A DNA stretch of 64,000 nt. It comes from Ochrovirga pacifica (GTDB lineage: Bacteria; Bacteroidota; Bacteroidia; Flavobacteriales; Flavobacteriaceae). The stretch lies in contig NZ_AFPK01000043.1 of assembly GCF_000220525.1 (NCBI RefSeq), forward strand, positions 1-64,000. The letters run 5' to 3'. Below the pieces are notes generated by a model. It did not search any database, was not told where the DNA came from, and saw only the letters and a program-made list of their open reading frames with translations. This document shows, one piece after another, positions 1 to 64,000 of this stretch. The number at the start of each line of letters is the position of its first letter. The stretch's first letter is position 1. Made by a program: the position numbers and the translations under genes.

Positions 1-101
1 TTTTTTGTTGGTTGTAAGATGACTAAAAATGTTGGCTTTATAATAAAAATTCATGCCGATGTGGTTTGCCAACAAATCTGTAACTAAGAAACTAAATAGA
101 T

Positions 102-138
102 AAAAAAAACTCAACTAAAATATATTCAGTTGAGTTTT
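102..138 (-). terminator. Intrinsic terminator of the DUF3276 gene
   Basis: Reading leftward after the stop at 144 there is an 11-bp stem (128-138 pairing with 106-116) with an 11-nt loop, then a run of eight T residues on the minus strand. This is the classical rho-independent layout and ends the DUF3276 transcript. Confidence 0.85.
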
Positions 139-143
139 ATGGT

Positions 144-506
144 TTAAATATCATCAAAACTAATTTCAGTATAATCTGAAGTTTTTTCTTTGTTGTCTGC
201 AGCTACTTCTTCTTTTTTAAAGTCCTTCTGATGTCTTTCACTAATTACTTCTTCACCTTTTTCATTGATTATAAAATCAGTGGCTTCTCTTAAAAGTTCA
301 GTAAATTCAGTAAAGTCTTCTTTGTAAAGATAGATCTTGTGTTTTTGATAATGAAACGTACCATCGTCATGCGTAAATTTTTTACTCTCTGTAATTGTCA
401 AGTAATAATCACCCGCTTTGGTGCCTCTAACGTCAAAAAAATAAGTTCTTCTTCCGGCTCTTAGGATTTGAGAAAAAATTTCTTCTTGCCCTTCTCTTTC
501 TTTCAT
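144..506 (-). CDS. DUF3276 family PUR-alpha-like protein
   Basis: The 120-residue protein has the arrangement of the Bacteroidota DUF3276/PUR-alpha-like family: an N-terminal RAGRRTYFFDVR strand, then YYLTITESKKF and HKIYLYKEDF. The fold binds single-stranded nucleic acid in the eukaryotic PUR-alpha relatives; the bacterial role is not settled. The C-terminal 30 residues are acidic and lysine-rich and probably disordered. The frame is open upstream to a TTG at 533, but that codon lies inside a TATATTTG -7 element (531-538), so the ATG at 506 is chosen. It has its own promoter and terminator, hence is monocistronic. The small size, promoter and terminator fit a well-expressed housekeeping gene (inference). 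Confidence 0.85.
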   Translation of the reverse strand: MKEREGQEEIFSQILRAGRRTYFFDVRGTKAGDYYLTITESKKFTHDDGTFHYQKHKIYLYKEDFTEFTELLREATDFIINEKGEEVISERHQKDFKKEEVAADNKEKTSDYTEISFDDI

Positions 507-530
507 TTTTAATTGATTGTAGTTGTTAAC

Positions 531-538
531 CAAATATA
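531..538 (-). promoter_or_regulatory. -7 promoter element of the DUF3276 gene
   Basis: On the minus strand this reads TATATTTG, a perfect match to the Bacteroidota -7 consensus TAnnTTTG. It sits about 25 bp upstream of the ATG at 506 and just past the stop codon of the preceding ABC transporter gene. No clear -33 TTTG is visible. Confidence 0.7.
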
Positions 539-561
539 TAAAATTATTCTATTTAGATAAA

Positions 562-2319
562 TTATTCTATTTCTTTTTCTTCTAATTGTTGACGGTAAAT
601 TTCTTGGTAAATTCCTTGCTGGTTAACTAATTCAGAGTGAGTTCCTTGTTGTGCAATTTCTCCATTATCCAGCACAATAATTTTATCGGCATGTTTGGCT
701 GCACTAATTCTATGACTTACAATTAAAGTGGTGTTTGTTGCACTTAGCGACTTTAAATTGCTTAAAATTTGTTCTTCGGTTTCGGTATCTACGGCAGACA
801 AACAATCATCAAAAATATAGATTTGAGGCTCTTTTATAATTGCTCTTGCAATAGACACTCTTTGTTTTTGTCCTCCAGAAAGTGTTACCCCACGTTCTCC
901 TAAAATAGTTTTGTACTGTTTTTTAAATTCTACAATGTTTTTGTGTACTACGGCTTTTTTAGCTGCTTCTATAATTTCAGCTTCTGTTGCATTTTCTTTT
1001 CCAAAACGAATATTATTTTCAATCGTATCAGAAAATAAAAAAGGATCTTGTGGTACAAACCCTATATGATTTCTTAAGTTGTATAAGTCAAGTTCTTGTA
1101 TGGGTTTTTCGTCTATATAAACTGTTCCGCTAGATGTATCATACAATCGAGCTACTAAATCTAAAACACTAGATTTTCCAGAGCCTGTTTTTCCTAAAAT
1201 AGCCAAAGTTTCTCCGGGTTTTACTTCAAAACTGATGTTTTTTAAGGCCGTAATATGGGTGTCATCATAAACAAAAGAGACGTTTTCAAAACGAATGCCT
1301 CCTTTAACGGGAGATAAATCTGTACTGGTATTCTGGATTTCGGGCTCTTGTTGCAAAAACTCATTGATTCTTTTTTGAGAAGCTGCTGCTTGTTGAATAG
1401 TGGATGTTACCCAACCCACCACAGCAACCGGCCATGTTAGCATATTGGTGTACATAAAAAATTCGGCAATTACTCCTATAGATATATAACCGTTTATGTA
1501 TCGCATACCTCCAACGTACAATACAATGATATTGGAAACTCCAATCAACAAAATCATTAAAGGAAAAAACAAAGCTTGAACTTTAAACAACGAAACGTTC
1601 TTTTCTTTGTTTTTATCGGCATAATCTAAAAAATCTTTTTTGGTGATGGCTTCAATCGCATACGATTTAATTACATTAATTCCCGAAAAAACTTCTTGTG
1701 TAAAAGTGGTCAATTCCGACAATTGTTGTTGTACAATAGTACTCTTAATATTGATGTTTTTACTAAGTATAAAGATAGAAACAGACAATACAGGAAAAGG
1801 AATTAAAGTATATAAAGTTAATTTTACATCTATTTCTAACATTTTATAAATAGCCACCGAAAACAGCACCAACATATTTATAGTGTACATTATAGCAGGT
1901 CCTACATACATTCTAACCTTGCTAACATCTTCACTAATTCGGTTCATTAAATCTCCTGTTCTGTTTTTTTTGTAAAAATTAAGAGACAGCCTTTGGTATT
2001 GTTGATAAATTTCATTTTTTAGATCAAATTCAACCAATCTAGAAGTCACAATAATGGTTTGTCTCATTAAAAACGTAAAAAAACCAGAAAGAATAGCCAG
2101 CCCTACAATAAGGATAATATTCTGCCACAAGTCCTGTTTTACATAGTCTATATCGGTTACAATTCCTTTAGAATAATCGTTGGCTACGTTTAAAGAATTC
2201 TTTACTACTTCAGGAATTTTTGCAGCCAAATATCTTGATGCTACAGAAATTAAAATTCCTAATAACAAACGATAACGGTACTTAAAGAAATATTGATTTA
2301 TGTATTGTAAATCTTTCAT
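562..2319 (-). CDS. ABC exporter, fused permease and ATPase
   Basis: This is a half-transporter of the MsbA/multidrug exporter type, expected to work as a homo- or heterodimer in the inner membrane. Residues 1-310 hold about six hydrophobic segments (ABC transmembrane type 1). Residues about 345-580 are the nucleotide-binding domain, with Walker A GKTGSGKSS near 375, signature LSGGQ near 478, Walker B IYIFDD near 500 and the H-loop in IVSHR. The residue after the Walker B aspartate is Asp instead of the usual catalytic Glu, as in the degenerate subunit of heterodimeric exporters. No partner half-transporter lies beside it. The substrate cannot be read from sequence; lipid or drug export is possible. 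Confidence 0.9.
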   Translation of the reverse strand: MKDLQYINQYFFKYRYRLLLGILISVASRYLAAKIPEVVKNSLNVANDYSKGIVTDIDYVKQDLWQNIILIVGLAILSGFFTFLMRQTIIVTSRLVEFDLKNEIYQQYQRLSLNFYKKNRTGDLMNRISEDVSKVRMYVGPAIMYTINMLVLFSVAIYKMLEIDVKLTLYTLIPFPVLSVSIFILSKNINIKSTIVQQQLSELTTFTQEVFSGINVIKSYAIEAITKKDFLDYADKNKEKNVSLFKVQALFFPLMILLIGVSNIIVLYVGGMRYINGYISIGVIAEFFMYTNMLTWPVAVVGWVTSTIQQAAASQKRINEFLQQEPEIQNTSTDLSPVKGGIRFENVSFVYDDTHITALKNISFEVKPGETLAILGKTGSGKSSVLDLVARLYDTSSGTVYIDEKPIQELDLYNLRNHIGFVPQDPFLFSDTIENNIRFGKENATEAEIIEAAKKAVVHKNIVEFKKQYKTILGERGVTLSGGQKQRVSIARAIIKEPQIYIFDDCLSAVDTETEEQILSNLKSLSATNTTLIVSHRISAAKHADKIIVLDNGEIAQQGTHSELVNQQGIYQEIYRQQLEEKEIE

Positions 2320-2444
2320 AGGAAAGCAAAGTAGATTTTTGAGTTTACGAAGATACTAGAATTTTCGATTCTGTTACGGTCAAATAAGATGCCATATTGC
2401 GATAATTTTAGTCAATTATTTTTTAAGTTACTTTAATTATGTAC

Positions 2445-2452
2445 TACCTTTG
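2445..2452 (+). promoter_or_regulatory. -7 promoter element of nusB
   Basis: TACCTTTG matches TAnnTTTG and lies 32 bp upstream of the ATG at 2484. Its position inside the longest open frame (which starts at 2439) argues that translation begins at 2484, not upstream. Confidence 0.65.
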
Positions 2453-2483
2453 TGGTCGAAAAAAATATAAGTTCTTTCTAAAT

Positions 2484-3422
2484 ATGATTAATAGAAGACA
2501 TATTCGTGTAAAGGTAATGCAATCCGTTTATGCGATGACTCATGCCCAAAGTGACAACCTTGTCAAAGAAGAAAAATTTTTAAGATCCAGTATAGATAAA
2601 ATGTACGACTTGTACGTGCTTTCTTTGGATATGATTGTTAGAGTTAATCAACTTGCCGAAAACACCTTAGAAGCTTCTAAAAAAAAGTTTTTAGCTACAA
2701 AAGAAGAATTAAATCCCAATCGAAAATTTATTAATAACAAAGCAGTTCAATTACTTAAAGAAAGTACTTCTTTGCAAAATTACTTAGAAGAAACAAAATT
2801 AAATAACTGGTACTTAGACAGCTCTTATGTAAATAATATGTATAAAAAATTGCTAGAAAGCGATTTGTACAAAAATTACATGGCCGAAGAAGAAACTTCT
2901 TTTAAAAAAGACAAACAATTTCTGATTCACTTTTTTGAGGAATTTATTGCTCCCGACGAAAAAATTGCTGAATACTACGAGGGAGAAAATATTAGTTGGG
3001 TAGACGACATTCCTTTTGTAAATACATGGATTGTAAAAACCTTGCAAGAACTAAAAGCGGAAAAACCTTTTGTACTTGGAAAAATGTATAAAAACGCAGA
3101 CGATGAAGCTTTTGTTTCTGATTTGTTTAAAAAAGTGGTTTTAAACTTATCCAAATTAGAAGAAGAAGTTGCCGACAAAACTCCCAACTGGGAACTAGAT
3201 CGTATTGCTGATGTAGACATGATTTTGATTAAAATGGCTATTTGTGAATTTTTAAAATTCCCTTCCATCCCTGTAAAAGCAACTATTAATGAGTATTTAG
3301 AAATTGCTAAAGACTATTCTACCGAGAAAAGTAGCGTGTTTATCAATGGAGTTTTAGACAAAACATGGAAAGATTTTGATAAAAATGGAAGGTTAAAAAA
3401 AATAGGAAGAGGAATGCTTTGA
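2484..3422 (+). CDS. nusB: Transcription antitermination protein NusB
   Basis: The 312-residue protein begins MINRRHIRVKVMQSVYA, the typical Bacteroidota NusB N-terminus. The C-terminal ~130 residues contain the NusB helical core, including NWELDRIADVDMILIKMAI and a late EYLEIAKDYSTEKSSVFINGVLD segment. NusB pairs with NusE (ribosomal protein S10) on boxA RNA during antitermination of rRNA operons. It is about twice the length of E. coli NusB because of an N-terminal extension usual in this phylum. Fifteen extra upstream codons are open, but the promoter at 2445-2452 falls inside them. It is followed by yajC after 71 bp. Confidence 0.92.
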   Translation: MINRRHIRVKVMQSVYAMTHAQSDNLVKEEKFLRSSIDKMYDLYVLSLDMIVRVNQLAENTLEASKKKFLATKEELNPNRKFINNKAVQLLKESTSLQNYLEETKLNNWYLDSSYVNNMYKKLLESDLYKNYMAEEETSFKKDKQFLIHFFEEFIAPDEKIAEYYEGENISWVDDIPFVNTWIVKTLQELKAEKPFVLGKMYKNADDEAFVSDLFKKVVLNLSKLEEEVADKTPNWELDRIADVDMILIKMAICEFLKFPSIPVKATINEYLEIAKDYSTEKSSVFINGVLDKTWKDFDKNGRLKKIGRGML

Positions 3423-3493
3423 TAAGAGAAGCTTAAAATCAAAAAACCTTATATATTTACAAGCTTAAAATATAGACATTAAATAAAATAGAA

Positions 3494-3799
3494 ATGATCG
3501 CATTACAAGAAAGTCCAATGAGCCCAATGTTTTTAATCGTGATGGTTATATTCGTAGTATTTTTTATGATTATACCACAGGTTAGAAGAAGTAAAAATGA
3601 AAAGAAATTTAAACAATCTTTAAGCAAAGGAGCAAAAGTTGTTACCACAGGAGGAATCCACGGAAAATTAGTAGAAATTAACGAAGGTACTGTAATGATT
3701 GAAACCAACGCAGGAAAATTGTTGTTAGAAAAATCTGCTTTGAACATGGAATTGACTCAAAAATACAACGCTCCAGAAAAAACTGCGGATAAAAAATAA
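3494..3799 (+). CDS. yajC: Preprotein translocase subunit YajC
   Basis: A 101-residue single-pass inner-membrane protein. Residues 11-29 are strongly hydrophobic, followed by the conserved cytoplasmic stretch QVRRSKNEKKFKQSLSKG and the GAKVVTTGGIHGKL motif typical of YajC. It associates with SecDF at the Sec translocon. It lies downstream of nusB and ends at a strong terminator, so it is probably read from nusB or from a local promoter in the 71 bp gap. Length and motif order match the family. Confidence 0.93.
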   Translation: MIALQESPMSPMFLIVMVIFVVFFMIIPQVRRSKNEKKFKQSLSKGAKVVTTGGIHGKLVEINEGTVMIETNAGKLLLEKSALNMELTQKYNAPEKTADKK

Positions 3800-3821
3800 A
3801 ATTTGTGTCCACTTATAAATT

Positions 3822-3857
3822 AAACGCTTTTGATATCCTCAAAAGCGTTTTCTTTTT
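3822..3857 (+). terminator. Strong intrinsic terminator after yajC
   Basis: A perfect 12-bp stem (3822-3833 with 3839-3850) with loop TATCC is followed by TCTTTTT. It separates yajC from ybbR and lies within the apparent N-terminal extension of the ybbR open frame, supporting the downstream ybbR start. Confidence 0.9.
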
Positions 3858-3907
3858 ACATAGGTTTCTATCTAAGTTTTAGCCATACATTTTGTAAATT
3901 AGCTTTT

Positions 3908-4858
3908 ATGAGAATAACCAAAAATCAGCTTACGGAATTTTTAAATAAAAAAAAGAATGTTGTCTTTTTAATCTTCGTAGTAGCCACCTTTGTTTTTTGG
4001 TTCCTAAATAGACTGTCTAAAGATTATACACAAGAAATCTATTATAATATCAACTACAAAGAATTACCCAATCGTTTTATTTTTCAAGAAACACCTCCAA
4101 AAACACTTTCTGTGGTGATAGAATCTAGTGGTTTTTATCTTTTTACCTCTGCTTTTAAAAACAGAACCTTAGATATTTCTTTAAAAAACATCAAAAAGAA
4201 AGCAGCCTATCGTTATTTTTTACTGGAAAGTGAATTGTACAAGCAAGCCAAAGAAAGATTGAATGGAAAGGCTCGTGTTCTAGGAGTTTCTGAAGATAGT
4301 TTGTTTGTTCAATTAGGAAAAAAAGGATTCAAAAAAGTTCCTGTAAAAGCTTCTATAGACTTAACTTACAAAGCAGGTTACAAATCATTTTCTGCCGCTA
4401 CATTAATTCCAGACTCTATTACGGTTTCAGGACCAGAAATGTTGGTAAACAATATAAACCAATTAAAACTACAACCTTTAATAAAAGAAGGAGTGATGGA
4501 AACTATTGTACAAAATGTTGCTGTAATCAAGGATCAAAATCCGAAAATTAACTATTCACACTCGCAAGTTAAAGTTAAGGTAGAAGTAGAAAAAATTACA
4601 GAAAAAACACTCGAAATTCCAGTAAAAATCATCAATCCACCCAAAGGAGAAGTTGTAATCTATCCCAAAAAAATAAAAGTTAGTTGTCAGATGAAATTGT
4701 CACAGTTTCATGAAATTACAACCAATGATTTTCAAATTGTATGCGACTATAAGAAACGTATCAATAACTATATGAATGCCAGCTTAAGCCGAATACCAGA
4801 CAATGTATCTTCGGTAAAACTAGGTACAGAACGTGTTGAATATTTAATTTTAAAATAA
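3908..4858 (+). CDS. YbbR/CdaR-like membrane-anchored protein
   Basis: A 316-residue protein with one N-terminal transmembrane segment (VVFLIFVVATFVFWFLNRL, about residues 16-34) and an extracytoplasmic region holding YbbR-like beta domains, seen in the VPVKASIDLTYKAGYK and LEIPVKIINPPKGEVVIYPKKI segments. In Firmicutes YbbR (CdaR) modulates the diadenylate cyclase; that role here is inference. The ATG at 3908 is preferred over an upstream open extension that would cross the yajC terminator. Its stop codon TAA shares one base with the coaE ATG (TAATG), showing translational coupling. Confidence 0.8.
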   Translation: MRITKNQLTEFLNKKKNVVFLIFVVATFVFWFLNRLSKDYTQEIYYNINYKELPNRFIFQETPPKTLSVVIESSGFYLFTSAFKNRTLDISLKNIKKKAAYRYFLLESELYKQAKERLNGKARVLGVSEDSLFVQLGKKGFKKVPVKASIDLTYKAGYKSFSAATLIPDSITVSGPEMLVNNINQLKLQPLIKEGVMETIVQNVAVIKDQNPKINYSHSQVKVKVEVEKITEKTLEIPVKIINPPKGEVVIYPKKIKVSCQMKLSQFHEITTNDFQIVCDYKKRINNYMNASLSRIPDNVSSVKLGTERVEYLILK

Positions 4859-5442
4859 TGTTGATAGGTTTAACGGGAGGAATTGGTAGTGGTAAAAGTA
4901 CGGTAATTTCGTTCTTTCAAGAACTAGGTGTGCCATGTTATATTGCTGATATTGAAGCAAAAAAAATAATGGTTTCTTCGGATATTGTGATCTCTAAAAT
5001 CAAAAAGTTATTAGGTGAAGAAGCATATATTGATGGAAACTTGAACAGAAACTATATTTCAAAACAGGTTTTTAAGAACAAAGCTCTATTACAGAAACTA
5101 AATTCTATTGTTCACCCTGAAGTACATCAAGACTTGAAAAAATTTGCAGCACTACAAACTTGTCCTTATTTCTTGTACGAGAGTGCTATTTTGTTTGAAA
5201 ATAACAATCAACATTTGTGTGATAAAGTAATTGTAGTTACAGCAGATAAAGAAGAACGTATACAAAGAGTTATGGATAGAGACCAGGTAGATAGAGCAGC
5301 TGTTCTAGCTAGAATGCAACACCAATGGGAGGATGAAATAAAAATAAAAAAAGCAGATTTTGTAATTGTTAATCAGGATAAAAAGGCGTGTAAAGAGCAA
5401 GTTTTAGCTTTGCATCAACAATTATTGGCAATGTCTGATTAG
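4858..5442 (+). CDS. coaE: Dephospho-CoA kinase
   Basis: This 194-residue P-loop kinase catalyses the last step of coenzyme A synthesis, ATP-dependent phosphorylation of the 3'-hydroxyl of dephospho-CoA. The P-loop GGIGSGKST is at residues 7-15. Further family features are the VHPEVH segment, YLFYESAILFEN-like core and VMDRDQVDRAAVLARMQHQ lid region. Length is normal. It overlaps the ybbR stop by one base, so the two genes form a coupled pair. Confidence 0.95.
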   Translation: MLIGLTGGIGSGKSTVISFFQELGVPCYIADIEAKKIMVSSDIVISKIKKLLGEEAYIDGNLNRNYISKQVFKNKALLQKLNSIVHPEVHQDLKKFAALQTCPYFLYESAILFENNNQHLCDKVIVVTADKEERIQRVMDRDQVDRAAVLARMQHQWEDEIKIKKADFVIVNQDKKACKEQVLALHQQLLAMSD

Positions 5443-5472
5443 AATTAATTACAGTAAAAATCAATAATCTTA

Positions 5473-5502
5473 TTTGTATTCAGACGGAAGCGTTTATATT
5501 TG
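5473..5502 (+). promoter_or_regulatory. porQ promoter (-33 and -7)
   Basis: TTTG at 5473-5476 and TATATTTG at 5495-5502 are separated by 18 bp, a good match to the Bacteroidota sigma-70 type promoter. It lies 20 bp before the ATG at 5522, supporting that start over an upstream in-frame ATG at 5474. Confidence 0.75.
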
Positions 5503-5521
5503 TCGTATCGTTTGTAAATAT

Positions 5522-6529
5522 ATGAGGTTTAAAATTGTATTTATTTTGGTGCTTGTTTTCCAAAACCTGACTGCTCAGGTAGGTGGAGAAACCCTTTATC
5601 CGTTTTTAAACATTGCTACGTCTCCTAAACAAGTAGCTTTAGGGGGTGTTACTTTAACCAGCACCAACGATGTTTCTCAACTATTATGGAACCCTTCGAT
5701 GGTAGCTAATGAACTTGATGGTGACCTTGCTGTAAATTACACCAATTATATTGCTGATATCAATGTAGGTTCTTTGGTTTATGCAAAATCAATAAACCCA
5801 AAATATGGAATGGCTTTTTTGGGTGTGCAATATTTAGATTATGGTGATTTTAACAGAACAGAAGCTAGCGGACCTGAAATTCTTAGTACTTTTACCTCTA
5901 GAGATTTGGCTTTTAGTTTGGGATATGGATATCGACTTGATTTAATTTCTATTGGAGCAGCTGTAAAATACGTGTCTTCTAAAATTGAATCTTATACATC
6001 ATCGGCTTTGGTTTTTGATTTAGGAATTACTTTCTATGATCCAAATTCTTCTTTTATAGCTTCTTTATCGTTTCGTAATTCAGGAAATCAACTAAGTCCT
6101 TATCTAGACAAAAAGGAAGACATTCAACACAATATTATTTTTGCAACAGAATATAGTCTAGAACATGTTCCGCTTAGATTTTATGTAGCTTTAGATGAAT
6201 TAAACAATTGGCAACTTAGTGAAGCCAATCCATCTAGAGAAAAAGTAAACTTAAATGGAGAAAGCACCCCTGAGCAAATTAGCCCTATAGAGAATGCTTT
6301 ACGCCATTTGTCTATTGGTGCGGAACTTTGGCCAGAAAAAATGTTTAGCTTACGTATAGGATACAACCACAGAAGAGCAGAAGAATATCAGCTACAAGAG
6401 GTACGAACAGGAGCAGGATTGTCTTATGGCTTTGGATTAAACACCAAATGGGTGAAAATTGATTACGCTTTTGCTAAATTCCAAGAAGGGGCAAAATACA
6501 GTACGTTTGGGCTTACATTACACCTATAA
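5522..6529 (+). CDS. porQ: Type IX secretion system component PorQ
   Basis: The 335-residue protein starts with a Sec signal peptide (MRFKIVFILVLVFQNLTAQ). The mature part matches PorQ: GGETLYPFLNIATSPKQVALGG, then LWNPSMVANE and repeated beta-strand segments of an outer-membrane barrel ending KYSTFGLTLHL. PorQ works with PorU, PorV and PorZ in the attachment complex that processes T9SS cargo at the outer membrane. An in-frame ATG exists 16 codons upstream but overlaps the promoter. The cmk start follows its stop by 3 bp. Its presence places the organism among T9SS-bearing Bacteroidota. Confidence 0.9.
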   Translation: MRFKIVFILVLVFQNLTAQVGGETLYPFLNIATSPKQVALGGVTLTSTNDVSQLLWNPSMVANELDGDLAVNYTNYIADINVGSLVYAKSINPKYGMAFLGVQYLDYGDFNRTEASGPEILSTFTSRDLAFSLGYGYRLDLISIGAAVKYVSSKIESYTSSALVFDLGITFYDPNSSFIASLSFRNSGNQLSPYLDKKEDIQHNIIFATEYSLEHVPLRFYVALDELNNWQLSEANPSREKVNLNGESTPEQISPIENALRHLSIGAELWPEKMFSLRIGYNHRRAEEYQLQEVRTGAGLSYGFGLNTKWVKIDYAFAKFQEGAKYSTFGLTLHL

Positions 6530-6532
6530 AAA

Positions 6533-7225
6533 ATGAGCAAAAAAAAGATCATTATTGCTATCGATGGATTTTCGTCTACAGGAAAAAGCACTGTAGCCAA
6601 AGAACTTGCAAAATATTTAGGATACATTTATGTAGATACGGGAGCAATGTATAGAGCTGTAACTTTGTATGCATTGCAGCATCAAATTGCCAAAGATCAA
6701 AAAGTAAATTCCAAAGAATTGAAGGAACAATTAGGTCAAGTTCATATTCAATTTCGTTACAACAACAGTTTGGGCTATTCCGAAGTATATTTAAACGGAA
6801 GTATGGTAGAGCATAAGATTAGGGGCATGGAAGTTTCGTCTTATGTAAGCAAAGTAGCTGCTATTTCAGAAGTACGAAAAAAAATGGTAGCACTACAGCA
6901 AAATATGGGTAAAGAAAAAGGTGTGGTAATGGATGGACGAGATATTGGTACCGTTGTTTTTCCGGAAGCAGAATTGAAATTGTTTATGACAGCATCCGCA
7001 GAAACCAGAGCAAAAAGAAGATACGACGAAATGCTTGCTAAAGGAGTCACCGACTTAACTTATCAAGAAGTTTATGACAACGTTGTACAACGTGATGAAA
7101 TAGATACTCAAAGAAAAGACTCTCCGCTAGTAAAAGCATCAGACGCTATAGAAATAGACAATTCCCAAATGAGTAGAGAAGAACAGTTTGAATACATTCT
7201 GTCTTTAGTACAAAAAAAAATCTAA
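6533..7225 (+). CDS. cmk: (d)CMP kinase
   Basis: The 230-residue enzyme phosphorylates CMP and dCMP with ATP. The P-loop GFSSTGKST is at residues 12-20, followed by DTGAMYRAVTLYAL, GRDIGTVVFPEAELKLFMTA and RRYDEMLAKG, all standard cytidylate kinase blocks. The conserved RDxxR-like region appears as QRDEIDTQRKDSPL. It starts 3 bp after porQ, so it is cotranscribed. Its 3' end overlaps the convergent queE gene by four bases. Confidence 0.95.
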   Translation: MSKKKIIIAIDGFSSTGKSTVAKELAKYLGYIYVDTGAMYRAVTLYALQHQIAKDQKVNSKELKEQLGQVHIQFRYNNSLGYSEVYLNGSMVEHKIRGMEVSSYVSKVAAISEVRKKMVALQQNMGKEKGVVMDGRDIGTVVFPEAELKLFMTASAETRAKRRYDEMLAKGVTDLTYQEVYDNVVQRDEIDTQRKDSPLVKASDAIEIDNSQMSREEQFEYILSLVQKKI

Positions 7226-7851
7226 GGAATATTTAAATATTTATGCGTTTGTAAAGAAATTTTCCATTGAGGATTTTCCATTACATATGCTACAATTAAT
7301 GGAGTCATTTTCTCTTTTTTACTCCATTCAGGCTGTAAATACAAAGTGCATTTATCAGAAACTTTGGCAGCTTCTGCTTCGGCAAGAGCAAAATCACTTT
7401 TATTGTGAATAATCATTTTTAACTCATCTGCTTCTGGATATATTTCATCCAAAGGCATCTTCGTTTTTTTGGGTGATAAACAGATCCAATTCCATTGACC
7501 ACTTAGCGGATAAGCTCCCGAAGTCTCTATATGCGTTTTTAATCCTTGTGCCTGCAAAGCAGTGGTGATGTATTGCATATCCCACATCAATGGTTCTCCT
7601 CCTGTAATTACAATTGTCTTTGCGTATTTTTTTGCATTGTTAACAATTGTATCGGCATGGGTAGGGAGATGCAAATCAGCATTCCAACTTTCTTTAACAT
7701 CACACCAATGGCAACCAACATCACAACCACCAACACGTATAAAATACGCAGCAGTTCCTGTATGATTTCCTTCTCCTTGTATGGTGTAGAATTCTTCCAT
7801 TAAAGGCAACATAATCCCTTTGTCTACAAGTTCTTTGGTTTTAATGTCCAT
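7222..7851 (-). CDS. queE: 7-carboxy-7-deazaguanine synthase (radical SAM)
   Basis: A 209-residue radical SAM enzyme that makes 7-carboxy-7-deazaguanine from 6-carboxytetrahydropterin in queuosine synthesis. It shows EEFYTIQGEGNHTGTAAYFIR, then the iron-sulfur motif C43-x3-C47-x2-C50 in GGCDVGCHWCD, and TGGEPLMW, the SAM-contact motif. The frame is open for 21 codons upstream, but a TATCTTTG promoter element (7871-7878) falls in that stretch and the family usually starts near here, so the ATG at 7851 is used. It converges with cmk. Confidence 0.92.
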   Translation of the reverse strand: MDIKTKELVDKGIMLPLMEEFYTIQGEGNHTGTAAYFIRVGGCDVGCHWCDVKESWNADLHLPTHADTIVNNAKKYAKTIVITGGEPLMWDMQYITTALQAQGLKTHIETSGAYPLSGQWNWICLSPKKTKMPLDEIYPEADELKMIIHNKSDFALAEAEAAKVSDKCTLYLQPEWSKKEKMTPLIVAYVMENPQWKISLQTHKYLNIP

Positions 7852-7870
7852 AAAGTTTTGATTTGGAGTG

Positions 7871-7878
7871 CAAAGATA
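7871..7878 (-). promoter_or_regulatory. -7 promoter element of queE
   Basis: TATCTTTG on the minus strand, 20 bp upstream of the queE ATG. It matches TAnnTTTG perfectly. No clear -33 element was identified. Confidence 0.65.
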
Positions 7879-7926
7879 CAAGAAAATAAAGAATATAAAT
7901 TGTTTAGGACACAAAGCTTATCAAGC

Positions 7927-7956
7927 TTTGGTTTTCGTCAGTTTTACGTACATTTG
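7927..7956 (+). promoter_or_regulatory. Promoter of the lipoprotein gene at 7973
   Basis: TTTG at 7927-7930 and TACATTTG at 7949-7956 are 18 bp apart. The -7 element ends 16 bp before the ATG, so the 5' leader is very short. Confidence 0.7.
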
Positions 7957-7972
7957 AGGCAAACTTTGAGAT

Positions 7973-8536
7973 ATGAAAAAACACATTTTATCTATTATTA
8001 TAACAGCAACCTTGTTTGCTTGTACTCCACAAAAAGACACAACCATTGGGCTAAACAAAGTTGGAAGCATCAATCAAAACACTCGCATTTCTGATATTCA
8101 AGAATTATTTAAAAAAGATTCTATTGTTTCTAGATATAGTGAAGGTGCTTTAGGAGATGACTCTAATTTTTTAGATCAAAACGATAGCCACCTAATTTAT
8201 AACAAAACCGACAGAACTTTAATGCTGTCTATTGCACCCGTAAATTCATTGGACTCTATTTCCAAAATTAGAAGTGTAACCATACATAACGATCAGTACA
8301 AAACTGAGGCGGGAGTAGGAGTGAGTTCTACTTTTAAAGATTTAAACATTCACCATAATATAGAAAAATTAGAAGCTACTTTTCACTCTATCACCGTTTT
8401 TGTAAAAGATATTAATGCGACTTTTACCTTAGACAAAAGCAAAGCGGGAGTAAAAACATTTACTTTAGGGCCTGTAGATAAAGCTCAAATCCCTGAAGAT
8501 ACTCCTTTTACTTCCATGACAATTTGGCTAGAATAA
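7973..8536 (+). CDS. Putative lipoprotein, 187 aa
   Basis: The N-terminus MKKHILSIIITATLFAC is a lipoprotein signal with Cys17 as the likely lipidation site. The rest has no family I recognise with confidence. The central part is mixed alpha/beta, with a glycine-containing segment AGVGVSSTFKDLNI and a late FTLDKSKAGVKTFTLGP, somewhat reminiscent of DUF1131-type lipoproteins, but this is only a resemblance. It has its own promoter and a strong terminator and is therefore monocistronic. The cellular site is probably the periplasmic face of the outer membrane. Confidence 0.75.
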   Translation: MKKHILSIIITATLFACTPQKDTTIGLNKVGSINQNTRISDIQELFKKDSIVSRYSEGALGDDSNFLDQNDSHLIYNKTDRTLMLSIAPVNSLDSISKIRSVTIHNDQYKTEAGVGVSSTFKDLNIHHNIEKLEATFHSITVFVKDINATFTLDKSKAGVKTFTLGPVDKAQIPEDTPFTSMTIWLE

Positions 8537-8558
8537 ACAACCAATGCACCATATAAGC

Positions 8559-8602
8559 AAACGTCAATATTTACAACTATTAACAAATATTGACGTTTTT
8601 TT
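8559..8602 (+). terminator. Strong intrinsic terminator
   Basis: A perfect 14-bp stem (8559-8572 with 8585-8598) with a 12-nt loop, followed by a T run through 8602. It ends the lipoprotein transcript and insulates the two-component operon downstream. Confidence 0.9.
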
Positions 8603-8701
8603 ATGTTTGTATGACAGCGTTTTATAGTTTTTTTACTTTTAAATAACACTACTAATTTTATAAGTTATTTTAACGAACTTTGTCTTTTCAATTTTTTGTA
8701 A

Positions 8702-9478
8702 ATGATGAATGTAGTAATTATTGAAGATGAAGATTTAGCAGCTGAATCTCTTATAAAAATGCTCGAAAAGATTCCCCCTAAAATCAACGTTAAAAAAAGA
8801 CTAGAAAGTGTTGAAGAAGCGATAGCATGGTTTGAAACTAACACTTGTGACTTAATTTTAAGTGACATCCACTTAGGGGATGGAGAAAGTTTTGAGATTT
8901 TTGAAAGCCTACAATTAAACATTCCCATTATTTTTACGACAGCTTTTGATCAGTATGCTATACAATCTTTTCAGTTTTATGCTGTAGATTATTTGTTAAA
9001 ACCTTACGATAAAGACAAGCTTAGCAATGCTATTAAAAAATACACACATTACAATTCTCAGAACAAATCTGTAGAAAACACTTCTTTGCAACAATTGTTA
9101 GAAGCCCTAAAAAAGACTCCCGAAAAAACAGAAAATCAAAATCGTTTTTTGGTAAGCAGAGGTGAAAAATTACTTTCTATTACTAGTGATGAAGTAGCTT
9201 ATTTTATGGCCGAAAACAAATCTCTGTTTTTATTTACGACTAACGGAGACAGCTTTTTATACGATGATACGCTCTCTAATTTAGAGCCCAAATTGTCTAC
9301 TAAAAAATTCTTTAAAATCAATAGAAAGTATATTGTAAGCCATCAAGCTATTGAAACGATTGTTAAATACAGTCAAAATCGTCTAAAAATAGAATTGCAA
9401 CCTTCTTCTAACACTAAAGATTTAATTTTGGTTAGTGCCAATTACATTAATGCTTTTAAAGACTGGCTAAACCATTAA
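8702..9478 (+). CDS. LytTR-type response regulator
   Basis: A 258-residue DNA-binding response regulator. Residues 1-120 form a receiver with the acidic pocket EDED near residue 8, the phosphoacceptor D55 in LILSDIHLGD, the switch Thr in FTTAFDQYA and the Lys in LLKPY. Residues ~150-258 are a LytTR domain (FLVSRGEKLLSI, FFKINRKYIVSHQAI, ILVSANYINAFKDWL). LytTR regulators bind paired direct repeats about 21 bp apart; such a pair (TTCACTCC at 11061 and 11082) lies just past the kinase gene. The start has two consecutive ATGs. The kinase gene begins 1 bp after its stop. Confidence 0.92.
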   Translation: MMNVVIIEDEDLAAESLIKMLEKIPPKINVKKRLESVEEAIAWFETNTCDLILSDIHLGDGESFEIFESLQLNIPIIFTTAFDQYAIQSFQFYAVDYLLKPYDKDKLSNAIKKYTHYNSQNKSVENTSLQQLLEALKKTPEKTENQNRFLVSRGEKLLSITSDEVAYFMAENKSLFLFTTNGDSFLYDDTLSNLEPKLSTKKFFKINRKYIVSHQAIETIVKYSQNRLKIELQPSSNTKDLILVSANYINAFKDWLNH

Positions 9479-9479
9479 T

Positions 9480-11057
9480 ATGTTTTCTAATAATTTTTTT
9501 ACCCGTTTTAAAGAGCACAAGCAATATTTATATGTTAGTGTATTGATAATTGCCATTTTTTTTATTGGTAGTTCTTTAATTACCTCTAAAATTACTACAG
9601 TTACCGAGAATTTAATTGAAGATTTGTTACAAGGAAATCTAAATTCTAAAGAAAATATTGTTGATTTTGAGTTCAATCAACTCAATGGTTACTTAACCCA
9701 AGCAAAACAAATTTTAGAAAACAAAGAATATTCTTGGCAAGTTAAAAACGAACGTTTGTCTTTTATTGCAGAGCAAGCCAACCATAACTTAGCCATTCGT
9801 AAAAGTTTTTTGTACAACCAAATTTCTTCTTTAGAGGGAACAGAAATTCCACCTTCATTACAGTCAGAATTATCACGTTTTAGTGCTTTAACGCTTGTTA
9901 TTAAAGATACGGTCTTGCAACAGGAGCAAATTCACAGAAAAATCATTGCTCAAAAAGGAGAGAATAACGACTATTTGATTTTTGCATACGATATAGATTT
10001 GATTTCGTTTTGGAGTTATTTTTCAGAAAGATATAGAGGTGATGGAGGGTATACCGTGGTTACCAATGCTAACGGAATTTGTCTTTTGCATCCAGAACCT
10101 ATGTATTTAGGAAAAAAATTAACACATTACTTTAATGGTACTTCTATTTCAGACATCGTCAATCAAAAAAAAGGTGTAGCTCCAATTAAAAACAAAGCTC
10201 AATCTCGTTTTTTAGGCTTAGAGGTTTTGCGATATTACAACAAGGTAACCCTAGGAACAGAAGAGTTGATTGTGGTGGTAAGTTTTCCGGTAGAAATCCA
10301 TTTAAAGGAAACCACACAAAACATACAAGATTATTTTTCGTGGATTAGTTTTTTGGCTTTCCTGACTTTTATGCTGATTTTAATTGTATCTAGATTGCAA
10401 CTAAAAAAAGAATACGTAGAAAACCTAAGAGTTGTTGAAGAAAAAGAGCAATTGGTATATGCCAATGAAAAATATCAGAAAGAAAATGCAGTATTGCAAC
10501 TCAATCAATTAAAGAAAAAAATGCACCCTCATTTTTTATTCAACAGTCTTAACTCTTTACATGTTTTAATTGATGTTAATCCTGATTTATCACAACAATT
10601 TGTGCTAAAATTAGCTGAAGTATATCGCTATTTGCTAGAAGAACGTGTAGGGAATTTAATTAGTGTAAAGAAAGAAATTACTTTTTTAGAACAATATGTT
10701 TTTTTGCAAGAAATTCGTTTTAAAAACAGTTTAAATGTTTCTATAACAAACAAGTGCAGTGATAAAATTTTACAAAAACAAATCCCTTTTTTATCTTTAG
10801 AAACATTGGTGGAAAACGCTATCAAACACAATGAAATTACCAAACAAAATCCTTTATATATAGAGGTAATTATCACCACCAAAGGCATAGAAGTTCTAAA
10901 CAATTATACCCCAAGAAACAAAAAAGAACAAACCAGTTATCATATAGGACTTACTTATCTAGAAAACACCTACCTATATTATCAAATAGCTTCTTTTGAA
11001 ACAGAGATTGCTAACGGAAAATTTAAGTGTTTTTTACCTTTTATAAACGTAAAATAG
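9480..11057 (+). CDS. LytS-like sensor histidine kinase
   Basis: A 525-residue membrane kinase. Transmembrane segments at about 19-37 and 288-306 enclose a periplasmic sensor of ~250 residues that looks like a Cache/PAS-type fold (RYRGDGGYTVVTNANGICLLHP). After a coiled-coil linker comes the His-kinase domain with the motif KKMHPHFLFNSLNSL; His351 in PHFLFN is the expected phosphorylation site. The N-box is ENAIKHN near 445. The G1 and G2 glycine boxes are weak, which is common in this family. It partners the LytTR regulator one base upstream. Ligand unknown; the downstream genes suggest a peptide-related cue (inference). Confidence 0.9.
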   Translation: MFSNNFFTRFKEHKQYLYVSVLIIAIFFIGSSLITSKITTVTENLIEDLLQGNLNSKENIVDFEFNQLNGYLTQAKQILENKEYSWQVKNERLSFIAEQANHNLAIRKSFLYNQISSLEGTEIPPSLQSELSRFSALTLVIKDTVLQQEQIHRKIIAQKGENNDYLIFAYDIDLISFWSYFSERYRGDGGYTVVTNANGICLLHPEPMYLGKKLTHYFNGTSISDIVNQKKGVAPIKNKAQSRFLGLEVLRYYNKVTLGTEELIVVVSFPVEIHLKETTQNIQDYFSWISFLAFLTFMLILIVSRLQLKKEYVENLRVVEEKEQLVYANEKYQKENAVLQLNQLKKKMHPHFLFNSLNSLHVLIDVNPDLSQQFVLKLAEVYRYLLEERVGNLISVKKEITFLEQYVFLQEIRFKNSLNVSITNKCSDKILQKQIPFLSLETLVENAIKHNEITKQNPLYIEVIITTKGIEVLNNYTPRNKKEQTSYHIGLTYLENTYLYYQIASFETEIANGKFKCFLPFINVK

Positions 11058-11060
11058 AAG

Positions 11061-11089
11061 TTCACTCCCTTTTTTTTAGACTTCACTCC
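11061..11089 (+). promoter_or_regulatory. Candidate LytTR operator (direct repeat, 21-bp spacing)
   Basis: TTCACTCC occurs at 11061-11068 and again at 11082-11089, exactly 21 bp apart start to start. LytTR regulators characteristically recognise two imperfect 9-bp direct repeats with this two-helical-turn spacing. The pair sits between the LytTR/LytS operon and the protease-SusCD operon, 60-88 bp before the protease ATG. The assignment of the regulator to this site is inference. Confidence 0.55.
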
Positions 11090-11148
11090 AATTGATTTTA
11101 CTAAAATATTGATTTGATGGAATTTTGAAGCAACAACAGGATGAATGT

Positions 11149-13707
11149 ATGAAAAGAGCTTCTCAAAATTTAATGAAATATTCTCAATACGGTCTATTAA
11201 CAGTTCTTGTATTTGTTGGATGTATCGGTTTTTCTCAAGACAAAAAACATGAAACAGACAAAGATTCTAGTAAAAAAGACAGTCTTGCAGATACCAGTTC
11301 TAAAGATTTAGATTACCAAAAATTTATAAAAGAAGGAACTCTAAAAAAAGGAATGTTTAATGTTTTTAAGCTAAAAAAAGACTATTATTTTGAAATTCCT
11401 GACTCGCTGCTTACTAGAGATTTACTAGTGGTAAACAAAATATCTAGTGTTCCGTATGCATTAAATGGACATGGTTTAAACAAAGGAATGACTTTTGAAA
11501 CCAAGTTAGTTCGTTTTTACAAAGACACTGTTTTAAACAAAGTTTGGGTAAAAACAATCAACCCAAGAGTTTCTTCTCCAGAAAAGGATGCCATCACGTT
11601 GTCGGTTAAGGATAATTTTAGAGAATCTATTATTGAAGAGTTTGATATTGAAACTCAAAACACAGACTCTACCTCAGTTTTAATCAAAGTCAATAAGATT
11701 TTTAACGGTAAAGAAAAAAGTTTTAGTGATGTGCTGACTAATATAGGACTAGGAGGAAGTATTAAAACCAACTTGTCTATACTAGAAAACATTAAGTCTT
11801 TTCCCAAAAACATTGTTGTAAAATCTTTATTTACCACTTCTGTAAAAGAAGGAAAAAGTGCAGCTTTACCATTATCTATTGGGGTTACCACCAATATTGT
11901 TTTGCTACCAAAAGAAGTTATGCAGCCTAGGTTTGCAGACAAAAGAGTTGGTTTTTTTAGCATTCCATTTCATTACTATAACGATGCTCAACACGAAGTA
12001 GAAACTAGGCAATTGATCACTCGATGGAAATTAGAACCCAAAAATGAAGACATCGAAAAATATAAAAAAGGGATGTTGGTAACTCCTAAACAGCCTATTG
12101 TTTATTATTTAGACCCTGCAACTCCAAAAAAATGGAGACCTTATATAGAACAAGGTGTGTACGACTGGAATATTGCTTTTGAAAAAGCAGGTTTTAAAAA
12201 TGCCATACAAGTTAAATATCCCAACGCTAACGATACAGATTTTGATGCGGACGATGTTCGTTATTCTGTAATTACCTACGCGGCTTCCGAAAAACAAAAT
12301 GCCATGGGACCATCAATTGTAGATCCTAGAAGTGGTCAAATATTAGAATCGGATATTTTATGGTGGCACAATTTAATGAAAGGACTACACTCTTGGATTC
12401 GTGTACAAACAGGGCCAATTGATCCTAGAGCAAGAGCCAATAAATTTTCTGATGAATTGATGGGAGAGGCTATTCAATTTGTTTCTTCTCATGAAGTAGG
12501 ACACACCTTTGGACTAAAGCACAATATGGCTGCTTCTTACAGCTATCCTGTAGATTCTTTACGTTCCAAAACTTTTACTAGTAAAATGGGAGGAACAGCA
12601 CCTTCAATTATGGATTATGCTCGTTTTAACTACGTTGCTCAACCTGAAGATAACGTAGTAGACATTACTCCAAAAATAGGAGTTTATGATACCTATGCTA
12701 TTGATTGGGGATACCATTGGCTAGACGTAAAAAATCCACATGATGAGTTACCAATACTAAACAAGTGGATCCGCAAACACGAAAACGACCCTATGTACTT
12801 TTACGGACCACAACAACCAGGTGGTGCTATTGTAGACCCTAGAGCTCAAAGTGAAGATTTGGGAGACAATGCAGTAAAAGCATCTAGCTATGGTTTAAAA
12901 AACTTAAAACGAATTATCCCCGAAATACTAAACTGGACAGCCGAAGAAGGGCAAGATTATTACAAAGCATCCAAATTGTATAAAGCTGTAATAGATCAGT
13001 GGAGTTTGTACAACGGACATGTTATGGCAAATATTGGTGGGGTATACATCAACAATACTATTTGTGGTGATGGAAAAGATACTTACACCCCTGTATCTAC
13101 CCAAAGACAAAAAGAAGCCTTAGATTATTTGATAAAAAATGCTGTTTTACCTCAGAAATGGTTGTTTACCCCAGAATTAATTAATGATGTTTTTGCAGTA
13201 AGAGATGCACCCGATGGAGAACGTTATTATTCGCCTGTATCTATGCTTAGAGCTTACCAAACCAATATTATATACGCCTTGGTAAAAACGGATCGATTGA
13301 TGCGTATTACAGAAAACACTGTTTTGATAAAAGGGGACGAGCAACCATTTACTGAACAATATGTTTTTGACGAACTGTACAAAGCTATTTTTAGCAAAAC
13401 TAAAAAAGGAAAATCTTTGGATTTGTTTGATAGAATCACTCAAAAAAATTACATCGATGTATTGACTGTAGACAGAAACCAACTGCTAGAAAAAACACAT
13501 ACGAAAAGTTTTCACGATCACAACGACCAATTTAAGAACATTCATTTTTCTTATCTCCCAAGAGTTGCCGATATCGGAACTAGTAAAAGGGCTGCTTTGG
13601 TAAAAGTGTTAGAATTGTTAGAAAAGAAAAAGAAAAAAGGTGACAATATAACACAAGCACATTATCAGGATTTAATTGCACGAATCCAATACAATTTGAA
13701 AAACTAA
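11149..13707 (+). CDS. Secreted zinc-dependent metalloprotease (DUF5117/DUF4953 type)
   Basis: An 852-residue protein with an N-terminal signal region (TVLVFVGCIGFSQ). The catalytic motif is HEVGHTFGLKHN, beginning near residue 448, i.e. the extended HExxHxxGxxH zinc-binding signature of metzincin-like peptidases. The N-terminal ~250 residues match the DUF5117/DUF5118 layout of large Bacteroidota metalloproteases. The ATG at 11149 follows AGGA by about 7 bp; an in-frame ATG at 11173 is an alternative, and a TTG at 11125 is unlikely. It is separated from susC by 3 bp, so it heads a protease-SusC-SusD operon and probably degrades the substrate the SusCD pair imports. Confidence 0.88.
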   Translation: MKRASQNLMKYSQYGLLTVLVFVGCIGFSQDKKHETDKDSSKKDSLADTSSKDLDYQKFIKEGTLKKGMFNVFKLKKDYYFEIPDSLLTRDLLVVNKISSVPYALNGHGLNKGMTFETKLVRFYKDTVLNKVWVKTINPRVSSPEKDAITLSVKDNFRESIIEEFDIETQNTDSTSVLIKVNKIFNGKEKSFSDVLTNIGLGGSIKTNLSILENIKSFPKNIVVKSLFTTSVKEGKSAALPLSIGVTTNIVLLPKEVMQPRFADKRVGFFSIPFHYYNDAQHEVETRQLITRWKLEPKNEDIEKYKKGMLVTPKQPIVYYLDPATPKKWRPYIEQGVYDWNIAFEKAGFKNAIQVKYPNANDTDFDADDVRYSVITYAASEKQNAMGPSIVDPRSGQILESDILWWHNLMKGLHSWIRVQTGPIDPRARANKFSDELMGEAIQFVSSHEVGHTFGLKHNMAASYSYPVDSLRSKTFTSKMGGTAPSIMDYARFNYVAQPEDNVVDITPKIGVYDTYAIDWGYHWLDVKNPHDELPILNKWIRKHENDPMYFYGPQQPGGAIVDPRAQSEDLGDNAVKASSYGLKNLKRIIPEILNWTAEEGQDYYKASKLYKAVIDQWSLYNGHVMANIGGVYINNTICGDGKDTYTPVSTQRQKEALDYLIKNAVLPQKWLFTPELINDVFAVRDAPDGERYYSPVSMLRAYQTNIIYALVKTDRLMRITENTVLIKGDEQPFTEQYVFDELYKAIFSKTKKGKSLDLFDRITQKNYIDVLTVDRNQLLEKTHTKSFHDHNDQFKNIHFSYLPRVADIGTSKRAALVKVLELLEKKKKKGDNITQAHYQDLIARIQYNLKN

Positions 13708-13710
13708 ACC

Positions 13711-16700
13711 ATGAAACATTTACTATACTTACTGGTTTTTATTCCCTCTTTACTTTTTTCACAACAGTCAAAAGTAATTACAGGAACCGTAGTAGATCAT
13801 GAAACCAAAACTCCTATTATAGGAGCATCAGTATACATTTCATCTGCTATTATAGGAAATCAAACTGCAACAGAAGGTGTGCTTTCTGGAGCAATGCTGG
13901 GTACAACCACAAATTTTGATGGAGAATTTTCTTTAAAAATTGAAGACAAAATCACCTCTATTTTAATCTCTTACATAGGGTATGAAACAGAAAAGATTGC
14001 CATTAATCAACAAACAAAAAAATTAAACATACAACTAAAACAAAGTTCTGAGGCTTTGGAAGAGATTGTCCTAACAGGATATCAAAAAATAGAAAAAAGA
14101 AAAATGACTTCGTCTTATGCTAAAATTGAAGTCGATGACATAGAGCAGGCAGGAGTAGCTTCTGTAGACCAAATGTTGGCTGGACAATTATCGGGGGTTT
14201 CAGTTCAACCTACTACAGGAGCACCAGGGGCTCCTGCTAAAATTGTTATTCGTGGTACAGCTACTTTAAACGGTTCTTCGGACCCTTTGTGGGTTTTGGA
14301 TGGAATTCCGCTAGAAGGAAACGACATACCACAAGATTTTAGAGACAAAGACAATATAGACAACTTACAATCTTATCCTATCGCTGGGTTAAATCCTGAA
14401 GATATAGAAAGTATTACGGTATTAAAAGATGCTTCCGCTACTTCTATTTACGGTGCAAGAGCTGCCAACGGAGTTATTGTTATTACAAGTAAAAATGGTA
14501 AAAAAGGAAAAATGAATGTTCGTGTAAACGCCAATACATTTATTACACAAAAACCAGATTACGACAAGTTGAATTTAATGAATTCTTCTGAAAAAGTTGA
14601 TTTCGAATTGCTTTTGGCAAGTAGAAATGATTTAAGATACCAAAGAGATCGTGGTGCAGTAGCTAGAATTCTAAACAATAGCGGAGCTTATAGTGATTTT
14701 GTAAACAACGGTTTTGATGCATTGGATACTGAAACACAAAATGCCATTAACCAGTTAAAAAACACCCAAACAGACTGGGGAGACCAACTGTACCAAATGG
14801 CTATTAACCAACAGTATGGAGTGAGTATTTCTGGCGGAAACGATCAGAATAATTACTATTTTTCTACAGGGCTTTTTGATGAAAAAGGAACCACTATAGG
14901 TACAGGTCAAAAGCGCTATAACATTACTCTAAAAGATCGTTTTAATTTTAATGATAAACTTGAAATTGGTGTGGCTTTGTTTGGAAACCAAAACAAAACA
15001 CATTCTTACATTACAGGGGCAGATGCATACACTAATCCTTCTAACTACGCTAGAAACACCAACCCATATTTGGCCTTAAGAGATAGCAATGGAAATTATG
15101 TATACGATCCAGATTTGGTAGAGCGTTCTGATTTAAACCTAAACTACAACGTACTAGAAGAAAGAGAAAACACTTCTTACGAATTGATTTCTAATTCACT
15201 TAAAGCCATTTTAGATGGACAATACCAATTTTCAAAATCATTTTTCATCAACACACAATTAGGTTTACAATTAGATTTTGACCGATCTGAAAAAATAAGT
15301 GAAGAAGATAGTTATTTTACTAGAAAATACGAGCAAAGGTCTAGATACAGCTCTTCTGATGGAGAAGCATATTACATGCCCAAAGGTGGAATTATTCAGA
15401 ACTGGAACACTGATGTTTTTCAATACAACTGGAAAACAACTGCAAACTATCAAACTAAAATCAACAAAAAACACGAGGTAGATTTGTTGTTGGGAACTGA
15501 GTTTAGAAGAAACAAAAGAACTCAAATTCACTCTAAAGGTTTTGGCTTTAATCCTAACACACTTACCACCATAGCCATTACAGACTCAAGGGCACTAACC
15601 AACTCGTTGTTTGACACCTATCAGAAAACATTTGCAGAAAATGCATATGCTTCTTTTTTTGGAACAGCTTCGTATACCTACAACAAAAAATACACATTAT
15701 TTAGCAGCCTTAGGTACGATGGTTCCAATCTTTTTGGTGTAAACCCAAAATACAGATATTTACCTATCTGGTCGGTAGCAGGATCGTGGAATGTGTACAA
15801 TGAAGATTTTATGTTTGATGTAGATGCCGTAAGCGATTTAAAAGTAAGGGCTTCGTACGGAATTCAAGGAAATATAGACAAATCTACCTCTCCGTTTGTT
15901 ATAGGAGAGTACTACACCGAAACACTTTTACCTGGAGTAACAGAAGAAAGTATTAGAGCTCTTAATGCTCCTAATGGAGATTTAAGATGGGAAAAAACAG
16001 TTTCTTCTAACCTTGGTTTTGATGTAGGTTTGTTTAAAAACAGAGTTTATATTACGGGAGACTACTACTATAGAAAAAGTACAGACCTTATTGGTTTAAG
16101 GGCTGTTCCATTAGAAAGTGGTTTTAACTTTATCAATACCAATTGGGCAACGGTAACCAATAGAGGGTACGAGTTGTTAATCAACACAACAAACATTCAA
16201 AACAAAAACTTTAGGTGGACTTCTAGTTTTAACATTTCTCACAACAAAGGAGTAGTCGATGAAATTGAAATTAGAGAAGAAGACTTTAAACCTTCTTTAA
16301 AGGGCTACAGTCCCAATGCCATTTTTGCTATTAAAACAGCAGGTTTAGACAGCAATGGATTGCCTTTGTTTTGGAAAGATGGAAAAAAGGTTTCTGCAGT
16401 AGACTTTTTTAATTTAGAAGAAGGAACCAACGGAAGTCAGTTAACTAGAGAAGAACACAGAAACTTATATAGCTATGTAGGTGATGGTGTACCTAAATTT
16501 ACAGGAGGTTTTCAAAATAACTTTACTTACAAGCAGTTTGGATTACGTATTCTAAGTAACTTTAACATCAAACAAACTGTAAAAGCAGCTCCTAGTTATC
16601 ATTTAACTCAAGTACAACCTGGAAACAACTACAACACAGATGTTTTAAAAGCTGGAACAGGAAATTTTCCTGCTTTGATTGGTTTCAACTCTCCAGGATT

Positions 16701-17004
16701 TGATACCGATTTGGTTTACAATTGGTTTCACTCATCAGATGACGGAAACACGTATAACGACCTAGATATTTGGGTAAAAGACATCTCTTACATACGTATT
16801 AGCAGCATTAAGTTAAGTTATGCAATTCCAAATCAATTGCTAAAAAAGTGGAATGTCTCAGGGTTAAACTTTTTTGTAGAAGGTAGAAACCTCCTAGTTT
16901 TTGGTACCGATTACGACGGTTTTTTTGATCCAGAAACTTATGGAAGCCTGTATGCACAACCCATTCCTAAAATGATTTCAACAGGATTACAATTATCATT
17001 CTAA
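13711..17004 (+). CDS. SusC/RagA family TonB-dependent outer-membrane transporter
   Basis: The 1097-residue protein starts with a signal peptide (MKHLLYLLVFIPSLLFSQQ). It is followed by a carboxypeptidase-D-like regulatory domain (residues ~22-110, ITGTVVDHETKTPIIGASVYI), a region EALEEIVLTGYQKIEKRK typical of SusC just before the plug, a plug domain (QLSGVSVQP ... IVIRGTATLNGSSDPLWVLDG), and a long beta-barrel ending in QLSF. SusC proteins import oligosaccharides or peptides with the lidded lipoprotein SusD. The barrel insert in residues 46-70 (after SVYISSA) slightly lengthens the first domain. It is 3 bp after the protease and 12 bp before susD, clearly one operon. Confidence 0.95.
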   Translation: MKHLLYLLVFIPSLLFSQQSKVITGTVVDHETKTPIIGASVYISSAIIGNQTATEGVLSGAMLGTTTNFDGEFSLKIEDKITSILISYIGYETEKIAINQQTKKLNIQLKQSSEALEEIVLTGYQKIEKRKMTSSYAKIEVDDIEQAGVASVDQMLAGQLSGVSVQPTTGAPGAPAKIVIRGTATLNGSSDPLWVLDGIPLEGNDIPQDFRDKDNIDNLQSYPIAGLNPEDIESITVLKDASATSIYGARAANGVIVITSKNGKKGKMNVRVNANTFITQKPDYDKLNLMNSSEKVDFELLLASRNDLRYQRDRGAVARILNNSGAYSDFVNNGFDALDTETQNAINQLKNTQTDWGDQLYQMAINQQYGVSISGGNDQNNYYFSTGLFDEKGTTIGTGQKRYNITLKDRFNFNDKLEIGVALFGNQNKTHSYITGADAYTNPSNYARNTNPYLALRDSNGNYVYDPDLVERSDLNLNYNVLEERENTSYELISNSLKAILDGQYQFSKSFFINTQLGLQLDFDRSEKISEEDSYFTRKYEQRSRYSSSDGEAYYMPKGGIIQNWNTDVFQYNWKTTANYQTKINKKHEVDLLLGTEFRRNKRTQIHSKGFGFNPNTLTTIAITDSRALTNSLFDTYQKTFAENAYASFFGTASYTYNKKYTLFSSLRYDGSNLFGVNPKYRYLPIWSVAGSWNVYNEDFMFDVDAVSDLKVRASYGIQGNIDKSTSPFVIGEYYTETLLPGVTEESIRALNAPNGDLRWEKTVSSNLGFDVGLFKNRVYITGDYYYRKSTDLIGLRAVPLESGFNFINTNWATVTNRGYELLINTTNIQNKNFRWTSSFNISHNKGVVDEIEIREEDFKPSLKGYSPNAIFAIKTAGLDSNGLPLFWKDGKKVSAVDFFNLEEGTNGSQLTREEHRNLYSYVGDGVPKFTGGFQNNFTYKQFGLRILSNFNIKQTVKAAPSYHLTQVQPGNNYNTDVLKAGTGNFPALIGFNSPGFDTDLVYNWFHSSDDGNTYNDLDIWVKDISYIRISSIKLSYAIPNQLLKKWNVSGLNFFVEGRNLLVFGTDYDGFFDPETYGSLYAQPIPKMISTGLQLSF

Positions 17005-17016
17005 TACCAAAGGATT

Positions 17017-18330
17017 ATGAAACATATATTTTATTTGATAAGTATCCTAAGTCTATTTGCTTGCGATTCTTATTTAGACATAGAGCCTGTAGGGCAAGTA
17101 ATTCCTAAAACGGTAGAGGATTACCGTAGTTTTTTAACTTCTGCATACGCTATCAAACACAATCATAAAGTGCTTACCGCTTACAGAACTGATGAACTTG
17201 TTTTGGATGCTGATGCATCTGGAGTAGAGCAGTACCAAGATTTGTTTGTTTGGAATGACATCAACCCAAGCCCTATTACCAGCCCATATCCATATCCTAC
17301 TTTTTACAAAGTGATTTTTAATGCCAATCACATTATTAATAATAAAGATGAAATAGAAGGAGAGCAACTTTCCATCAACCAATTAGTGGCAGAAGCCTAT
17401 GCGTTAAGAGCTTTGCAGTATTTTGAATTGATCAATTTGTACGCAAAACCCTATAAACAAAATACAGCCGAGACAGATTTAGCCGTGCCTATTACCTTAA
17501 GCTACGATGCAGAAAAAGCTTATACAAAAAAATCGCTTGCTCAGGTGTATGACTTGATTCTTTCGGATTTAGATAAAGCAACGGCTTTGATGCAAATTCA
17601 ACAACAAGACATAGGAAACAATTATCGCTTTTCTTTATGGGGCGTAAAAGCCTTCCAAACCAAAGTGTATTTGTATCAGCAAAAATGGCAAAAAGCTATA
17701 ACAAGCGCTACCGAAGCTTTGGCTATAGAAAATAAACTGCAAGATTTAAATAGTAACACAACAGATTTGCCTTCAGTATACAATTCGGTTGAATCTATTT
17801 TGGCTTTAGAGAATGTGGGCTCGGTAGATCTTGCCAACAATGCTACTATTTCAGAAGACTTATTAGCAGTATTTCAGGCAGATGAAGATCTTAGATTTAA
17901 CCTCTATTTTGATGAACAAAGCGATGGTCGTTTTAAAAGCAATAAAAATGCAGATTTAAAATATCGTGTTTCTTTTAGAACTTCAGAATTGTATTTAACT
18001 CAGATTGAGTGTTTGGCAAGATTAAATCAAGAAAGTCAAGCCAAACAGTTATTAAAAGACTTTGCTAAAAACAGATATACTACTGCTGGATGGAACGCAT
18101 ATCAAACAAAAATTGATGGACTAGATACGGCAGAACTAATTACCGAAATTTTAGAAGAAAGAAGACGAGAGTTTGCATTAGAAGGACACCGTTGGTACGA
18201 TTTAAGAAGAACCACACAGCCCGCCATAAGCAAAACTTTTAATGGAGTTACCTACCAACTAGAACAAAATGATGAACGTTATGTAATTCCTTTTCCAAAT
18301 GAAGCCCTAATTAACAATCCAAATTTATAA
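17017..18330 (+). CDS. SusD/RagB family nutrient-binding lipoprotein
   Basis: A 437-residue surface lipoprotein; the signal MKHIFYLISILSLFAC ends with the lipobox Cys16, and the mature start DSYLDIEPVGQVIPKT is characteristic of SusD. Conserved parts include AEAYALRALQYFELINLYAKPY, the TPR-like helices, and the C-terminal RRREFALEGHRWYDLRRT motif. It should form the lid on the SusC barrel. Its relatively short length (many are 500-600 aa) fits RagB-type, peptide-related members, though substrate cannot be read from sequence. Confidence 0.95.
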   Translation: MKHIFYLISILSLFACDSYLDIEPVGQVIPKTVEDYRSFLTSAYAIKHNHKVLTAYRTDELVLDADASGVEQYQDLFVWNDINPSPITSPYPYPTFYKVIFNANHIINNKDEIEGEQLSINQLVAEAYALRALQYFELINLYAKPYKQNTAETDLAVPITLSYDAEKAYTKKSLAQVYDLILSDLDKATALMQIQQQDIGNNYRFSLWGVKAFQTKVYLYQQKWQKAITSATEALAIENKLQDLNSNTTDLPSVYNSVESILALENVGSVDLANNATISEDLLAVFQADEDLRFNLYFDEQSDGRFKSNKNADLKYRVSFRTSELYLTQIECLARLNQESQAKQLLKDFAKNRYTTAGWNAYQTKIDGLDTAELITEILEERRREFALEGHRWYDLRRTTQPAISKTFNGVTYQLEQNDERYVIPFPNEALINNPNL

Positions 18331-18341
18331 AACTAGACCCG

Positions 18342-18372
18342 TTGCAGCTTGTTGTTATCTTACAAGCTGTAA
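18342..18372 (+). other. Intercistronic hairpin between susD and the next gene
   Basis: TTGCAGCTTG (18342-18351) pairs with CAAGCTGTAA (18363-18372) with one G-U pair and an 11-nt loop. It is followed by A-rich DNA, not a T run, so it is more likely an mRNA-stabilising or processing hairpin than a terminator. Confidence 0.5.
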
Positions 18373-18412
18373 TAAAAAACTAAAAGATAAATCAACCCTT
18401 TAATTTTTTATT

Positions 18413-19438
18413 ATGAAGAAATTTTTTTCACTTTTTAGCTTATTGATGGCCTTAGCTATCACAAACGTATCTTGTTCTGATGACAGTAATGAAGTTACGG
18501 TATCTTCTTTAGCCAACATCAATCAATTTACTGTAGACATACAGGATTTAACGGATGAAGAAATTAATTACGATTACGGAACGGATATTACAATTAGTGT
18601 TCCTTTTGGAACTGATTTAACTACTGTAATTCCTACAATTACTTTGTCAGACAACGCAACTGTAAGTCCTGCTTCTGGAGAAACCATTACTTTTGTAGAT
18701 GGTGTTGCTCAAAACTTTGTAGTTACAGCAGAAGACGGTACCACCACAAAAACATATACCGTTACAATTAATGTACGTGCAGAAGTAGGAAGCGGAACTC
18801 GTTTAAAAACTTATGTCTTAGCAGATTTGTACGGAGAAAACTCAACCACAACTTACACGTACAACGATGCAAATTTTGTTAGTACCATCAGCAAAGAAGT
18901 TGATGACTGGGGAACTATTTCTACAACCACTTATACTTTGGTTTACAACGATAAAAATCAAGTGATTGAAAAAACTGCAGAAGGGCAAAGTACTGTGTAT
19001 ACCTACGAAGAAGGGAAGATTGTAAAAGCTACCTATACAGCAGATGATGTATTGACTTACACATACAATTATACCTATGATCTTAATGGAAACTTAGCAT
19101 CAGAAACAAGAACAGATCATACCAATAGCGATGCAACTAGTCAAGTATTATTTACTATTGTAGAAGGTAATGTTACTGTAGAAAACAGATTTGGTGATGA
19201 TTATACAGCTGAATACGATGACAAAAAAAATCCATTTAAAGAATTGTACCCTGCTGCTTATGCTGCAATCAACGTAGGAATTTCTGCAGTAAATACAAAC
19301 AATCCTATTTCAGGAACATTAGCAGATGATAGCATTACTTACGAATACAATACAGAAGGTTACCCTGTTTCTGCTTCTTATACTTATTTTGATGGATTAG
19401 CAACTGTAGATAAGACATTTACTTACTTTGAAGACTAA
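18413..19438 (+). CDS. DUF5018-like lipoprotein with YD-type repeats
   Basis: A 341-residue lipoprotein: the signal ends ITNVSC, giving the lipidated Cys21. Residues ~32-125 form an Ig-like beta domain resembling DUF5018 (INQFTVDIQDL, FGTDLTTVIPTITLSDNAT, VTAEDGTTTKTYTVTINV). Residues ~130-341 contain degenerate tyrosine-rich repeats (TTYTYNDANF, TVYTYEEGKI, YTYDLNGNL) and a KKNPFKELYP segment seen in Bacteroidota repeat lipoproteins. It lies 82 bp after susD and is probably an accessory, surface-exposed substrate-binding protein of the same locus. It ends in a strong terminator. Confidence 0.8.
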   Translation: MKKFFSLFSLLMALAITNVSCSDDSNEVTVSSLANINQFTVDIQDLTDEEINYDYGTDITISVPFGTDLTTVIPTITLSDNATVSPASGETITFVDGVAQNFVVTAEDGTTTKTYTVTINVRAEVGSGTRLKTYVLADLYGENSTTTYTYNDANFVSTISKEVDDWGTISTTTYTLVYNDKNQVIEKTAEGQSTVYTYEEGKIVKATYTADDVLTYTYNYTYDLNGNLASETRTDHTNSDATSQVLFTIVEGNVTVENRFGDDYTAEYDDKKNPFKELYPAAYAAINVGISAVNTNNPISGTLADDSITYEYNTEGYPVSASYTYFDGLATVDKTFTYFED

Positions 19439-19472
19439 AATAAAACCCGTTTTATTTTCTTTTTTTTCATCC

Positions 19473-19505
19473 GAAACACTCTTGTTTTAAGAGTGTTTCT
19501 TTTTA
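19473..19505 (+). terminator. Intrinsic terminator after the DUF5018-like gene
   Basis: An 11-bp perfect stem (19473-19483 with 19489-19499) with loop GTTTT, then TTTTT. It lies just 10 bp upstream of the next ATG (19515), and no promoter is visible in between, so the next gene may depend on read-through. Confidence 0.85.
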
Positions 19506-19514
19506 TCCATTGCT

Positions 19515-20168
19515 ATGTATTTTAACTATTTAATAGGAACTTTAACAGTTTTGATGTTGTCATGTCAAAACACCACAACATCCGAAGAAACTGTTGTAGA
19601 AGATACTCCCCCAAAAGAAATTCAACTCAGTGCCGAAGCACAACTTAAAGAATTATATCGTACTCAAGTAATTCCACTATTTACAGATTTTACAGAAGTT
19701 AGCATTCCCACCATTTTTAAAATAGACAAAAAAGATCCATCTATTAATGCAGGTGCTTCTTTTGGTTATGTAGAGGTAAGCCAAGGATTAATTGACGTTC
19801 GTAAAACAGAAATTCAACGGTTTGCTTTGGCTCATGAATTAGCACATATCGTAACCATTTCTCAAGCTAAAAAGTTTGGACTTTCGAATGTGATTCCTAA
19901 AGGATTGTTGTACAACGAGTATCAAAAAGCAGAATTTTTAGCAGATTTAATCGCTATCCATTTGATACAATCTAAGCAACCTCAAGAAATAAAAAACATT
20001 CAATCAATATTTCCACAATTACAAATATTGTTAGGAGGAAAAACCTTTACACATCCTTCAGGAAGAGGTAGGATTCAGAACATGCAACTGTATTTGCAAG
20101 AAGCCAAACACATCAGTCAGGCAGAAGCATTTAAAAAGCAGTTTCAAAATATATGGTCTAAAAACTAA
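19515..20168 (+). CDS. Putative zinc metallopeptidase lipoprotein
   Basis: A 217-residue lipoprotein (signal MYFNYLIGTLTVLMLSC, Cys17). It carries HELAH at residues 107-111 inside FALAHELAHIV, a canonical HExxH zinc site, followed about 30 residues later by KAEFLADLIAIHLI, whose Glu could be the third ligand as in M48/M78-type gluzincins. The family was not identified. The gene starts 10 bp after a terminator hairpin, so expression may be low or by read-through. With the DUF5117-type enzyme upstream it makes a second peptidase in the SusCD locus. Confidence 0.75.
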   Translation: MYFNYLIGTLTVLMLSCQNTTTSEETVVEDTPPKEIQLSAEAQLKELYRTQVIPLFTDFTEVSIPTIFKIDKKDPSINAGASFGYVEVSQGLIDVRKTEIQRFALAHELAHIVTISQAKKFGLSNVIPKGLLYNEYQKAEFLADLIAIHLIQSKQPQEIKNIQSIFPQLQILLGGKTFTHPSGRGRIQNMQLYLQEAKHISQAEAFKKQFQNIWSKN

Positions 20169-20209
20169 AAAACAGGAGTTAAGCATATCGCTTAATTCCT
20201 GTTTTTATT
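20168..20209. terminator. Bidirectional terminator
   Basis: A 17-bp imperfect stem (20168-20184 with 20190-20206, one mismatch) with loop ATATC. T runs follow on the plus strand and A runs precede, so it can serve both the peptidase lipoprotein gene and the convergent acyl-CoA dehydrogenase gene. Confidence 0.8.
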
Positions 20210-20291
20210 TAAAATATATTCAACCTTATTTTAATAAGGCAAATATACAAAATTAGTTTCTTAAACTGCTTTTTCACAGTTTAAAAATCAA

Positions 20292-22088
20292 TTAGCATGG
20301 ATAGGCATTTTTGCTAATTACATCATTTGCTATTTCTTTTTTTAGCGCTATAATATTAGGGAAATTATAGTATTTGGTAAATCGTTTCAATCCAATCAAC
20401 AGCATACGTTGCTCGTCGTTATATGTAAAAGAAATAATTGCTTCTTTTCCTTTGTTGTTAATTTTTTCAACAGCATTAAACAAGTTCAATCGTGTCATGG
20501 CAATTTGTAAGCTAGCTTGTTCTACAGAGGTTTTAGAAATTAACTTTTCTGTTTTTAATAAAGTCGATTCTGCCATATAAACCTCTATTAATATTTCCGC
20601 AGCACATAAAATTAACTCTTGTTGTTTTTCCAATTCCATTCCATATTTTTCTACGGCTTTTCCTGCAACCATCAAAAAGACTTTTTTAAGGTTTTCTAGA
20701 ATTATTTTTTCTTCTGCAAATAATTCAGAGAAATCAGGAGTGTCAAAAGATGGAATTCCCATTAAGTCATTGGCAATTGCCATGGCAGGAGTCATTAAAT
20801 CTAGTTCTCCTTTCAATGCTTTTTTCATCAGCATTCCCACCGTTAACAATCGGTTAATTTCATTGGTTCCTTCATAAATTCTAGAAATACGTGCATCTCT
20901 CCAAGCTGCTTCCATAGGCGTGTCTTCTGAAAATCCCATACCACCATAAATTTGCAACCCTTCGTCTGCTACATATTGTCCTACTTCAGAACCATAGACT
21001 TTTAAAATAGCACACTCCAAAGCAAAATCTTCTACTCCTTTTAATTCTGCTTCTTGATGTGTTTTTCCTGCAGCTACCAAAGCATCAATTTTTTGTTGGA
21101 TTGCTCCTCCTGCACGATAAACACCACATTCTGTTACAAATGTTTTAGTTACCATTAAGGCTAGTTTCTCTTGAACGGCTCCAAAACTAGCAATAGTAGT
21201 ACCAAATTGTTTGCGTTCATTGGCATATGTAACAGCGTTGCTAGTTATTCTACGACAAGCATCCAAACAAGCGGAAGCCAATTTAATTCTTCCTATATTC
21301 AAAATATTCAACGCTATCTTAAACCCATTTTGTCTATCAGACAGCATATTTTCTACAGGTACAACAGTTTCATTAAAAAATACTTGTCGAGTAGAGGAGG
21401 CTCTAATTCCAAGTTTCTTTTCTTCATCTCCTAAAGTAATTCCATTCGGATTTTCAGCATCATATTCTACAATAAAAGCGGTTAAGTTTTTATCATCTTC
21501 AATACGTGCAAATACAATCATCAAACTACAGAACCCCGCGTTGGAAATCCACATTTTTTGTCCTGATATCTTATAATGTGTACCGTCTTCTGATAGTACG
21601 GCTTTGGTTTTTCCAGAATTTGCATCCGAACCTGCTTCGGGTTCTGTTAAACAATAAGCTCCAAACCACTCTCCGCTAGCCAATTTAGGAACGTATTTTT
21701 GTTTTTGTGCTTCGGTTCCATAGAGTACAATGGGCATTGTACCAATTCCTGTATGTGCTCCAAAAGCAGTTGCAAAAGATCCTGTAGCTCCAGAAATATA
21801 ATCACAAACTAAAATGGTAGACATAAAAGACATTCCCATTCCTCCGTAAGCTTCGGGGACAGCAATACTTAAAAAACCCATTTCACCTGCTTTTACCATT
21901 AATTCTTCGGTAAAAGCATAGTCTTTTTTCTCAAATTTTTCTTTGTGAGGCCATACTTCACGGTCTATAAATTCTTTAACAGACTCTTTCATCATCTGTT
22001 GCTCTTCAGAAAAATCTTCTACAATAAATATATCCTTGGCTTTAGTTTCAGAAACAATAAATGCTCCTCCTGTAAGTGTGTGTTCCAT
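20292..22088 (-). CDS. fadE: Acyl-CoA dehydrogenase (FadE type)
   Basis: A 598-residue flavoenzyme that introduces the alpha-beta double bond in fatty acyl-CoAs. The usual domain order is seen: N-terminal helical part (DFSEEQQMMKESVKEF), the middle beta domain (CLTEPEAGSDANSGKTKA, KMWISNAG), the FAD-binding C-terminal helices (ERKQFGTTIASFGAVQEKLA, QIYGGMGF), then an extra C-terminal ~180-residue domain found in the long FadE/YusJ-like class. The segment ISRIYEGTNEINRLL holds the catalytic-type Glu. It is the last gene of the MarR-fadN-fadA-fadE operon, 22 bp after fadA. Confidence 0.93.
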   Translation of the reverse strand: MEHTLTGGAFIVSETKAKDIFIVEDFSEEQQMMKESVKEFIDREVWPHKEKFEKKDYAFTEELMVKAGEMGFLSIAVPEAYGGMGMSFMSTILVCDYISGATGSFATAFGAHTGIGTMPIVLYGTEAQKQKYVPKLASGEWFGAYCLTEPEAGSDANSGKTKAVLSEDGTHYKISGQKMWISNAGFCSLMIVFARIEDDKNLTAFIVEYDAENPNGITLGDEEKKLGIRASSTRQVFFNETVVPVENMLSDRQNGFKIALNILNIGRIKLASACLDACRRITSNAVTYANERKQFGTTIASFGAVQEKLALMVTKTFVTECGVYRAGGAIQQKIDALVAAGKTHQEAELKGVEDFALECAILKVYGSEVGQYVADEGLQIYGGMGFSEDTPMEAAWRDARISRIYEGTNEINRLLTVGMLMKKALKGELDLMTPAMAIANDLMGIPSFDTPDFSELFAEEKIILENLKKVFLMVAGKAVEKYGMELEKQQELILCAAEILIEVYMAESTLLKTEKLISKTSVEQASLQIAMTRLNLFNAVEKINNKGKEAIISFTYNDEQRMLLIGLKRFTKYYNFPNIIALKKEIANDVISKNAYPC

Positions 22089-22110
22089 GTTGTTGTGTTT
22101 TTTTGGTTTC

Positions 22111-23295
22111 TTATTTTAAAAACTCATAAACTCCTGCTGCTCCTTGTCCAGTTCCTACGCACATAGTTACGAGTCCGTATTTGTGATTTCTTCTTCTCAT
22201 TTCATTGATCAATTGTACTGATAATTTAGCTCCTGTACAGCCCAATGGATGTCCTAAAGCAATGGCTCCTCCGTTTACATTTACCCGTTCTGGGTCTAGC
22301 CCTAATTCATTGATAACTGCCAAAGATTGTGAAGCAAAAGCTTCGTTCAATTCTACCAAGTCAATGTCGTTTTTGGTAAGGCCTACTTGTTTTAGAGCTT
22401 TGGGTACTGCCATTACAGGTCCAATTCCCATAATTTTAGGTTCTACACCTGCGGCAGCAAAAGAAACTAGCCTTGCTACAGGTTCTAGGTTTAATTCTTT
22501 TACCATTTCCTCGCTCATTACTAAAACAAAAGCTGCTCCATCACTCATTTGAGATGAGTTCCCTGCCGTAACAGATCCTTTGTTGGCAAATACAGGTCTT
22601 AATTTAGCCAAAGCTTCTAAGGAAGTGTCTTTTCTGGGGCCTTCATCTTGTTGTACCGTGTATTTTTTTTGCTCTTTTTTACCTTTGCTATTAATAAAAA
22701 TATGTTCTACATCAATAGGAGCAATGTCTTCTTTAAATAAGTCTTGAGACTGTGCTTTTAATGCTTTTTGATGAGAGTTAAAGGCAAACAAATCTTGCTG
22801 ATCTCTTGTCACTTTAAATTTTTCGGCAACAGCTTCGGCTGTCAAACCCATTCCCCAATAATAATCTTCGTTCCCTTCTTTGGTTTCATGGTAGTTGGGA
22901 GAGGGTTTGTAACCTCCCATAGGTATGTATGACATGCTTTCTACACCTCCTGCAATAATACAATCTGCCATTCCTGATTGAATTTTAGCAGCAGCAATCG
23001 CAATGGTCTCTAAACCAGAAGCACAGTATCGGTTGACAGTCATTCCGGCAACATCGGCAATTTTTAAACCCATTAACGAAATCAAACGTCCCATGTTTAA
23101 TCCTTGTTCTGCTTCGGGCATGGCATTTCCTACTATTACATCGTCTACTCTGTGTTTGTCTAATTCAGGTACTTTGTCTAATAAGTACTGTATGGTTTCT
23201 GCGGCCAGTTCGTCTGGTCTCTTAAAACGGAATAATCCTTTGGGAGCTTTTCCTACGGCTGTTCTATATCCTTTTACTATATATGCTGTTTTCAT
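22111..23295 (-). CDS. fadA: Acetyl-CoA acyltransferase (3-ketoacyl-CoA thiolase)
   Basis: A 394-residue thiolase for the last step of beta-oxidation. The nucleophile is Cys91 in NRYCASGLE; the second active-site block is GGAIALGHPLGCTGAK (His ~352) and the third is CVGTGQGAAG near the C-terminus. Length and motif spacing are typical of degradative thiolases. It lies between fadN (100 bp upstream) and fadE (22 bp downstream) on the same strand. Confidence 0.95.
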   Translation of the reverse strand: MKTAYIVKGYRTAVGKAPKGLFRFKRPDELAAETIQYLLDKVPELDKHRVDDVIVGNAMPEAEQGLNMGRLISLMGLKIADVAGMTVNRYCASGLETIAIAAAKIQSGMADCIIAGGVESMSYIPMGGYKPSPNYHETKEGNEDYYWGMGLTAEAVAEKFKVTRDQQDLFAFNSHQKALKAQSQDLFKEDIAPIDVEHIFINSKGKKEQKKYTVQQDEGPRKDTSLEALAKLRPVFANKGSVTAGNSSQMSDGAAFVLVMSEEMVKELNLEPVARLVSFAAAGVEPKIMGIGPVMAVPKALKQVGLTKNDIDLVELNEAFASQSLAVINELGLDPERVNVNGGAIALGHPLGCTGAKLSVQLINEMRRRNHKYGLVTMCVGTGQGAAGVYEFLK

Positions 23296-23395
23296 TTTTG
23301 TAGCTTTTAATTATTGATTCTTAGCCTTTAGCTTTTGGGTATGCTTAAATTATCTTAGCAAATAACCAAATACTAAAAACGAAGTGCTAAACACA

Positions 23396-25798
23396 TTAGT
23401 TTCTTAACGGTTTCCCTGTTTTTAACATGTGCTGAATTCTTTCCAATGTTTTTCTTTCTCCTAATAAGGATAAAAAGGCTTCTCTTTCTAAGTCTAGTAG
23501 GTATTGTTCCGATACATCAGTAGGTTCAGACAAGTCTCCTCCGGCCATTACATAGCCTAATTTATTAGCAATCAATCTATCGTGTTCGGATGCATATTTT
23601 CCTGCAACCAAACTATCGGCACCAACCTGAAACATTCCCAATACTTGTTGTCCCAATACTTTTACTTTTTGCGGAGCAGGGCATAGGTAACCATCGTCTA
23701 ACATTTGCAATGCGTGTTTTTTGGCAGTTGCTATTTGTTGTTGTTCGTTGGTTACTACAATGTCTTTATGGGGGATATAATATCCAAAATCAAAGGCTTG
23801 GTGTGCAGAAGTAGCTACTTTTGCCATGGCTATATTGATAAAAGCTTCTCGCATTCTGTTCAACTTTACATCATCTTTTAGCACTCCATCTGTTACTCTT
23901 TTTGCCATTTCTTTGGTTCCTCCACCTCCAGGAATCACTCCCACACCAAACTCAACCAAACCTGTATACGTTTCTGCAGCTGCAATTACCTTGTCTGCAT
24001 GTAAGCTTAGTTCACATCCTCCTCCTAAGGTCAAACCTCTTGGGGTAATAAGTGTAGGGCAGGATGAGTAACGCATACGCATTACTGTGTTTTGAAAGTA
24101 TTGTACTGCATAATTCAACTCATCATATTCCTGTTCTACAGCTAGCATAAATACCATGGCTAAATTGGCTCCAACCGAAAAGTTGGTCGCTTGGTTTCCT
24201 AATATTATTGCATCGTATTTGCTCTCAGCCAAATCAATTCCTTTGTTGATGGCTTGCAATACACCACTTCCCAAAGTATTCATTTTAGATTGGAACTCTA
24301 CATTTAAAATTCCATCTCCTAGATGTTGAATGGAAGCTTCTGCATTAGACCAAATAGTATCTGTTTTTCTGATATTGTCTAACAGTATAAAACCTTCTTT
24401 TCCTTTTACCTTTTCTTGTGTTTTGGATGGAATATTGTAGTAATACTGAACTCCATCTTGTACTGTGTAAAAAGAGGACTGTCCTTCGTTTATCATTTTA
24501 GGCACCCAACTAGCTACGGTATATCCTTCTTGTGCTATCAACTCCATTCCTTCAACCACACCAATAGCATCCCAAATTTCAAAAGGTCCGTGTTGCCATC
24601 CAAAACCAGCTTTCATGGATTCGTCTATTTTATAGAGCTCGTCTGATATTTCTGGAATTCTGTTAGATACATAAGCAAATAAGGCAGCAAATGTTTTTCT
24701 ATAAAAACCCCCAGCCTTGTCTTGTCCTTTTACAAGTACTTTAAAACGATCTGCTACATTATCAATGGTTTTGGTAGCGTTTAAGGTTTCAAAAGAAGCT
24801 TTTTTAGACGGAGCATAAGTTAGCTTTTCTAAATCCAGGGCTAAAATCTCTTTTTCTCCTTTGTGATTGATGTCTTTTTTATAAAACCCTTGTCCTGTTT
24901 TACTCCCCAACCATTGATTGTTTAACATAGACTGCATAAAGTCGGGCAGAGCAAACAAAGCGTTGGCCTCGTCTTCTTTGCAGTTTTCTTGCAACCCTTT
25001 GGCTACATGAACCAGTGTATCCAATCCTACTACATCTACAGTTCTAAACGTTGCAGATTTGGGTCTTCCTATTACGGGTCCTGTAAGTTTATCTACTTCT
25101 GCTACTGTTAAACCTAGATCTTTTACAATGTGTAGCATGCTCATAATTCCAAAAATCCCAATTCTATTTCCTATAAAGGCGGGAGTATCTTTGGCTAAAA
25201 CAGCTGTTTTTCCTAAAAACTTTGTTCCAAAGTTCATTAAAAAATCAACAACGTCTTGTTGGCAATCGGGACCAGGAACTACTTCAAAAAGTTTTAGGTA
25301 ACGTGGCGGATTGAAAAAATGTGTAATGGCAAAGTGTTCTCTAAAATCTTGCGAACGACCTTGATTCATATATTTAATAGGAATTCCAGAAGTATTACTT
25401 GTAATTAATGTTCCTGGTTTTCTGTGTTTTTCTATGCTTTCAAAGACTTGTTGTTTTATATCCAATCGTTCTACCACCACTTCTACAATCCAATCTACTT
25501 CTTTTAGCTTTGGTAAATCATCCGAAAGGTTTCCCGTAGTGATTCTTTCTGCAAAAGCATTGTTGTACAAAGGTGCTGGATTAGATTTTATAGCGGTTTG
25601 CAAATTGTTGTTTACCACTCTGTTTTTTACCACAGGATGTTCTAAACTCAATCCTTTTTCCTTTTCTTTGTCTGTTAAAGAAGTAGGGGCTAGGTCTAAT
25701 AGTAAAACTTGCACTCCTATATTGGCAAAATGACAGGCGATTCCTGATCCCATGATCCCAGAACCTATCACTGCAACTTTTTTAATATGTCTTTTCAT
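23396..25798 (-). CDS. fadN: 3-hydroxyacyl-CoA dehydrogenase / enoyl-CoA hydratase
   Basis: An 800-residue bifunctional beta-oxidation enzyme. The N-terminal Rossmann domain has VAVIGSGIMGSGIACHFANIG at residues 9-29, followed by the HAD signature DTPAFIGNRIGIFGIMS and a second HAD C-terminal helical domain. The C-terminal ~300 residues are an enoyl-CoA hydratase/isomerase domain (AIILGNQATNFSVGANLAM, GLTLGGGCELSLHAD, GVIPGGGGTKEMAKR). This HAD-first order and size match Bacillus FadN, not the E. coli FadB order. It starts 2 bp after the MarR gene stop. Confidence 0.93.
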   Translation of the reverse strand: MKRHIKKVAVIGSGIMGSGIACHFANIGVQVLLLDLAPTSLTDKEKEKGLSLEHPVVKNRVVNNNLQTAIKSNPAPLYNNAFAERITTGNLSDDLPKLKEVDWIVEVVVERLDIKQQVFESIEKHRKPGTLITSNTSGIPIKYMNQGRSQDFREHFAITHFFNPPRYLKLFEVVPGPDCQQDVVDFLMNFGTKFLGKTAVLAKDTPAFIGNRIGIFGIMSMLHIVKDLGLTVAEVDKLTGPVIGRPKSATFRTVDVVGLDTLVHVAKGLQENCKEDEANALFALPDFMQSMLNNQWLGSKTGQGFYKKDINHKGEKEILALDLEKLTYAPSKKASFETLNATKTIDNVADRFKVLVKGQDKAGGFYRKTFAALFAYVSNRIPEISDELYKIDESMKAGFGWQHGPFEIWDAIGVVEGMELIAQEGYTVASWVPKMINEGQSSFYTVQDGVQYYYNIPSKTQEKVKGKEGFILLDNIRKTDTIWSNAEASIQHLGDGILNVEFQSKMNTLGSGVLQAINKGIDLAESKYDAIILGNQATNFSVGANLAMVFMLAVEQEYDELNYAVQYFQNTVMRMRYSSCPTLITPRGLTLGGGCELSLHADKVIAAAETYTGLVEFGVGVIPGGGGTKEMAKRVTDGVLKDDVKLNRMREAFINIAMAKVATSAHQAFDFGYYIPHKDIVVTNEQQQIATAKKHALQMLDDGYLCPAPQKVKVLGQQVLGMFQVGADSLVAGKYASEHDRLIANKLGYVMAGGDLSEPTDVSEQYLLDLEREAFLSLLGERKTLERIQHMLKTGKPLRN

Positions 25799-25800
25799 AC

Positions 25801-26244
25801 CTAAAAAATTAATTTATCTTGAATCAATTCTTGAATTGTTTCTGTTACTTCTATAAATGTTTCTATTTGTTTGCTTGTTAAATTCTGTGCTACTTCTTGA
25901 TTGAACTGCAATACAATCTGCTTAGAAATTTCTCGTTGCTCTTTTCCCTTTTCTGTTAACTTTATCAATACACTTCGCCCATCTTCAGGATTCGCCTCTT
26001 TGTAAATTAAGTCCAAAGCTTCCATTTTTTTTAACGTTCTAGACAAACTTGTCGCTTCAATCCCCATTTTAGGCCCTAATGCAGTAGAGGGTGTTCCATT
26101 TTTGTAGTGTATGTTTACCAGTACAAAACCAATGGTCATAATACTGTCTCGTTTTAAAGCTTCTTCGTTGTACATTTTACTAATCAACTGCCAAGTAGAG
26201 CGGTACATATAATCAAACGGCACTGTTTTATTTCTTTCTTTCAT
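25801..26244 (-). CDS. MarR family transcriptional regulator
   Basis: A 147-residue winged-helix regulator. The DNA-binding part holds GPKMGIEATSLSRTLKKMEALDLIYKEANPEDGRSVLIKLTEKGK, the normal MarR recognition helix and beta wing (shown in pieces: TSLSRTLKKME and DGRSVLIKLT). It heads the beta-oxidation operon, 2 bp before fadN, so it probably senses acyl-CoAs or fatty acids and autoregulates. The dyad at 26267-26278 lies 23 bp upstream of its ATG and is a plausible operator. A related site lies at the divergent ABC promoter. Confidence 0.9.
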   Translation of the reverse strand: MKERNKTVPFDYMYRSTWQLISKMYNEEALKRDSIMTIGFVLVNIHYKNGTPSTALGPKMGIEATSLSRTLKKMEALDLIYKEANPEDGRSVLIKLTEKGKEQREISKQIVLQFNQEVAQNLTSKQIETFIEVTETIQELIQDKLIF

Positions 26245-26266
26245 GTCTAAATATACTCAAAAAAAC

Positions 26267-26278
26267 TATGCTTGCATA
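26267..26278. promoter_or_regulatory. Candidate MarR operator (dyad)
   Basis: TATGCTTGCATA is an inverted repeat with arms TATGC and GCATA around TT. It lies 23 bp upstream of the MarR start codon, where a repressor would block the operon promoter. The first ten or eleven bases recur at 26438-26448 before the divergent gene. Confidence 0.5.
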
Positions 26279-26380
26279 ATTTTTAAGCGTTAAAATTAAA
26301 TATTATCCATTATTAAAACCTTAAACTCTATAAATATCCAATAAAAACTAGTATAGATTGTCAATCCCTAAAGAATGTGC

Positions 26381-26407
26381 CATCCTTTAAAATTTTATAA
26401 AAGGATG
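26381..26407. repeat. Inverted repeat in the divergent promoter region
   Basis: CATCCTTT (26381-26388) and AAAGGATG (26400-26407) are perfect inverted arms separated by 11 AT-rich bases. It may be a regulator site or a hairpin; no T run follows, so it is not an ordinary terminator. Confidence 0.45.
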
Positions 26408-26437
26408 CCGAAATGTTTTGACACATAGTACTATATT

Positions 26438-26448
26438 TATGCTTGCAA
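26438..26448 (+). promoter_or_regulatory. Second copy of the TATGCTTGCA motif
   Basis: TATGCTTGCAA repeats the left ten bases of the dyad at 26267. It lies 10 bp before the ATG of the ABC ATPase gene and overlaps a TATATTTA element (26432-26439) that could be a variant -7 box. Confidence 0.45.
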
Positions 26449-26458
26449 AAACAAAAAA

Positions 26459-27382
26459 ATGCAAGATTCATTCTTAGTTATAGAGAATTTAAGCAAATCT
26501 TATCGTAATAAAATTGCTTTAAATTCAGTGTCTTTTCAGATTCCCCAAGGAAGTGTGTATGGATTAATTGGACAAAATGGTGCTGGAAAAACCACGCTGA
26601 TTCGTATTCTAAACAAAATTATTGATGCCGATAGCGGACAAGTCTTATTTAAAGGAGAAAAAATAGATAGCAACACTATAGCACATATTGGTTACTTGCC
26701 AGAAGAGCGTGGTTTGTACAAAAACATGACCATAGAAGAACAGGCCTTGTATTTTGGACAACTTAAAGAAATGTCTAAACCTAAAGCCATAGCAGCTATG
26801 GATTATTGGCTGCAACGTTTTGATATTTTAGACTGGAAAAAGAAAAAAATAGAAGATTTATCAAAAGGTATGGCTCAAAAAGTGCAGTTTATCATTGCAG
26901 TTTTGCATCAGCCAGAATTGCTGATTTTAGACGAACCTTTTAGCGGATTTGATCCTATTAATGCAGATTTGATAGCCCAAGAAATTAAAGAGTTGTCCAA
27001 ACAAGGAACCACCATTATTTTTTCTTCTCATAGAATGGAGTCTGTTTCCGAAATGTGTGATGATGTGTGTTTAATTCATAAAGGAACTACTTTGCTACAA
27101 GGTAGTATAGAGAAAATACAAGAACAATACGCTAATGAAGTTTATGAAATTGGGCTTACTACCGTAAATCCATCGTTGCTAACAGAGTTTTTAAACAATG
27201 CAGCTTATCAAACTAAACGCATAGCACAAACTCCCGAAAAAGTAAGTCTAGAAACAAGTATTGTAGCAGGCAATTCTTCTGAATTACTACAAACTATTAG
27301 TGGTTTAGGAACCGTGCACCTATTTAAAAAACACGTTCCTACTTTACAAGAAATCTTTATAAAAACAATTCAAAATGCATAA
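26459..27382 (+). CDS. ABC transporter ATP-binding protein
   Basis: A 307-residue ATPase of the ABC-2/NatA class. Walker A GQNGAGKTT is at residues 38-46, the signature is LSKGMAQKVQ, Walker B LLILDEPFSGFD, and the H-loop is in FSSHRMES. The C-terminal ~80 residues form the DUF4162-like tail common in exporter ATPases. The next gene, its permease, overlaps it by 8 bp. The substrate is unknown; sodium, drug or lipid export are all possible in this class. Confidence 0.93.
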   Translation: MQDSFLVIENLSKSYRNKIALNSVSFQIPQGSVYGLIGQNGAGKTTLIRILNKIIDADSGQVLFKGEKIDSNTIAHIGYLPEERGLYKNMTIEEQALYFGQLKEMSKPKAIAAMDYWLQRFDILDWKKKKIEDLSKGMAQKVQFIIAVLHQPELLILDEPFSGFDPINADLIAQEIKELSKQGTTIIFSSHRMESVSEMCDDVCLIHKGTTLLQGSIEKIQEQYANEVYEIGLTTVNPSLLTEFLNNAAYQTKRIAQTPEKVSLETSIVAGNSSELLQTISGLGTVHLFKKHVPTLQEIFIKTIQNA

Positions 27383-28619
27383 GTTACTCCTTATCATTCG
27401 CAGAGAATTTATCACCAAAGTAAGAAGCAAGTCTTATTTGGTGATGATTTTTTTAAGTCCTGTTTTAATCCTCTCTATGTTTGCTGCTGTTTTTTATTTT
27501 GTAGCCAAAGAGAAACGAAACAACGATTCTAAAACATCCCTTATTGTGATGACTTCGGATGCCATACAACAAGAAATCACCAAACAGCATCCTAAAATCT
27601 CTTTAACTACAATAGACAGCCTTTCGTACGACGCTGCTAAGTTATTGGTAGATGAGGAAACTTACAACGGTATTGTTTATACACGTCCTACTAAAAACGT
27701 ATACGAAATTTACGGAGACGAAATTCCCAAAGCTTCCTTAAAAAAAATACTAGAAAAGCATTGGAAAACAAACTATTTGGAACAACATCAAATTCCGAAA
27801 AACGTAGCAGCCCCTTTGTTAAAAGAAAGCCCTGTAAAAGTGCTACAAGCCCAAAACACACATAAAAAGGTAGAAAAATATGTAAAAGGAACTATAGCTA
27901 TAGGACTTGGGTATATTATGATGATGTTTGTGATTGTATACGGAAATGCAGTAATGCGTAGTATTATAGAAGAAAAAAATAGCAAGGTTGTAGAGATTAT
28001 GGTCTGTAGCGTTCAACCTTTTTTGTTGATGCTAGGGAAAATTATAGGGAATGCTTTGGCAGGATTGTTACAATTTATCATATGGGGAGTTTTACTATTG
28101 TTAGGTCTCTTTTTTATGGAGCAATATGTTCCGTCTCAAGGAGACAACAGTCAAAAAGTAGCCCTTATATTCAACACCATATGGCAAATAAACTACCTAC
28201 AAATTGTGTGGGTTTTTATTGCTTTTTTCTTAAGCGGCTATTTGTTATACAGTAGTTTTTATGCCTCTATTGGGGCCGCTGTAGATAGCGAAACCGACAC
28301 CCAACAATTTGTACACCCTATTTTATTGCCGCTTATGTTTGCTGTATACATAGGAATTGTAGTTGTTATTAACGGAGATCCTCATAGCGAAACCGCAAAA
28401 CTATTTACGCTAATTCCGTTTACATCTCCCATTATTCTGCCTATGCGTATTCCTTTTGATGTGCCTACTTGGGAAATTTTTACTTCCTTGGCATTATTAT
28501 TGGTTAGTTTTGTATGCACCGTTTTTATAGCAAGCAAAATCTATAGAATCGGAATATTAACCGATGGAAACAAACCAAGCATTAAGCAATTGTTTCAATG
28601 GATATTTCAAAAAATATAA
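27375..28619 (+). CDS. ABC-2 family permease (NatB-like)
   Basis: A 414-residue inner-membrane permease. One N-terminal transmembrane segment (~22-43) is followed by a ~150-residue extracytoplasmic region, then five more hydrophobic segments (GYIMMMFVIVYGNAVM, LAGLLQFIIWGVLLLLGLFFM, IVWVFIAFFLSGYLLYSSFY, LLPLMFAVYIGIVVVI, IFTSLALLLVSFVCTVFI). The EEKNSKVVEIMVCSVQP loop is typical of ABC-2 exporters. It overlaps the ATPase gene by 8 bp and precedes the response regulator by 8 bp. Confidence 0.92.
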   Translation: MHKLLLIIRREFITKVRSKSYLVMIFLSPVLILSMFAAVFYFVAKEKRNNDSKTSLIVMTSDAIQQEITKQHPKISLTTIDSLSYDAAKLLVDEETYNGIVYTRPTKNVYEIYGDEIPKASLKKILEKHWKTNYLEQHQIPKNVAAPLLKESPVKVLQAQNTHKKVEKYVKGTIAIGLGYIMMMFVIVYGNAVMRSIIEEKNSKVVEIMVCSVQPFLLMLGKIIGNALAGLLQFIIWGVLLLLGLFFMEQYVPSQGDNSQKVALIFNTIWQINYLQIVWVFIAFFLSGYLLYSSFYASIGAAVDSETDTQQFVHPILLPLMFAVYIGIVVVINGDPHSETAKLFTLIPFTSPIILPMRIPFDVPTWEIFTSLALLLVSFVCTVFIASKIYRIGILTDGNKPSIKQLFQWIFQKI

Positions 28620-28627
28620 GCTAGTTT

Positions 28628-29791
28628 ATGAGTAAGATATTAATTATTGAAGATGAAGCTGCCATTAGAAGAGTACTAAAACGCATTATTGCCGACGAAA
28701 ACAAAACCTACCAAGTAGAAGAGGCAGAAGATGGTTTAGAAGGTTTACAGCTACTTAAAGACAACGACTACGATTTGATACTTTGTGACATTAAAATGCC
28801 AAAGATGGATGGAGTAGAAGTCTTAGAAAAAATAAAAACAGACAAGCCCGAAATTCCCGTAATTATGATCTCAGGCCACGGAGATTTAGACACAGCCGTA
28901 CAAACCATGCGTTTAGGAGCTTACGATTACATTTCTAAACCGCCAGACTTAAACCGATTGCTAAATACAGTTCGCAATGCGCTAGACCAAAAAAAGCTTA
29001 TTGTAGAAAACAAAATTCTTAAAAAGAAAGTCAGCAAAAAATACGAAATGATAGGAGAGTCCAAAGCCATTTCGCACATCAAAGGAATGATAGACAAAGT
29101 AGCTCCTACAGATGCTCGTGTTTTAATTACCGGCCCCAATGGTACAGGAAAAGAATTGGTAGCTCACCGCTTACACGATTTAAGTGAACGCTCTAAATTT
29201 CCTATGGTAGAAGTAAACTGTGCTGCCATTCCATCAGAATTAATAGAAAGCGAATTGTTTGGTCATGTAAAAGGATCGTTTACAGGAGCCAACAAAGACC
29301 GTGCAGGTAAGTTTGAAGCAGCCAATGGAGGAACCATTTTCTTAGACGAGATAGGAGACATGAGCCTTTCTGCACAAGCCAAAGTATTAAGAGCTTTGCA
29401 AGAAAACAAAATTAGTCGTGTAGGTTCAGACAAAGACATTAACGTAAATGTTCGTGTTTTGGCAGCCACCAACAAAAACCTACGCAAAGAAATAGAAGAA
29501 GGTCGTTTTAGAGAAGATTTATACCATCGTTTGGCAGTAATTGTTATCCAAGTTCCTTCTTTAAACGACAGAAGAGACGATATCCCTTTACTTATTACTC
29601 ACTTTGCTAATAAAATAGCCAAAGAACAAGGAGCCTCTCCTAAATCTTTTTCTGATGAAGCCATTGCACTATTACAAAGCTACGACTGGACAGGAAACAT
29701 TAGAGAATTAAGAAACGTAGTAGAACGTTTGCTAATTTTAGGAGAACCTGTTATTAGCGATAATGATGTAACCATGTTTGCTAGTAAATAA
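28628..29791 (+). CDS. Sigma-54-type response regulator lacking the HTH domain
   Basis: The 387-residue protein has a receiver (D54 in LILCDIKMP, KPPD near 104) and a sigma-54 activator AAA+ domain: Walker A GPNGTGKE at 169-176, loop 1 GSFTGA at 216-221 (canonical GAFTGA with Ala to Ser), FLDEIGDM Walker B, and the RRDDIPLL/ELRNVVERL lid. It stops 12 residues after the lid, so the usual C-terminal Fis-type DNA-binding helix-turn-helix is absent. Such short forms occur in Bacteroidota and may act without specific DNA binding. It follows the permease by 8 bp, implying cotranscription. Confidence 0.9.
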   Translation: MSKILIIEDEAAIRRVLKRIIADENKTYQVEEAEDGLEGLQLLKDNDYDLILCDIKMPKMDGVEVLEKIKTDKPEIPVIMISGHGDLDTAVQTMRLGAYDYISKPPDLNRLLNTVRNALDQKKLIVENKILKKKVSKKYEMIGESKAISHIKGMIDKVAPTDARVLITGPNGTGKELVAHRLHDLSERSKFPMVEVNCAAIPSELIESELFGHVKGSFTGANKDRAGKFEAANGGTIFLDEIGDMSLSAQAKVLRALQENKISRVGSDKDINVNVRVLAATNKNLRKEIEEGRFREDLYHRLAVIVIQVPSLNDRRDDIPLLITHFANKIAKEQGASPKSFSDEAIALLQSYDWTGNIRELRNVVERLLILGEPVISDNDVTMFASK

Positions 29792-29813
29792 ATTGCTTAA
29801 CAAAACAAAACAC

Positions 29814-30284
29814 ATGACACAAGCAGAAATAAAAATAGGAGTAGGGGTTGGAGCCATTAAATTTGGAATGGACAGAACACAAGTCTTAGAAATTTTAGGA
29901 TTGCCTACCGAAAAAGAATTAGAAAAAGAGTTTGACACAGGAGATGCTGTAGAAACTTGGGAGTACCAAAACTACGGACTGTCTTTTTCTTTTGATGAAG
30001 AAGAAGATTGGCGATTGGAAACCATCACCATCAACTCTAGTAATTACAGCTTAAACGGAGTAGGGTTGATTGGAAAAAATATAGAAGAGGTTCAAGATTT
30101 TATAGAACAAAACCAATTGGGAGAAATGGAGTTTGAAGACTATTCTTCTGAAGAAACTCCCAACCACGAATTGATTGATGTTGACGAAGCCAATTTGTTT
30201 TTTTGGTTTACCAACCAAACCCTTACCGAAATACAAATGGGCGTACAATGGGATGCGGATGACAACGCATTATGGCCTGTCTAA
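29814..30284 (+). CDS. Conserved hypothetical acidic protein
   Basis: A 156-residue cytoplasmic protein of unknown function, acidic (long runs of Asp/Glu) and without membrane segments. A pattern KFGMDRTQVLEILGLP near the N-terminus resembles the helix-turn start of SmpA/BamE-like or immunity-type folds, but I do not assign it. The ATG at 29814 is chosen because the upstream in-frame codons overlap the 3' end of the response regulator gene. It starts 22 bp after that gene and is probably the last gene of the exporter operon. Confidence 0.7.
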   Translation: MTQAEIKIGVGVGAIKFGMDRTQVLEILGLPTEKELEKEFDTGDAVETWEYQNYGLSFSFDEEEDWRLETITINSSNYSLNGVGLIGKNIEEVQDFIEQNQLGEMEFEDYSSEETPNHELIDVDEANLFFWFTNQTLTEIQMGVQWDADDNALWPV

Positions 30285-30313
30285 AATAAAAACGTTGCTC
30301 TAATTAATGTTTC

Positions 30314-30326
30314 GCTCCTCTGGAGC
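30314..30326. repeat. REP-like palindrome
   Basis: GCTCCTCTGGAGC: arms GCTCC/GGAGC around TCT. This is the leftmost member of the palindromic family spread over 30.3-35.0 kb, located 30 bp past the hypothetical gene. Confidence 0.75.
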
Positions 30327-30365
30327 TTAGTTTTTATAAGTGTTGAAGGGGTCATTGTACACATT

Positions 30366-30899
30366 GTTGTAGCAATTTTTTTTATTCAAATATTATAGGT
30401 AAATCAAAATTTGATATTTTCACAATATGGAAAGGTTGAGTAATAACTGTAGTTGTATTTCCTTCGGGAACTACATCAGTTATTTTAACGATTATATTTT
30501 CAGAATTTGACAATATATTTAATTTCAAACTATGACCTCCGTCTCCTTTTATTTCGTCAAATATTGCAATAATTGTATATTCAGAAAAATCTATATCGGT
30601 TTCTGTAAAGTTTTCAGAAACATTATTTACTGAATTCATTTGAACTATTAAATCATTCCAAATAGTTTGGTTAGAAATAATTAAATTCTGTTTTGTAATT
30701 CCTTCTGCTCCATTTCCATAAAGATTGTCTTTTGCAATTAAAGTAGATTCAATATTCATTATCTCAGAATTGTCATCATCAGAACTACAACTCAAAACTA
30801 AAATTGACAATAAGATTATTAATACATTTTTCATAATCAACTATATTTTTTTATTACGTGTAAGAACTCACGAAAGGTTGTGTCAAAATTTGCTACAAC
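30366..30899. mobile_element. Cassette-like unit: lipoprotein gene between inverted repeats
   Basis: GTTGTAGCAATTTTT at 30366-30380 and AAAATTTGCTACAAC at 30885-30899 are inverted copies (GTTGTAGCA plus an A/T-rich tail) on either side of the single gene 30382-30834. The right end continues into a further hairpin, TAAGTTGG (30908-30915) with CCAACTTA (30953-30960). The structure resembles a single-gene mobile cassette or MITE-like unit; no recombinase is inside. This is inference from symmetry only. Confidence 0.4.
30382..30834 (-). CDS. PrcB-like C-terminal domain lipoprotein
   Basis: A 150-residue lipoprotein whose signal ends ILVLSC (Cys ~16), followed by SSDDDNS. The body has the pattern NQTIWNDLIVQM, FSEYTIIAIFDEIKGDGGHSLKLNIL and a C-terminal QPFHIVKI, resembling the PrcB C-terminal domain of Bacteroidota protease-complex subunits. 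It is flanked by inverted repeats and has no operon partner, which fits a mobile accessory gene. The ATG at 30834 is used; the frame opens with TTG two codons earlier. Confidence 0.75.
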   Translation of the reverse strand: MKNVLIILLSILVLSCSSDDDNSEIMNIESTLIAKDNLYGNGAEGITKQNLIISNQTIWNDLIVQMNSVNNVSENFTETDIDFSEYTIIAIFDEIKGDGGHSLKLNILSNSENIIVKITDVVPEGNTTTVITQPFHIVKISNFDLPIIFE

Positions 30900-31426
30900 G
30901 GGTTTAATAAGTTGGATTTTTGGTAGAATAGGAGCGAAACTATCGGCCGTGACCAACTTAGTTTAAAATTATTGAACTGAATGTTAGAAACAAAGCCAAA
31001 AATCGAACTTATTTGTTGTTGCCTTTTCGTGATTTTCGACCTGAAATTTAGTAATGAAATAGAAAATTCAACATTGTTATTGTCCCTTGATATTGCTACG
31101 ATTCTTTCAGTATTTCTATATTTTCAAGCTTTTTACTCACACTTTTTTCAACAAATTTCGAGTTGTAGTTTCATTTTTCAGTCTTCCAAATTTCAAGTTT
31201 TCATGGAAAGAAGCTTTTTCAGTCACTAGACTTTTTGAATGTAAAACAGGCTTTCATAATTTTCAGTATTACAACTCTTTTTTAGATTTTTTAAATACTA
31301 AAATTAATTGATTTTCTAAGTTATAAGTTTGTTTTCATATGTGTTCTAATATTTTTTTCCAATCTAAAAAATTAAGCTTCAAAAAGAAGATGCCTTTCTC
31401 TTATTAAATTTCAGAATCACACTCTT
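30841..31426. other. AT-rich intergenic stretch without a supported gene
   Basis: This 586 bp stretch holds the right cassette repeat (30885-30899) and a perfect 8-bp inverted repeat (30908-30915 with 30953-30960). Open frames of 74-82 codons on the plus strand overlap each other, are phenylalanine- and serine-rich as expected for random AT-rich DNA, and lack promoters or family features. It may be decayed accessory DNA. Confidence 0.6.
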
Positions 31427-31717
31427 CTATAATTTAATATTTCTAATCCAATTGTAGTTTATTATACTAGAAAATATAAAGAATAAAACTATTGGAGTTA
31501 TTATTAGTATTTCAATTACCAGATTTTTTGGAACCCTAAAATTAGATAAATAATACATTCCTAAAAAGATACACATTGTATATATACTAAATAATATACT
31601 ACATCTTAATTCAGCTTCATGTTCTCGTCTAGTAGGATGAGTCTTAGCAGACCAGTAACTTAAATCATATGTTGATTTTATTACACTTAAAAATATAAAT
31701 TTTACAACTTTTTTCAT
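31427..31717 (-). CDS. Small hypothetical membrane protein
   Basis: A 96-residue protein with two predicted membrane segments (about residues 40-57, ILFSIYTMCIFLGMYYL, and 68-89, VIEILIITPIVLFFIFSSII). A charged stretch THPTRREHEAELR precedes the first. No family recognised. It lies in accessory DNA and has no operon partner. It may be a real orphan gene or a fragment; base composition is like its AT-rich surroundings. Confidence 0.5.
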   Translation of the reverse strand: MKKVVKFIFLSVIKSTYDLSYWSAKTHPTRREHEAELRCSILFSIYTMCIFLGMYYLSNFRVPKNLVIEILIITPIVLFFIFSSIINYNWIRNIKL

Positions 31718-31792
31718 TTAAATTTACTCATGAAAGGTAACAACGGATAACAACAATACATTACCTTGATTCAACTCTATTTTATTTAACAA

Positions 31793-31863
31793 GCTCCAGC
31801 GGAGCAAAACATTACTAAAACATCTCGCTAACGCAACTTTACAAAGCAAAGCTCCAGCGGAGC
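31793..31863. repeat. Two REP-like palindromes at the 3' side of the RAYT gene
   Basis: GCTCCAGCGGAGC occurs at 31793-31805 and at 31851-31863. The two identical copies differ from the others in the loop (AGC against TCT/AGA). They lie between the small membrane protein gene and the transposase gene, the second only 15 bp from the transposase stop. Confidence 0.75.
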
Positions 31864-31877
31864 GACACACTACTAAC

Positions 31878-32336
31878 TCAATCCTCATCAAACAAATATG
31901 CGGTTTTATAATCCACCTCATAGGCTTTTAAAAAATCAACATATTCTTCTCTAAACGTTTTCTTTCGGTGATGTTCTTCTTGATTTTTAATATATCTAAT
32001 TACATTTTTCACACCAGACTGACTAACCGTAAAAGCACCAAACCCCGTTTGCCACTCAAATTTACAAGGAATAAAATTATTTTCATTTACCCACTTTGAG
32101 GAATTTGCTTTTATATCACGCACCAAATCTGACAAGTTGCAATTAGGCTTTGTGCCAATTAATAAATGTATATGATCTGCAACCCCATTAACCATCATCA
32201 TCTTTTGGTTCTTATTAGTTACCACCCCAGTAATATACTTATACAAATCATCTTTCCACAATTTAGAAATATGATTTCTTCTTCCTTTTACTGCAAAAAC
32301 AATATGAAAATAAAGTTGTGTATAGGTGTTGGCCAT
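31878..32336 (-). CDS. REP-associated tyrosine transposase (IS200-like, RAYT)
   Basis: A 152-residue Y1-type HUH enzyme. The HUH metal motif is H55-I-H57 in VADHIHLLIG and the candidate nucleophile is Y115 in IRYIKNQEEHH, followed by TFREEYVDFLKAYEVDY, the usual C-terminal signature of this family. Such single-stranded DNA transposases cut at hairpins, and RAYTs are linked to dispersed REP palindromes. It is flanked on both sides by GCTCC-N3-GGAGC palindromes. It has no tnpB partner and no IS ends were seen, so it fits a domesticated RAYT better than a complete IS200. Confidence 0.88.
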   Translation of the reverse strand: MANTYTQLYFHIVFAVKGRRNHISKLWKDDLYKYITGVVTNKNQKMMMVNGVADHIHLLIGTKPNCNLSDLVRDIKANSSKWVNENNFIPCKFEWQTGFGAFTVSQSGVKNVIRYIKNQEEHHRKKTFREEYVDFLKAYEVDYKTAYLFDED

Positions 32337-32458
32337 CTACTGATATTTATAGCTAAGCTAGAACAGCCTACAAAAAAAGTAATATATTCTTCATAGCAAA
32401 AGCTATATTAACAAAAAACAATAACATATGCAAGCAAATAATCAACGCAGTCATAAAG

Positions 32459-32601
32459 ATATTCCGCTCCTCTGGAACTTTGTGTGTGCATAAACATGTA
32501 TTGTCATGCAATGTTTCTTAGCTTTTAATGTTTTGCTTCTCTGAACCTTTGTGTTTACATAAATATTAATTTGAAAAAGTTCCAGGGGTGCATTATCATA
32601 C
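32459..32601 (+). repeat. Long repeat copy A (degenerate REPIN-like unit)
   Basis: This ~143 bp segment matches 34684-34835: both begin ATATTCCGCTCC, contain CATAAACAT, ATTGTC, GCAATGTTTC and TAGCTTTTAATGTTT, and end at a REP palindrome followed by TTATCA. Copy A has decayed palindromes: 32466-32478 (one mismatch), 32535-32547 and 32579-32591 (several). It lies just downstream of the 2H phosphoesterase gene. Confidence 0.7.
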
Positions 32602-32607
32602 CAAACT

Positions 32608-33315
32608 TTATTTATACAAAGTGTTAGGCTCAGTTTTTAACATGAATTCATGCAACTTTTGTACCTTATCAGCTCTTTGATACCAATCATTAAAAACTAA
32701 TTCTAGCGAATTAACTCTAAATGTACCAAATTCATAATTTTGATATTGCTCGATTAAATCAAGAAATTTTTCCTTATTATTTAGTTTGTTTTTCAGTCGA
32801 AATATTGTTGAATGAGCAGTCTGAATAGTGTAGCGTTTGTCTATAGAATGTTGCAAGTCCGAATTTTTAAAATTGGTTCTTAAGTTATTCCTTATTTGTT
32901 TTAACGTGTTATCTGTTAAAAAGCCTTGTACCATTATACAAGATGGTGATGCTGTCAATCCTTTAAATTGTATTGAAAAAGATGGTATATTTGATAAACA
33001 TTGATGAATCGTTTCAATATAAATATTCTTATCAATTTGCGATAACTTAAATCCATGATAACAAGAAATTATAGACATAACAGTAATGTGTATATCTGAT
33101 TTTGGATAATAATATTGATTGGGTTCTATTTTTTTTAGATTCAATAAAAAATCATTTATTTTATTTTTAATTTTTTGATGAGGCCTTATCAATAATGTTA
33201 TTCCAAACCTACTATCAGTAGGTGAGTCAATCAATTTATCAAACTCATAATTGTCAGTTTTATATTTTGTTATGGAATCTTGGTATAGATTATTGTAATG
33301 TTGCTTTAAATCCAT
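32608..33315 (-). CDS. 2H phosphoesterase superfamily protein
   Basis: A 235-residue protein with the two hallmark H-x-T/S motifs of 2H phosphoesterases: H76-I-T78 in SDIHITVMS and H168-S-T170 in TAHSTIFR, about 90 residues apart as in LigT/AKAP-like enzymes. These open 2',3'-cyclic phosphates or act on 2'-5' linkages in RNA or nucleotides. Its start codon overlaps the stop of the acetyltransferase gene by one base (TAATG), so the two are translated together. The substrate is unknown. It lies in an islet flanked by long repeats. Confidence 0.82.
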   Translation of the reverse strand: MDLKQHYNNLYQDSITKYKTDNYEFDKLIDSPTDSRFGITLLIRPHQKIKNKINDFLLNLKKIEPNQYYYPKSDIHITVMSIISCYHGFKLSQIDKNIYIETIHQCLSNIPSFSIQFKGLTASPSCIMVQGFLTDNTLKQIRNNLRTNFKNSDLQHSIDKRYTIQTAHSTIFRLKNKLNNKEKFLDLIEQYQNYEFGTFRVNSLELVFNDWYQRADKVQKLHEFMLKTEPNTLYK

Positions 33316-33911
33316 TAGTAATTATCTGTTTTACGAATTACCTTACAAGGATTACCAACTGCTACAGAGTTTGCAGGAATTGATTTTGTAACAATGCTTC
33401 CTGCTCCAATAACAGAATTTTCACCTATTGTAACTCCTGGTAATATTATTACACCACCACCAATCCATACATTATTTTCAATTTTTATGGGTTGTGAAAA
33501 TGTTCTGAAATAAGGAAATTCAGAATTAGAATCCCAGTTATCAACAAGTCTTTCATTTACATTGGTTGAATGCGTTGCTGTATAAATCTGAACATTTGAA
33601 GCGATTAAAACATTATTACCTATTTCTATTTTATTACAATCAACAAACGTACAGTTGATATTTATAATGACATTATCTCCAACTGAAATGTGTTGACCAT
33701 AATCACAATAAAAAGGGGTGTCAATATTTACATTGTTTCCAACATTCCCTAGTAGCTCAGTCAATATTTTGCGACGATTTTTTGAATCAGTGCTTACTGT
33801 AGAATTATAGTCTTTAGTTAGTTTTCTTGCGTTATGTATTATTCTTTGGATTTCTTTATCAGATGTATTGAATATTTCACCATCTAAACATTTTTGTAAT
33901 TCGGTCTTCAT
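33315..33911 (-). CDS. Sugar O-acetyltransferase, left-handed beta-helix (Maa/NodL type)
   Basis: A 198-residue hexapeptide-repeat acetyltransferase using acetyl-CoA. The N-terminal helices are followed by the NodL/maltose acetyltransferase signature FYCDYGQHISVGDNVIIN, the catalytic His in YTATHSTN near 115, and the C-terminal hexapeptide coils NNVWIGGGVIILPGVTIGEN and GAGSIVTKSIPANSVAVGNP. These enzymes acetylate maltose, galactosides or related sugars. Coupled with the 2H gene by a one-base overlap. Upstream, after 62 bp, lies a Crp-like regulator on the same strand. Confidence 0.9.
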   Translation of the reverse strand: MKTELQKCLDGEIFNTSDKEIQRIIHNARKLTKDYNSTVSTDSKNRRKILTELLGNVGNNVNIDTPFYCDYGQHISVGDNVIININCTFVDCNKIEIGNNVLIASNVQIYTATHSTNVNERLVDNWDSNSEFPYFRTFSQPIKIENNVWIGGGVIILPGVTIGENSVIGAGSIVTKSIPANSVAVGNPCKVIRKTDNY

Positions 33912-33973
33912 GATTAGTTTTTTTGTGCTAAAATAGAATGATTAAACCATATTTTTTTTCATCTATCTTAAAA

Positions 33974-34552
33974 TCAATATTCAGCACGAATTACACTTAG
34001 ATGTTGCTGAGTCATACCTAAGTACGAAGCAATATAACCAAGATTAATACGATTTATCAATTCAGGATTTTCTCTTACAAACTTTTCATAACGTTGTTTT
34101 GATGTTAATGTCAGGCGATCAATTCTTAAGTTTTGCATTTTTAATAATACCTCTTGATGAATTGTACGAGACCAGTTAGCAATATCAATATCTGTTTTAT
34201 ACAATTCATTTAAAGATTCAATAGACAAAGAAAATATTTTTGAATCTTCTAAAAGCTCTACAAAATCTAACCCTGCTGTTCTGTGATATAAAGAACTTGA
34301 TGAAAATGTAATATCCCCTTCTTTACTAAGCCAATTTGTTACCTCTTTTCCATCAACTAAAAAATAGGTTCTTGCACATCCTTGTTCAATAAAATAAACT
34401 GAATTGTCTTTTGTTTCAGCTTTAGTTAATAAATAATGTTTAGGCAAATGGGTTTCTTTTAATAAGTTTGATAATTGTTGAATTGATTTGTCAGATACAG
34501 GATAATATTTTCTAATTCCTTGAATGATATTTTTTATTTTATCTAAATGCAT
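33974..34552 (-). CDS. Crp/Fnr family transcriptional regulator
   Basis: A 192-residue regulator with an N-terminal cyclic-nucleotide-binding-like beta barrel (residues ~30-120, VYFIEQGCARTYFLVDGKEVT and WLSKEGDI) and a short C-terminal helix-turn-helix (INLGYIASYLGMTQQHLSVIR). It ends shortly after the recognition helix, as is common in the Flavobacteriaceae group. No Cys cluster for an iron-sulfur centre is present. The ATG at 34552 is preferred to a TTG two codons upstream. It is 62 bp upstream of the acetyltransferase and may control that islet. Confidence 0.85.
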   Translation of the reverse strand: MHLDKIKNIIQGIRKYYPVSDKSIQQLSNLLKETHLPKHYLLTKAETKDNSVYFIEQGCARTYFLVDGKEVTNWLSKEGDITFSSSSLYHRTAGLDFVELLEDSKIFSLSIESLNELYKTDIDIANWSRTIHQEVLLKMQNLRIDRLTLTSKQRYEKFVRENPELINRINLGYIASYLGMTQQHLSVIRAEY

Positions 34553-34558
34553 ACACAA

Positions 34559-35072
34559 AAATACTGAATGATTCCGGTTCGTTCAAATACAACTTAACAA
34601 CTAATAACAATGTATCAATCTGGTATAGTTATGCTCCAAAGAATCAACATACTTATAAAAACCTGTCTCCTCTGGAGTGTAAAATATTCCGCTCCTCTGG
34701 AGCTTTGTGTGTGTGTGTGTGTGCATAAACATATATTGTCTTGCAATGTTTCGTAGCTTTTAATGTTTCGCTCCTCTGGAGCTCTGTGTGTACAAAAACA
34801 TTGATTTGAAAAGCTCCAGAGGAGCGTTATCACACTAACACAAGCCTGTAACATAATAACAGCTCCGTAGGAGCGACATACTTTTTATATTTCGATCCTC
34901 TGGAGCTCTGTGTGTACAAAAACATTGATTTTGAAAAGCTCCAGAGGAGCGTTACCATACTAACCTTCAGAGCAGCGACATACCAAAAGCATTGATATAT
35001 GATAAAAAACAATTATATTAGCAGGTACGCTTCTAATGATCAGAAGTGTAAAAGTTTGCAAAAAATACTTGT
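34559..35072. repeat. Dense cluster of REP-like palindromes
   Basis: This gene-free stretch holds seven GCTCC-N3-GGAGC elements: 34667-34677 (core), 34691-34703, 34770-34782, 34813-34825, 34862-34874 (loop GTA), 34894-34906 (one mismatch) and 34938-34950. Two head-to-head pairs (34770/34813 and 34894/34938) are each joined by the same ~30 bp linker containing CTGTGTGTACAAAAACATTG, the layout of REPINs. A (TG)n run occupies about 34705-34723. A dyad CTTCT/AGAAG (35030-35046) precedes the next gene. Confidence 0.85.
34684..34835 (+). repeat. Long repeat copy B (intact REPIN-like unit)
   Basis: About 152 bp closely similar to 32459-32601, in the same orientation, but with perfect palindromes at 34691, 34770 and 34813 and a longer TG run. 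Together the two copies flank the 2H phosphoesterase, acetyltransferase and Crp-like genes. Confidence 0.7.
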
Positions 35073-35330
35073 ATGAAAAAATCAAAAAAGAAAAAGTCTC
35101 GATTCCTAAAGCAACTTACAGAACATGAAAGCTTTGTAATTAACGACGAAATATGGCTTACTACCGAAGAAGCCATGGCTTATTTAAAAGTAAGCAGAAG
35201 CACAATTTATAGATTGCGTAAAAAACACAACATTCCTAATTTTAAATTAGGAAGCATTCCATTATTCCCTAAAAAGATACTAACCAAATACCTTATCAAC
35301 CAATCTATTAGCAATCTAAAAAAAGACTAG
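35073..35330 (+). CDS. Small helix-turn-helix protein (excisionase/HTH_17 type)
   Basis: An 85-residue basic protein. A lysine-rich N-terminus (KKSKKKKSRF) is followed by an excisionase-like winged helix: WLTTEEAMAYLKVSRSTIYRLRKKHNIPNFKLGSIPLFPKKIL, given here by its pieces TTEEAMAYLKVSRSTIYRLR and FKLGSIPLF. This MerR/excisionase-like fold binds DNA and often directs recombination or cassette expression. It is convergent with the DUF6266 gene 85 bp away. Whether it binds the 10-bp array beyond that gene is untested. Confidence 0.82.
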   Translation: MKKSKKKKSRFLKQLTEHESFVINDEIWLTTEEAMAYLKVSRSTIYRLRKKHNIPNFKLGSIPLFPKKILTKYLINQSISNLKKD

Positions 35331-35343
35331 GAGGGAAGTGTAA

Positions 35344-35393
35344 ATAAAAAAAGCGTATCCGCTTTACCTTAATCGGCAACACCAATACGCTTT
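35344..35393 (-). terminator. Terminator of the DUF6266 gene
   Basis: Minus-strand stem AAAGCGTAT/ATACGCTTT (35385-35393 with 35350-35358, 26-nt loop that can pair further) followed by TTTTTTT. It ends the DUF6266 transcript; the plus-strand HTH gene reaches it from the other side. Confidence 0.75.
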
Positions 35394-35414
35394 AGCTAAA
35401 AATAGAAGGGTTTC

Positions 35415-36056
35415 TTACAACACAGCAACAGTGCCCATATAGGTGCTAATGGCTGCATAGTTTGTTTCAGGCTTATGAAAAGAAGCCCATACCTGTACCT
35501 GAAACGTTGCCATATAGTTAGGTAAGTTTACCGTAACCGTAGTTGCATCTCTAGTAGCCACAGCAGTATTGCTGTAATACGCTTCAATTTCAGGGGCGTA
35601 TACTACCACCATTAAAACATCTGTAGCTGTAGCCTTACCTTGTCCGCTGTTATCTTGCCAGCCTAAGGTTAGCGTTTGTGCTGCTCCCGCAGTTACCGTA
35701 CCTCCATCAATACCTCTTAAATCTCCTTTGCTTATCAATACTTTTTCATAGTCCATTACCATTCCTTGCGGACTGCTAACCACAGCATTTTTTAGATGAT
35801 AAGAAGTTGCCATATTAGCACGAGACCTATCACCTTGTGGACTTCCAAAATAAGCGTTTAACACCTCTGTAATAGGATTTAAAAAACCAATTACAGTTTT
35901 AAATTTTTCGCGTTGTTCCTCTTGTTTTGTGGTAGGAACATAACTACCACGCTGTGGTAAACTTCGCATTACGTTTTTACCTCGCCAACGCGAACCTACT
36001 ACGTTTCCTACTTTTCCAGAAAAACCTCCTAAAATACCTTTTTCAAATGTTGCCAT
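35415..36056 (-). CDS. DUF6266 family protein
   Basis: A 213-residue protein of the DUF6266 type, recognisable from the N-terminus MATFEKGILGGFSGKVGNV and the SRWRGKNVMRSLPQRGSYV region (given in parts). The C-terminal half (residues ~125-213) is beta-rich with a fibronectin/Ig-like look (TLTLGWQDNSGQGKATATDV, TVTVNLPNYMATFQVQVWASF). There is no signal peptide. Function is unknown; homologues in Bacteroidota are often strongly expressed and sometimes multicopy (recollection). Nine extra upstream codons are open but lack an ATG context. The exact 10-bp repeat array begins 64 bp upstream of its start codon. Confidence 0.8.
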   Translation of the reverse strand: MATFEKGILGGFSGKVGNVVGSRWRGKNVMRSLPQRGSYVPTTKQEEQREKFKTVIGFLNPITEVLNAYFGSPQGDRSRANMATSYHLKNAVVSSPQGMVMDYEKVLISKGDLRGIDGGTVTAGAAQTLTLGWQDNSGQGKATATDVLMVVVYAPEIEAYYSNTAVATRDATTVTVNLPNYMATFQVQVWASFHKPETNYAAISTYMGTVAVL

Positions 36057-36120
36057 AGTTTTTTTATTTAAAATTAATAACACTGCAAACTACCCTATAA
36101 CACCCTAAAAAACAAACACT

Positions 36121-36260
36121 TGAACTTTACTGACACGAATTGACGTAAAGAAAAACAAACAGACATCTATAGACACTTGGTGACACATGCTGACACACAG
36201 TGACACACTGTGACACACGCTGACACATTCTGAAACAACCTGACCGTGATTGACACAAAA
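36121..36260. repeat. Array of fourteen 10-bp units, consensus TGACACANNN
   Basis: Units start at every tenth base from 36121 to 36251 without a single slip. Eleven slots begin TGA, two begin AGA (36161, 36171), and one (36151) is degenerate. The best-conserved core is 36181-36230 (five consecutive TGACACA). The three last bases of each unit vary. A 17-bp palindrome CACAGTG-ACA-CACTGTG (36196-36212) lies in the core. In the plus direction TGA recurs in every frame, so it is non-coding there. It lies just upstream of the probable DUF6266 promoter. Confidence 0.9.
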
Positions 36261-36402
36261 GTTCAATTTTTCAGGGGTTTTGTTCGAGTCTCCTTCGGGT
36301 TTTCTTCGGAAGAGACTTTGGTGTATTTTTTAAAAATGGACGTTTTTGGGAACAATACCGAAGCAAACTAAAACAAAACCCTATGCTACTACAGCAATGC
36401 AT
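36261..36402. other. Intergenic remainder with an imperfect hairpin
   Basis: After the array, AGTCTCCTTC (36287-36296) can pair with GGAAGAGACT (36308-36317) with one bulge. No gene, promoter or T run was identified. The plus-strand open frame at 36346 is the shadow of the convergent alcohol dehydrogenase gene. Confidence 0.4.
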
Positions 36403-36437
36403 AAAAAAAGTCTGGAAAATATACTTTCCAGACTTTT
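36403..36437 (-). terminator. Terminator of the alcohol dehydrogenase gene
   Basis: Perfect 13-bp stem on the minus strand (36425-36437 with 36406-36418), 6-nt loop, then TTTTTTT. Confidence 0.9.
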
Positions 36438-36461
36438 AAAATCATATCAATTTTACCACAA

Positions 36462-37622
36462 TCAATATGCCATTTCAACAATTTTTTCTACATCGTTAGG
36501 AGTAAGGCTTTGGTGTTCTCCTAAACCTTTCCATCCTCGTTCTGTAAAACGTTGGGCTATTTTTTGTGCCGTTCCTTGGTAGTCTTGAGTATAGTCAGAC
36601 AATTTGGTGTCTATTTCTAAACTCTTAAAAAATGCTTCTGTTTTTTCAATTCCCGCTTGGGCTTTTTCTTCTAAAGTTCCTTCGGTTACTTGCCAAACTC
36701 TTTCTGCATATTGTGCTAACTTCTCTTTTTTAGATTCAAAGTTATAGGTATAATGGCTAGGAGCAATTACAGCCAAGGTTCTTGCGTGGTCTATACCAAA
36801 CAAAGCGGTAAGCTCGTGTCCAATAGCGTGTACTGCCCAGTCTGTAGGAACTCCTTTCTGAATCAATCCGTTTAAAGCCATTGTACAGCTCCACATAAAA
36901 TTGGCTGCTGCTTTGTAGTCTGTAGGATCTTTTAAAATTTTGGGTGCTACTTCTATCAATGTTTGTAAAATGCTTTCGGCTATTCTATCTTGTAGCAAAG
37001 CCCCAATAGGGTAGGTCATGTACTGTTCTAGCACATGGTTAAAAGCATCTGTAATTCCGTTGGCCAATTGTCTTTGTGGTATAGAATGAATTACCGTAGG
37101 GTCTAAAACCGAAAACTTAGGAAACAATCCTGGTCCGCCCATGGCTAATTTTTCTTGTGTTTCTTCTCTGGTAATTACAGCCCCTGAATTCATTTCTGAT
37201 CCTGTAGCAGGTAAGGTAAGTACAGTACCAAATGGCATCCCTTTAGTGGTTCTAATATTTTGGGTTAATATATCCCAAGGAGTATCGCCCTCATACAACG
37301 CTGCCGAAGATAAAAATTTGGTTCCATCAATTACAGACCCTCCACCAACGGCTAACAAATATGTAATATTTTGCTCTTTAATTACTTGCAATGCTTCCAT
37401 TAAAATTGCATACTCAGGGTTGGCAGGTATTCCTCCAAATTCTACAAAATCATATGCCTTTAATGCAGAAGTAACTTGTTGATAGATTCCATTTTTTTTG
37501 ATGCTTCCACCACCGTATAAAACTAAGATTTTAGCATCTTTAGGGATTTCGTTTTTAATGTTTTCTATTTGATCTTTACCAAATAATATTTTGGTTGGAT
37601 TTTGATATTCAAAATTGTTCAT
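36462..37622 (-). CDS. Iron-containing alcohol dehydrogenase (YqhD/BdhA-like)
   Basis: A 386-residue NAD(P)H-dependent alcohol/aldehyde oxidoreductase. The start MNNFEYQNPTKILFGKDQI and the nucleotide site YLLAVGGGSVIDGTKFLS are typical of the YqhD branch. Metal ligands are visible in NGITDAFNHVLEQY and AIGHELTALFGIDHARTLA. YqhD-type enzymes reduce short aldehydes such as those from lipid peroxidation. It is 65 bp downstream of a nitroreductase gene on the same strand, and the pair could be a detoxification operon (inference). Confidence 0.92.
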   Translation of the reverse strand: MNNFEYQNPTKILFGKDQIENIKNEIPKDAKILVLYGGGSIKKNGIYQQVTSALKAYDFVEFGGIPANPEYAILMEALQVIKEQNITYLLAVGGGSVIDGTKFLSSAALYEGDTPWDILTQNIRTTKGMPFGTVLTLPATGSEMNSGAVITREETQEKLAMGGPGLFPKFSVLDPTVIHSIPQRQLANGITDAFNHVLEQYMTYPIGALLQDRIAESILQTLIEVAPKILKDPTDYKAAANFMWSCTMALNGLIQKGVPTDWAVHAIGHELTALFGIDHARTLAVIAPSHYTYNFESKKEKLAQYAERVWQVTEGTLEEKAQAGIEKTEAFFKSLEIDTKLSDYTQDYQGTAQKIAQRFTERGWKGLGEHQSLTPNDVEKIVEMAY

Positions 37623-37687
37623 TTGCTTGTTTATTTTGGTTGATGGTTTCTTTTTTTTCTATAGCTACTTTTTTTACCTGTAAAAGA

Positions 37688-38320
37688 TTAGTCTATTACG
37701 GTTACCAAATCTTTTGTGCTTTTTCTTACTTTTTCTAAAGAAGACAACCAATCATTAGCTTCGTCTCTATATCCTAATGGCAATAAAATAGCACTACGCA
37801 ACCCTTTTTCTTTTAACTCTAAAATTTTGTCTACAGCATCAGGATCAAAACCTTCCATAGGGGTTGCATCTACTTTTTCAAAAGCAGCAGCTGCAATAGC
37901 CAAACCAAAAGCGATATAAGCTTGCTTGGCCGCATGGTTGTAGTTTACTTCTGCATCTTTTTGTGGATAAGAATTTAACAACATTTGACGATAGTTTTCC
38001 CAACCTTCGTTTTTAAAACCACGAATTTCATTGGTTAAATCGAACATTTTGTTAATTCTCTCTTCAGTATAAGTATCCCAAGCAGCAAAAACCAAAAGAT
38101 GAGAACAATCGGTAATTACGGATTGATTCCAACCCACTGCTTTTATTTTTTCTTTAATTTCTTTATTCTTTACAACTATAATTTCAAAGGGTTGCAAACC
38201 ACTAGAAGTTGGTGCCAATCTTGCTGCTTCAATAATCTTGTTTACTTTTTCTTCTGGCACACTTTTACCATTCATGGCTTTGGTTGCGTATCTCCAATTT
38301 AATGTATCTAATAATTCCAT
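37688..38320 (-). CDS. NAD(P)H-dependent oxidoreductase, nitroreductase family
   Basis: A 210-residue FMN enzyme of the NfsB group: LNWRYATKAMNGKSVPEEKV, the FMN-contact segment AARLAPTSSGLQPFEIIVV, WNQSVITDCSHLLVFAAWD and a late GLRSAILLPLGYRDEANDWL. It reduces quinones or nitro-compounds. It is divergent from an LLM oxidoreductase across a 202-bp region with nested repeats, and upstream of the YqhD-like gene. Confidence 0.92.
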   Translation of the reverse strand: MELLDTLNWRYATKAMNGKSVPEEKVNKIIEAARLAPTSSGLQPFEIIVVKNKEIKEKIKAVGWNQSVITDCSHLLVFAAWDTYTEERINKMFDLTNEIRGFKNEGWENYRQMLLNSYPQKDAEVNYNHAAKQAYIAFGLAIAAAAFEKVDATPMEGFDPDAVDKILELKEKGLRSAILLPLGYRDEANDWLSSLEKVRKSTKDLVTVID

Positions 38321-38342
38321 TTGGTTTTTTATTTAAACTTGT

Positions 38343-38427
38343 TACTGTAGTCGTAACAACAGTCGTACCACTTACAGTATATTTTACATAAGTATGTTTA
38401 GGTTTTGCTGGGCTTGCATACATACTT
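38343..38427. promoter_or_regulatory. Nested repeats in the nitroreductase/LLM divergent region
   Basis: TACTGTA (38343-38349) and TACAGTA (38373-38379) are inverted arms enclosing two direct AGTCGTA copies 12 bp apart. A second inverted pair, AAGTATGT (38390-38397) and ACATACTT (38420-38427), follows. Two divergent oxidoreductase genes flank it, so these are plausible binding sites for a redox or xenobiotic regulator; the regulator is not in the window. Confidence 0.45.
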
Positions 38428-38522
38428 TAAAAAACACAATTTATTCTTTTTTGTTTTGGCTTTTGCCTTATTTTTTGATAGGTTTTGAAGTCTAGATAGA
38501 CTAAAAATTAAATAATTTTTTT

Positions 38523-39539
38523 ATGAAATTAAAACAAACCTCTTATTCCATATTAGATTTAGCGATTATCTCGCAAGGAAAAGATTTACAACATACCTTT
38601 CAGGATACATTAACGTTAGCCCAACATGCAGAAAAATACGGATACACCCGATACTGGTTGGCAGAACATCATAACTCTGACAATATAGGAAGTAGTGCTA
38701 CCTCTGTATTAATAGGTTATGTAGCCCAAGGAACAGAACGTATTCGTGTAGGATCTGGAGGAATTATGCTGCCCAACCATTCTCCTTTGGTTATAGCAGA
38801 ACAATTTGGAACTTTAGGGTCTTTGTATCCCAATAGAATAGACTTAGGGTTGGGGAGAGCTCCTGGTACCGACAGAGAAACTGCAGAAGCCATTAGATCA
38901 GACTTTATGCAAGCAGCCCATTCATTCCCCCAAGAGCTTAAAAAAATAGAAAACTACTTTTCTCCAGAAAACATCCATGCCAAGGTAAGGGCTACGGTAG
39001 CAGAAGGAGTACATGTACCTGTATACATTTTAGGATCTAGTACCGAAAGTGCTCATTTGGCGGCTAAAAAGGGATTGCCTTATGCGTTTGCCAGTCATTT
39101 TGCAACCACGCACTTGCACGAAGCTATTAAAATTTATCGTGATGAGTTTCAACCTTCCAAAGTGCTAAAACAGCCTTATGTAATGGCCGGAGTAAATGTG
39201 ATTGTTGCCAATACTAACGAAGAAGCACAACGCATGTATACCTCTTTAATAGGGTTGATTGTAGGGCTTTTTACAGGAAAAAGAAAAAAAGTACAAGCAC
39301 CAGAAGCGTTTACAGAAGAACATCAGCAAATACTTGCACACCCACAAGTACAACAAATGCTAAAATATACGTTTGTAGGAAACAAAGCATCGGTAAAAGA
39401 ACAAGTGGCCGGCTTTTTAGAAAGAACACAGGTAGATGAGTTGATTGCGGTAACGAATATTTATGACAGTAACCATCGTATAGATTCTTATCGTATGTTT
39501 GCAGAAATCATGCAAGAGTTGAATACTGAAAACGCCTGA
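38523..39539 (+). CDS. LLM class flavin-dependent oxidoreductase
   Basis: A 338-residue luciferase-like monooxygenase of the MsnO8/YhbW branch. Diagnostic stretches: [71 protein letters not shown] and [24 protein letters not shown]-barrel enzyme that uses reduced flavin; the substrate is unknown. Divergent from the nitroreductase, which could supply reduced flavin (inference). The sugar kinase follows after 39 bp. Confidence 0.92.
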
Positions 39540-39578
39540 CAGATAGGAGTATAGCTACCTTTAAAAAATAATTAAAAT

Positions 39579-40460
39579 ATGAAAAATATAGTTTGCTTTG
39601 GAGAAGTATTATGGGATGTATTTCCTGATGAAAAAAAAATAGGAGGAGCTCCTCTAAATGTTGCTGTACGACTACAATCTTTAGGCAACAACGTAAGTAT
39701 AATTAGCAGTGTAGGTAATGATTTAGACGGAAAAAACATCTTAGATTTTGTTGCAAAAGCACAAGTAAACTCTCAAGAAATTCAAACGCATCTCTCAGAA
39801 CAAACAGGAAGCGTTACCGTAAATTTAGACACAGAGGGTTCGGCAAGTTACGAAATAGACCATCCTAGAGCTTGGGATAAAATTCAGTTAACAGAAGGCA
39901 ATCAACAAATGGTAAAAAGAGCTGATGCTTTTGTATACGGAAGTTTATCTGCTAGAGATCAAGTATCTAAAAACACATTAACTACCTTGTTACAATTAGC
40001 TCCTTATAAAATATTTGATGTAAACCTTAGAAAGCCCTACTACAGTTTTGCTCTTTTAAACAAGCTGATGCAAGAAGCTGATTTTATTAAGTTTAATGAT
40101 GATGAAATTCTAGAAATAGCAGCGTATTACAAAACAACAAACAACAGCATAGAAGAAGCAATTGACTGCATTGTTAAAGAAACAAACACTGCTACTATAT
40201 GTGTTACCCAAGGGAGTAAAGGAGCTGTGTTGTATAGCGATGGAAAACTGTACAGCAATTCGGGCTATGCCATAACTGTGGTTGATACGGTAGGAGCTGG
40301 AGATTCTTTTTTGGCTACGTTAGTAGATCAGCTACTAAAAGAAACTGATCCTCAAAATGCTATTGATTTGGCCTGTGCCATGGGTGCTTTGGTTGCCAGT
40401 CATAAAGGAGCAACTCCCAAAATTAACCAACAAGAAATTGATGCATTGATGCAGTCATAG
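39579..40460 (+). CDS. PfkB family carbohydrate kinase (fructokinase-like)
   Basis: A 293-residue ribokinase-fold sugar kinase. The N-terminus ICFGEVLWDVFPDEKKIGGAPLNVAVRLQSLG (in parts: GEVLWDVFP, GGAPLNVAVRL) resembles fructokinases; the catalytic anion hole is VDTVGAGDSFLATLV with the base Asp. The segment FDVNLRKPYYS is the other PfkB signature. The substrate is probably fructose or a related hexose, unproved. It is 39 bp after the LLM gene and ends in a terminator. Confidence 0.88.
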   Translation: MKNIVCFGEVLWDVFPDEKKIGGAPLNVAVRLQSLGNNVSIISSVGNDLDGKNILDFVAKAQVNSQEIQTHLSEQTGSVTVNLDTEGSASYEIDHPRAWDKIQLTEGNQQMVKRADAFVYGSLSARDQVSKNTLTTLLQLAPYKIFDVNLRKPYYSFALLNKLMQEADFIKFNDDEILEIAAYYKTTNNSIEEAIDCIVKETNTATICVTQGSKGAVLYSDGKLYSNSGYAITVVDTVGAGDSFLATLVDQLLKETDPQNAIDLACAMGALVASHKGATPKINQQEIDALMQS

Positions 40461-40473
40461 ACAGTATAACAAC

Positions 40474-40527
40474 AAAAAAACCTTCTTTTTAGGATTTTAT
40501 TAAAAATATTAAAAAGAATGTTTTTTT
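40474..40527 (+). terminator. Terminator after the sugar kinase
   Basis: Imperfect 17-bp stem (40475-40491 with 40510-40526, one mismatch) with an AT-rich loop and a T-rich 3' arm. AT pairs dominate, so strength is uncertain. Confidence 0.55.
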
Positions 40528-40599
40528 GAGACACATCAACAAGAAAGTATTTTGAGTTTTATAACTTGTAAAAAGTACAACCATTAAAAACGATTCAAC

Positions 40600-40770
40600 A
40601 TGATACTTTTTACTTTACTAACCGCACTACAAAAACCTGACGGAATTCCAAGTCCTAACGAAGACAACCCTTTAAACTTTTCGGACCCTTACGAGGTGAT
40701 GGTTTATATTGTTTTACCCGTCTGTATTGCTGTATTTTATTTTGTATGGAGAAAAAAAAGAAGAAAATAG
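40600..40770 (+). CDS. Small single-pass membrane protein, 56 aa
   Basis: The reading frame starts MILFTLLTALQKPDGIPSP, continues NEDNPLNFSDPYEVMVYIVL, and ends with a membrane segment IVLPVCIAVFYFVWRKKRRK. Proline-rich extracytoplasmic part, one transmembrane helix at about 36-50 and a basic cytoplasmic tail. It closely resembles a small protein family I remember from Flavobacteriaceae, sometimes misannotated as adenylosuccinate synthetase. The terminators on the kinase side support independent transcription. Function unknown. Confidence 0.72.
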   Translation: MILFTLLTALQKPDGIPSPNEDNPLNFSDPYEVMVYIVLPVCIAVFYFVWRKKRRK

Positions 40771-41078
40771 CAACTACATTGCAAGAAGTTTAAGTATAGT
40801 TTTTTTCTTAAATGGTTTTTGTAGCTAATTTTTAATTCTTTTTTAGCCCCTAACACAATCACTTTTAAAGCCAAAAAACACAAAATTCAACATTAAGAAA
40901 ACAAACAGCTTATAATCAAACACTTAAACACCTAAAAACTCTTTAAAAAAAAATATTTTTTTGATTATTTTTTTTAGAAACTATCATTACTATTGCTGCA
41001 TAAAATCGCACAAAAAACTCTGTAACCCTAAGGTTAACAAAGATGTAGCGTGTAAATAGATACTAATAAAAAAAGACC
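40771..41078. other. Gene-free AT-rich leader region
   Basis: The 308 bp before the EF-hand gene contain no credible open frame. A short dyad TAACC-CTAA-GGTTA lies at about 41023-41036, roughly 43 bp before the ATG. No TAnnTTTG element is recognisable, so the promoter may be of another class. Confidence 0.5.
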
Positions 41079-41396
41079 ATGAAATCACAAAAAATCACCA
41101 TTATTGCAAGTGCAATTTGTTTAGTAACCTCTGTAACTTGTTTGTCTCAAGAAAAAGAAAAACCATCACCAGAAAAATGGTTTAAAAACTTAGATAAAAA
41201 TAAAGATGGAGAATTGTCTAAAAAAGAATTAGAAGGAAAAAAAATAGAAAACAAATTTGATTTAATAGACAAAGACAAAAACGGTACTATTACTTTAGAA
41301 GAGTTTTTAGCATTTGCCCAAAAAGGTAAAAAAGCTAAACCAGTACAGCCTGTAGAAGAGACCGAAGATTCTGAAGACGAAGGAGGAGAAGAATAA
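41079..41396 (+). CDS. EF-hand domain protein, secreted
   Basis: A 105-residue protein with an N-terminal hydrophobic export signal (IIASAICLVTSVTCLS). Two EF-hand calcium loops follow: DKNKDGELSKKEL near residues 39-51 and DKDKNGTITLEEF near 67-79, both with the D-x-D/N-x-D/N-G pattern. The C-terminal tail is very acidic (EETEDSEDEGGEE). Bacterial two-EF-hand proteins bind calcium in the periplasm or outside. It has a strong terminator of its own. Confidence 0.88.
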   Translation: MKSQKITIIASAICLVTSVTCLSQEKEKPSPEKWFKNLDKNKDGELSKKELEGKKIENKFDLIDKDKNGTITLEEFLAFAQKGKKAKPVQPVEETEDSEDEGGEE

Positions 41397-41423
41397 TCCC
41401 TAAGTTTTTAGTATAAAGTGTAG

Positions 41424-41454
41424 AACTCTTTGCCATTGTGCAAAGAGTTTTTTT
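41424..41454 (+). terminator. Terminator of the EF-hand gene
   Basis: Perfect 10-bp stem AACTCTTTGC/GCAAAGAGTT (41424-41433, 41440-41449), loop CATTGT, then TTTTT. Confidence 0.92.
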
Positions 41455-41617
41455 ATGGTTAAATTTTATGAATATTTACAGCCTAAAGTTAAAGTTTCTA
41501 GATTTAGAACGCTACAGCAGTATTTAAATATTTTTTTACTGACAAGCTTATTAAATTTTCTTTGCTAGACTGACATGAACTTAGAAAATAGTTGTCGCTA
41601 AAAGTAACCATACTAAT

Positions 41618-41720
41618 CTTTTGTAAGCTTTCTAAAATGATGTGAAAGCTAATTTGCAGAAGTTAGCCAGTTAGAGCCATATTTTAGTGCACGTATTCCT
41701 TAACTTAAAGCTTACAAAAG
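41618..41720. repeat. Long-spaced 14-bp inverted repeat
   Basis: CTTTTGTAAGCTTT (41618-41631) and AAAGCTTACAAAAG (41707-41720) are perfect inverted copies 75 bp apart. The inside holds a further possible stem, GCTAATT with AAGTTAGC near 41650-41670. The flanking 41455-41799 holds no credible gene. It could be a MITE-like element or a folded small RNA; no T run follows either arm. Confidence 0.65.
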
Positions 41721-41799
41721 AAATGAACATTAAGAGATGTGATAATAAAATGTGAACATCAATTTTAAACTATAATTTATATTATGTTAAATAGAATTA

Positions 41800-41828
41800 T
41801 AAAATAATAAGGACTGAATTTTCAGTCC
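41800..41828 (-). terminator. Weak terminator of the OmpA-like gene
   Basis: Minus-strand hairpin GGACTGAA/TTCAGTCC (41811-41818, 41821-41828) with a very tight loop, then a T/A-rich tail. It starts 10 bp after the stop codon. Confidence 0.6.
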
Positions 41829-41837
41829 CTAGTATTT

Positions 41838-42530
41838 TTACTGTTGCATTTTAGCTTGAGCCTCTGCTTGCTTTTTCATGGTTTCATTAGCTACAATACC
41901 TAACTCAACACGTCTGTTTTTCGCTTTACCTTCGGCAGTAGAATTGTCTGCTACGGGCATAGATTCACCTTCACCTTTTACAGTAAAACGATCTGCAGGA
42001 ACTCCTAAGTTTTGTAAATAAGTAGCTACTGCGTTGGCACGTCTGTAAGACAGTTTTTGATTGTACTCTTCAGAACCATCTGCATCTGTGTGACCATAAA
42101 CAAATAAATTGGTCTCAGGATATTTGTTTAACACTTCGGCCAGTTTGTTCAATGTGTTTTTTGTTTGTTCATTAATAGCAACTTTGTTCGAAGCAAAATA
42201 AATTCCTGCTCCTTCATCAAAAACTACATCAATACCTTCACCAACTCTGTACACCTGCGCACCAGGAATAGAATTCCTTAACTCTTCGGCTTGCTTGTCC
42301 ATCTTTCTACCAATAATTACTCCTGTAGTACCTCCTACAGCAGCACCACTAATAGCACCAATAGCAGCTCCTTTTTTACCTCCAATTAAGGCACCAATAC
42401 CAGCACCAATGGCAGCACCAGCACCTGTTCCTAAAACTCCTCCTTTTGTGGTATTGTTCATACTAGAACAACCTACAAACATGGTTGCACTTAAACATAC
42501 TAAAATTGTGTTTCTTACTATTTTTTTCAT
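41838..42530 (-). CDS. OmpA family lipoprotein (YiaD-like)
   Basis: A 230-residue outer-membrane lipoprotein. The signal ends MFVGC (Cys21). Residues ~30-75 form a glycine zipper (GAGAAIGAGIGALIGGKKGA, GAISGAAVGGTTGVIIG). Residues ~105-215 form a peptidoglycan-binding OmpA C-terminal domain: FASNKVAINEQTKNTLNKLAE, YGHTDADGSEEYNQKLSYRRA and AKNRRVELGI. It links outer membrane and peptidoglycan. No TAnnTTTG element is visible upstream. Confidence 0.92.
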   Translation of the reverse strand: MKKIVRNTILVCLSATMFVGCSSMNNTTKGGVLGTGAGAAIGAGIGALIGGKKGAAIGAISGAAVGGTTGVIIGRKMDKQAEELRNSIPGAQVYRVGEGIDVVFDEGAGIYFASNKVAINEQTKNTLNKLAEVLNKYPETNLFVYGHTDADGSEEYNQKLSYRRANAVATYLQNLGVPADRFTVKGEGESMPVADNSTAEGKAKNRRVELGIVANETMKKQAEAQAKMQQ

Positions 42531-42653
42531 CTTTTTTGTTTTTAGTTAAGTAAAAGTAATGATTCGTAAGAATTTACTTTGAACCATATCCAAAATAAAT
42601 TAACTCTTTTAAAAATTCTTGTTTTACCAATTTAATAAGATGTACTATAAGAA

Positions 42654-42690
42654 TAAAAAACAAAAGGTTGCCTTATTTGGACAACCTTTG
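42654..42690 (-). terminator. Terminator of the helicase gene
   Basis: Minus-strand stem AAAGGTTG/CAACCTTT (42682-42689, 42663-42670) followed by TTTTGTTTTTT. Confidence 0.85.
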
Positions 42691-42714
42691 GTAAGTACTG
42701 TTAACAATATCAAA

Positions 42715-44232
42715 TTATTCTTTAAATTTCATATTGATAGCTGTATTTAGCTTTCGTTTGTAATCTTCTTCTAACCACATGATGTAGTTCTTGGTACTTT
42801 TAATCATGTAGTGAGAGTATTTTTTAATTCGATCTTTGATATCATCATCTAATAAAATAGCCAAGTCTCTAGCATCAAAAACGTCTTCGGCATTTTCATA
42901 GCACATTTGTGCGTGTTGTTCTACTGATTTGTCTAATACAATTTTAGACTTGATTCCTCTTTTAATTGCTTTATCGTATTCTTCTTTTACTTTGAATGTG
43001 ATATCTTCCGTTTTGGCAAATTTCTCACGGATTTCTTTAGGCATATCATACACAAACTGTCTTTCAATTTCCTCATCATTGATCAAATTATCTAGGTAAT
43101 AATCAGGAGATTTAAAAATACGTTTCCAATTAATAGGTGCACTCCACAAACCAAATCTGGCTGCATTGTTTCCTAAATCAATTACATTAAACTCTTTTTT
43201 GTTTTTAAATACACGCGAACCACGTCCAATCATCTGGTAATATAACGTGATGGATTTGGTAGCTCTGTTTAAAATAATAGTTTCTACACTAGGCTCATCA
43301 AAACCTGTGGTTAAAATACTAACCGAAGTTAAAATAGCATCTGGGGTTTCTTTAAACCACTTTAGGATTTCTATACGTTCTTGCTTAGAAAATGTATTGT
43401 CTAAATGTCTAACATTGTTGTATCCTGCTGCTTTAAAAGTATCGTAAACATGCCAAGAAGTGTTGATACCATTGTTAAATATCAATGTCTTTTTTCCTAA
43501 TGATTTTTCTACATAGGCACTTAACAACTTGTCTTGCATTATGTTACTAGTATACAAATCATCCGAAGATTTAACTGTATAATCTCCATTAATCCCCACT
43601 TTTAAGCCTCCCAAAGCCACATCGTAAGTATATGTAGTTGCTTTTGCCAAGAAACCTCTTTCTATTAAAGTAGAAATAGGCTCTCCTACCAGCAGTTCAT
43701 CATAAATTTCATTCATGGGTAGCTTGATGTTGGAACTTAACGGAGTAGCTGTAACACCTAAAATAAAACACTCTTGAAAGTACTTAAATAGTTTTCGGAA
43801 AGAATTGTAGTGAGCCTCATCGATAATCACCATGCTAATGTCATTCATGTCTAATAAATCATCGTTCAGACGGTTTTTAAGTGTTTCTACCATAGCCACA
43901 AAACACATGTACTCATCTTGATCGTCTAAGGATTTTACATCACTAGTAATTACTTTATTGGCTACACCAAACTCATCTAACATTTTAGAAGTCTGACTAC
44001 TTAACTCAATTCTGTGCGTAAGGATTAGTACCTTTTTTTCTTTTTCACGAATAAATCTTCGAGCAATTTCAGAAAAAATTACAGTCTTTCCCCCTCCTGT
44101 TGGCAATTGAAAAACCAGGTTGTAATTAGAAGCCTTGTTTTCAATTTTATCAAAAACTTTGTCTATATTATCTTTTTGGTAGTCGTATAGTTCTTTCGAT
44201 TTTGGGGCTTTACTTGGTACTTCTAATTTCAT
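42715..44232 (-). CDS. DEAD/DEAH-box superfamily 2 helicase
   Basis: A 505-residue helicase resembling RadD and the helicase part of type III restriction enzymes. Motif I is LPTGGGKTVIFSEIAR, motif II IDEAH (VIIDEAHYNSF), motif III GVTATPLSS, and the second RecA domain holds ILTTGFDEPSV and QMIGRGSRVFKNK (motif VI). A C-terminal ~130-residue helical tail follows. It is likely a DNA repair or nucleic-acid remodelling enzyme; there is no neighbouring restriction gene. The ATG at 44232 is chosen since a TAGTTTTG promoter box (44254-44261) overlaps the open upstream codons. Confidence 0.88.
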   Translation of the reverse strand: MKLEVPSKAPKSKELYDYQKDNIDKVFDKIENKASNYNLVFQLPTGGGKTVIFSEIARRFIREKEKKVLILTHRIELSSQTSKMLDEFGVANKVITSDVKSLDDQDEYMCFVAMVETLKNRLNDDLLDMNDISMVIIDEAHYNSFRKLFKYFQECFILGVTATPLSSNIKLPMNEIYDELLVGEPISTLIERGFLAKATTYTYDVALGGLKVGINGDYTVKSSDDLYTSNIMQDKLLSAYVEKSLGKKTLIFNNGINTSWHVYDTFKAAGYNNVRHLDNTFSKQERIEILKWFKETPDAILTSVSILTTGFDEPSVETIILNRATKSITLYYQMIGRGSRVFKNKKEFNVIDLGNNAARFGLWSAPINWKRIFKSPDYYLDNLINDEEIERQFVYDMPKEIREKFAKTEDITFKVKEEYDKAIKRGIKSKIVLDKSVEQHAQMCYENAEDVFDARDLAILLDDDIKDRIKKYSHYMIKSTKNYIMWLEEDYKRKLNTAINMKFKE

Positions 44233-44253
44233 GTTTTGATTTTTTCCGTTTTG

Positions 44254-44261
44254 CAAAACTA
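44254..44261 (-). promoter_or_regulatory. -7 promoter element of the helicase gene
   Basis: TAGTTTTG on the minus strand, 22 bp upstream of the ATG at 44232; matches TAnnTTTG. Confidence 0.6.
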
Positions 44262-44362
44262 CGCAGTTTTTAAACTTTTATGAAATTATTAAAGACTTTT
44301 TAAACAACAAAAGATAGATTTTACCTGCTTTACTGGTGTAAAAACAGTTTTTGGAAGGCTAT

Positions 44363-45487
44363 TTACAAGTTCTCCCACCAATTTTCTGATGACGGCTTTG
44401 CTCCTTTTACCTTGATTATATGCCCTACTTGTGGAGTGATAACGGGTAGTTTTAACTCTTTGGCTTTTGCTGTTACACGAATTATGGGATCTTTCCAGTC
44501 GTGGAGTGCTAATTTAAAACTCCCCCAGTGAATGGGCATTATTTTTTTTGCTTGTACATCTACACCTGCTTGTGCTGTTTCTTCGGGCATCATATGAATG
44601 TCTGCCCACATTTCGTTGTATTGTCCGCATTCCATCAAAGCCAAATCAAAAGGTCCGTATTTGTTTCCTATTTCTTTAAAATGAGATGCATATCCACTAT
44701 CTCCACTAAAATAAATATTTTCCTTCTCGGACTTAATTACCCAAGAACTCCATAATGTTGTCTGACTAGTATTTAGTTTCCTTCCTGAGAAATGTTGTGC
44801 AGGTGTACATATCAGTTTTAGGTTTTCTTCGGTAGTGTGTTGCCACCAATCTAGCTCTGTAATTTTCTGTGAAGCTACTCCCCAAGCTTGTAAGTGTATG
44901 CCTACACCTAAAGGCACTACAAACCTATTTGTTTTGTCTTTTATTTTTAAAATTGTTTCATAATCCAAATGATCGTAGTGATCGTGAGAGAATAGAACGA
45001 CATCAATTTCTGGTAAGTTTTCAAGAGCTAAAGGCAGTTCTTCCTGAAATCTAGAATCTCCCAACCATGGATGTGGAGCTGGTACCTTACCAAACATTGG
45101 ATCTAATAATAGCGTTTTGTCTTGTATCTGCAATAAGAAAGAAGAATGTCCAAACCAAACCATTTGAGCTTCGGTTGATTGTAAGTTCCAAAAGGGAGAG
45201 GTTATGGATTCTACCTTTAAGCCTTTATCGGGTCTTCCATTGGGTACTTTGGTTGTAAAATAGGTATACATTAGCTGTATATTTTCTTTAAGACTCAACT
45301 TTTTAGGCACCGATTTGTTTGTGTTAAAAAATTTTCCTTCAAAAAATTGCTCGGACTTTTGGTAACGGTTTATGGCATCTTTAGAGAGTTCACCTCCAAA
45401 ACTTGGATAATAATTGGTAAATAGTATATAAGCAATTAGTATGGTTACAACAATAGCAGCAATGGTTAGCATCATTTTTTTTAACAT
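44363..45487 (-). CDS. MBL-fold metallo-hydrolase, membrane-anchored
   Basis: A 374-residue protein with an N-terminal transmembrane anchor (MLTIAAIVVTILIAYILF, ~5-22) and a metallo-beta-lactamase domain. The metal motif is SHDHYDHLD (His168, His170, Asp172, His173), preceded by VWFGHSSFLLQI, with further ligands in TPAQHFSGR, YFSGDSGY and MPIHWGSFKL. This arrangement is that of NAPE-PLD/UlaG-like hydrolases acting on phospholipid or phosphate esters. Its start lies 3 bp after the stop of the acetyltransferase-like gene, so both are cotranscribed. Confidence 0.88.
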   Translation of the reverse strand: MLKKMMLTIAAIVVTILIAYILFTNYYPSFGGELSKDAINRYQKSEQFFEGKFFNTNKSVPKKLSLKENIQLMYTYFTTKVPNGRPDKGLKVESITSPFWNLQSTEAQMVWFGHSSFLLQIQDKTLLLDPMFGKVPAPHPWLGDSRFQEELPLALENLPEIDVVLFSHDHYDHLDYETILKIKDKTNRFVVPLGVGIHLQAWGVASQKITELDWWQHTTEENLKLICTPAQHFSGRKLNTSQTTLWSSWVIKSEKENIYFSGDSGYASHFKEIGNKYGPFDLALMECGQYNEMWADIHMMPEETAQAGVDVQAKKIMPIHWGSFKLALHDWKDPIIRVTAKAKELKLPVITPQVGHIIKVKGAKPSSENWWENL

Positions 45488-45489
45488 TA

Positions 45490-46680
45490 TTATAATGGTT
45501 GATTTATTTTTTGACAAACTGTTTTGGGCTGTTTAAAGGGATTTCTAATTTCATATGCACTCGGTTTTACATAAGACAGCAAGGGGCTTAACAATCTATT
45601 TAAACATGCTTGTTGATGTTTGGCATATAGATTCATTCCAACAGGAACAGCACCTAAGCTACTCTTCATCAATTCAGCAGTTCTACCTAACTGTAGCGAT
45701 AAAGCCTTTAACTCTATTGAGGTAGCTACATAATCGTACAACAATCTTTGATATAAAGGAATTTGTTGATTAGTTTGGTAATCGATTCCAACAAAATTGG
45801 CATCAAAAGAAGTGTAGTTGTGGCAACCAGTACTAAAAGCAACTAGGGTATCATCATAAAAATAAGCCTTAAAAACAAAGCGGTTTTCTAGCTCCTTCTT
45901 AAGCATATAAAAACCGTAAGCAGAGGGTTCTATCAAATAAAAGCTAGATGTTTGTATAACTGACTGTAGTAGTTCGTCAATGCGTTGCTGATGGTTTATA
46001 ATATTCTGGGCTGTGAATTCTACAACCGCAACTTGGTTTGTTTTTTTATAGACACTTTTGGCTCTAGTTCTGTATTTGGTTGTCATCTGATTTAAATAAT
46101 CTTGAAAACAGTTCCAGTTTTGGTTTAGAGTCAAAACCATATTTACATCTATCTGAAATTTAGAAGCCCAATTATTTAAATTATGCTGAGCCCAAAGCTC
46201 CTCTTGTTGATGAAACTCTTTAAATACTATAAAATCTATTTTGCGTTTTTGTTTTAGCCGTTCTACCAACACATCCATTATGGAATTCAACGTTTTTTTT
46301 ACAGAATAATCTTTAAAATAAAAACCGTGAGCACCTGTAGAAAAAAAATTACCGCATAACAGTAAATTTCCATTTAACTTTTTTAATAGGTAGGTTCTAA
46401 TTTTAGATTTTAATGAATCTGGGAACTTAGGTTGGTTAAAAAAAAGAGGACTAATTTGTATTTGTTGAAGATAAATAACACCAATAGGATTGTTGTTTTT
46501 GAATACCACAATGTATCCAAAAAGCATTTTAGCGTATTTACTTTCTTCTAAAGCTTTAAGGTAAGAAAAAGACAAATAAACCGAAGGAGGTTTTACTTTT
46601 TCCCACTGTTTTTTAATAAGTAAAATAGTAGAACTATACTGAATGTTTAGTTCTGAATTGATAACTATTTTTTCAATCAT
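45490..46680 (-). CDS. FemAB/GNAT-like acyltransferase, hypothetical
   Basis: A 396-residue protein without signal or membrane segments. The layout of two GNAT-like halves, with MTTKYRTRAKSVYKKTNQVAV in the centre and VGIDYQTNQQIPLYQRLLYDYV followed by LQLGRTAELMKSSLGAVP near the end, resembles the BioF2-like/FemAB acetyltransferase group. The exact family was not confirmed. It is cotranscribed with the MBL-fold gene. Function may be acyl or aminoacyl transfer (inference). Confidence 0.7.
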   Translation of the reverse strand: MIEKIVINSELNIQYSSTILLIKKQWEKVKPPSVYLSFSYLKALEESKYAKMLFGYIVVFKNNNPIGVIYLQQIQISPLFFNQPKFPDSLKSKIRTYLLKKLNGNLLLCGNFFSTGAHGFYFKDYSVKKTLNSIMDVLVERLKQKRKIDFIVFKEFHQQEELWAQHNLNNWASKFQIDVNMVLTLNQNWNCFQDYLNQMTTKYRTRAKSVYKKTNQVAVVEFTAQNIINHQQRIDELLQSVIQTSSFYLIEPSAYGFYMLKKELENRFVFKAYFYDDTLVAFSTGCHNYTSFDANFVGIDYQTNQQIPLYQRLLYDYVATSIELKALSLQLGRTAELMKSSLGAVPVGMNLYAKHQQACLNRLLSPLLSYVKPSAYEIRNPFKQPKTVCQKINQPL

Positions 46681-46696
46681 ACATTAACTAAGCTTG

Positions 46697-46734
46697 CAAA
46701 AAATACACCTTAGTAGTATCCTAATAAGGTGTAT
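46697..46734 (-). terminator. Terminator of the Lrp gene
   Basis: Minus-strand perfect 10-bp stem ATACACCTTA/TAAGGTGTAT (46725-46734, 46703-46712) with a 12-nt loop and TTTTTT. It lies just upstream of the acyltransferase start, so that gene needs its own promoter. Confidence 0.85.
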
Positions 46735-46758
46735 CCTTACATTACATGTATGATTGTT

Positions 46759-47238
46759 TTAATAATCTTTAAATATGGCATGCATCATTCTCTTTTTATC
46801 ATTGATGCTTTCTTCCATAGAAATCATAGTTTCAGTTCTTGTTACACCGTCAATATCATCAATAGAAAAGATAATGTCTTTTGCTTGATTAGTGTCTCTA
46901 GCTCTTATTTTACAGAAAATATTGTATTTACCAGCCGTGATGTAAGCAACCGTTACATTTGGAATTTCTTCTAAGGCAGCCAATACATTTCTAATTTTAG
47001 AGCTACTTTCTAAATACAATCCTACATGAGCTATAAAATTGTATTGCATTTTTTCATAATCTAAGGTCAATGTAGAACCTTTTATGATTCCTTCATCTTC
47101 CATTTTTTTCACACGTACGTGTATAGTTCCGGCAGATACTAATAACTTTTTTGCAATGTCCGTAAAAGGAGTCCTTGCATTGTCTATTAGCATATCTAAA
47201 ATTTGATGATCAATTTCATCCAAATGATGTTTTTTCAT
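46759..47238 (-). CDS. Lrp/AsnC family transcriptional regulator
   Basis: A 159-residue regulator with an N-terminal helix-turn-helix (LDEIDHQILDMLIDNARTPF, KKLLVSAGTIHVRVKKMEDE) and a C-terminal RAM/AsnC ligand domain (FIAHVGLYLES, VTVAYITAGKYNIFCKIRAR). It probably responds to an amino acid. Own promoter at 47276-47283 and own terminator. The gene upstream is an M14 peptidase in the same direction. Confidence 0.93.
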   Translation of the reverse strand: MKKHHLDEIDHQILDMLIDNARTPFTDIAKKLLVSAGTIHVRVKKMEDEGIIKGSTLTLDYEKMQYNFIAHVGLYLESSSKIRNVLAALEEIPNVTVAYITAGKYNIFCKIRARDTNQAKDIIFSIDDIDGVTRTETMISMEESINDKKRMMHAIFKDY

Positions 47239-47275
47239 GTTTTAGGTCTTACTTACTTCTTATTTTAACAAGTTA

Positions 47276-47283
47276 CAAAAATA
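47276..47283 (-). promoter_or_regulatory. -7 promoter element of the Lrp gene
   Basis: TATTTTTG on the minus strand, 38 bp upstream of the start codon; matches TAnnTTTG. Confidence 0.6.
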
Positions 47284-47348
47284 CAATATTTATGAGCTCA
47301 TTTGCATTTTTCTCATCTAAATATAGTTATTCTTAATGAAAATTTAAA

Positions 47349-48407
47349 CTAAAATTCCTGATATGCGTAAAAACTACTTAAATCTCCTCTATCATACTCC
47401 ACCAATTTGGAGATTAATTGATTGTTAACCACCTCATATTCATACTGAAAAGCAACATCAACCTTTTGATTTTTATCATCTAAAAAATTTCTTATGATAA
47501 GGTCGTAATTTTGCTTTCCATTGTTAGGAATATCAAAATAAGGTTGATAATGTGTGTATTTATCGTTAACAATTAAATACTCTAAGCCACTGACCAATGC
47601 ATAAAAGTTAAATTTCCTTACCAAATCCCGATCGTAATCGTTAGGATAATGCCCTGCTTCTATTAAAATAGTATTGTGTCCTAGTTTTTGAAAATTGTCT
47701 CCTGTAGCTGTTGGATAAAACTCGTCCGTATACCTACCCACATGGTTTGGAATAAGTTGCTGTAAGGTATTGTTCATTGCAACAATAGCAGCCATGGTCT
47801 CTTTTCTTCCTGTTGTTAATGTTCTTTCTTCATCTTCTGAGGGAGCAAGAAAAGAAATGGTTGCTGGGTTTTTAAAACCTTCTACATTAAAAATAGTTCT
47901 TTGATCGTGTAAATTGAAACAAAAATGAGGTTTAAAGTTGTCTAAGATGCTTCTTAACAATTTACTTTCTACCGCCTGTTGGTCTACGGCATCTCTATTT
48001 AAATCTACTTGTTTGCTATTTACCCTTGTAAAAGCTTCGGAACCGTCTGGATTTAGCATAGGAATAAAAACTAAAGTACATTTGTTTATTAAGTCTTTTG
48101 CAAAATCGCTGTTAGCTATAAACTGATCTTTTAAATAATTAAATAAATCAAACAAAGCTTTGGTTCCCGTACTTTCATTTCCGTGCATCTGAGTCCATAA
48201 CAATATTCTTTTAGGTCCATGGCCAAGAGTTACATTATAAATGTCTTTTCCCATTTCTGAACTTCCTGCTTTAGAAACTTTAAATGGAGATGGTAGATTA
48301 AGAAGCAATGGCTCTATGTCTTGTAAAAGTATTCTTCTTCCTACCAAGCTTTTTTCGGAGCTGTGTTGATACCAAGTATCTATGTGTTCTATTCTGTCTT
48401 TTTTCAT
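47349..48407 (-). CDS. M14 family zinc carboxypeptidase
   Basis: A 352-residue peptidase. Zinc ligands His75 and Glu78 are in QMHGNEST, the third ligand His167 in NLHDQR; the substrate-binding Arg is in DLNRDA near 138, and a catalytic Glu is likely in TILIEAGHYPND. No signal peptide is seen, so it acts in the cytoplasm, probably on peptides or gamma-D-glutamyl stems. It has its own -7 box at 48412-48419 and is divergent from the XRE regulator gene. The leader is very short. Confidence 0.9.
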   Translation of the reverse strand: MKKDRIEHIDTWYQHSSEKSLVGRRILLQDIEPLLLNLPSPFKVSKAGSSEMGKDIYNVTLGHGPKRILLWTQMHGNESTGTKALFDLFNYLKDQFIANSDFAKDLINKCTLVFIPMLNPDGSEAFTRVNSKQVDLNRDAVDQQAVESKLLRSILDNFKPHFCFNLHDQRTIFNVEGFKNPATISFLAPSEDEERTLTTGRKETMAAIVAMNNTLQQLIPNHVGRYTDEFYPTATGDNFQKLGHNTILIEAGHYPNDYDRDLVRKFNFYALVSGLEYLIVNDKYTHYQPYFDIPNNGKQNYDLIIRNFLDDKNQKVDVAFQYEYEVVNNQLISKLVEYDRGDLSSFYAYQEF

Positions 48408-48411
48408 TTTA

Positions 48412-48419
48412 CAAAAGTA
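48412..48419 (-). promoter_or_regulatory. -7 promoter element of the M14 peptidase gene
   Basis: TACTTTTG on the minus strand, only 4 bp before the ATG at 48407, so transcription would start at or inside the codon (a leaderless mRNA) or this box is not the one used. Confidence 0.4.
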
Positions 48420-48443
48420 AACAACGTTTTGTTTACAATTGTG

Positions 48444-48684
48444 ATTTACATTTGTACACAGTAAAGATTACATTTCTACACTTATCAATTCTCTCAAGTT
48501 CAGTTCCGTAATCTTAACTTCGTAAGCTATAAGTTACGCACTCCTTACTTAAACAACTTTACCTAAAATACTCTAATAACTTATTTATCAGTTATTTAAA
48601 TCTACTTGTTTAAATCTATTTATATACTTAGATTAGATATGGCTGAGAAAATATTCAGCAATTCGTTTTTTTAGATTACATTTG
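48444..48684 (+). promoter_or_regulatory. Three ATTACATTT-type repeats upstream of the XRE gene
   Basis: TTTACATTTGTACAC (around 48446-48460), GATTACATTTCTACAC (48466-48481) and GATTACATTTGTA (48675-48687) share the ACATTT core at 48448, 48470 and 48678. The first two are 22 bp apart, about two helical turns. The third contains the TACATTTG -7 box (48677-48684) of the XRE gene, so a repressor bound there would block transcription. Confidence 0.45.
48677..48684 (+). promoter_or_regulatory. -7 promoter element of the XRE gene
   Basis: TACATTTG, 42 bp upstream of the ATG at 48727. A 5' leader hairpin AGCTGC/GCAGCT (48695-48711) follows, directly downstream of the expected transcript start. Confidence 0.6.
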
Positions 48685-48726
48685 TAAAAACAGGAGCTGC
48701 TTTTGGCAGCTTTAATTGAATTCACA

Positions 48727-49164
48727 ATGTTAAACCAAGAAGCTTTTATTAATCGACTGAATGAAGTCTTTGAATATTACAATTTAACCGCAGCAAGTTT
48801 TGCTGATGAAATCAAAGTACAACGTTCTAGTATTTCTCATTTGCTATCAGGAAGGAACAAGCCAAGCCTCGATTTTGTTTTAAAAATGATTGATACTTAT
48901 AAAGAATTAACTTTAGATTGGCTTTTGTATGGTAAAGGGAGCTTTCCTAAAGAAAAAGAGTTTGCTACACAACCAAACATAGCAACTAATAAAACAAAGT
49001 CCTCTCAGCCTGATTTGTTTTCTGAAAAAGATACAACAACAAGTGAAAAAACAAATGAGGATGAAATGATTGTAACACAAAAAAAAATAACAACTCCTTC
49101 AGACATTGAAAGAATTGTTATTTTTTATACAAATGGTACGTTTAAAGAGTACAAAAACGTTTGA
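48727..49164 (+). CDS. XRE family transcriptional regulator
   Basis: A 145-residue protein. Residues 1-65 form a Cro/C1-type helix-turn-helix (FINRLNEVFEYYNLTAASFA, KVQRSSISHLLSGRNKPSLDF) and LTLDWLLYGKGSF follows, the typical Bacteroidota HTH-XRE end. A disordered Ser/Thr/Lys linker leads to a short C-terminal DIERIVIFYTNGTFKEY tail. Eight extra upstream codons (beginning at 48703) are open but lie inside the leader hairpin, so the ATG at 48727 is used. Convergent with the M1 aminopeptidase gene. Confidence 0.88.
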   Translation: MLNQEAFINRLNEVFEYYNLTAASFADEIKVQRSSISHLLSGRNKPSLDFVLKMIDTYKELTLDWLLYGKGSFPKEKEFATQPNIATNKTKSSQPDLFSEKDTTTSEKTNEDEMIVTQKKITTPSDIERIVIFYTNGTFKEYKNV

Positions 49165-49178
49165 TAGATCTATTTAAA

Positions 49179-51653
49179 TTAATCGACCGCTAGTTTTCTA
49201 ACCCCTTCTTCTAATATACTTAAAATCTCTTTTTTATTGCTGTTTGACGATGATTTTTGCTTTGAAATGACCTCTCTTAAAAGACGAATACATTCAAAGT
49301 TAAAGTTGTATGCTTTGTATTTTAATCCGTTTTTTACAAAGTCATCCACCATAACTCTAATGGCTTCTTTATTGTTAGTTTTTGCAACCCAGTCAAATGC
49401 ATCTTCAAAATCTTTTTTAAACTTTTCGTCTTGAATAAAGTACATTCCTGTAAGCAAATACTTAGCTACAAAACTTACATGTTCTTCTTTACGGTCTTCT
49501 AAATACATTTTTAACAACGGAACGTAAATTACATCTTTTACATCGTTAGGTAATTTTTCTGAAACTTTCTTTGCCAGTTCCTTATCTATGTAGTACATAG
49601 CAAGTAAACTATTGCCTTTCATTTTTGGAGACTTACTATCAATTCCTTTTTTAAAGATGGGTAAGTAGTCTCTGTTTACCAATTTTCCTAATATTGAAAT
49701 TGCAGAAGCAGCTACATTTACATTTTCGCTATTCGCTAAACGTTCAATTTTTTGAATGATTTTTTTCTTTTTATGTTTGTCTGATAAGTTGATGTTCTCT
49801 AAGGCATATGATTGAATAACGTGATAAGGATCTTCTAAAGCGTTTACAAAAGTTTCAAAAACCTCTTTTTCTTCTTGTTTGTCTTTTAACTGTTCTAAAG
49901 CCTCTATCCTATCTTCAAAGTGTTTTACGTTGTTGTATTGATAAACCCATTGTTCTGTAGTTAACTCTGGTGTTGTTATTTCTGCCAATAACACATGGTT
50001 GCTATTTACTTTAATTAATTTGATATCCTTCTCATTTTCAAAAGGAAACTCAAATGTTTTTTCTTTTCCATTCATAAAAACATCAAACACATCCTTTTGT
50101 TTACTTTTGTAAACTGTTATTTGAATAGGAAAATCAAACTCTTTTTCTAATTGTGTAACTTTTACTTTTATTTTATTTCCCAATAAGTCATTTTGATAAG
50201 TAACTTTTAATCTGGGATGTCCGTAGTTGTAGTACCATTGGCTAAAGAACCACAGCAAATCTTCTCCAGAAACTTCTTCTAAAGCCAATCTTAATTGATG
50301 AGCTTCGGCTGCTTTGAACTTATTTTCTTGCAAGTACTTTTTAAGTCCCGCAAAAAACTTATCATCGCCTAGATAGTTTCTTAGCATGTGTAGCACCATT
50401 CCCCCTTTGTTATAGCTTACTACATCCAAAACATCGTCTACTTTGTTGTAGTTGTATCTTACCAAATGCTTATCGTAATTTTCTTTTAAACGGTTTTTGT
50501 TTAAGTAAGCATCTCTTGTTGTTTTTAAATGATCATTAGCTGCATCTTTTCCGTACTTAAATTCTTCCCAAAGAAACTCCGAGTAATTGGCAAAAGATTC
50601 GTTTAATGTTAGATTGGCCCAACTCTCTGTAGTAACCAAGTCTCCAAACCAATGGTGAAACAATTCGTGTGCAATTACTCGCTCCCAAGTATTTTCTTCC
50701 AACAATTCTCCTTCTGTTAACATGGCTGTTTCACTATGAATGACAGCTCCTGTATTTTCCATGGCACCACTCACAAAATCGCGCATAATTACCTGACTGT
50801 ATTTATCCCAAGGATATTCCACTCCTGTTAACTCCGAAAAGAACGTTAACATTTCAGGTGTATTTTTAAACAATTCCTTAGCTGCTTCTAGGCTGTAATC
50901 AGGTTCTACATAATAGTCTACTAACTTTCCTTTCCAAGAGTCTTTAACTACCTTAAATTCTCCTACTCCCACAAAAAATAAATACGGAGCATGTGGCAAT
51001 GTTTGTTTCCATACATCGGTTCTAGTTCCATCATTATTTTCTTTCTGAGAAATTAAATTTCCGTTAGACAAAGTCTTGTACTTAGAAGGAACCGTTAACG
51101 TAATTTGTTGTGTGGTTTTTTGATTGGGTTTGTCTATTGTAGGAAACCAAGTACTGTTTTGTTCTGGTTCACCCTGTGTCCAGATTTGTGTGGGTTTGTC
51201 TTTGTCAGTCCCTAAAGGATTGATAAAATACATTCCTTTATTGTCTGTAATGGCAACTCCGTCTACTTTTTCAATTTTATTTGGGTTTCCTCGGTACTTA
51301 ATATATAGTTGAATTGTGTCTGATTTGGTATACTTTTTTGTAAGACTAATGTTCAGCTTTTCTTTGGTGTTGTAATATTTTACCGGAGTTCCTGCTTCTT
51401 TAACCTCATAAATATTCATTCCTTTAGCATCTAACTGAATTTGATCAGTGCTATCAAAATGAGGTTTTAGAGCAATCCAAGCTTTACCATTTACTGTTTG
51501 ATCTTTAAAATTAAAGCTTAAATCTAGCTTTGTATCTATCAAATCTAACTCTTTAGTACTTGTCTTTCCATTGTCATCATAACGATACAACCTTTGTGCT
51601 TGTAGGTTTGTGTAAGTGATAACAATAAAAAATAATAGTGCAATTTGTTTCAT
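49179..51653 (-). CDS. M1 family aminopeptidase
   Basis: An 824-residue exported zinc aminopeptidase (signal MKQIALLFFIVITYTNLQAQ). The exopeptidase motif is SGAMENTGAVI near 294, zinc motif HELFHHWFGDLVT near 327 followed by ESWANLTLNESFANY with the third ligand Glu. The C-terminal ~250 residues are HEAT-like helices (KKIIQKIERLANSENVNVAA, AISILGKLVNRDYLPIFKKG). It cleaves N-terminal residues from peptides in the periplasm. It is 3 bp downstream of apt, so likely cotranscribed with apt and the GlmU-like gene. Confidence 0.93.
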   Translation of the reverse strand: MKQIALLFFIVITYTNLQAQRLYRYDDNGKTSTKELDLIDTKLDLSFNFKDQTVNGKAWIALKPHFDSTDQIQLDAKGMNIYEVKEAGTPVKYYNTKEKLNISLTKKYTKSDTIQLYIKYRGNPNKIEKVDGVAITDNKGMYFINPLGTDKDKPTQIWTQGEPEQNSTWFPTIDKPNQKTTQQITLTVPSKYKTLSNGNLISQKENNDGTRTDVWKQTLPHAPYLFFVGVGEFKVVKDSWKGKLVDYYVEPDYSLEAAKELFKNTPEMLTFFSELTGVEYPWDKYSQVIMRDFVSGAMENTGAVIHSETAMLTEGELLEENTWERVIAHELFHHWFGDLVTTESWANLTLNESFANYSEFLWEEFKYGKDAANDHLKTTRDAYLNKNRLKENYDKHLVRYNYNKVDDVLDVVSYNKGGMVLHMLRNYLGDDKFFAGLKKYLQENKFKAAEAHQLRLALEEVSGEDLLWFFSQWYYNYGHPRLKVTYQNDLLGNKIKVKVTQLEKEFDFPIQITVYKSKQKDVFDVFMNGKEKTFEFPFENEKDIKLIKVNSNHVLLAEITTPELTTEQWVYQYNNVKHFEDRIEALEQLKDKQEEKEVFETFVNALEDPYHVIQSYALENINLSDKHKKKKIIQKIERLANSENVNVAASAISILGKLVNRDYLPIFKKGIDSKSPKMKGNSLLAMYYIDKELAKKVSEKLPNDVKDVIYVPLLKMYLEDRKEEHVSFVAKYLLTGMYFIQDEKFKKDFEDAFDWVAKTNNKEAIRVMVDDFVKNGLKYKAYNFNFECIRLLREVISKQKSSSNSNKKEILSILEEGVRKLAVD

Positions 51654-51656
51654 ATA

Positions 51657-52190
51657 TTAATAAGTGATTAATGACGTTATGTTTGGTGTAATTTTTTGCA
51701 AAGATTCTACTCCATTTAAAAATGAAAGTGAAATTACAAAACTAAAACCGGCCACGTTGGCTTTTTGTTGCACTAAAAATGCTGCAGCTTCTGCCGTACC
51801 TCCTGTAGCCAGCAAGTCATCGTGTATTAAAACATTACTATTTTCTTTTACAGCATCTTCGTGTACTTCTATAGTTGCCGAACCATATTCTAATTTGTAG
51901 GATTGTTGCAATGTTTTGGCAGGTAATTTTCCTGCCTTACGAATTAAAATAAAAGGAACTTCTAATTTTTGAGCCAACAAAACACCAAACAAATATCCTC
52001 TAGATTCAATACCTGCTACGGCATCTATTTTTTTATGTTTGTGTGCATCTGCTAAGGCTTGAGCTATATTATTGGTCAGTTGGCTGTCTAATAGTATAGG
52101 AGTTATGTCTTTAAACAAAATTCCTTTTTTTGGAAAATCGGGGACATCTCTTATACTATTTTTTATATTGATTTCTAACTCCTTACTCAT
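51657..52190 (-). CDS. apt: Adenine phosphoribosyltransferase
   Basis: A 177-residue purine salvage enzyme that makes AMP from adenine and PRPP. It shows IRDVPDFPKKGILFKDITPI at the N-terminus, AGIESRGYLFG, LIRKAGKLPA and the PRPP loop VLIHDDLLATGGTAEAA (normally VDDLLATGGT; the first Val-Asp is His-Asp here). It overlaps the upstream GlmU-like gene by 8 bp. Confidence 0.95.
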   Translation of the reverse strand: MSKELEINIKNSIRDVPDFPKKGILFKDITPILLDSQLTNNIAQALADAHKHKKIDAVAGIESRGYLFGVLLAQKLEVPFILIRKAGKLPAKTLQQSYKLEYGSATIEVHEDAVKENSNVLIHDDLLATGGTAEAAAFLVQQKANVAGFSFVISLSFLNGVESLQKITPNITSLITY

Positions 52191-53361
52191 TTTTGTGTCT
52201 GTATTTTTCTGTTTGATGAAAAATTTCTTTTAAAATAGCAACATCTTCTAAACTTAGTTCTTGATTGGGTTTGTTTATAACCTTGGTAGCGGTTTCAATA
52301 GCTTTGTTAAAATCGTATGTTTTTTTATTTTTTGTACCTCCCCAGCTATATGATGGAACAAATTTATCAGGCATGTGCGATCCAAAAATATTTACAAATA
52401 CTCCCAAAACAGTTCCTGTGTTAAACATGGTATTGATTCCTGTTTTAGAATGATCTCCCATCATCAAGCCACAGTTTTTTTGCTGTGTATCTTCAAAACT
52501 TTCCAGTTCGTAATTCCATAAACGAACATTGCTATAATTGTTTTTTAAGTTAGAAACATTTGTGTCGGCTCCAAAGTTACACCACTCTCCAACAACAGAA
52601 TCTCCTAAATATCCTTCGTGGCCTTTATTAGAATTTGCAAACAAAATACTATTTTTTATTTCACCCCCTACTTTACAACCAGGGCCAATAGTGGTAGCAC
52701 CATATATTTTTGCTCCCATTTTTACCACTGCTTTTTCCCCTAAAGCAATAGGACCTCTTAACATAGCTCCATCCAAAATTACAGCATCTTTACCTATATA
52801 TATAGGACCAGAACTAGCATTTAAAAAACAAGGATTTATAAGAGCCCCTTCTTCTATAAAAATCTGTTCTTTTTCTACAGCCTGAACATAATTTGGGAGC
52901 TCTTCAGAAATACGATCATGCGTAATTTGTTTAAAATCTTCTCGTATAGCAACGTCATTTTTTAAAAACAAATCCCACTTATTTTCTAAGCTTTCCACAT
53001 TCTTTAGGTAAATTGTATCGTAATCATCTAAATGAATTTCTTCTTGGTCTTCGGTAGAGTAAAAAGCAATTACCTCTTTATTACATACAATTTTCTGATG
53101 TGGTTTTAATTTTTTAACCTCTTCTATAAAATCTGTATTTGGTAAGTAACCAGAATTGATAAATACATTGAATTCCATCTCAACCAATGGATATTTATTC
53201 TCTAAATATTCTTCTGTTAAGGTTGTGGTGGTTGTTCTTAGTGCAGTTTCCCATTTTTCTCTTATGGTTAAAATTCCTATTCGCAAATCGGCAACAGGAC
53301 GGGTAAAAGTAAAGGGTAATAATGAGTCTCTAAAAGAACCATCGTATAAAATATAATTCAT
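52183..53361 (-). CDS. Alternative GlmU-like sugar nucleotidyltransferase/acyltransferase
   Basis: A 392-residue protein of the Bacteroidota GlmU-like family. The N-terminal part begins MNYILYDGSFRDSLLPFTFTRPVADL, a variant nucleotidyltransferase domain; residues ~185-330 form a left-handed beta-helix (IYIGKDAVILDGAMLRGPIA, GATTIGPGCKVGGEIKNSIL, GEWCNFGADTNVSNLKNNYS). It probably takes part in UDP-GlcNAc supply for cell-wall or LPS synthesis, as bifunctional GlmU does, but the exact reaction is not proved. It overlaps apt by 8 bp, followed by the M1 aminopeptidase. Confidence 0.88.
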   Translation of the reverse strand: MNYILYDGSFRDSLLPFTFTRPVADLRIGILTIREKWETALRTTTTTLTEEYLENKYPLVEMEFNVFINSGYLPNTDFIEEVKKLKPHQKIVCNKEVIAFYSTEDQEEIHLDDYDTIYLKNVESLENKWDLFLKNDVAIREDFKQITHDRISEELPNYVQAVEKEQIFIEEGALINPCFLNASSGPIYIGKDAVILDGAMLRGPIALGEKAVVKMGAKIYGATTIGPGCKVGGEIKNSILFANSNKGHEGYLGDSVVGEWCNFGADTNVSNLKNNYSNVRLWNYELESFEDTQQKNCGLMMGDHSKTGINTMFNTGTVLGVFVNIFGSHMPDKFVPSYSWGGTKNKKTYDFNKAIETATKVINKPNQELSLEDVAILKEIFHQTEKYRHKNE

Positions 53362-53405
53362 AGAAGTTATGTGCTATTTTTTCTAATTTTTACATGTAGT
53401 AATAT

Positions 53406-53444
53406 ATTAAAAAACCGTTTAACAAAAATGATGCTAAACGGTTT
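53406..53444 (-). terminator. Terminator of guaB
   Basis: Minus-strand stem AAACCGTTTA/TAAACGGTTT (53435-53444, 53412-53421) with a 13-nt loop and TTTTTT. Confidence 0.9.
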
Positions 53445-53468
53445 ATTATACCTGTTTTTTAATTGTTT

Positions 53469-54932
53469 TTAGCGAGAATAGTTTGGTGCTTCTTTGGTAA
53501 TCGTTACATCATGCGGATGACTTTCTGCAATTCCCGAAGCAGTAATTCTTACAAACTCAGCCTTTTTTTGATCTTGAATTGTTGCAGCTCCACAATATCC
53601 CATACCGGCACGCAAACCACCAATAAATTGGTGCATGGTTTCGTACAACTCACCTTTATAAGGAACTCTTCCTTCAATTCCTTCTGGAACTAATTTTTTA
53701 CTATTATCTTCTTCACCTTGGAAATACCTGTCTTTAGAACCTTTTTTCATGGCTTCTACAGACCCCATACCCCTGTAAGATTTAAACCTTCTTCCGTTAA
53801 ACAAGATTACTTCTCCTGGTGCTTCTTTTGTTCCCGCTAATAAAGAACCTAACATTACAGAATCTGCTCCTGCAGCTATAGCTTTAGGAATGTCTCCAGT
53901 ATAACGTACTCCACCATCCGCAATTACTGGTACACCTGTACCAGCCAGAGCTTCGGAAACCTGCATTACTGCAGATAGCTGAGGAAAACCAACTCCTGCA
54001 ACCACACGTGTTGTACAAATAGAACCAGGACCAATCCCTACTTTTACAGCATCTGCACCTGCAGCTACTAAATCTTTAGCTGCCTTTACAGTAACAATAT
54101 TACCTGCTACAACGTCTAAATTAGGATATGCATCTTTGATTTCTTTTAGTTTTTTTAAGATGTTGATAGAGTGTCCGTGAGCAGAATCTAAGACAACTGC
54201 ATCTACCCCTTCTTTTACCAAAGCAGCAACTCTTTCCAAACAATCGTCTGTTACACCAATTGCAGCCGCTACTCTTAATCTTCCATATTCATCTTTATTG
54301 GCTTCAGGATTTTCTCTAACTTTTACTATATCTCTAAAAGTTATCAAACCTACCAGCTTAAAGTTATCATCTACAATAGGTAGTTTTTCTACCTTATTGT
54401 CTTGTAAAATTTCTTCAGCTTGTTTTAAAGAAGTTCCTGCAGATACAGTTACCAAACCTTCAGAGGTCATTACTTCTTGAATTTTTCTTTCAAAATTCTT
54501 TTCAAATCTTAAATCTCTGTTAGTTACAATTCCTTTTAATATATCGTTTTCATCAACAACAGGAATTCCTCCAATTTTGTGTTCTCTCATCAACAAATTG
54601 GCATCGTTAACTGTTTGATCTGCAGTAATAGTAACTGGTTCTAAAATCATTCCTGCTTCAGAACGTTTTACTTTTTTTACCTGTTTAGCTTGTGCCTTTA
54701 TCGACATATTTTTATGAATCACTCCAATTCCTCCTTCTCTGGCAATGGCAATGGCCATGCTAGATTCTGTTACTGTATCCATAGCAGCAGATACAATTGG
54801 AGTGTTTAAAGGAATATTTCTAGAAAATTTAGATTTTATAGAGACCGTATTGGGTAACACTTCTGAATAGGCTGGGACTAGTAATACATCATCGTAAGTA
54901 AGTCCTTCAGAAATAACTTTTGTGGTAGACAT
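53469..54932 (-). CDS. guaB: Inosine-5'-monophosphate dehydrogenase
   Basis: A 487-residue enzyme, NAD-dependent IMP to XMP, the committed step to GMP. It starts [20 protein letters not shown]. The tandem CBS domains lie at ~95-205 ([40 protein letters not shown]). The catalytic Cys is in [15 protein letters not shown] near 305, and [20 protein letters not shown] holds the flap. The ATG at 54932 gives E. coli-like length and follows a TATATTTG box (54960-54967); a longer frame upstream is discounted. Purine genes guaB and apt are neighbours but in different transcripts. Confidence 0.95.
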
Positions 54933-54959
54933 TTGCAATAGATATGAATTAATTGCATG

Positions 54960-54967
54960 CAAATATA
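54960..54967 (-). promoter_or_regulatory. -7 promoter element of guaB
   Basis: TATATTTG on the minus strand, 28 bp upstream of the ATG at 54932; matches TAnnTTTG. Confidence 0.65.
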
Positions 54968-55084
54968 CGAAATAATTCAACAAAGAAATAGTTTCTGAAA
55001 AAAGAAAAAAGAGGGGTTTAAAAATTGTTCCTAAAGTTGATTTTAATTAACTTTAATTATGTATTTAACTTGTAAAATTTAACC

Positions 55085-55915
55085 ATGAAAAATATTATTA
55101 TTCCTGTAGATTTTTCAAAATATTCAGAATATGCGTTAAAAGTAGGTGCTCAGTTTGCTAAAAAACACAACACCAAGCTAACTTTAGTGCACATGTTGGA
55201 AATGCCTACTGGATATTCGGATCATAGTGTAGACCAAAAAACCACTGTGTTTATGCTAAAATTGGCCGAAAAAAAATTTGATGAATTTATTGACAAAGAT
55301 TACTTAGAAGATGTTTCTGTAGACCTTGTGATTAAACACTATGCATTATTTCCCGAAATTGGAGTTTTGGCCAAAGAATTAAATGCGGATTTAATTATAA
55401 TGGGGTCGCATGGTGTAAGCGAACACGACGATTTTTTTCTAGGTTCTAATACCGAAAAAGTTGTAAAAACATCTAAAATTCCTGTGTTAGTCATTAAAAA
55501 AGAAATTGATTCTATCGATTTTGATAAAGTTGTTTATGTTAGTGATTTTAAAACAGAATCTGTAGAAGCTTATCAAAAAGCAAAAACATTCTTTAATTTA
55601 ATAAAGGTAAAACCCAAACTTTTGTTTATTAACAAAGCCGACGGTGGTTTTGTTTCAACCAAAGAAATGGAGACTAGATTTCAGAACTTTTTACAAAAAG
55701 CAGATGGAAATCTAGACAATCTATCTTACTTTGATAATTATGATGATTATACGGTTTTAGATGGGGTTAAGTACTATGTGGAAAAAAACAATATTTCATT
55801 GGTTTCTATTGCTACCCACGGAAAATCTAGTATTTCTAAATTTTTTAATCACAGTGTGTCTTTAGAAATAGCCAATCATTTAGAGACTCCTGTGCTTACC
55901 TTACTTATTTCATAA
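55085..55915 (+). CDS. Universal stress protein, tandem UspA domains
   Basis: A 276-residue cytoplasmic protein with two UspA domains (1-140 and 150-276). The first begins NIIIPVDFSKYSEYALKVGA and ends with the ATP-binding motif GSHGVSEHDDFFLGSNTEKV (G-2x-G-9x-G-S/T) and IPVLVIK; the second ends in VSIATHGKSSISKFFNHSVS and a partially degenerate motif. The first domain is the likely nucleotide binder. Monocistronic, ended by a hairpin shared with the convergent symporter. Confidence 0.92.
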   Translation: MKNIIIPVDFSKYSEYALKVGAQFAKKHNTKLTLVHMLEMPTGYSDHSVDQKTTVFMLKLAEKKFDEFIDKDYLEDVSVDLVIKHYALFPEIGVLAKELNADLIIMGSHGVSEHDDFFLGSNTEKVVKTSKIPVLVIKKEIDSIDFDKVVYVSDFKTESVEAYQKAKTFFNLIKVKPKLLFINKADGGFVSTKEMETRFQNFLQKADGNLDNLSYFDNYDDYTVLDGVKYYVEKNNISLVSIATHGKSSISKFFNHSVSLEIANHLETPVLTLLIS

Positions 55916-55935
55916 TAAAGTTAATTTTAATATCG

Positions 55936-55970
55936 AAAAAGTCGTAGCAGCTTATGTTACGACTTTTTTT
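55936..55970. terminator. Bidirectional terminator overlapping a stop codon
   Basis: Perfect 11-bp stem AAAAAGTCGTA/TACGACTTTTT (55936-55946, 55958-55968) with an 11-nt loop. On the plus strand TTTTTTT follows. On the minus strand the hairpin arm begins inside the last codons of the symporter gene, with the TAA at 55957-55959 in the stem base. Confidence 0.88.
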
Positions 55971-57237
55971 GATGCTTGTTTACAAGCAATGCTACAGTTG
56001 CATCACCTGTAACATTTACAGTAGTTCTTAACATATCTAAAGGTCTATCTACAGCAAAAATTAAGGCCAATCCTATTGATAGTAAATCTTTAGGAAAACC
56101 AATACTATCTAATACTATAATAAGCATTACCATTCCTGCACCAGGTACAGCTGCTGATCCTATTGAAGCCAATAAAGCAGTAATAATAATAGTGATTTGA
56201 TTTTCGAAAATTAAACCTTCTGGCCACAATACTTGCATAATAAAAACTGCTGCTACTGCTTGATACAAACTTGTTCCATCCATATTAATGGTTGCTCCTA
56301 CCGGTAGCACAAAACTAGCTACCTCATTTTTTACCCCTAAGTGCTCTTCAACTCTTTCCATGGTTATTGGCAAGGTAGCTGCACTAGAACTTGTAGAGAA
56401 AGCAAGCAATTGTGCTGGTGCAATATTTTTTAAAAACCATAAAGGTGATTTTTTTAAGAAAATAGCAATACACAAACTATAAAAAACAATCATTAGTGCC
56501 AACCCTCCTATTACTACCAATGCGTATTTTAATAAAGCCATTAAAACACTGGTATCATTAGAGGTTACAATTACCGATGCCAATAATGCAAAAACTGCAT
56601 AAGGAGCAAATAACATAATGATGTCTATCATTTTTAAGACGACTTCATTTAGCGAATCAAAGAATTTTCTTAACGGTTTTGCCTTTTTCTTATCAATTAA
56701 CAACAAACAAAAACCAAGAAACAAAGTAAATACAATTACCTGTAACATATTTTTATTGTTGCTCATGGCATGAATAATGTTACTAGGAACAATATCTTCT
56801 ACAAACTGTAAAGGGCCATTACTTTTTTGGGCAGCAGCAGTATTTAATTTGTCTTGTAAAGAAGCATCCGCTGCATAAGTGTCTTTTAAAACTTGTACTG
56901 TTTCTGACGAAATTCCTTCTCCGGGTTTTATTACATTTACAATTGTTAGCCCAATAACGATGGCAACTATTGTTGTAAAAATATACGTCACCACAGTTCT
57001 AATTCCCATAGACTTAAACTTAGAAATATCTTTTAAATCTGCCACACCTTTGATAAGAGACCCCATGATTAGAGGCATGGCAATTAACTTTAACAGATTT
57101 ACAAAAATAGTCCCGAATGGTTTTATCCAATGGATTGTGAACTCTTTTCCTCCTGGAATTCCAGAACAAATCAATCCAAAAATAATTCCTAAAATTAGTC
57201 CTATAATTATTTTCCAATGGAGAGCTAGTTTTTTCAT
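55957..57237 (-). CDS. Dicarboxylate/amino acid:cation symporter (DAACS)
   Basis: A 426-residue secondary transporter of the GltP/DctA family with about eight membrane segments plus two hairpin loops. Markers are ALHWKIIIGLILGIIFGLI, FVNLLKLIAMPLIMGSLIKG, the serine-rich FSTSSSAATLPITMERVEEH (hairpin 1), FVLPVGATINMDGTSLYQAV and GSAAVPGAGMVMLIIVLDSI (hairpin 2). It imports dicarboxylates, glutamate or aspartate with Na+ or H+. The frame opens at a TTG 9 codons upstream, inside the promoter box; the ATG at 57237 is preferred. Confidence 0.93.
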   Translation of the reverse strand: MKKLALHWKIIIGLILGIIFGLICSGIPGGKEFTIHWIKPFGTIFVNLLKLIAMPLIMGSLIKGVADLKDISKFKSMGIRTVVTYIFTTIVAIVIGLTIVNVIKPGEGISSETVQVLKDTYAADASLQDKLNTAAAQKSNGPLQFVEDIVPSNIIHAMSNNKNMLQVIVFTLFLGFCLLLIDKKKAKPLRKFFDSLNEVVLKMIDIIMLFAPYAVFALLASVIVTSNDTSVLMALLKYALVVIGGLALMIVFYSLCIAIFLKKSPLWFLKNIAPAQLLAFSTSSSAATLPITMERVEEHLGVKNEVASFVLPVGATINMDGTSLYQAVAAVFIMQVLWPEGLIFENQITIIITALLASIGSAAVPGAGMVMLIIVLDSIGFPKDLLSIGLALIFAVDRPLDMLRTTVNVTGDATVALLVNKHQKKS

Positions 57238-57261
57238 AATTCTGTCTAAGGGTTTGGATTC

Positions 57262-57269
57262 CAAAAATA
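57262..57269 (-). promoter_or_regulatory. -7 promoter element of the DAACS gene
   Basis: TATTTTTG on the minus strand, 25 bp upstream of the ATG at 57237. Confidence 0.55.
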
Positions 57270-57298
57270 GAAATTATAATACAATCTAAAGGTGTGTA

Positions 57299-57418
57299 TT
57301 AGCAGTTACATTTCCCATCTTTACAGGAACTTTTGTCTTTTTTAAAAAACTTTGAATATAAAATCCATCCTGCAATAACAAAAGTTAAAACAACTAATAT
57401 AGGTTGAATAAATCTCAT
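57299..57418 (-). CDS. FeoB-associated Cys-rich membrane protein
   Basis: A 39-residue protein with one membrane segment (IQPILVVLTFVIAGWILY) and a C-terminal KKDKSSCKDGKCNC with three cysteines. This is the FeoB-associated Cys-rich family that follows feoB in many Bacteroidota. Its ATG overlaps the feoB stop (ATGA), so it is translationally coupled and read with feoAB. The longer open frame running upstream to 57544 belongs to the feoB region in another frame and is not the gene. Confidence 0.85.
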   Translation of the reverse strand: MRFIQPILVVLTFVIAGWILYSKFFKKDKSSCKDGKCNC

Positions 57419-59382
57419 CAGCTTAGTGTTTGATATGCAATAAATGCAGTTAAATAAGCAAATCCAGACATAGCAAACATTTGAATTAATGGCCATTTCC
57501 ATCCATTGGTTTCTCTTTTTACAATGGCAATAGTACTCATACACTGCATGGCAAAAGCGTAAAATAATAAGATAGATATTCCTGTTGCAAAAGAATATAC
57601 GGGTTTTTCTGTGCCGTCGTATACTTCTTTTTTCATACGTTCTTTTATGGTTGATTCGTCTTCACTTCCAATACTGTAAATTGTAGCTAAAGTTCCAACA
57701 AATACTTCTCTAGCGGCAAAAGAAGTAATCACTGCTACTCCTATTTTCCAATCATAGCCTAAAGGTCTAATTACAGGTTCAATAAATTTACCCATCACCC
57801 CAATGTATGAGTTTTCTAATTTGTAAGAGGCAATTTTAGCTCCTAATTCTCCTTCTGATAAATTTGGGTGGCTTGCTTGTACTGCTTCTTGAGCATTGCT
57901 CAATCGATCCCCAGGTCCGTAAGAAGCCAACCCCCAAAGTATAATAGAGATTGCTAGTATAATTTTACCTGCCTCAAAAACAAAAGCTTTAGTTTTTTCT
58001 ACCACATTGTACGCTACATTTTTAAACAAAGGAAGTTTGTAATTGGGCATTTCTACCACAAAGTAAGATTTGGATACTATGTGAAGGACTTTGTCTAAAA
58101 TAGCTGCAGCTATAATTGCAGTTGCAAAACCTAATAAATACAAAGTCATTAAAACCAACCCTTGAACATTAAAGGATAAAAAAGTCTGTTCTTTAGGAAT
58201 AATCAAACTAATAATAATAGCGTATACAGGCAAACGAGCAGAACAAGTAGTAAATGGAGTTACTAGAATAGTAATCAATCGTTCTTTCCAGTTCTCTATA
58301 TTTCTGGCAGACATAATTGCTGGTATGGCACAAGCTGTTCCTGAAATTAAGGGCACAATACTTTTTCCACTCAACCCAAAACGTCTCATCAATCGATCCA
58401 TTAAAAAAACAACACGGCTCATGTATCCGCTTTCTTCTAATACAGATGTAAACAGAAATAAAAATGCTATTTGAGGAATAAAAATTACAATTCCTCCAAT
58501 TCCTGGTACAATTCCCTCTGAAACCAAATTGGTAAAAACACCTGGCGGTAAGTTGTTGCTTGTCCACTGAGCTAAGTTTGCAAAACTTTCATCAATCCAG
58601 TCCATAGGAACCGATGACCAAGAAAACAATGCTTGAAATACAAGGAACAACAACGTAAAAAAGATTGCATATCCGTATACTTTATGTATTAAAATTCTAT
58701 CTAAAAATGTTCTTAAATCCTTAGCTGACTGTGGGTCTTGAGAAAAAGTATTTTCTAGAACTTTTTTAATAAACTGGTAACGCCTAACTGTTTCTAAATG
58801 ATGTTTGTTGGTTTTTTCTTTTGGTAAAACCGACTGGCCCTTATTTACATCTACAAAACATGGGGTTGTGTCCAATTCCTTATAATTGGCCAATAAATCT
58901 TTAAGGTGAGAAATTCCTTTGTTTTTTTTAGTGCTGATTAAAGAAATTTTGGTTTTTAATTGTTTCTCTAATTTAGGAATATCAATATCTATTCCTCTTA
59001 AAGCCATTCGATCAGCCATATTTACGGCCAAAACAGTTGGAATTCCTAAGTCTTTAATTTGTGTGTAGATGTATAAATTACGTTTTAAATTTTCAATATC
59101 CACCACCACCACTACCACATCAGGATAATTTGGATTTTCTTTTTGCGTTAATACAGAAACAGCTACATCCTCGTCAATAGAACTTGGATTTAAACTATAA
59201 GTACCAGGTAAATCTATAATTTCTGCATCAATCTTTTGATCGATTTTACTAAAACCTATTTTTTTATCAACGGTAATTCCAGGATAATTTCCTACTTTTT
59301 GATTCAACCCTGTTAGTCTATTAAACAAAGAGGTTTTTCCCGTATTTGGGTTTCCTATTAAAGCTACTTTTAGTGTACTCAT
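57418..59382 (-). CDS. feoB: Ferrous iron transporter FeoB
   Basis: A 654-residue inner-membrane ferrous iron permease. The G domain starts at once: G1 GNPNTGKTS (10-18), G2/G3 NYPGITVDKK and DLPGTY, G4 NMAD. After a helical linker, two Gate motifs (FIPQIAFLFLFTSVLEESGY, MPNYKLPLFKNVAYNVVEKT) and the core segments follow, with ISGTACAIPAIMSARNIENW. It imports Fe2+. The start overlaps the feoA stop (ATGA); the start at 59382 places the P-loop at its usual position. Confidence 0.95.
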   Translation of the reverse strand: MSTLKVALIGNPNTGKTSLFNRLTGLNQKVGNYPGITVDKKIGFSKIDQKIDAEIIDLPGTYSLNPSSIDEDVAVSVLTQKENPNYPDVVVVVVDIENLKRNLYIYTQIKDLGIPTVLAVNMADRMALRGIDIDIPKLEKQLKTKISLISTKKNKGISHLKDLLANYKELDTTPCFVDVNKGQSVLPKEKTNKHHLETVRRYQFIKKVLENTFSQDPQSAKDLRTFLDRILIHKVYGYAIFFTLLFLVFQALFSWSSVPMDWIDESFANLAQWTSNNLPPGVFTNLVSEGIVPGIGGIVIFIPQIAFLFLFTSVLEESGYMSRVVFLMDRLMRRFGLSGKSIVPLISGTACAIPAIMSARNIENWKERLITILVTPFTTCSARLPVYAIIISLIIPKEQTFLSFNVQGLVLMTLYLLGFATAIIAAAILDKVLHIVSKSYFVVEMPNYKLPLFKNVAYNVVEKTKAFVFEAGKIILAISIILWGLASYGPGDRLSNAQEAVQASHPNLSEGELGAKIASYKLENSYIGVMGKFIEPVIRPLGYDWKIGVAVITSFAAREVFVGTLATIYSIGSEDESTIKERMKKEVYDGTEKPVYSFATGISILLFYAFAMQCMSTIAIVKRETNGWKWPLIQMFAMSGFAYLTAFIAYQTLS

Positions 59383-59609
59383 ATTTTTTCTACCCAAATT
59401 TTTGTTGCCATTTCTAACCGAATAGCTACATACGTTCCACTAATATTTATATACAAAGGGTCTTGCATTGGGGCACGTTGTAAAACTTCTATATAGTTCC
59501 CTTCTATACATCCCATCTCAATTAGTTTTAAAGGAATTATATCTTCTTGATATGACTTGATAATAGCCCTTTCTCCTCTTTGCAAATCGGCAACTGTATG
59601 TATTTTCAT
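59379..59609 (-). CDS. feoA: Ferrous iron transport protein FeoA
   Basis: A 76-residue cytoplasmic SH3-like protein that partners FeoB. The pattern LQRGERAIIKSY, LKLIEMGCIEGNYIEVLQRA, DPLYINISGTYVAIRLEMA is typical of FeoA. It heads the feoA-feoB-FeoB-associated operon, with feoB overlapping its stop by 4 bp. The promoter lies at 59684-59691. No Fur-type box is obvious upstream. Confidence 0.95.
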   Translation of the reverse strand: MKIHTVADLQRGERAIIKSYQEDIIPLKLIEMGCIEGNYIEVLQRAPMQDPLYINISGTYVAIRLEMATKIWVEKI

Positions 59610-59683
59610 TCAATAGAATTCTGTAGTTAAAACCTTTAATAAAATTTAATTCTCTAAATCAAATTAAAAAGTATAAAGGTCTG

Positions 59684-59691
59684 CAAAGATA
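59684..59691 (-). promoter_or_regulatory. -7 promoter element of feoA
   Basis: TATCTTTG on the minus strand, ~75 bp upstream of the feoA ATG. The leader is rich in A/T with no recognised iron box. Confidence 0.6.
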
Positions 59692-59743
59692 TAAACTATT
59701 TAGATTTATTTAAAATTAACAAAGCCAAATATATCTGAATAGA

Positions 59744-59777
59744 AAAAATCTTGTCTTAAAAAAAAGACAAGATTTTT
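59744..59777. terminator. Strong hairpin with T/A tracts in a divergent region
   Basis: AAAAATCTTGTCTT (59744-59757) pairs perfectly with AAGACAAGATTTTT (59764-59777), 14 bp, loop AAAAAA. It has a terminator's form on both strands, yet lies between the divergent feoA and 59900 genes, where no annotated transcript should end. Confidence 0.7.
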
Positions 59778-59877
59778 AGATACAAAAACAAACTTTTATT
59801 AACAATCTATAAACTCGAAATGGTTAAAGATGAAACAAAGATATTAATTGTATTTATTCTAAATAAAAATAAAGTAT

Positions 59878-59885
59878 TATTTTTG
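59878..59885 (+). promoter_or_regulatory. -7 promoter element of the 59900 gene
   Basis: TATTTTTG, 15 bp before the ATG at 59900; matches TAnnTTTG. Confidence 0.55.
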
Positions 59886-59899
59886 AAAAAAATACATTT

Positions 59900-60250
59900 A
59901 TGAAATCATATAAAATAATTTATGCCAACCATTTTGGGAATAGTTGTCTGTTACTAGAAAGTTTAAATCAAAAAATAGTTTATTTAGAATTCAACCAACT
60001 TATACTTTCAGTAGAAACCCAAGAATTAAACTCCTTTATTAAATCAACTCAAGAAATAATTAACCTACACTCTAATTGCAAATGTCCTAGAGACTTTAAA
60101 AACAAAATGATTGTTTATAAAGGCAATCAAATGGAAATAAAAATGGTCTTAAGCTATAATCAATTACTACAGTTAATTGATTTATTAAAAGGAACAGTTT
60201 TTAAAATTTCTATGGATGATATCTTAAAATCTTATAGAATCAAAAACTAA
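59900..60250 (+). CDS. Hypothetical protein, 116 aa
   Basis: A cytoplasmic protein I cannot place. It has a beta-rich start (YKIIYANHFGNSCLLLESLN), an internal pair of cysteines (HSNCKCPRD) and a C-terminal helix (SYNQLLQLIDLLKGTVFKIS). The CKC pair next to feoA suggests a link with metal handling, but this is only inference from proximity. It is divergent from feoA and has its own promoter and terminator. Confidence 0.7.
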   Translation: MKSYKIIYANHFGNSCLLLESLNQKIVYLEFNQLILSVETQELNSFIKSTQEIINLHSNCKCPRDFKNKMIVYKGNQMEIKMVLSYNQLLQLIDLLKGTVFKISMDDILKSYRIKN

Positions 60251-60254
60251 AAAA

Positions 60255-60286
60255 AACAGGACTGTAAAATTAATTATAGTCCTGTT
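60255..60286. terminator. Bidirectional terminator
   Basis: AACAGGACT (60255-60263) pairs with AGTCCTGTT (60278-60286). On the minus strand it is followed by TTTTTTTT and ends the haem-binding-domain gene; on the plus strand the T run is short. Confidence 0.8.
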
Positions 60287-60308
60287 CTTTATAATTTATT
60301 AAATAATT

Positions 60309-60749
60309 TTAATATTTCGACATAGCTTCTTTAGCCCAAGCTACCAACAATTCTCTTTCTGATTTTGATAATTCTCCGTGCATATTTTCGTAAGAATTTA
60401 AAGGCATTTTACCTTCTTCTACTTCCTCTTCTACCTCGTGTAATTTATGTTTTTTCTTTTTTGCGTCGTAGGTATCCCAAGCAGAAAAATTTAAGTGTTC
60501 TTTTCCTTCTTCTACATGATGATTGATCCAAAAAGAAACAGGAGCAATCTTTGCATACCATGGATAGGTGGTTTTGTTAGAATGGCAATCAAAACACTGT
60601 GATGTTAAGATAGCCTGTATTTCTTGATTTGGTTTTGTTTCGTTGATAAAAGCAGATACTTCATGTGTTACTGCTTCATTTTTCCTACCTCCAAAAAACT
60701 GCATCACTACCAAAACAATTACAATTCCGAGGAATATTTTTTTTACCAT
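60309..60749 (-). CDS. Haem-binding domain-containing protein
   Basis: A 146-residue protein with an N-terminal membrane anchor (KIFLGIVIVLVVMQFFGG) and a haem attachment motif C52-F-D-C55-H56 in SQCFDCHSNKTTYPWYAKI, the hallmark of the small Bacteroidota haem-binding-domain family. The C-terminal half is helical and lysine/glutamate-rich, ending LSKSERELLVAWAKEAM. Likely periplasmic. It is 6 bp after the TonB-dependent receptor, in the same operon. Confidence 0.9.
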   Translation of the reverse strand: MVKKIFLGIVIVLVVMQFFGGRKNEAVTHEVSAFINETKPNQEIQAILTSQCFDCHSNKTTYPWYAKIAPVSFWINHHVEEGKEHLNFSAWDTYDAKKKKHKLHEVEEEVEEGKMPLNSYENMHGELSKSERELLVAWAKEAMSKY

Positions 60750-60755
60750 ATCTTG

Positions 60756-63221
60756 TTAAAATTTAATTTCTAAAGTCCCGTAAAAATAACGTGGTTCCGC
60801 TGGAATAATACCCGGTCCAGGATACCCCGTTGCTCTGCGTGTAAAATAACTGTTGTCTAAGATATTATTAATTCCGGTTTCTACTAAAAAATGTTTCGAA
60901 AATTTATATGACAAAGAAACATCTAAAATGTTATAAGCAGGGATAGATCCTGCAATACTGTTGTTATTGTTGGGATTGTAAGGAGCATTGGTAACGTCTG
61001 TAAATTGGTCACCTATATATGTATACTGTACATTTCCTAACAAGTTTTTCCAACCAAAACTTGCTCCTGTTTTTAAGTTGATTGCAGGAATAAACTCTAC
61101 CTCATTACCGGCAACACCATTCTCTTCAGATTCAAGATACACAGACTTGGTTACAGCAAAATTGCTATAAACATCTAGCTTTAAATCATCGGCATTTTTA
61201 AAATACGTTTCTTTTATATTCCACTGCAACAACGATTCTAATCCATAAATAAAGGCCGTTCCTATGTTTTTTCGAACCCATTGTGCTCTGTAGGGAGGTT
61301 CATTACTAAACACTTGCCCTATTCTGTTTCCGTAATACAAAGTAAATGCACTTACATCGTAAGAAAAAGCTTTTTTTACCTTTCCGCGTACTCCTACATC
61401 AGCTGTAAATCCCGTTTCATCAGTAATGTTTTCATCAATTACAAAAGAAGGGTTAACTGTTCTAATATCAGAGAATGTTACAGAACGGTAGTTTTGTGAA
61501 ATATTGGCATAACTTTCAAAGGTACGATTGGGTTTGTAGCTTAATCCTAGCCCTAAGAGCACAAAGTTTCTGACAAAGCTATTGTTATCATCAACAAATT
61601 CTGAGAGTTGAGGGTTGTTTCGATTGTAAACAAAATAATATCCTTCGGATTTTGTATTGATGTGTTCGAAACGAAAACCAGGGGTGATACTAAAATGTTT
61701 GTTGATGTTAAAAATATGTTCTCCAAATAAGGATGCGTTAAAGTTCGGGAACTCAAAATCATTTTGATTTGGATACTGTTCTGCATTATCATCAAAAGTA
61801 AAATCGGCATCGGTTCCTTTGCTTCCAGCACCTTGACGTTGACTGTTGTTGGCTTTGTATATTTTACCTCCAATTAAATAGTAATTGGTTTTGTTTCCTA
61901 ATGTATAACTAGATAAAAAACGAGTTTCTATTCCGTAATTTTTAAAATCTCCTACAATTAAATCTCTGTTAAACACATAGGTACCATCAGTATTTTGTTC
62001 ATCTCCATTAACATTAAATAAATTTGGTGCAATTAAATTAGGATTTCCTCTAAATCCAACTGCTTTTCTAGAAGCATCTAAAGCAAATAAGCTTACGGTT
62101 AATTTAGAAACATCCGTTAATTGTTGTTCTAGCTTAAAGTTGTACAATTTCCAATCCACATCAAACCAATTACGTTTTAAATAACTTTGAGTTGGATCTT
62201 CTAAAAATTGTACATCGGACAATCCCCCAGGTTGATGAGCGGTGTAATCAAAAGAGGAAATTTCGAAACTAGCTTTGGTATTTGGGTTGAATTGATATCC
62301 AATGTGTGCGAAAAAGTTTGTGGATTCGTAATCGGAATTCGGACGGAATCCATTTCCTTGTTTTCCGTTGTAATACGCATAATAACTCAGCTTATCAACC
62401 GTTCCGCTCAGTGAGGTGAAATTTGCCAAAGTACCAAAAGAAGCTACTGTGTTTCTTGTTACAAATTCAATCGTTTTTTCTGATGGTTTTTTAGTAATAA
62501 AGTTAATCAATCCACCAAACTGCGTTCCGTATTGCAAAGAAGCTGCTCCTCGGATTACTTGTATTTGCGCTAAAGATTCGCTTGGAGGAGTGTAGTAACT
62601 TTCCGGGTAACCTAGTACATCGGCACTAATATCATAGTCGTTTTGACGGGTGTTAAAATTGGCCGTACGATTAGGGTCTAGCCCTCTTCCCCCAATATTT
62701 AACTGCAAACCACCATCGTTACTATCGTAAATATTCAGACCGGATACTTTAGAAAAAATTTGTCTAGGATTGTTGTTGGCTTTGTTACCACTTACCAAAT
62801 CTAGGTTTACTACTTCTGTTTTTTTACCTGCATAAATGTGAGTTCCTTCTACAGGTTTTAACGTTGTTAATCCGTAGTTAATTCTTTTTTTAGCATTCAA
62901 CACCACAGCAGACAGCTGTTCTTTAATAGGCTGCAATACAACAATGTGTTGTAGTTTTTTTGTTCTTCCAATTTCCTGAGTGATGGGTTCAAATCCATAA
63001 CAAAAAAAGGTATAAGATTCGTTGGTTTTTGGAGTTTCAATTTTTAAGAACCCTTCTTTATTGGTAGTTCCAACATAGAGACTAGCCCCTTTAATTATTT
63101 GTACTCCAACAATAGGTTTTTTAGTTTCAGCATGGATTACTTTGAATCTTGATTGAGCAAATCCAAGTTGAATAAACAAACAAAAAAACAATCCTAATTT
63201 AAAATCCTTTAATCTCATCAT
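60756..63221 (-). CDS. TonB-dependent receptor, FecA-like
   Basis: An 821-residue outer-membrane receptor (820 if the second of two ATGs is used). The signal MRLKDFKLGLFFCLFIQLGFAQ is followed by a CarboxypepD-like domain (22-110), a TonB-box/plug region (SAVVLNAKKRINYGLTTLKP, RQIFSKVSGLNIYDSNDGGL, IRGAASLQYGTQFGGLINFI), then a 22-strand barrel ending EPRYFYGTLEIKF. The FecA-like plug suggests ferric-complex import, which fits the haem-binding partner. It overlaps the HTTM gene by 23 bp. Confidence 0.92.
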   Translation of the reverse strand: MMRLKDFKLGLFFCLFIQLGFAQSRFKVIHAETKKPIVGVQIIKGASLYVGTTNKEGFLKIETPKTNESYTFFCYGFEPITQEIGRTKKLQHIVVLQPIKEQLSAVVLNAKKRINYGLTTLKPVEGTHIYAGKKTEVVNLDLVSGNKANNNPRQIFSKVSGLNIYDSNDGGLQLNIGGRGLDPNRTANFNTRQNDYDISADVLGYPESYYTPPSESLAQIQVIRGAASLQYGTQFGGLINFITKKPSEKTIEFVTRNTVASFGTLANFTSLSGTVDKLSYYAYYNGKQGNGFRPNSDYESTNFFAHIGYQFNPNTKASFEISSFDYTAHQPGGLSDVQFLEDPTQSYLKRNWFDVDWKLYNFKLEQQLTDVSKLTVSLFALDASRKAVGFRGNPNLIAPNLFNVNGDEQNTDGTYVFNRDLIVGDFKNYGIETRFLSSYTLGNKTNYYLIGGKIYKANNSQRQGAGSKGTDADFTFDDNAEQYPNQNDFEFPNFNASLFGEHIFNINKHFSITPGFRFEHINTKSEGYYFVYNRNNPQLSEFVDDNNSFVRNFVLLGLGLSYKPNRTFESYANISQNYRSVTFSDIRTVNPSFVIDENITDETGFTADVGVRGKVKKAFSYDVSAFTLYYGNRIGQVFSNEPPYRAQWVRKNIGTAFIYGLESLLQWNIKETYFKNADDLKLDVYSNFAVTKSVYLESEENGVAGNEVEFIPAINLKTGASFGWKNLLGNVQYTYIGDQFTDVTNAPYNPNNNNSIAGSIPAYNILDVSLSYKFSKHFLVETGINNILDNSYFTRRATGYPGPGIIPAEPRYFYGTLEIKF

Positions 63222-64000
63222 TTAAGGGTAAAATCCATGTTTTATTATAAAAACTTTCTTCTTCTTTGTACAGGTCAATTTTTGGATTGATAAATAACTG
63301 ATTTAACCTTCCGTTTAAAGCCACATAACTCTCCACAAAAATTTGTATGTTTTGATGTCCTTGACTTTTAAAGTGATCGCCTAACTTATGAGCGTATTCC
63401 AATATAAAATCGGGCTGAAAACTCATTTGTTTGATTTGAAAAGACGTTAAAAAATCAGAATTTTTTACATAAAACTTCTTTCCTGTTATACTGTCTTTAA
63501 CCGTAAAAGTAGTGTGTCCTGCTTTTTCCATTAACATCACTCGCCAAGAAAATCGAAACCCTTGCTCGTGCCAAAAAAGCTCGCCTGGGTAACATAAATT
63601 TCTGAACGGCAAAAGTAATTGAATTACAAAAAATAGACTAATTATAAATAGTATATTTTTCGGCTTTTTATAAAGGTATCTGTCTGACTTACAAACGGTA
63701 TTCTTTAGGTTGATTTTAAACAGATTTTTAAGTACTTCTATAAATTTTATATGCCATTTACTGTCAAAAAAAATGAGTGTGGCACAAATCATAATATAGG
63801 GAAACATGCCTATGTTAAAAAGAATTCTGGTAAATACATGAAACACCACAACTGCTACAAAAGCATAGGGTCTTGTTTTTTTATACCATAATAAAAATGG
63901 AACGGACAAATCGTACACAGCACCACTCCAACTCATGGTAAAATGAAACCAAGTTTGATTCATAAACTGTCCTATAATTGGTAAATCTGTTTTAGAAGAC
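63199..64000 (-). CDS. HTTM domain membrane protein (5' end beyond the window)
   Basis: At least 267 codons are open and continue past the window's right edge, so the start is missing. Membrane segments AVYDLSVPFLLWYKKTRPYA, VAVVVFHVFTRILFNIGMFP and IILFIISLFFVIQLLLPF match the HTTM (vitamin K-dependent gamma-carboxylase-like) family, and the soluble part carries PGELFWHEQGFRFSWRVMLM, a conserved HTTM segment. The reaction in bacteria is unknown. It overlaps the FecA-like receptor gene by 23 bp; the operon HTTM-receptor-haem-binding protein suggests a role in iron acquisition. Confidence 0.85.
   Translation of the reverse strand, partial: SSKTDLPIIGQFMNQTWFHFTMSWSGAVYDLSVPFLLWYKKTRPYAFVAVVVFHVFTRILFNIGMFPYIMICATLIFFDSKWHIKFIEVLKNLFKINLKNTVCKSDRYLYKKPKNILFIISLFFVIQLLLPFRNLCYPGELFWHEQGFRFSWRVMLMEKAGHTTFTVKDSITGKKFYVKNSDFLTSFQIKQMSFQPDFILEYAHKLGDHFKSQGHQNIQIFVESYVALNGRLNQLFINPKIDLYKEEESFYNKTWILPLNDEIKGF

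Follow-up and report, generated by a model that had tools for sequence, protein, structure and literature searches.

A 14-unit array of 10-bp repeats in Ochrovirga pacifica (Flavobacteriaceae) is probably the operator of a DUF6266 gene promoter, on which the HTH_17 product of the adjacent convergent gene would assemble as a head-to-tail filament; the case rests on comparison of sequences and on structural models. Within the window, the whole 64,000-nucleotide stretch of DNA that was analyzed, the array is real and far above chance, and it forms one segment of a conserved module of about 1.3 kb rather than plain satellite DNA. The module opens with a core of 11-bp repeats, followed by the array, a promoter of Bacteroidetes type, DUF6266 and, convergent with DUF6266, the HTH_17 gene (Table 1). 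Its limits, about 35073-36380, are set by the span of homology between the window and the nearest relatives.

Table 1. Components of the module and their coordinates in the window.
Feature	Position	Strand	Description
Core	36274-36381	-	Left arm, CCATTTTTAAAAAATACA block, right arm; alignment A4, match to model R1 at 9.5e-24
10-bp-period array	36121-36260	-	14 units, TGACACANNN on the + strand, NNNTGTGTCA on the gene strand; recurs in relatives
-33 box of the DUF6266 promoter	36113-36116	-	TTTG; from promoter search
-7 box	36086-36092	-	TAGTTTG; 20 bp from the -33 box
DUF6266 gene	35415-36053	-	PF19781, 1.6e-38; ATG at 36053
HTH_17/excisionase-family protein, 85 aa	35073-35330	+	PF12728, 1.8e-11; TIGR01764, 2.6e-9; convergent with DUF6266; proposed array binder

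An array in strict 10-bp register

All 14 units hold the 36121 + 10n register with no insertion or deletion, exactly as the initial annotation had it. The bases T, G, A, C, A, C and A are found in 11, 13, 14, 11, 11, 10 and 9 of the 14 units, respectively, and the remaining three positions are free; units 1 and 3-6 are degenerate and the best units run from 36181 onward. Identity at lag 10 is 0.60, as compared to 0.277 ± 0.043 in dinucleotide shuffles, none of which (0/5000) reach 0.60, and self-identity stays at 0.59 and 0.57 at lags 20 and 30. TGAC occurs nine times in a single phase (the shuffles reach five at most), and the array is the top 140-bp lag-10 stretch of the window, with no other stretch near it. 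Its upstream location stands, with the distance to the DUF6266 ATG corrected from 65-204 bp to 68-207 bp. The palindrome CACAGTG-ACA-CACTGTG reported from the core of the array is present and incidental: it is a product of variable bases in two adjoining units, and its recurrence was not seen in relatives.

The array had been described correctly, while the larger element around it, namely the core, the HTH_17 gene and two further arrays in the genome, was missed. The core adjoins the array on the side away from the DUF6266 gene and is partly self-complementary; its right arm carries about three 11-bp direct repeats of the YCCGAACAAAA type and terminates in CCCC. A structured RNA element was ruled out, with no Rfam match and no consensus pair in an RNAalifold analysis of 35 cores, as was plain satellite DNA, the array being accompanied by a conserved core and promoter. 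For a link to defence, the only match was a partial one to mad1, in PADLOC (2.6e-5) and, under the cut-off, in NCBIfam.

The DUF6266 gene and its two subfamilies

The gene below the array was rightly named as DUF6266: its PF19781 match scores 132.7 bits against a gathering cut-off of 23.4 and covers residues 11-207. It is the single DUF6266 gene of the O. pacifica genome, and DUF6266 is not named in any paper of the literature searched. The AF2 model (pLDDT 86) shows a disordered glycine-rich N-terminus, a helical region and a C-terminal FN3-like β sandwich (residues 110-212; FN3 matches with Z up to 11.4). Since the model has helices and an FN3-like sandwich and no recognized DNA-binding fold, regulated product is a likelier role for DUF6266 than array binder. 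A phage origin of the window gene was considered and dropped, with no PHROGs match, one weak phage match (E 0.01, 28.6%) and no plasmid match.

Scanning of 84,980 species genomes yielded 52 named loci, mainly in Polaribacter, Wenyingzhuangia, Winogradskyella, Formosa, Mariniflexile and other Flavobacteriaceae and also in Empedobacter and gut Bacteroidales; chance matches, numerous above about 1e-4 in a first family-wide DNA search, were disregarded. DUF6266 splits into two subfamilies, and the window gene belongs to the one that has the core, array and promoter upstream. No such array was seen in the Flavobacterium-type subfamily (28 high-scoring loci inspected); most of these 28 instead have two or three AAGTCCGTACC-type repeats of 11 bp ahead of the ATG. 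Upstream of subfamily-A genes (L040-L067), 11-bp direct repeats AAGTCCGTACC AAGTCCGAA located 30-70 bp before the start codon form a conserved element different from the array, and similar repeats are found in gut Bacteroidales (L154, L155, L162).

Viral sequences gave nothing in a first scan and one 4.3-kb contig (L202) in an alignment scan. There, a DUF6266 relative is followed by holin-like and lysozyme-like proteins and a tyrosine integrase (named by eye), a gene order that hints that the DUF6266 family arose from a phage or satellite. In Polaribacter filamentus (L121), a transposase gene, of IS1595 type by eye, splits the array from DUF6266.

A conserved period and a promoter phase lock

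The 10-bp period, shared by many marine flavobacteria, precedes nearly all Flavobacteriaceae DUF6266 genes of the window gene's subfamily, with lag-10 z mostly 3-11, and is absent or weak at most Bacteroidales loci. The unit itself changes with lineage: it reads GTGTCA, GTCATAAG in Mangrovimonas, GTGCCA in Bizionia, GGGACA in Subsaxibacter, GACA in Gelidibacter, TGCAA in Leeuwenhoekiella and GGACA in Empedobacter, with GTGTCA, GTGCCA, TGCAA and GGACA read on the gene strand and CA/TG kept in every motif class. Thus, the period is conserved and the TGACACA motif is lineage-specific; the suggestion that TGACACA units would recur at 10-bp spacing before DUF6266 genes of other Flavobacteriaceae holds for the period, fails for the motif and applies to one DUF6266 subfamily only.

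The TAGTTTG element suspected of being a promoter is present, as the -7 box, with its -33 partner in place. A TTG-N18..21-TAnnTT[TCG] promoter lies before the ATG in 33 of 43 loci, against 3.5 expected. The last array unit ends 5 bp before the TTG in 21 loci and 15 bp before it in six, together 27 of the 33 promoter-bearing loci; the window locus falls into the 15-bp class. An operator read in register with RNA polymerase would produce such a lock. Control of the DUF6266 promoter by HTH_17 is considered likely, with activation only slightly favored over repression.

The neighboring HTH_17 protein

Of 43 loci, 41 have an HTH_17 gene near DUF6266, and in 36 it is convergent and at most 2.2 kb downstream; exceptions are Leeuwenhoekiella, where it lies upstream, Gaetbulibacter, where it is 2.4 kb away, and one Empedobacter array with none nearby. 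The window protein scores 44.5 bits for PF12728 (cut-off 27) and 37.3 for TIGR01764 (cut-off 28.8); its Subsaxibacter and Pustulibacterium relatives score under the TIGR01764 cut-off. Its AF2 model (pLDDT 80) is a small wHTH without a coiled-coil or effector domain, matching the GIsul2 excisionase (Z 8.5), Pukovnik Xis (8.4), BldC (8.3 over 53 residues, rmsd 2.0), RdfS (7.2) and the λ Xis filament (6.4). By sequence, the top solved chain is BldC, with a weak E of 0.022. The nearest solved structures, in sequence as in fold (Z 8.0-8.5), come from filament formers. The covarying HTH_17 positions 41-43 correspond to BldC residues 24-26 in the alignment, and Arg47, conserved at 90% or more, to BldC Arg30. 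In BldC, Lys26 and Arg30 make major-groove base contacts, with Arg30 reading a YpG step (PMC5859096). By analogy, Arg47 would contact the YpG step of the unit, which fits the presence of CA/TG in all motif classes.

Covariation of unit sequence and recognition helix

When motifs, derived as de novo position matrices, were compared under all cyclic shifts, the unit sequence was found to covary most strongly with the HTH_17 recognition helix. SRST-type helices pair with GTGTCA, DERT, SDRT and CPRT with GACA, and SLST and TPSC with GCAA. Motif distance correlates with recognition-helix distance at r = 0.64. Once DUF6266 and the remainder of the HTH protein are controlled for, the partial r of the helix is 0.47 (p = 0.0005), the loci being related rather than independent and the Mantel tests correcting only partly for shared ancestry; that remainder, with the helix controlled for, has an r of -0.01. 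Among the 28 best arrays, the helix partial r falls to 0.33 (p = 0.007). An 8-residue scan of HTH_17 has its maximum where the recognition helix starts, at residues 38-48 (LKVSRSTIYRL), with a partial r of 0.66 given DUF6266 and an average of 0.20 across the scanned windows. Joint change is seen in a sister pair, Bizionia with SRRSINR and GTGCCA versus Formosa maritima with SRSTLNR and GTGTCA. In the DUF6266 tree, two changes each are required for the GACA and GCAA classes, assigned by eye, with a single origin just conceivable.

Binding of the array by HTH_17 is regarded as very likely. A different binder, either DUF6266 itself or an unlinked regulator with the HTH_17 synteny incidental, is improbable: a weak residual correlation links the motif to DUF6266 (partial r 0.25, p 0.01) and some genomes have arrays without a close HTH_17 gene, yet the signal is maximal at the HTH recognition helix, the best of 205 8-residue windows in DUF6266 reaching 0.35, and the DUF6266 model offers no fold of the expected kind.

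In the preferred reading, HTH_17 as the array binder, one protomer would occupy each 10-bp unit and contact the next one head-to-tail on a single face of the DNA, fixing the spacing at one turn and leaving three bases per unit free. The promoter-proximal unit, set against the -33 box at a fixed phase, would allow the filament to contact RNA polymerase, and the upstream core of 11-bp repeats may be a second DNA site, for another factor. A filament on the array is probable and is the most economical account of the fold, the exact 10-bp spacing and the covariation taken together; the fold alone shows no function. The initial proposal of selection for a protein aligned on one face of DNA is supported, so far as sequences can tell, because the period recurs, the promoter is phase-locked and the unit tracks the neighbor's recognition helix.

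Copies of the core and array without DUF6266

Three arrays exist in the O. pacifica genome, at 36121-36260, C15:102984-103123 and C46:3948-4017; they have the last units of the array and the core in common, and only three cores were found. Two of the three lack DUF6266, and therefore the element can stand without it. Cores at E < 1e-4 are present in 12 of 100 genomes, among them all ten with a subfamily-B gene. Some two thirds of the 27 copies outside annotated DUF6266 loci retain the 10-bp array, and one (L182) precedes a DUF6266-like start. The motif of a solo array is often that of the resident module, e.g., GGGACA in G120 and GTCATAAG in G063. Against the preferred reading, three solo copies in G024 have strong arrays (z 7.9-10.6) without a close HTH_17 gene, and solo arrays are also present in G133, G250 and G176, which lack the module. 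Copies lacking DUF6266 thus exist as the same structured element, not as the satellite DNA at unrelated loci that the initial annotation had set against its own reading.

Only about half of the solo copies lie within 500 bp of a gene in the same direction, and the unit-N5-TTG lock persists in 7 of 18 (1.9 expected). The copies therefore resemble control regions that have decayed to different degrees, and a regulon is not claimed. They may have outlived DUF6266 or been copied without it. Wenyingzhuangia sp. 2_MG-2023 (L153), in which DUF6266 has an internal deletion, no HTH_17 gene is nearby and the array is retained, is an apparent intermediate.

The core and array could instead be a cis site of a mobile element (att site or transposition end), with HTH_17 as an Xis-like directionality factor and the solo copies as remnants, an option that we consider unlikely. 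In its favor, HTH_17 belongs to an excisionase family (TIGR01764) and finds its best fold matches among excisionases; within a genome, the dispersed solo copies resemble one another (79-86% in G000); and the L202 relative of DUF6266 lies near an integrase-like gene. However, no integrase or recombinase was noticed beside the module among the ORFs of 33000-39500 and in the listed relatives, the neighbors being inspected rather than systematically profiled; module neighbors vary by species, yet an alcohol dehydrogenase neighbor is retained across Wenyingzhuangia; the array is locked to a promoter; and pairs from G024, G133, G296 and G000 revealed no clear boundary or target duplication. A neutral tandem repeat homogenized by replication slippage would explain tandem units, variable copy number and within-genome likeness, but is very improbable given the exact 10-bp spacing in many genera whose motifs have turned over, the promoter phase lock and the helix covariation; slippage would not preserve the spacing when three bases of each unit vary.

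About 0.8 kb from a solo array on contig C15, L017 6002-8556 encodes a DUF6266-like protein (no Pfam, PHROGs or NCBIfam match), DUF5675, a small hydrophobic protein and DUF6943, and looks like a phage-derived cassette. L173 and L106, from two genera, have solo cores beside the same gene (protein start MDI[KQ]AYI[DE]SGILELYVAGALSEKENKEVY); one of the two retains its array, which the other has lost.

Relation to known systems

Direct-repeat arrays on which a small DNA-binding protein assembles and which also act as its operator are familiar from plasmid partition centromeres and RHH operators (ParR, omega), where RHH or ParB-type proteins act with an NTPase; by contrast, no RHH/ParB-type or NTPase gene was noticed at the module. 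The TAACTGA heptamers of Beggiatoaceae, Cyanobacteria and some Bacteroidetes, for which a regulatory role was proposed, likewise occur as sets of short direct repeats ahead of genes, in lineages that are scattered, but have 7-bp units, often lie at start codons, have been proposed to be bound at the RNA level and have no linked DNA-binding protein (PMC4679880). Excisionases and RDFs (the λ Xis filament, RdfS, Pukovnik Xis) share the wHTH class and form filaments on DNA; λ Xis and RdfS assemble head-to-tail, RdfS with about 10 bp per protomer and no recognizable sequence motif (PMC11963761). An extra N-terminal helix is common to RdfS and the HTH_17 model. Unlike the module, in which no recombinase was noticed, these proteins act on att sites with one.

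BldC of Streptomyces, the nearest PDB match to HTH_17 by sequence and among the best by fold, is the closest parallel: a small wHTH protein that forms a head-to-tail oligomer on direct repeats of variable number near promoters, including those of whiI and smeA-sffA, with 9 bp per protomer in crystals (PMC5859096). BldC units (AATTNNNNC) are 9 bp long, few, degenerate and partly read by shape (PMC5859096), whereas the units here are 10 bp, not AATT-based, up to about 14-18 in number, sequence-specific and phase-locked to the promoter, and the regulator gene adjoins its proposed target. By analogy, the system would work like BldC but as a variant of filament-forming wHTH regulation; it is not filed as BldC itself because unit length and sequence differ.

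For wHTH proteins that form filaments, among them BldC and Xis, the known sites are few and degenerate, and the code behind their specificity is poorly defined. The module supplies dozens of natural pairs of protein and operator, in which many nearly identical sites stand in register and switches of specificity can be seen, making a recognition code and the geometry of a filament with 10 bp per protomer directly testable; if the model is true, such a code could be extracted for this class, and a widespread DUF6266 subfamily gains a candidate regulator and promoter. More tentatively, there may be a BldC/Xis-like family that polymerizes on long, one-turn-spaced, sequence-specific, promoter-locked operators, whose specificity drifts between genera via a few recognition-helix residues and whose solo copies act as a dispersed regulon or as decoys.

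Elsewhere in the window, a gene at 31878-32336 (- strand), named by eye, reads like a Y1 (REP-associated) transposase and is close to dispersed palindromes of the GCTCCAGAGGAGC type at 32456-32604 and 34681-34964 (84 bp at 93% and 159 bp at 81% identity); the two are possibly a REP/RAYT pair.
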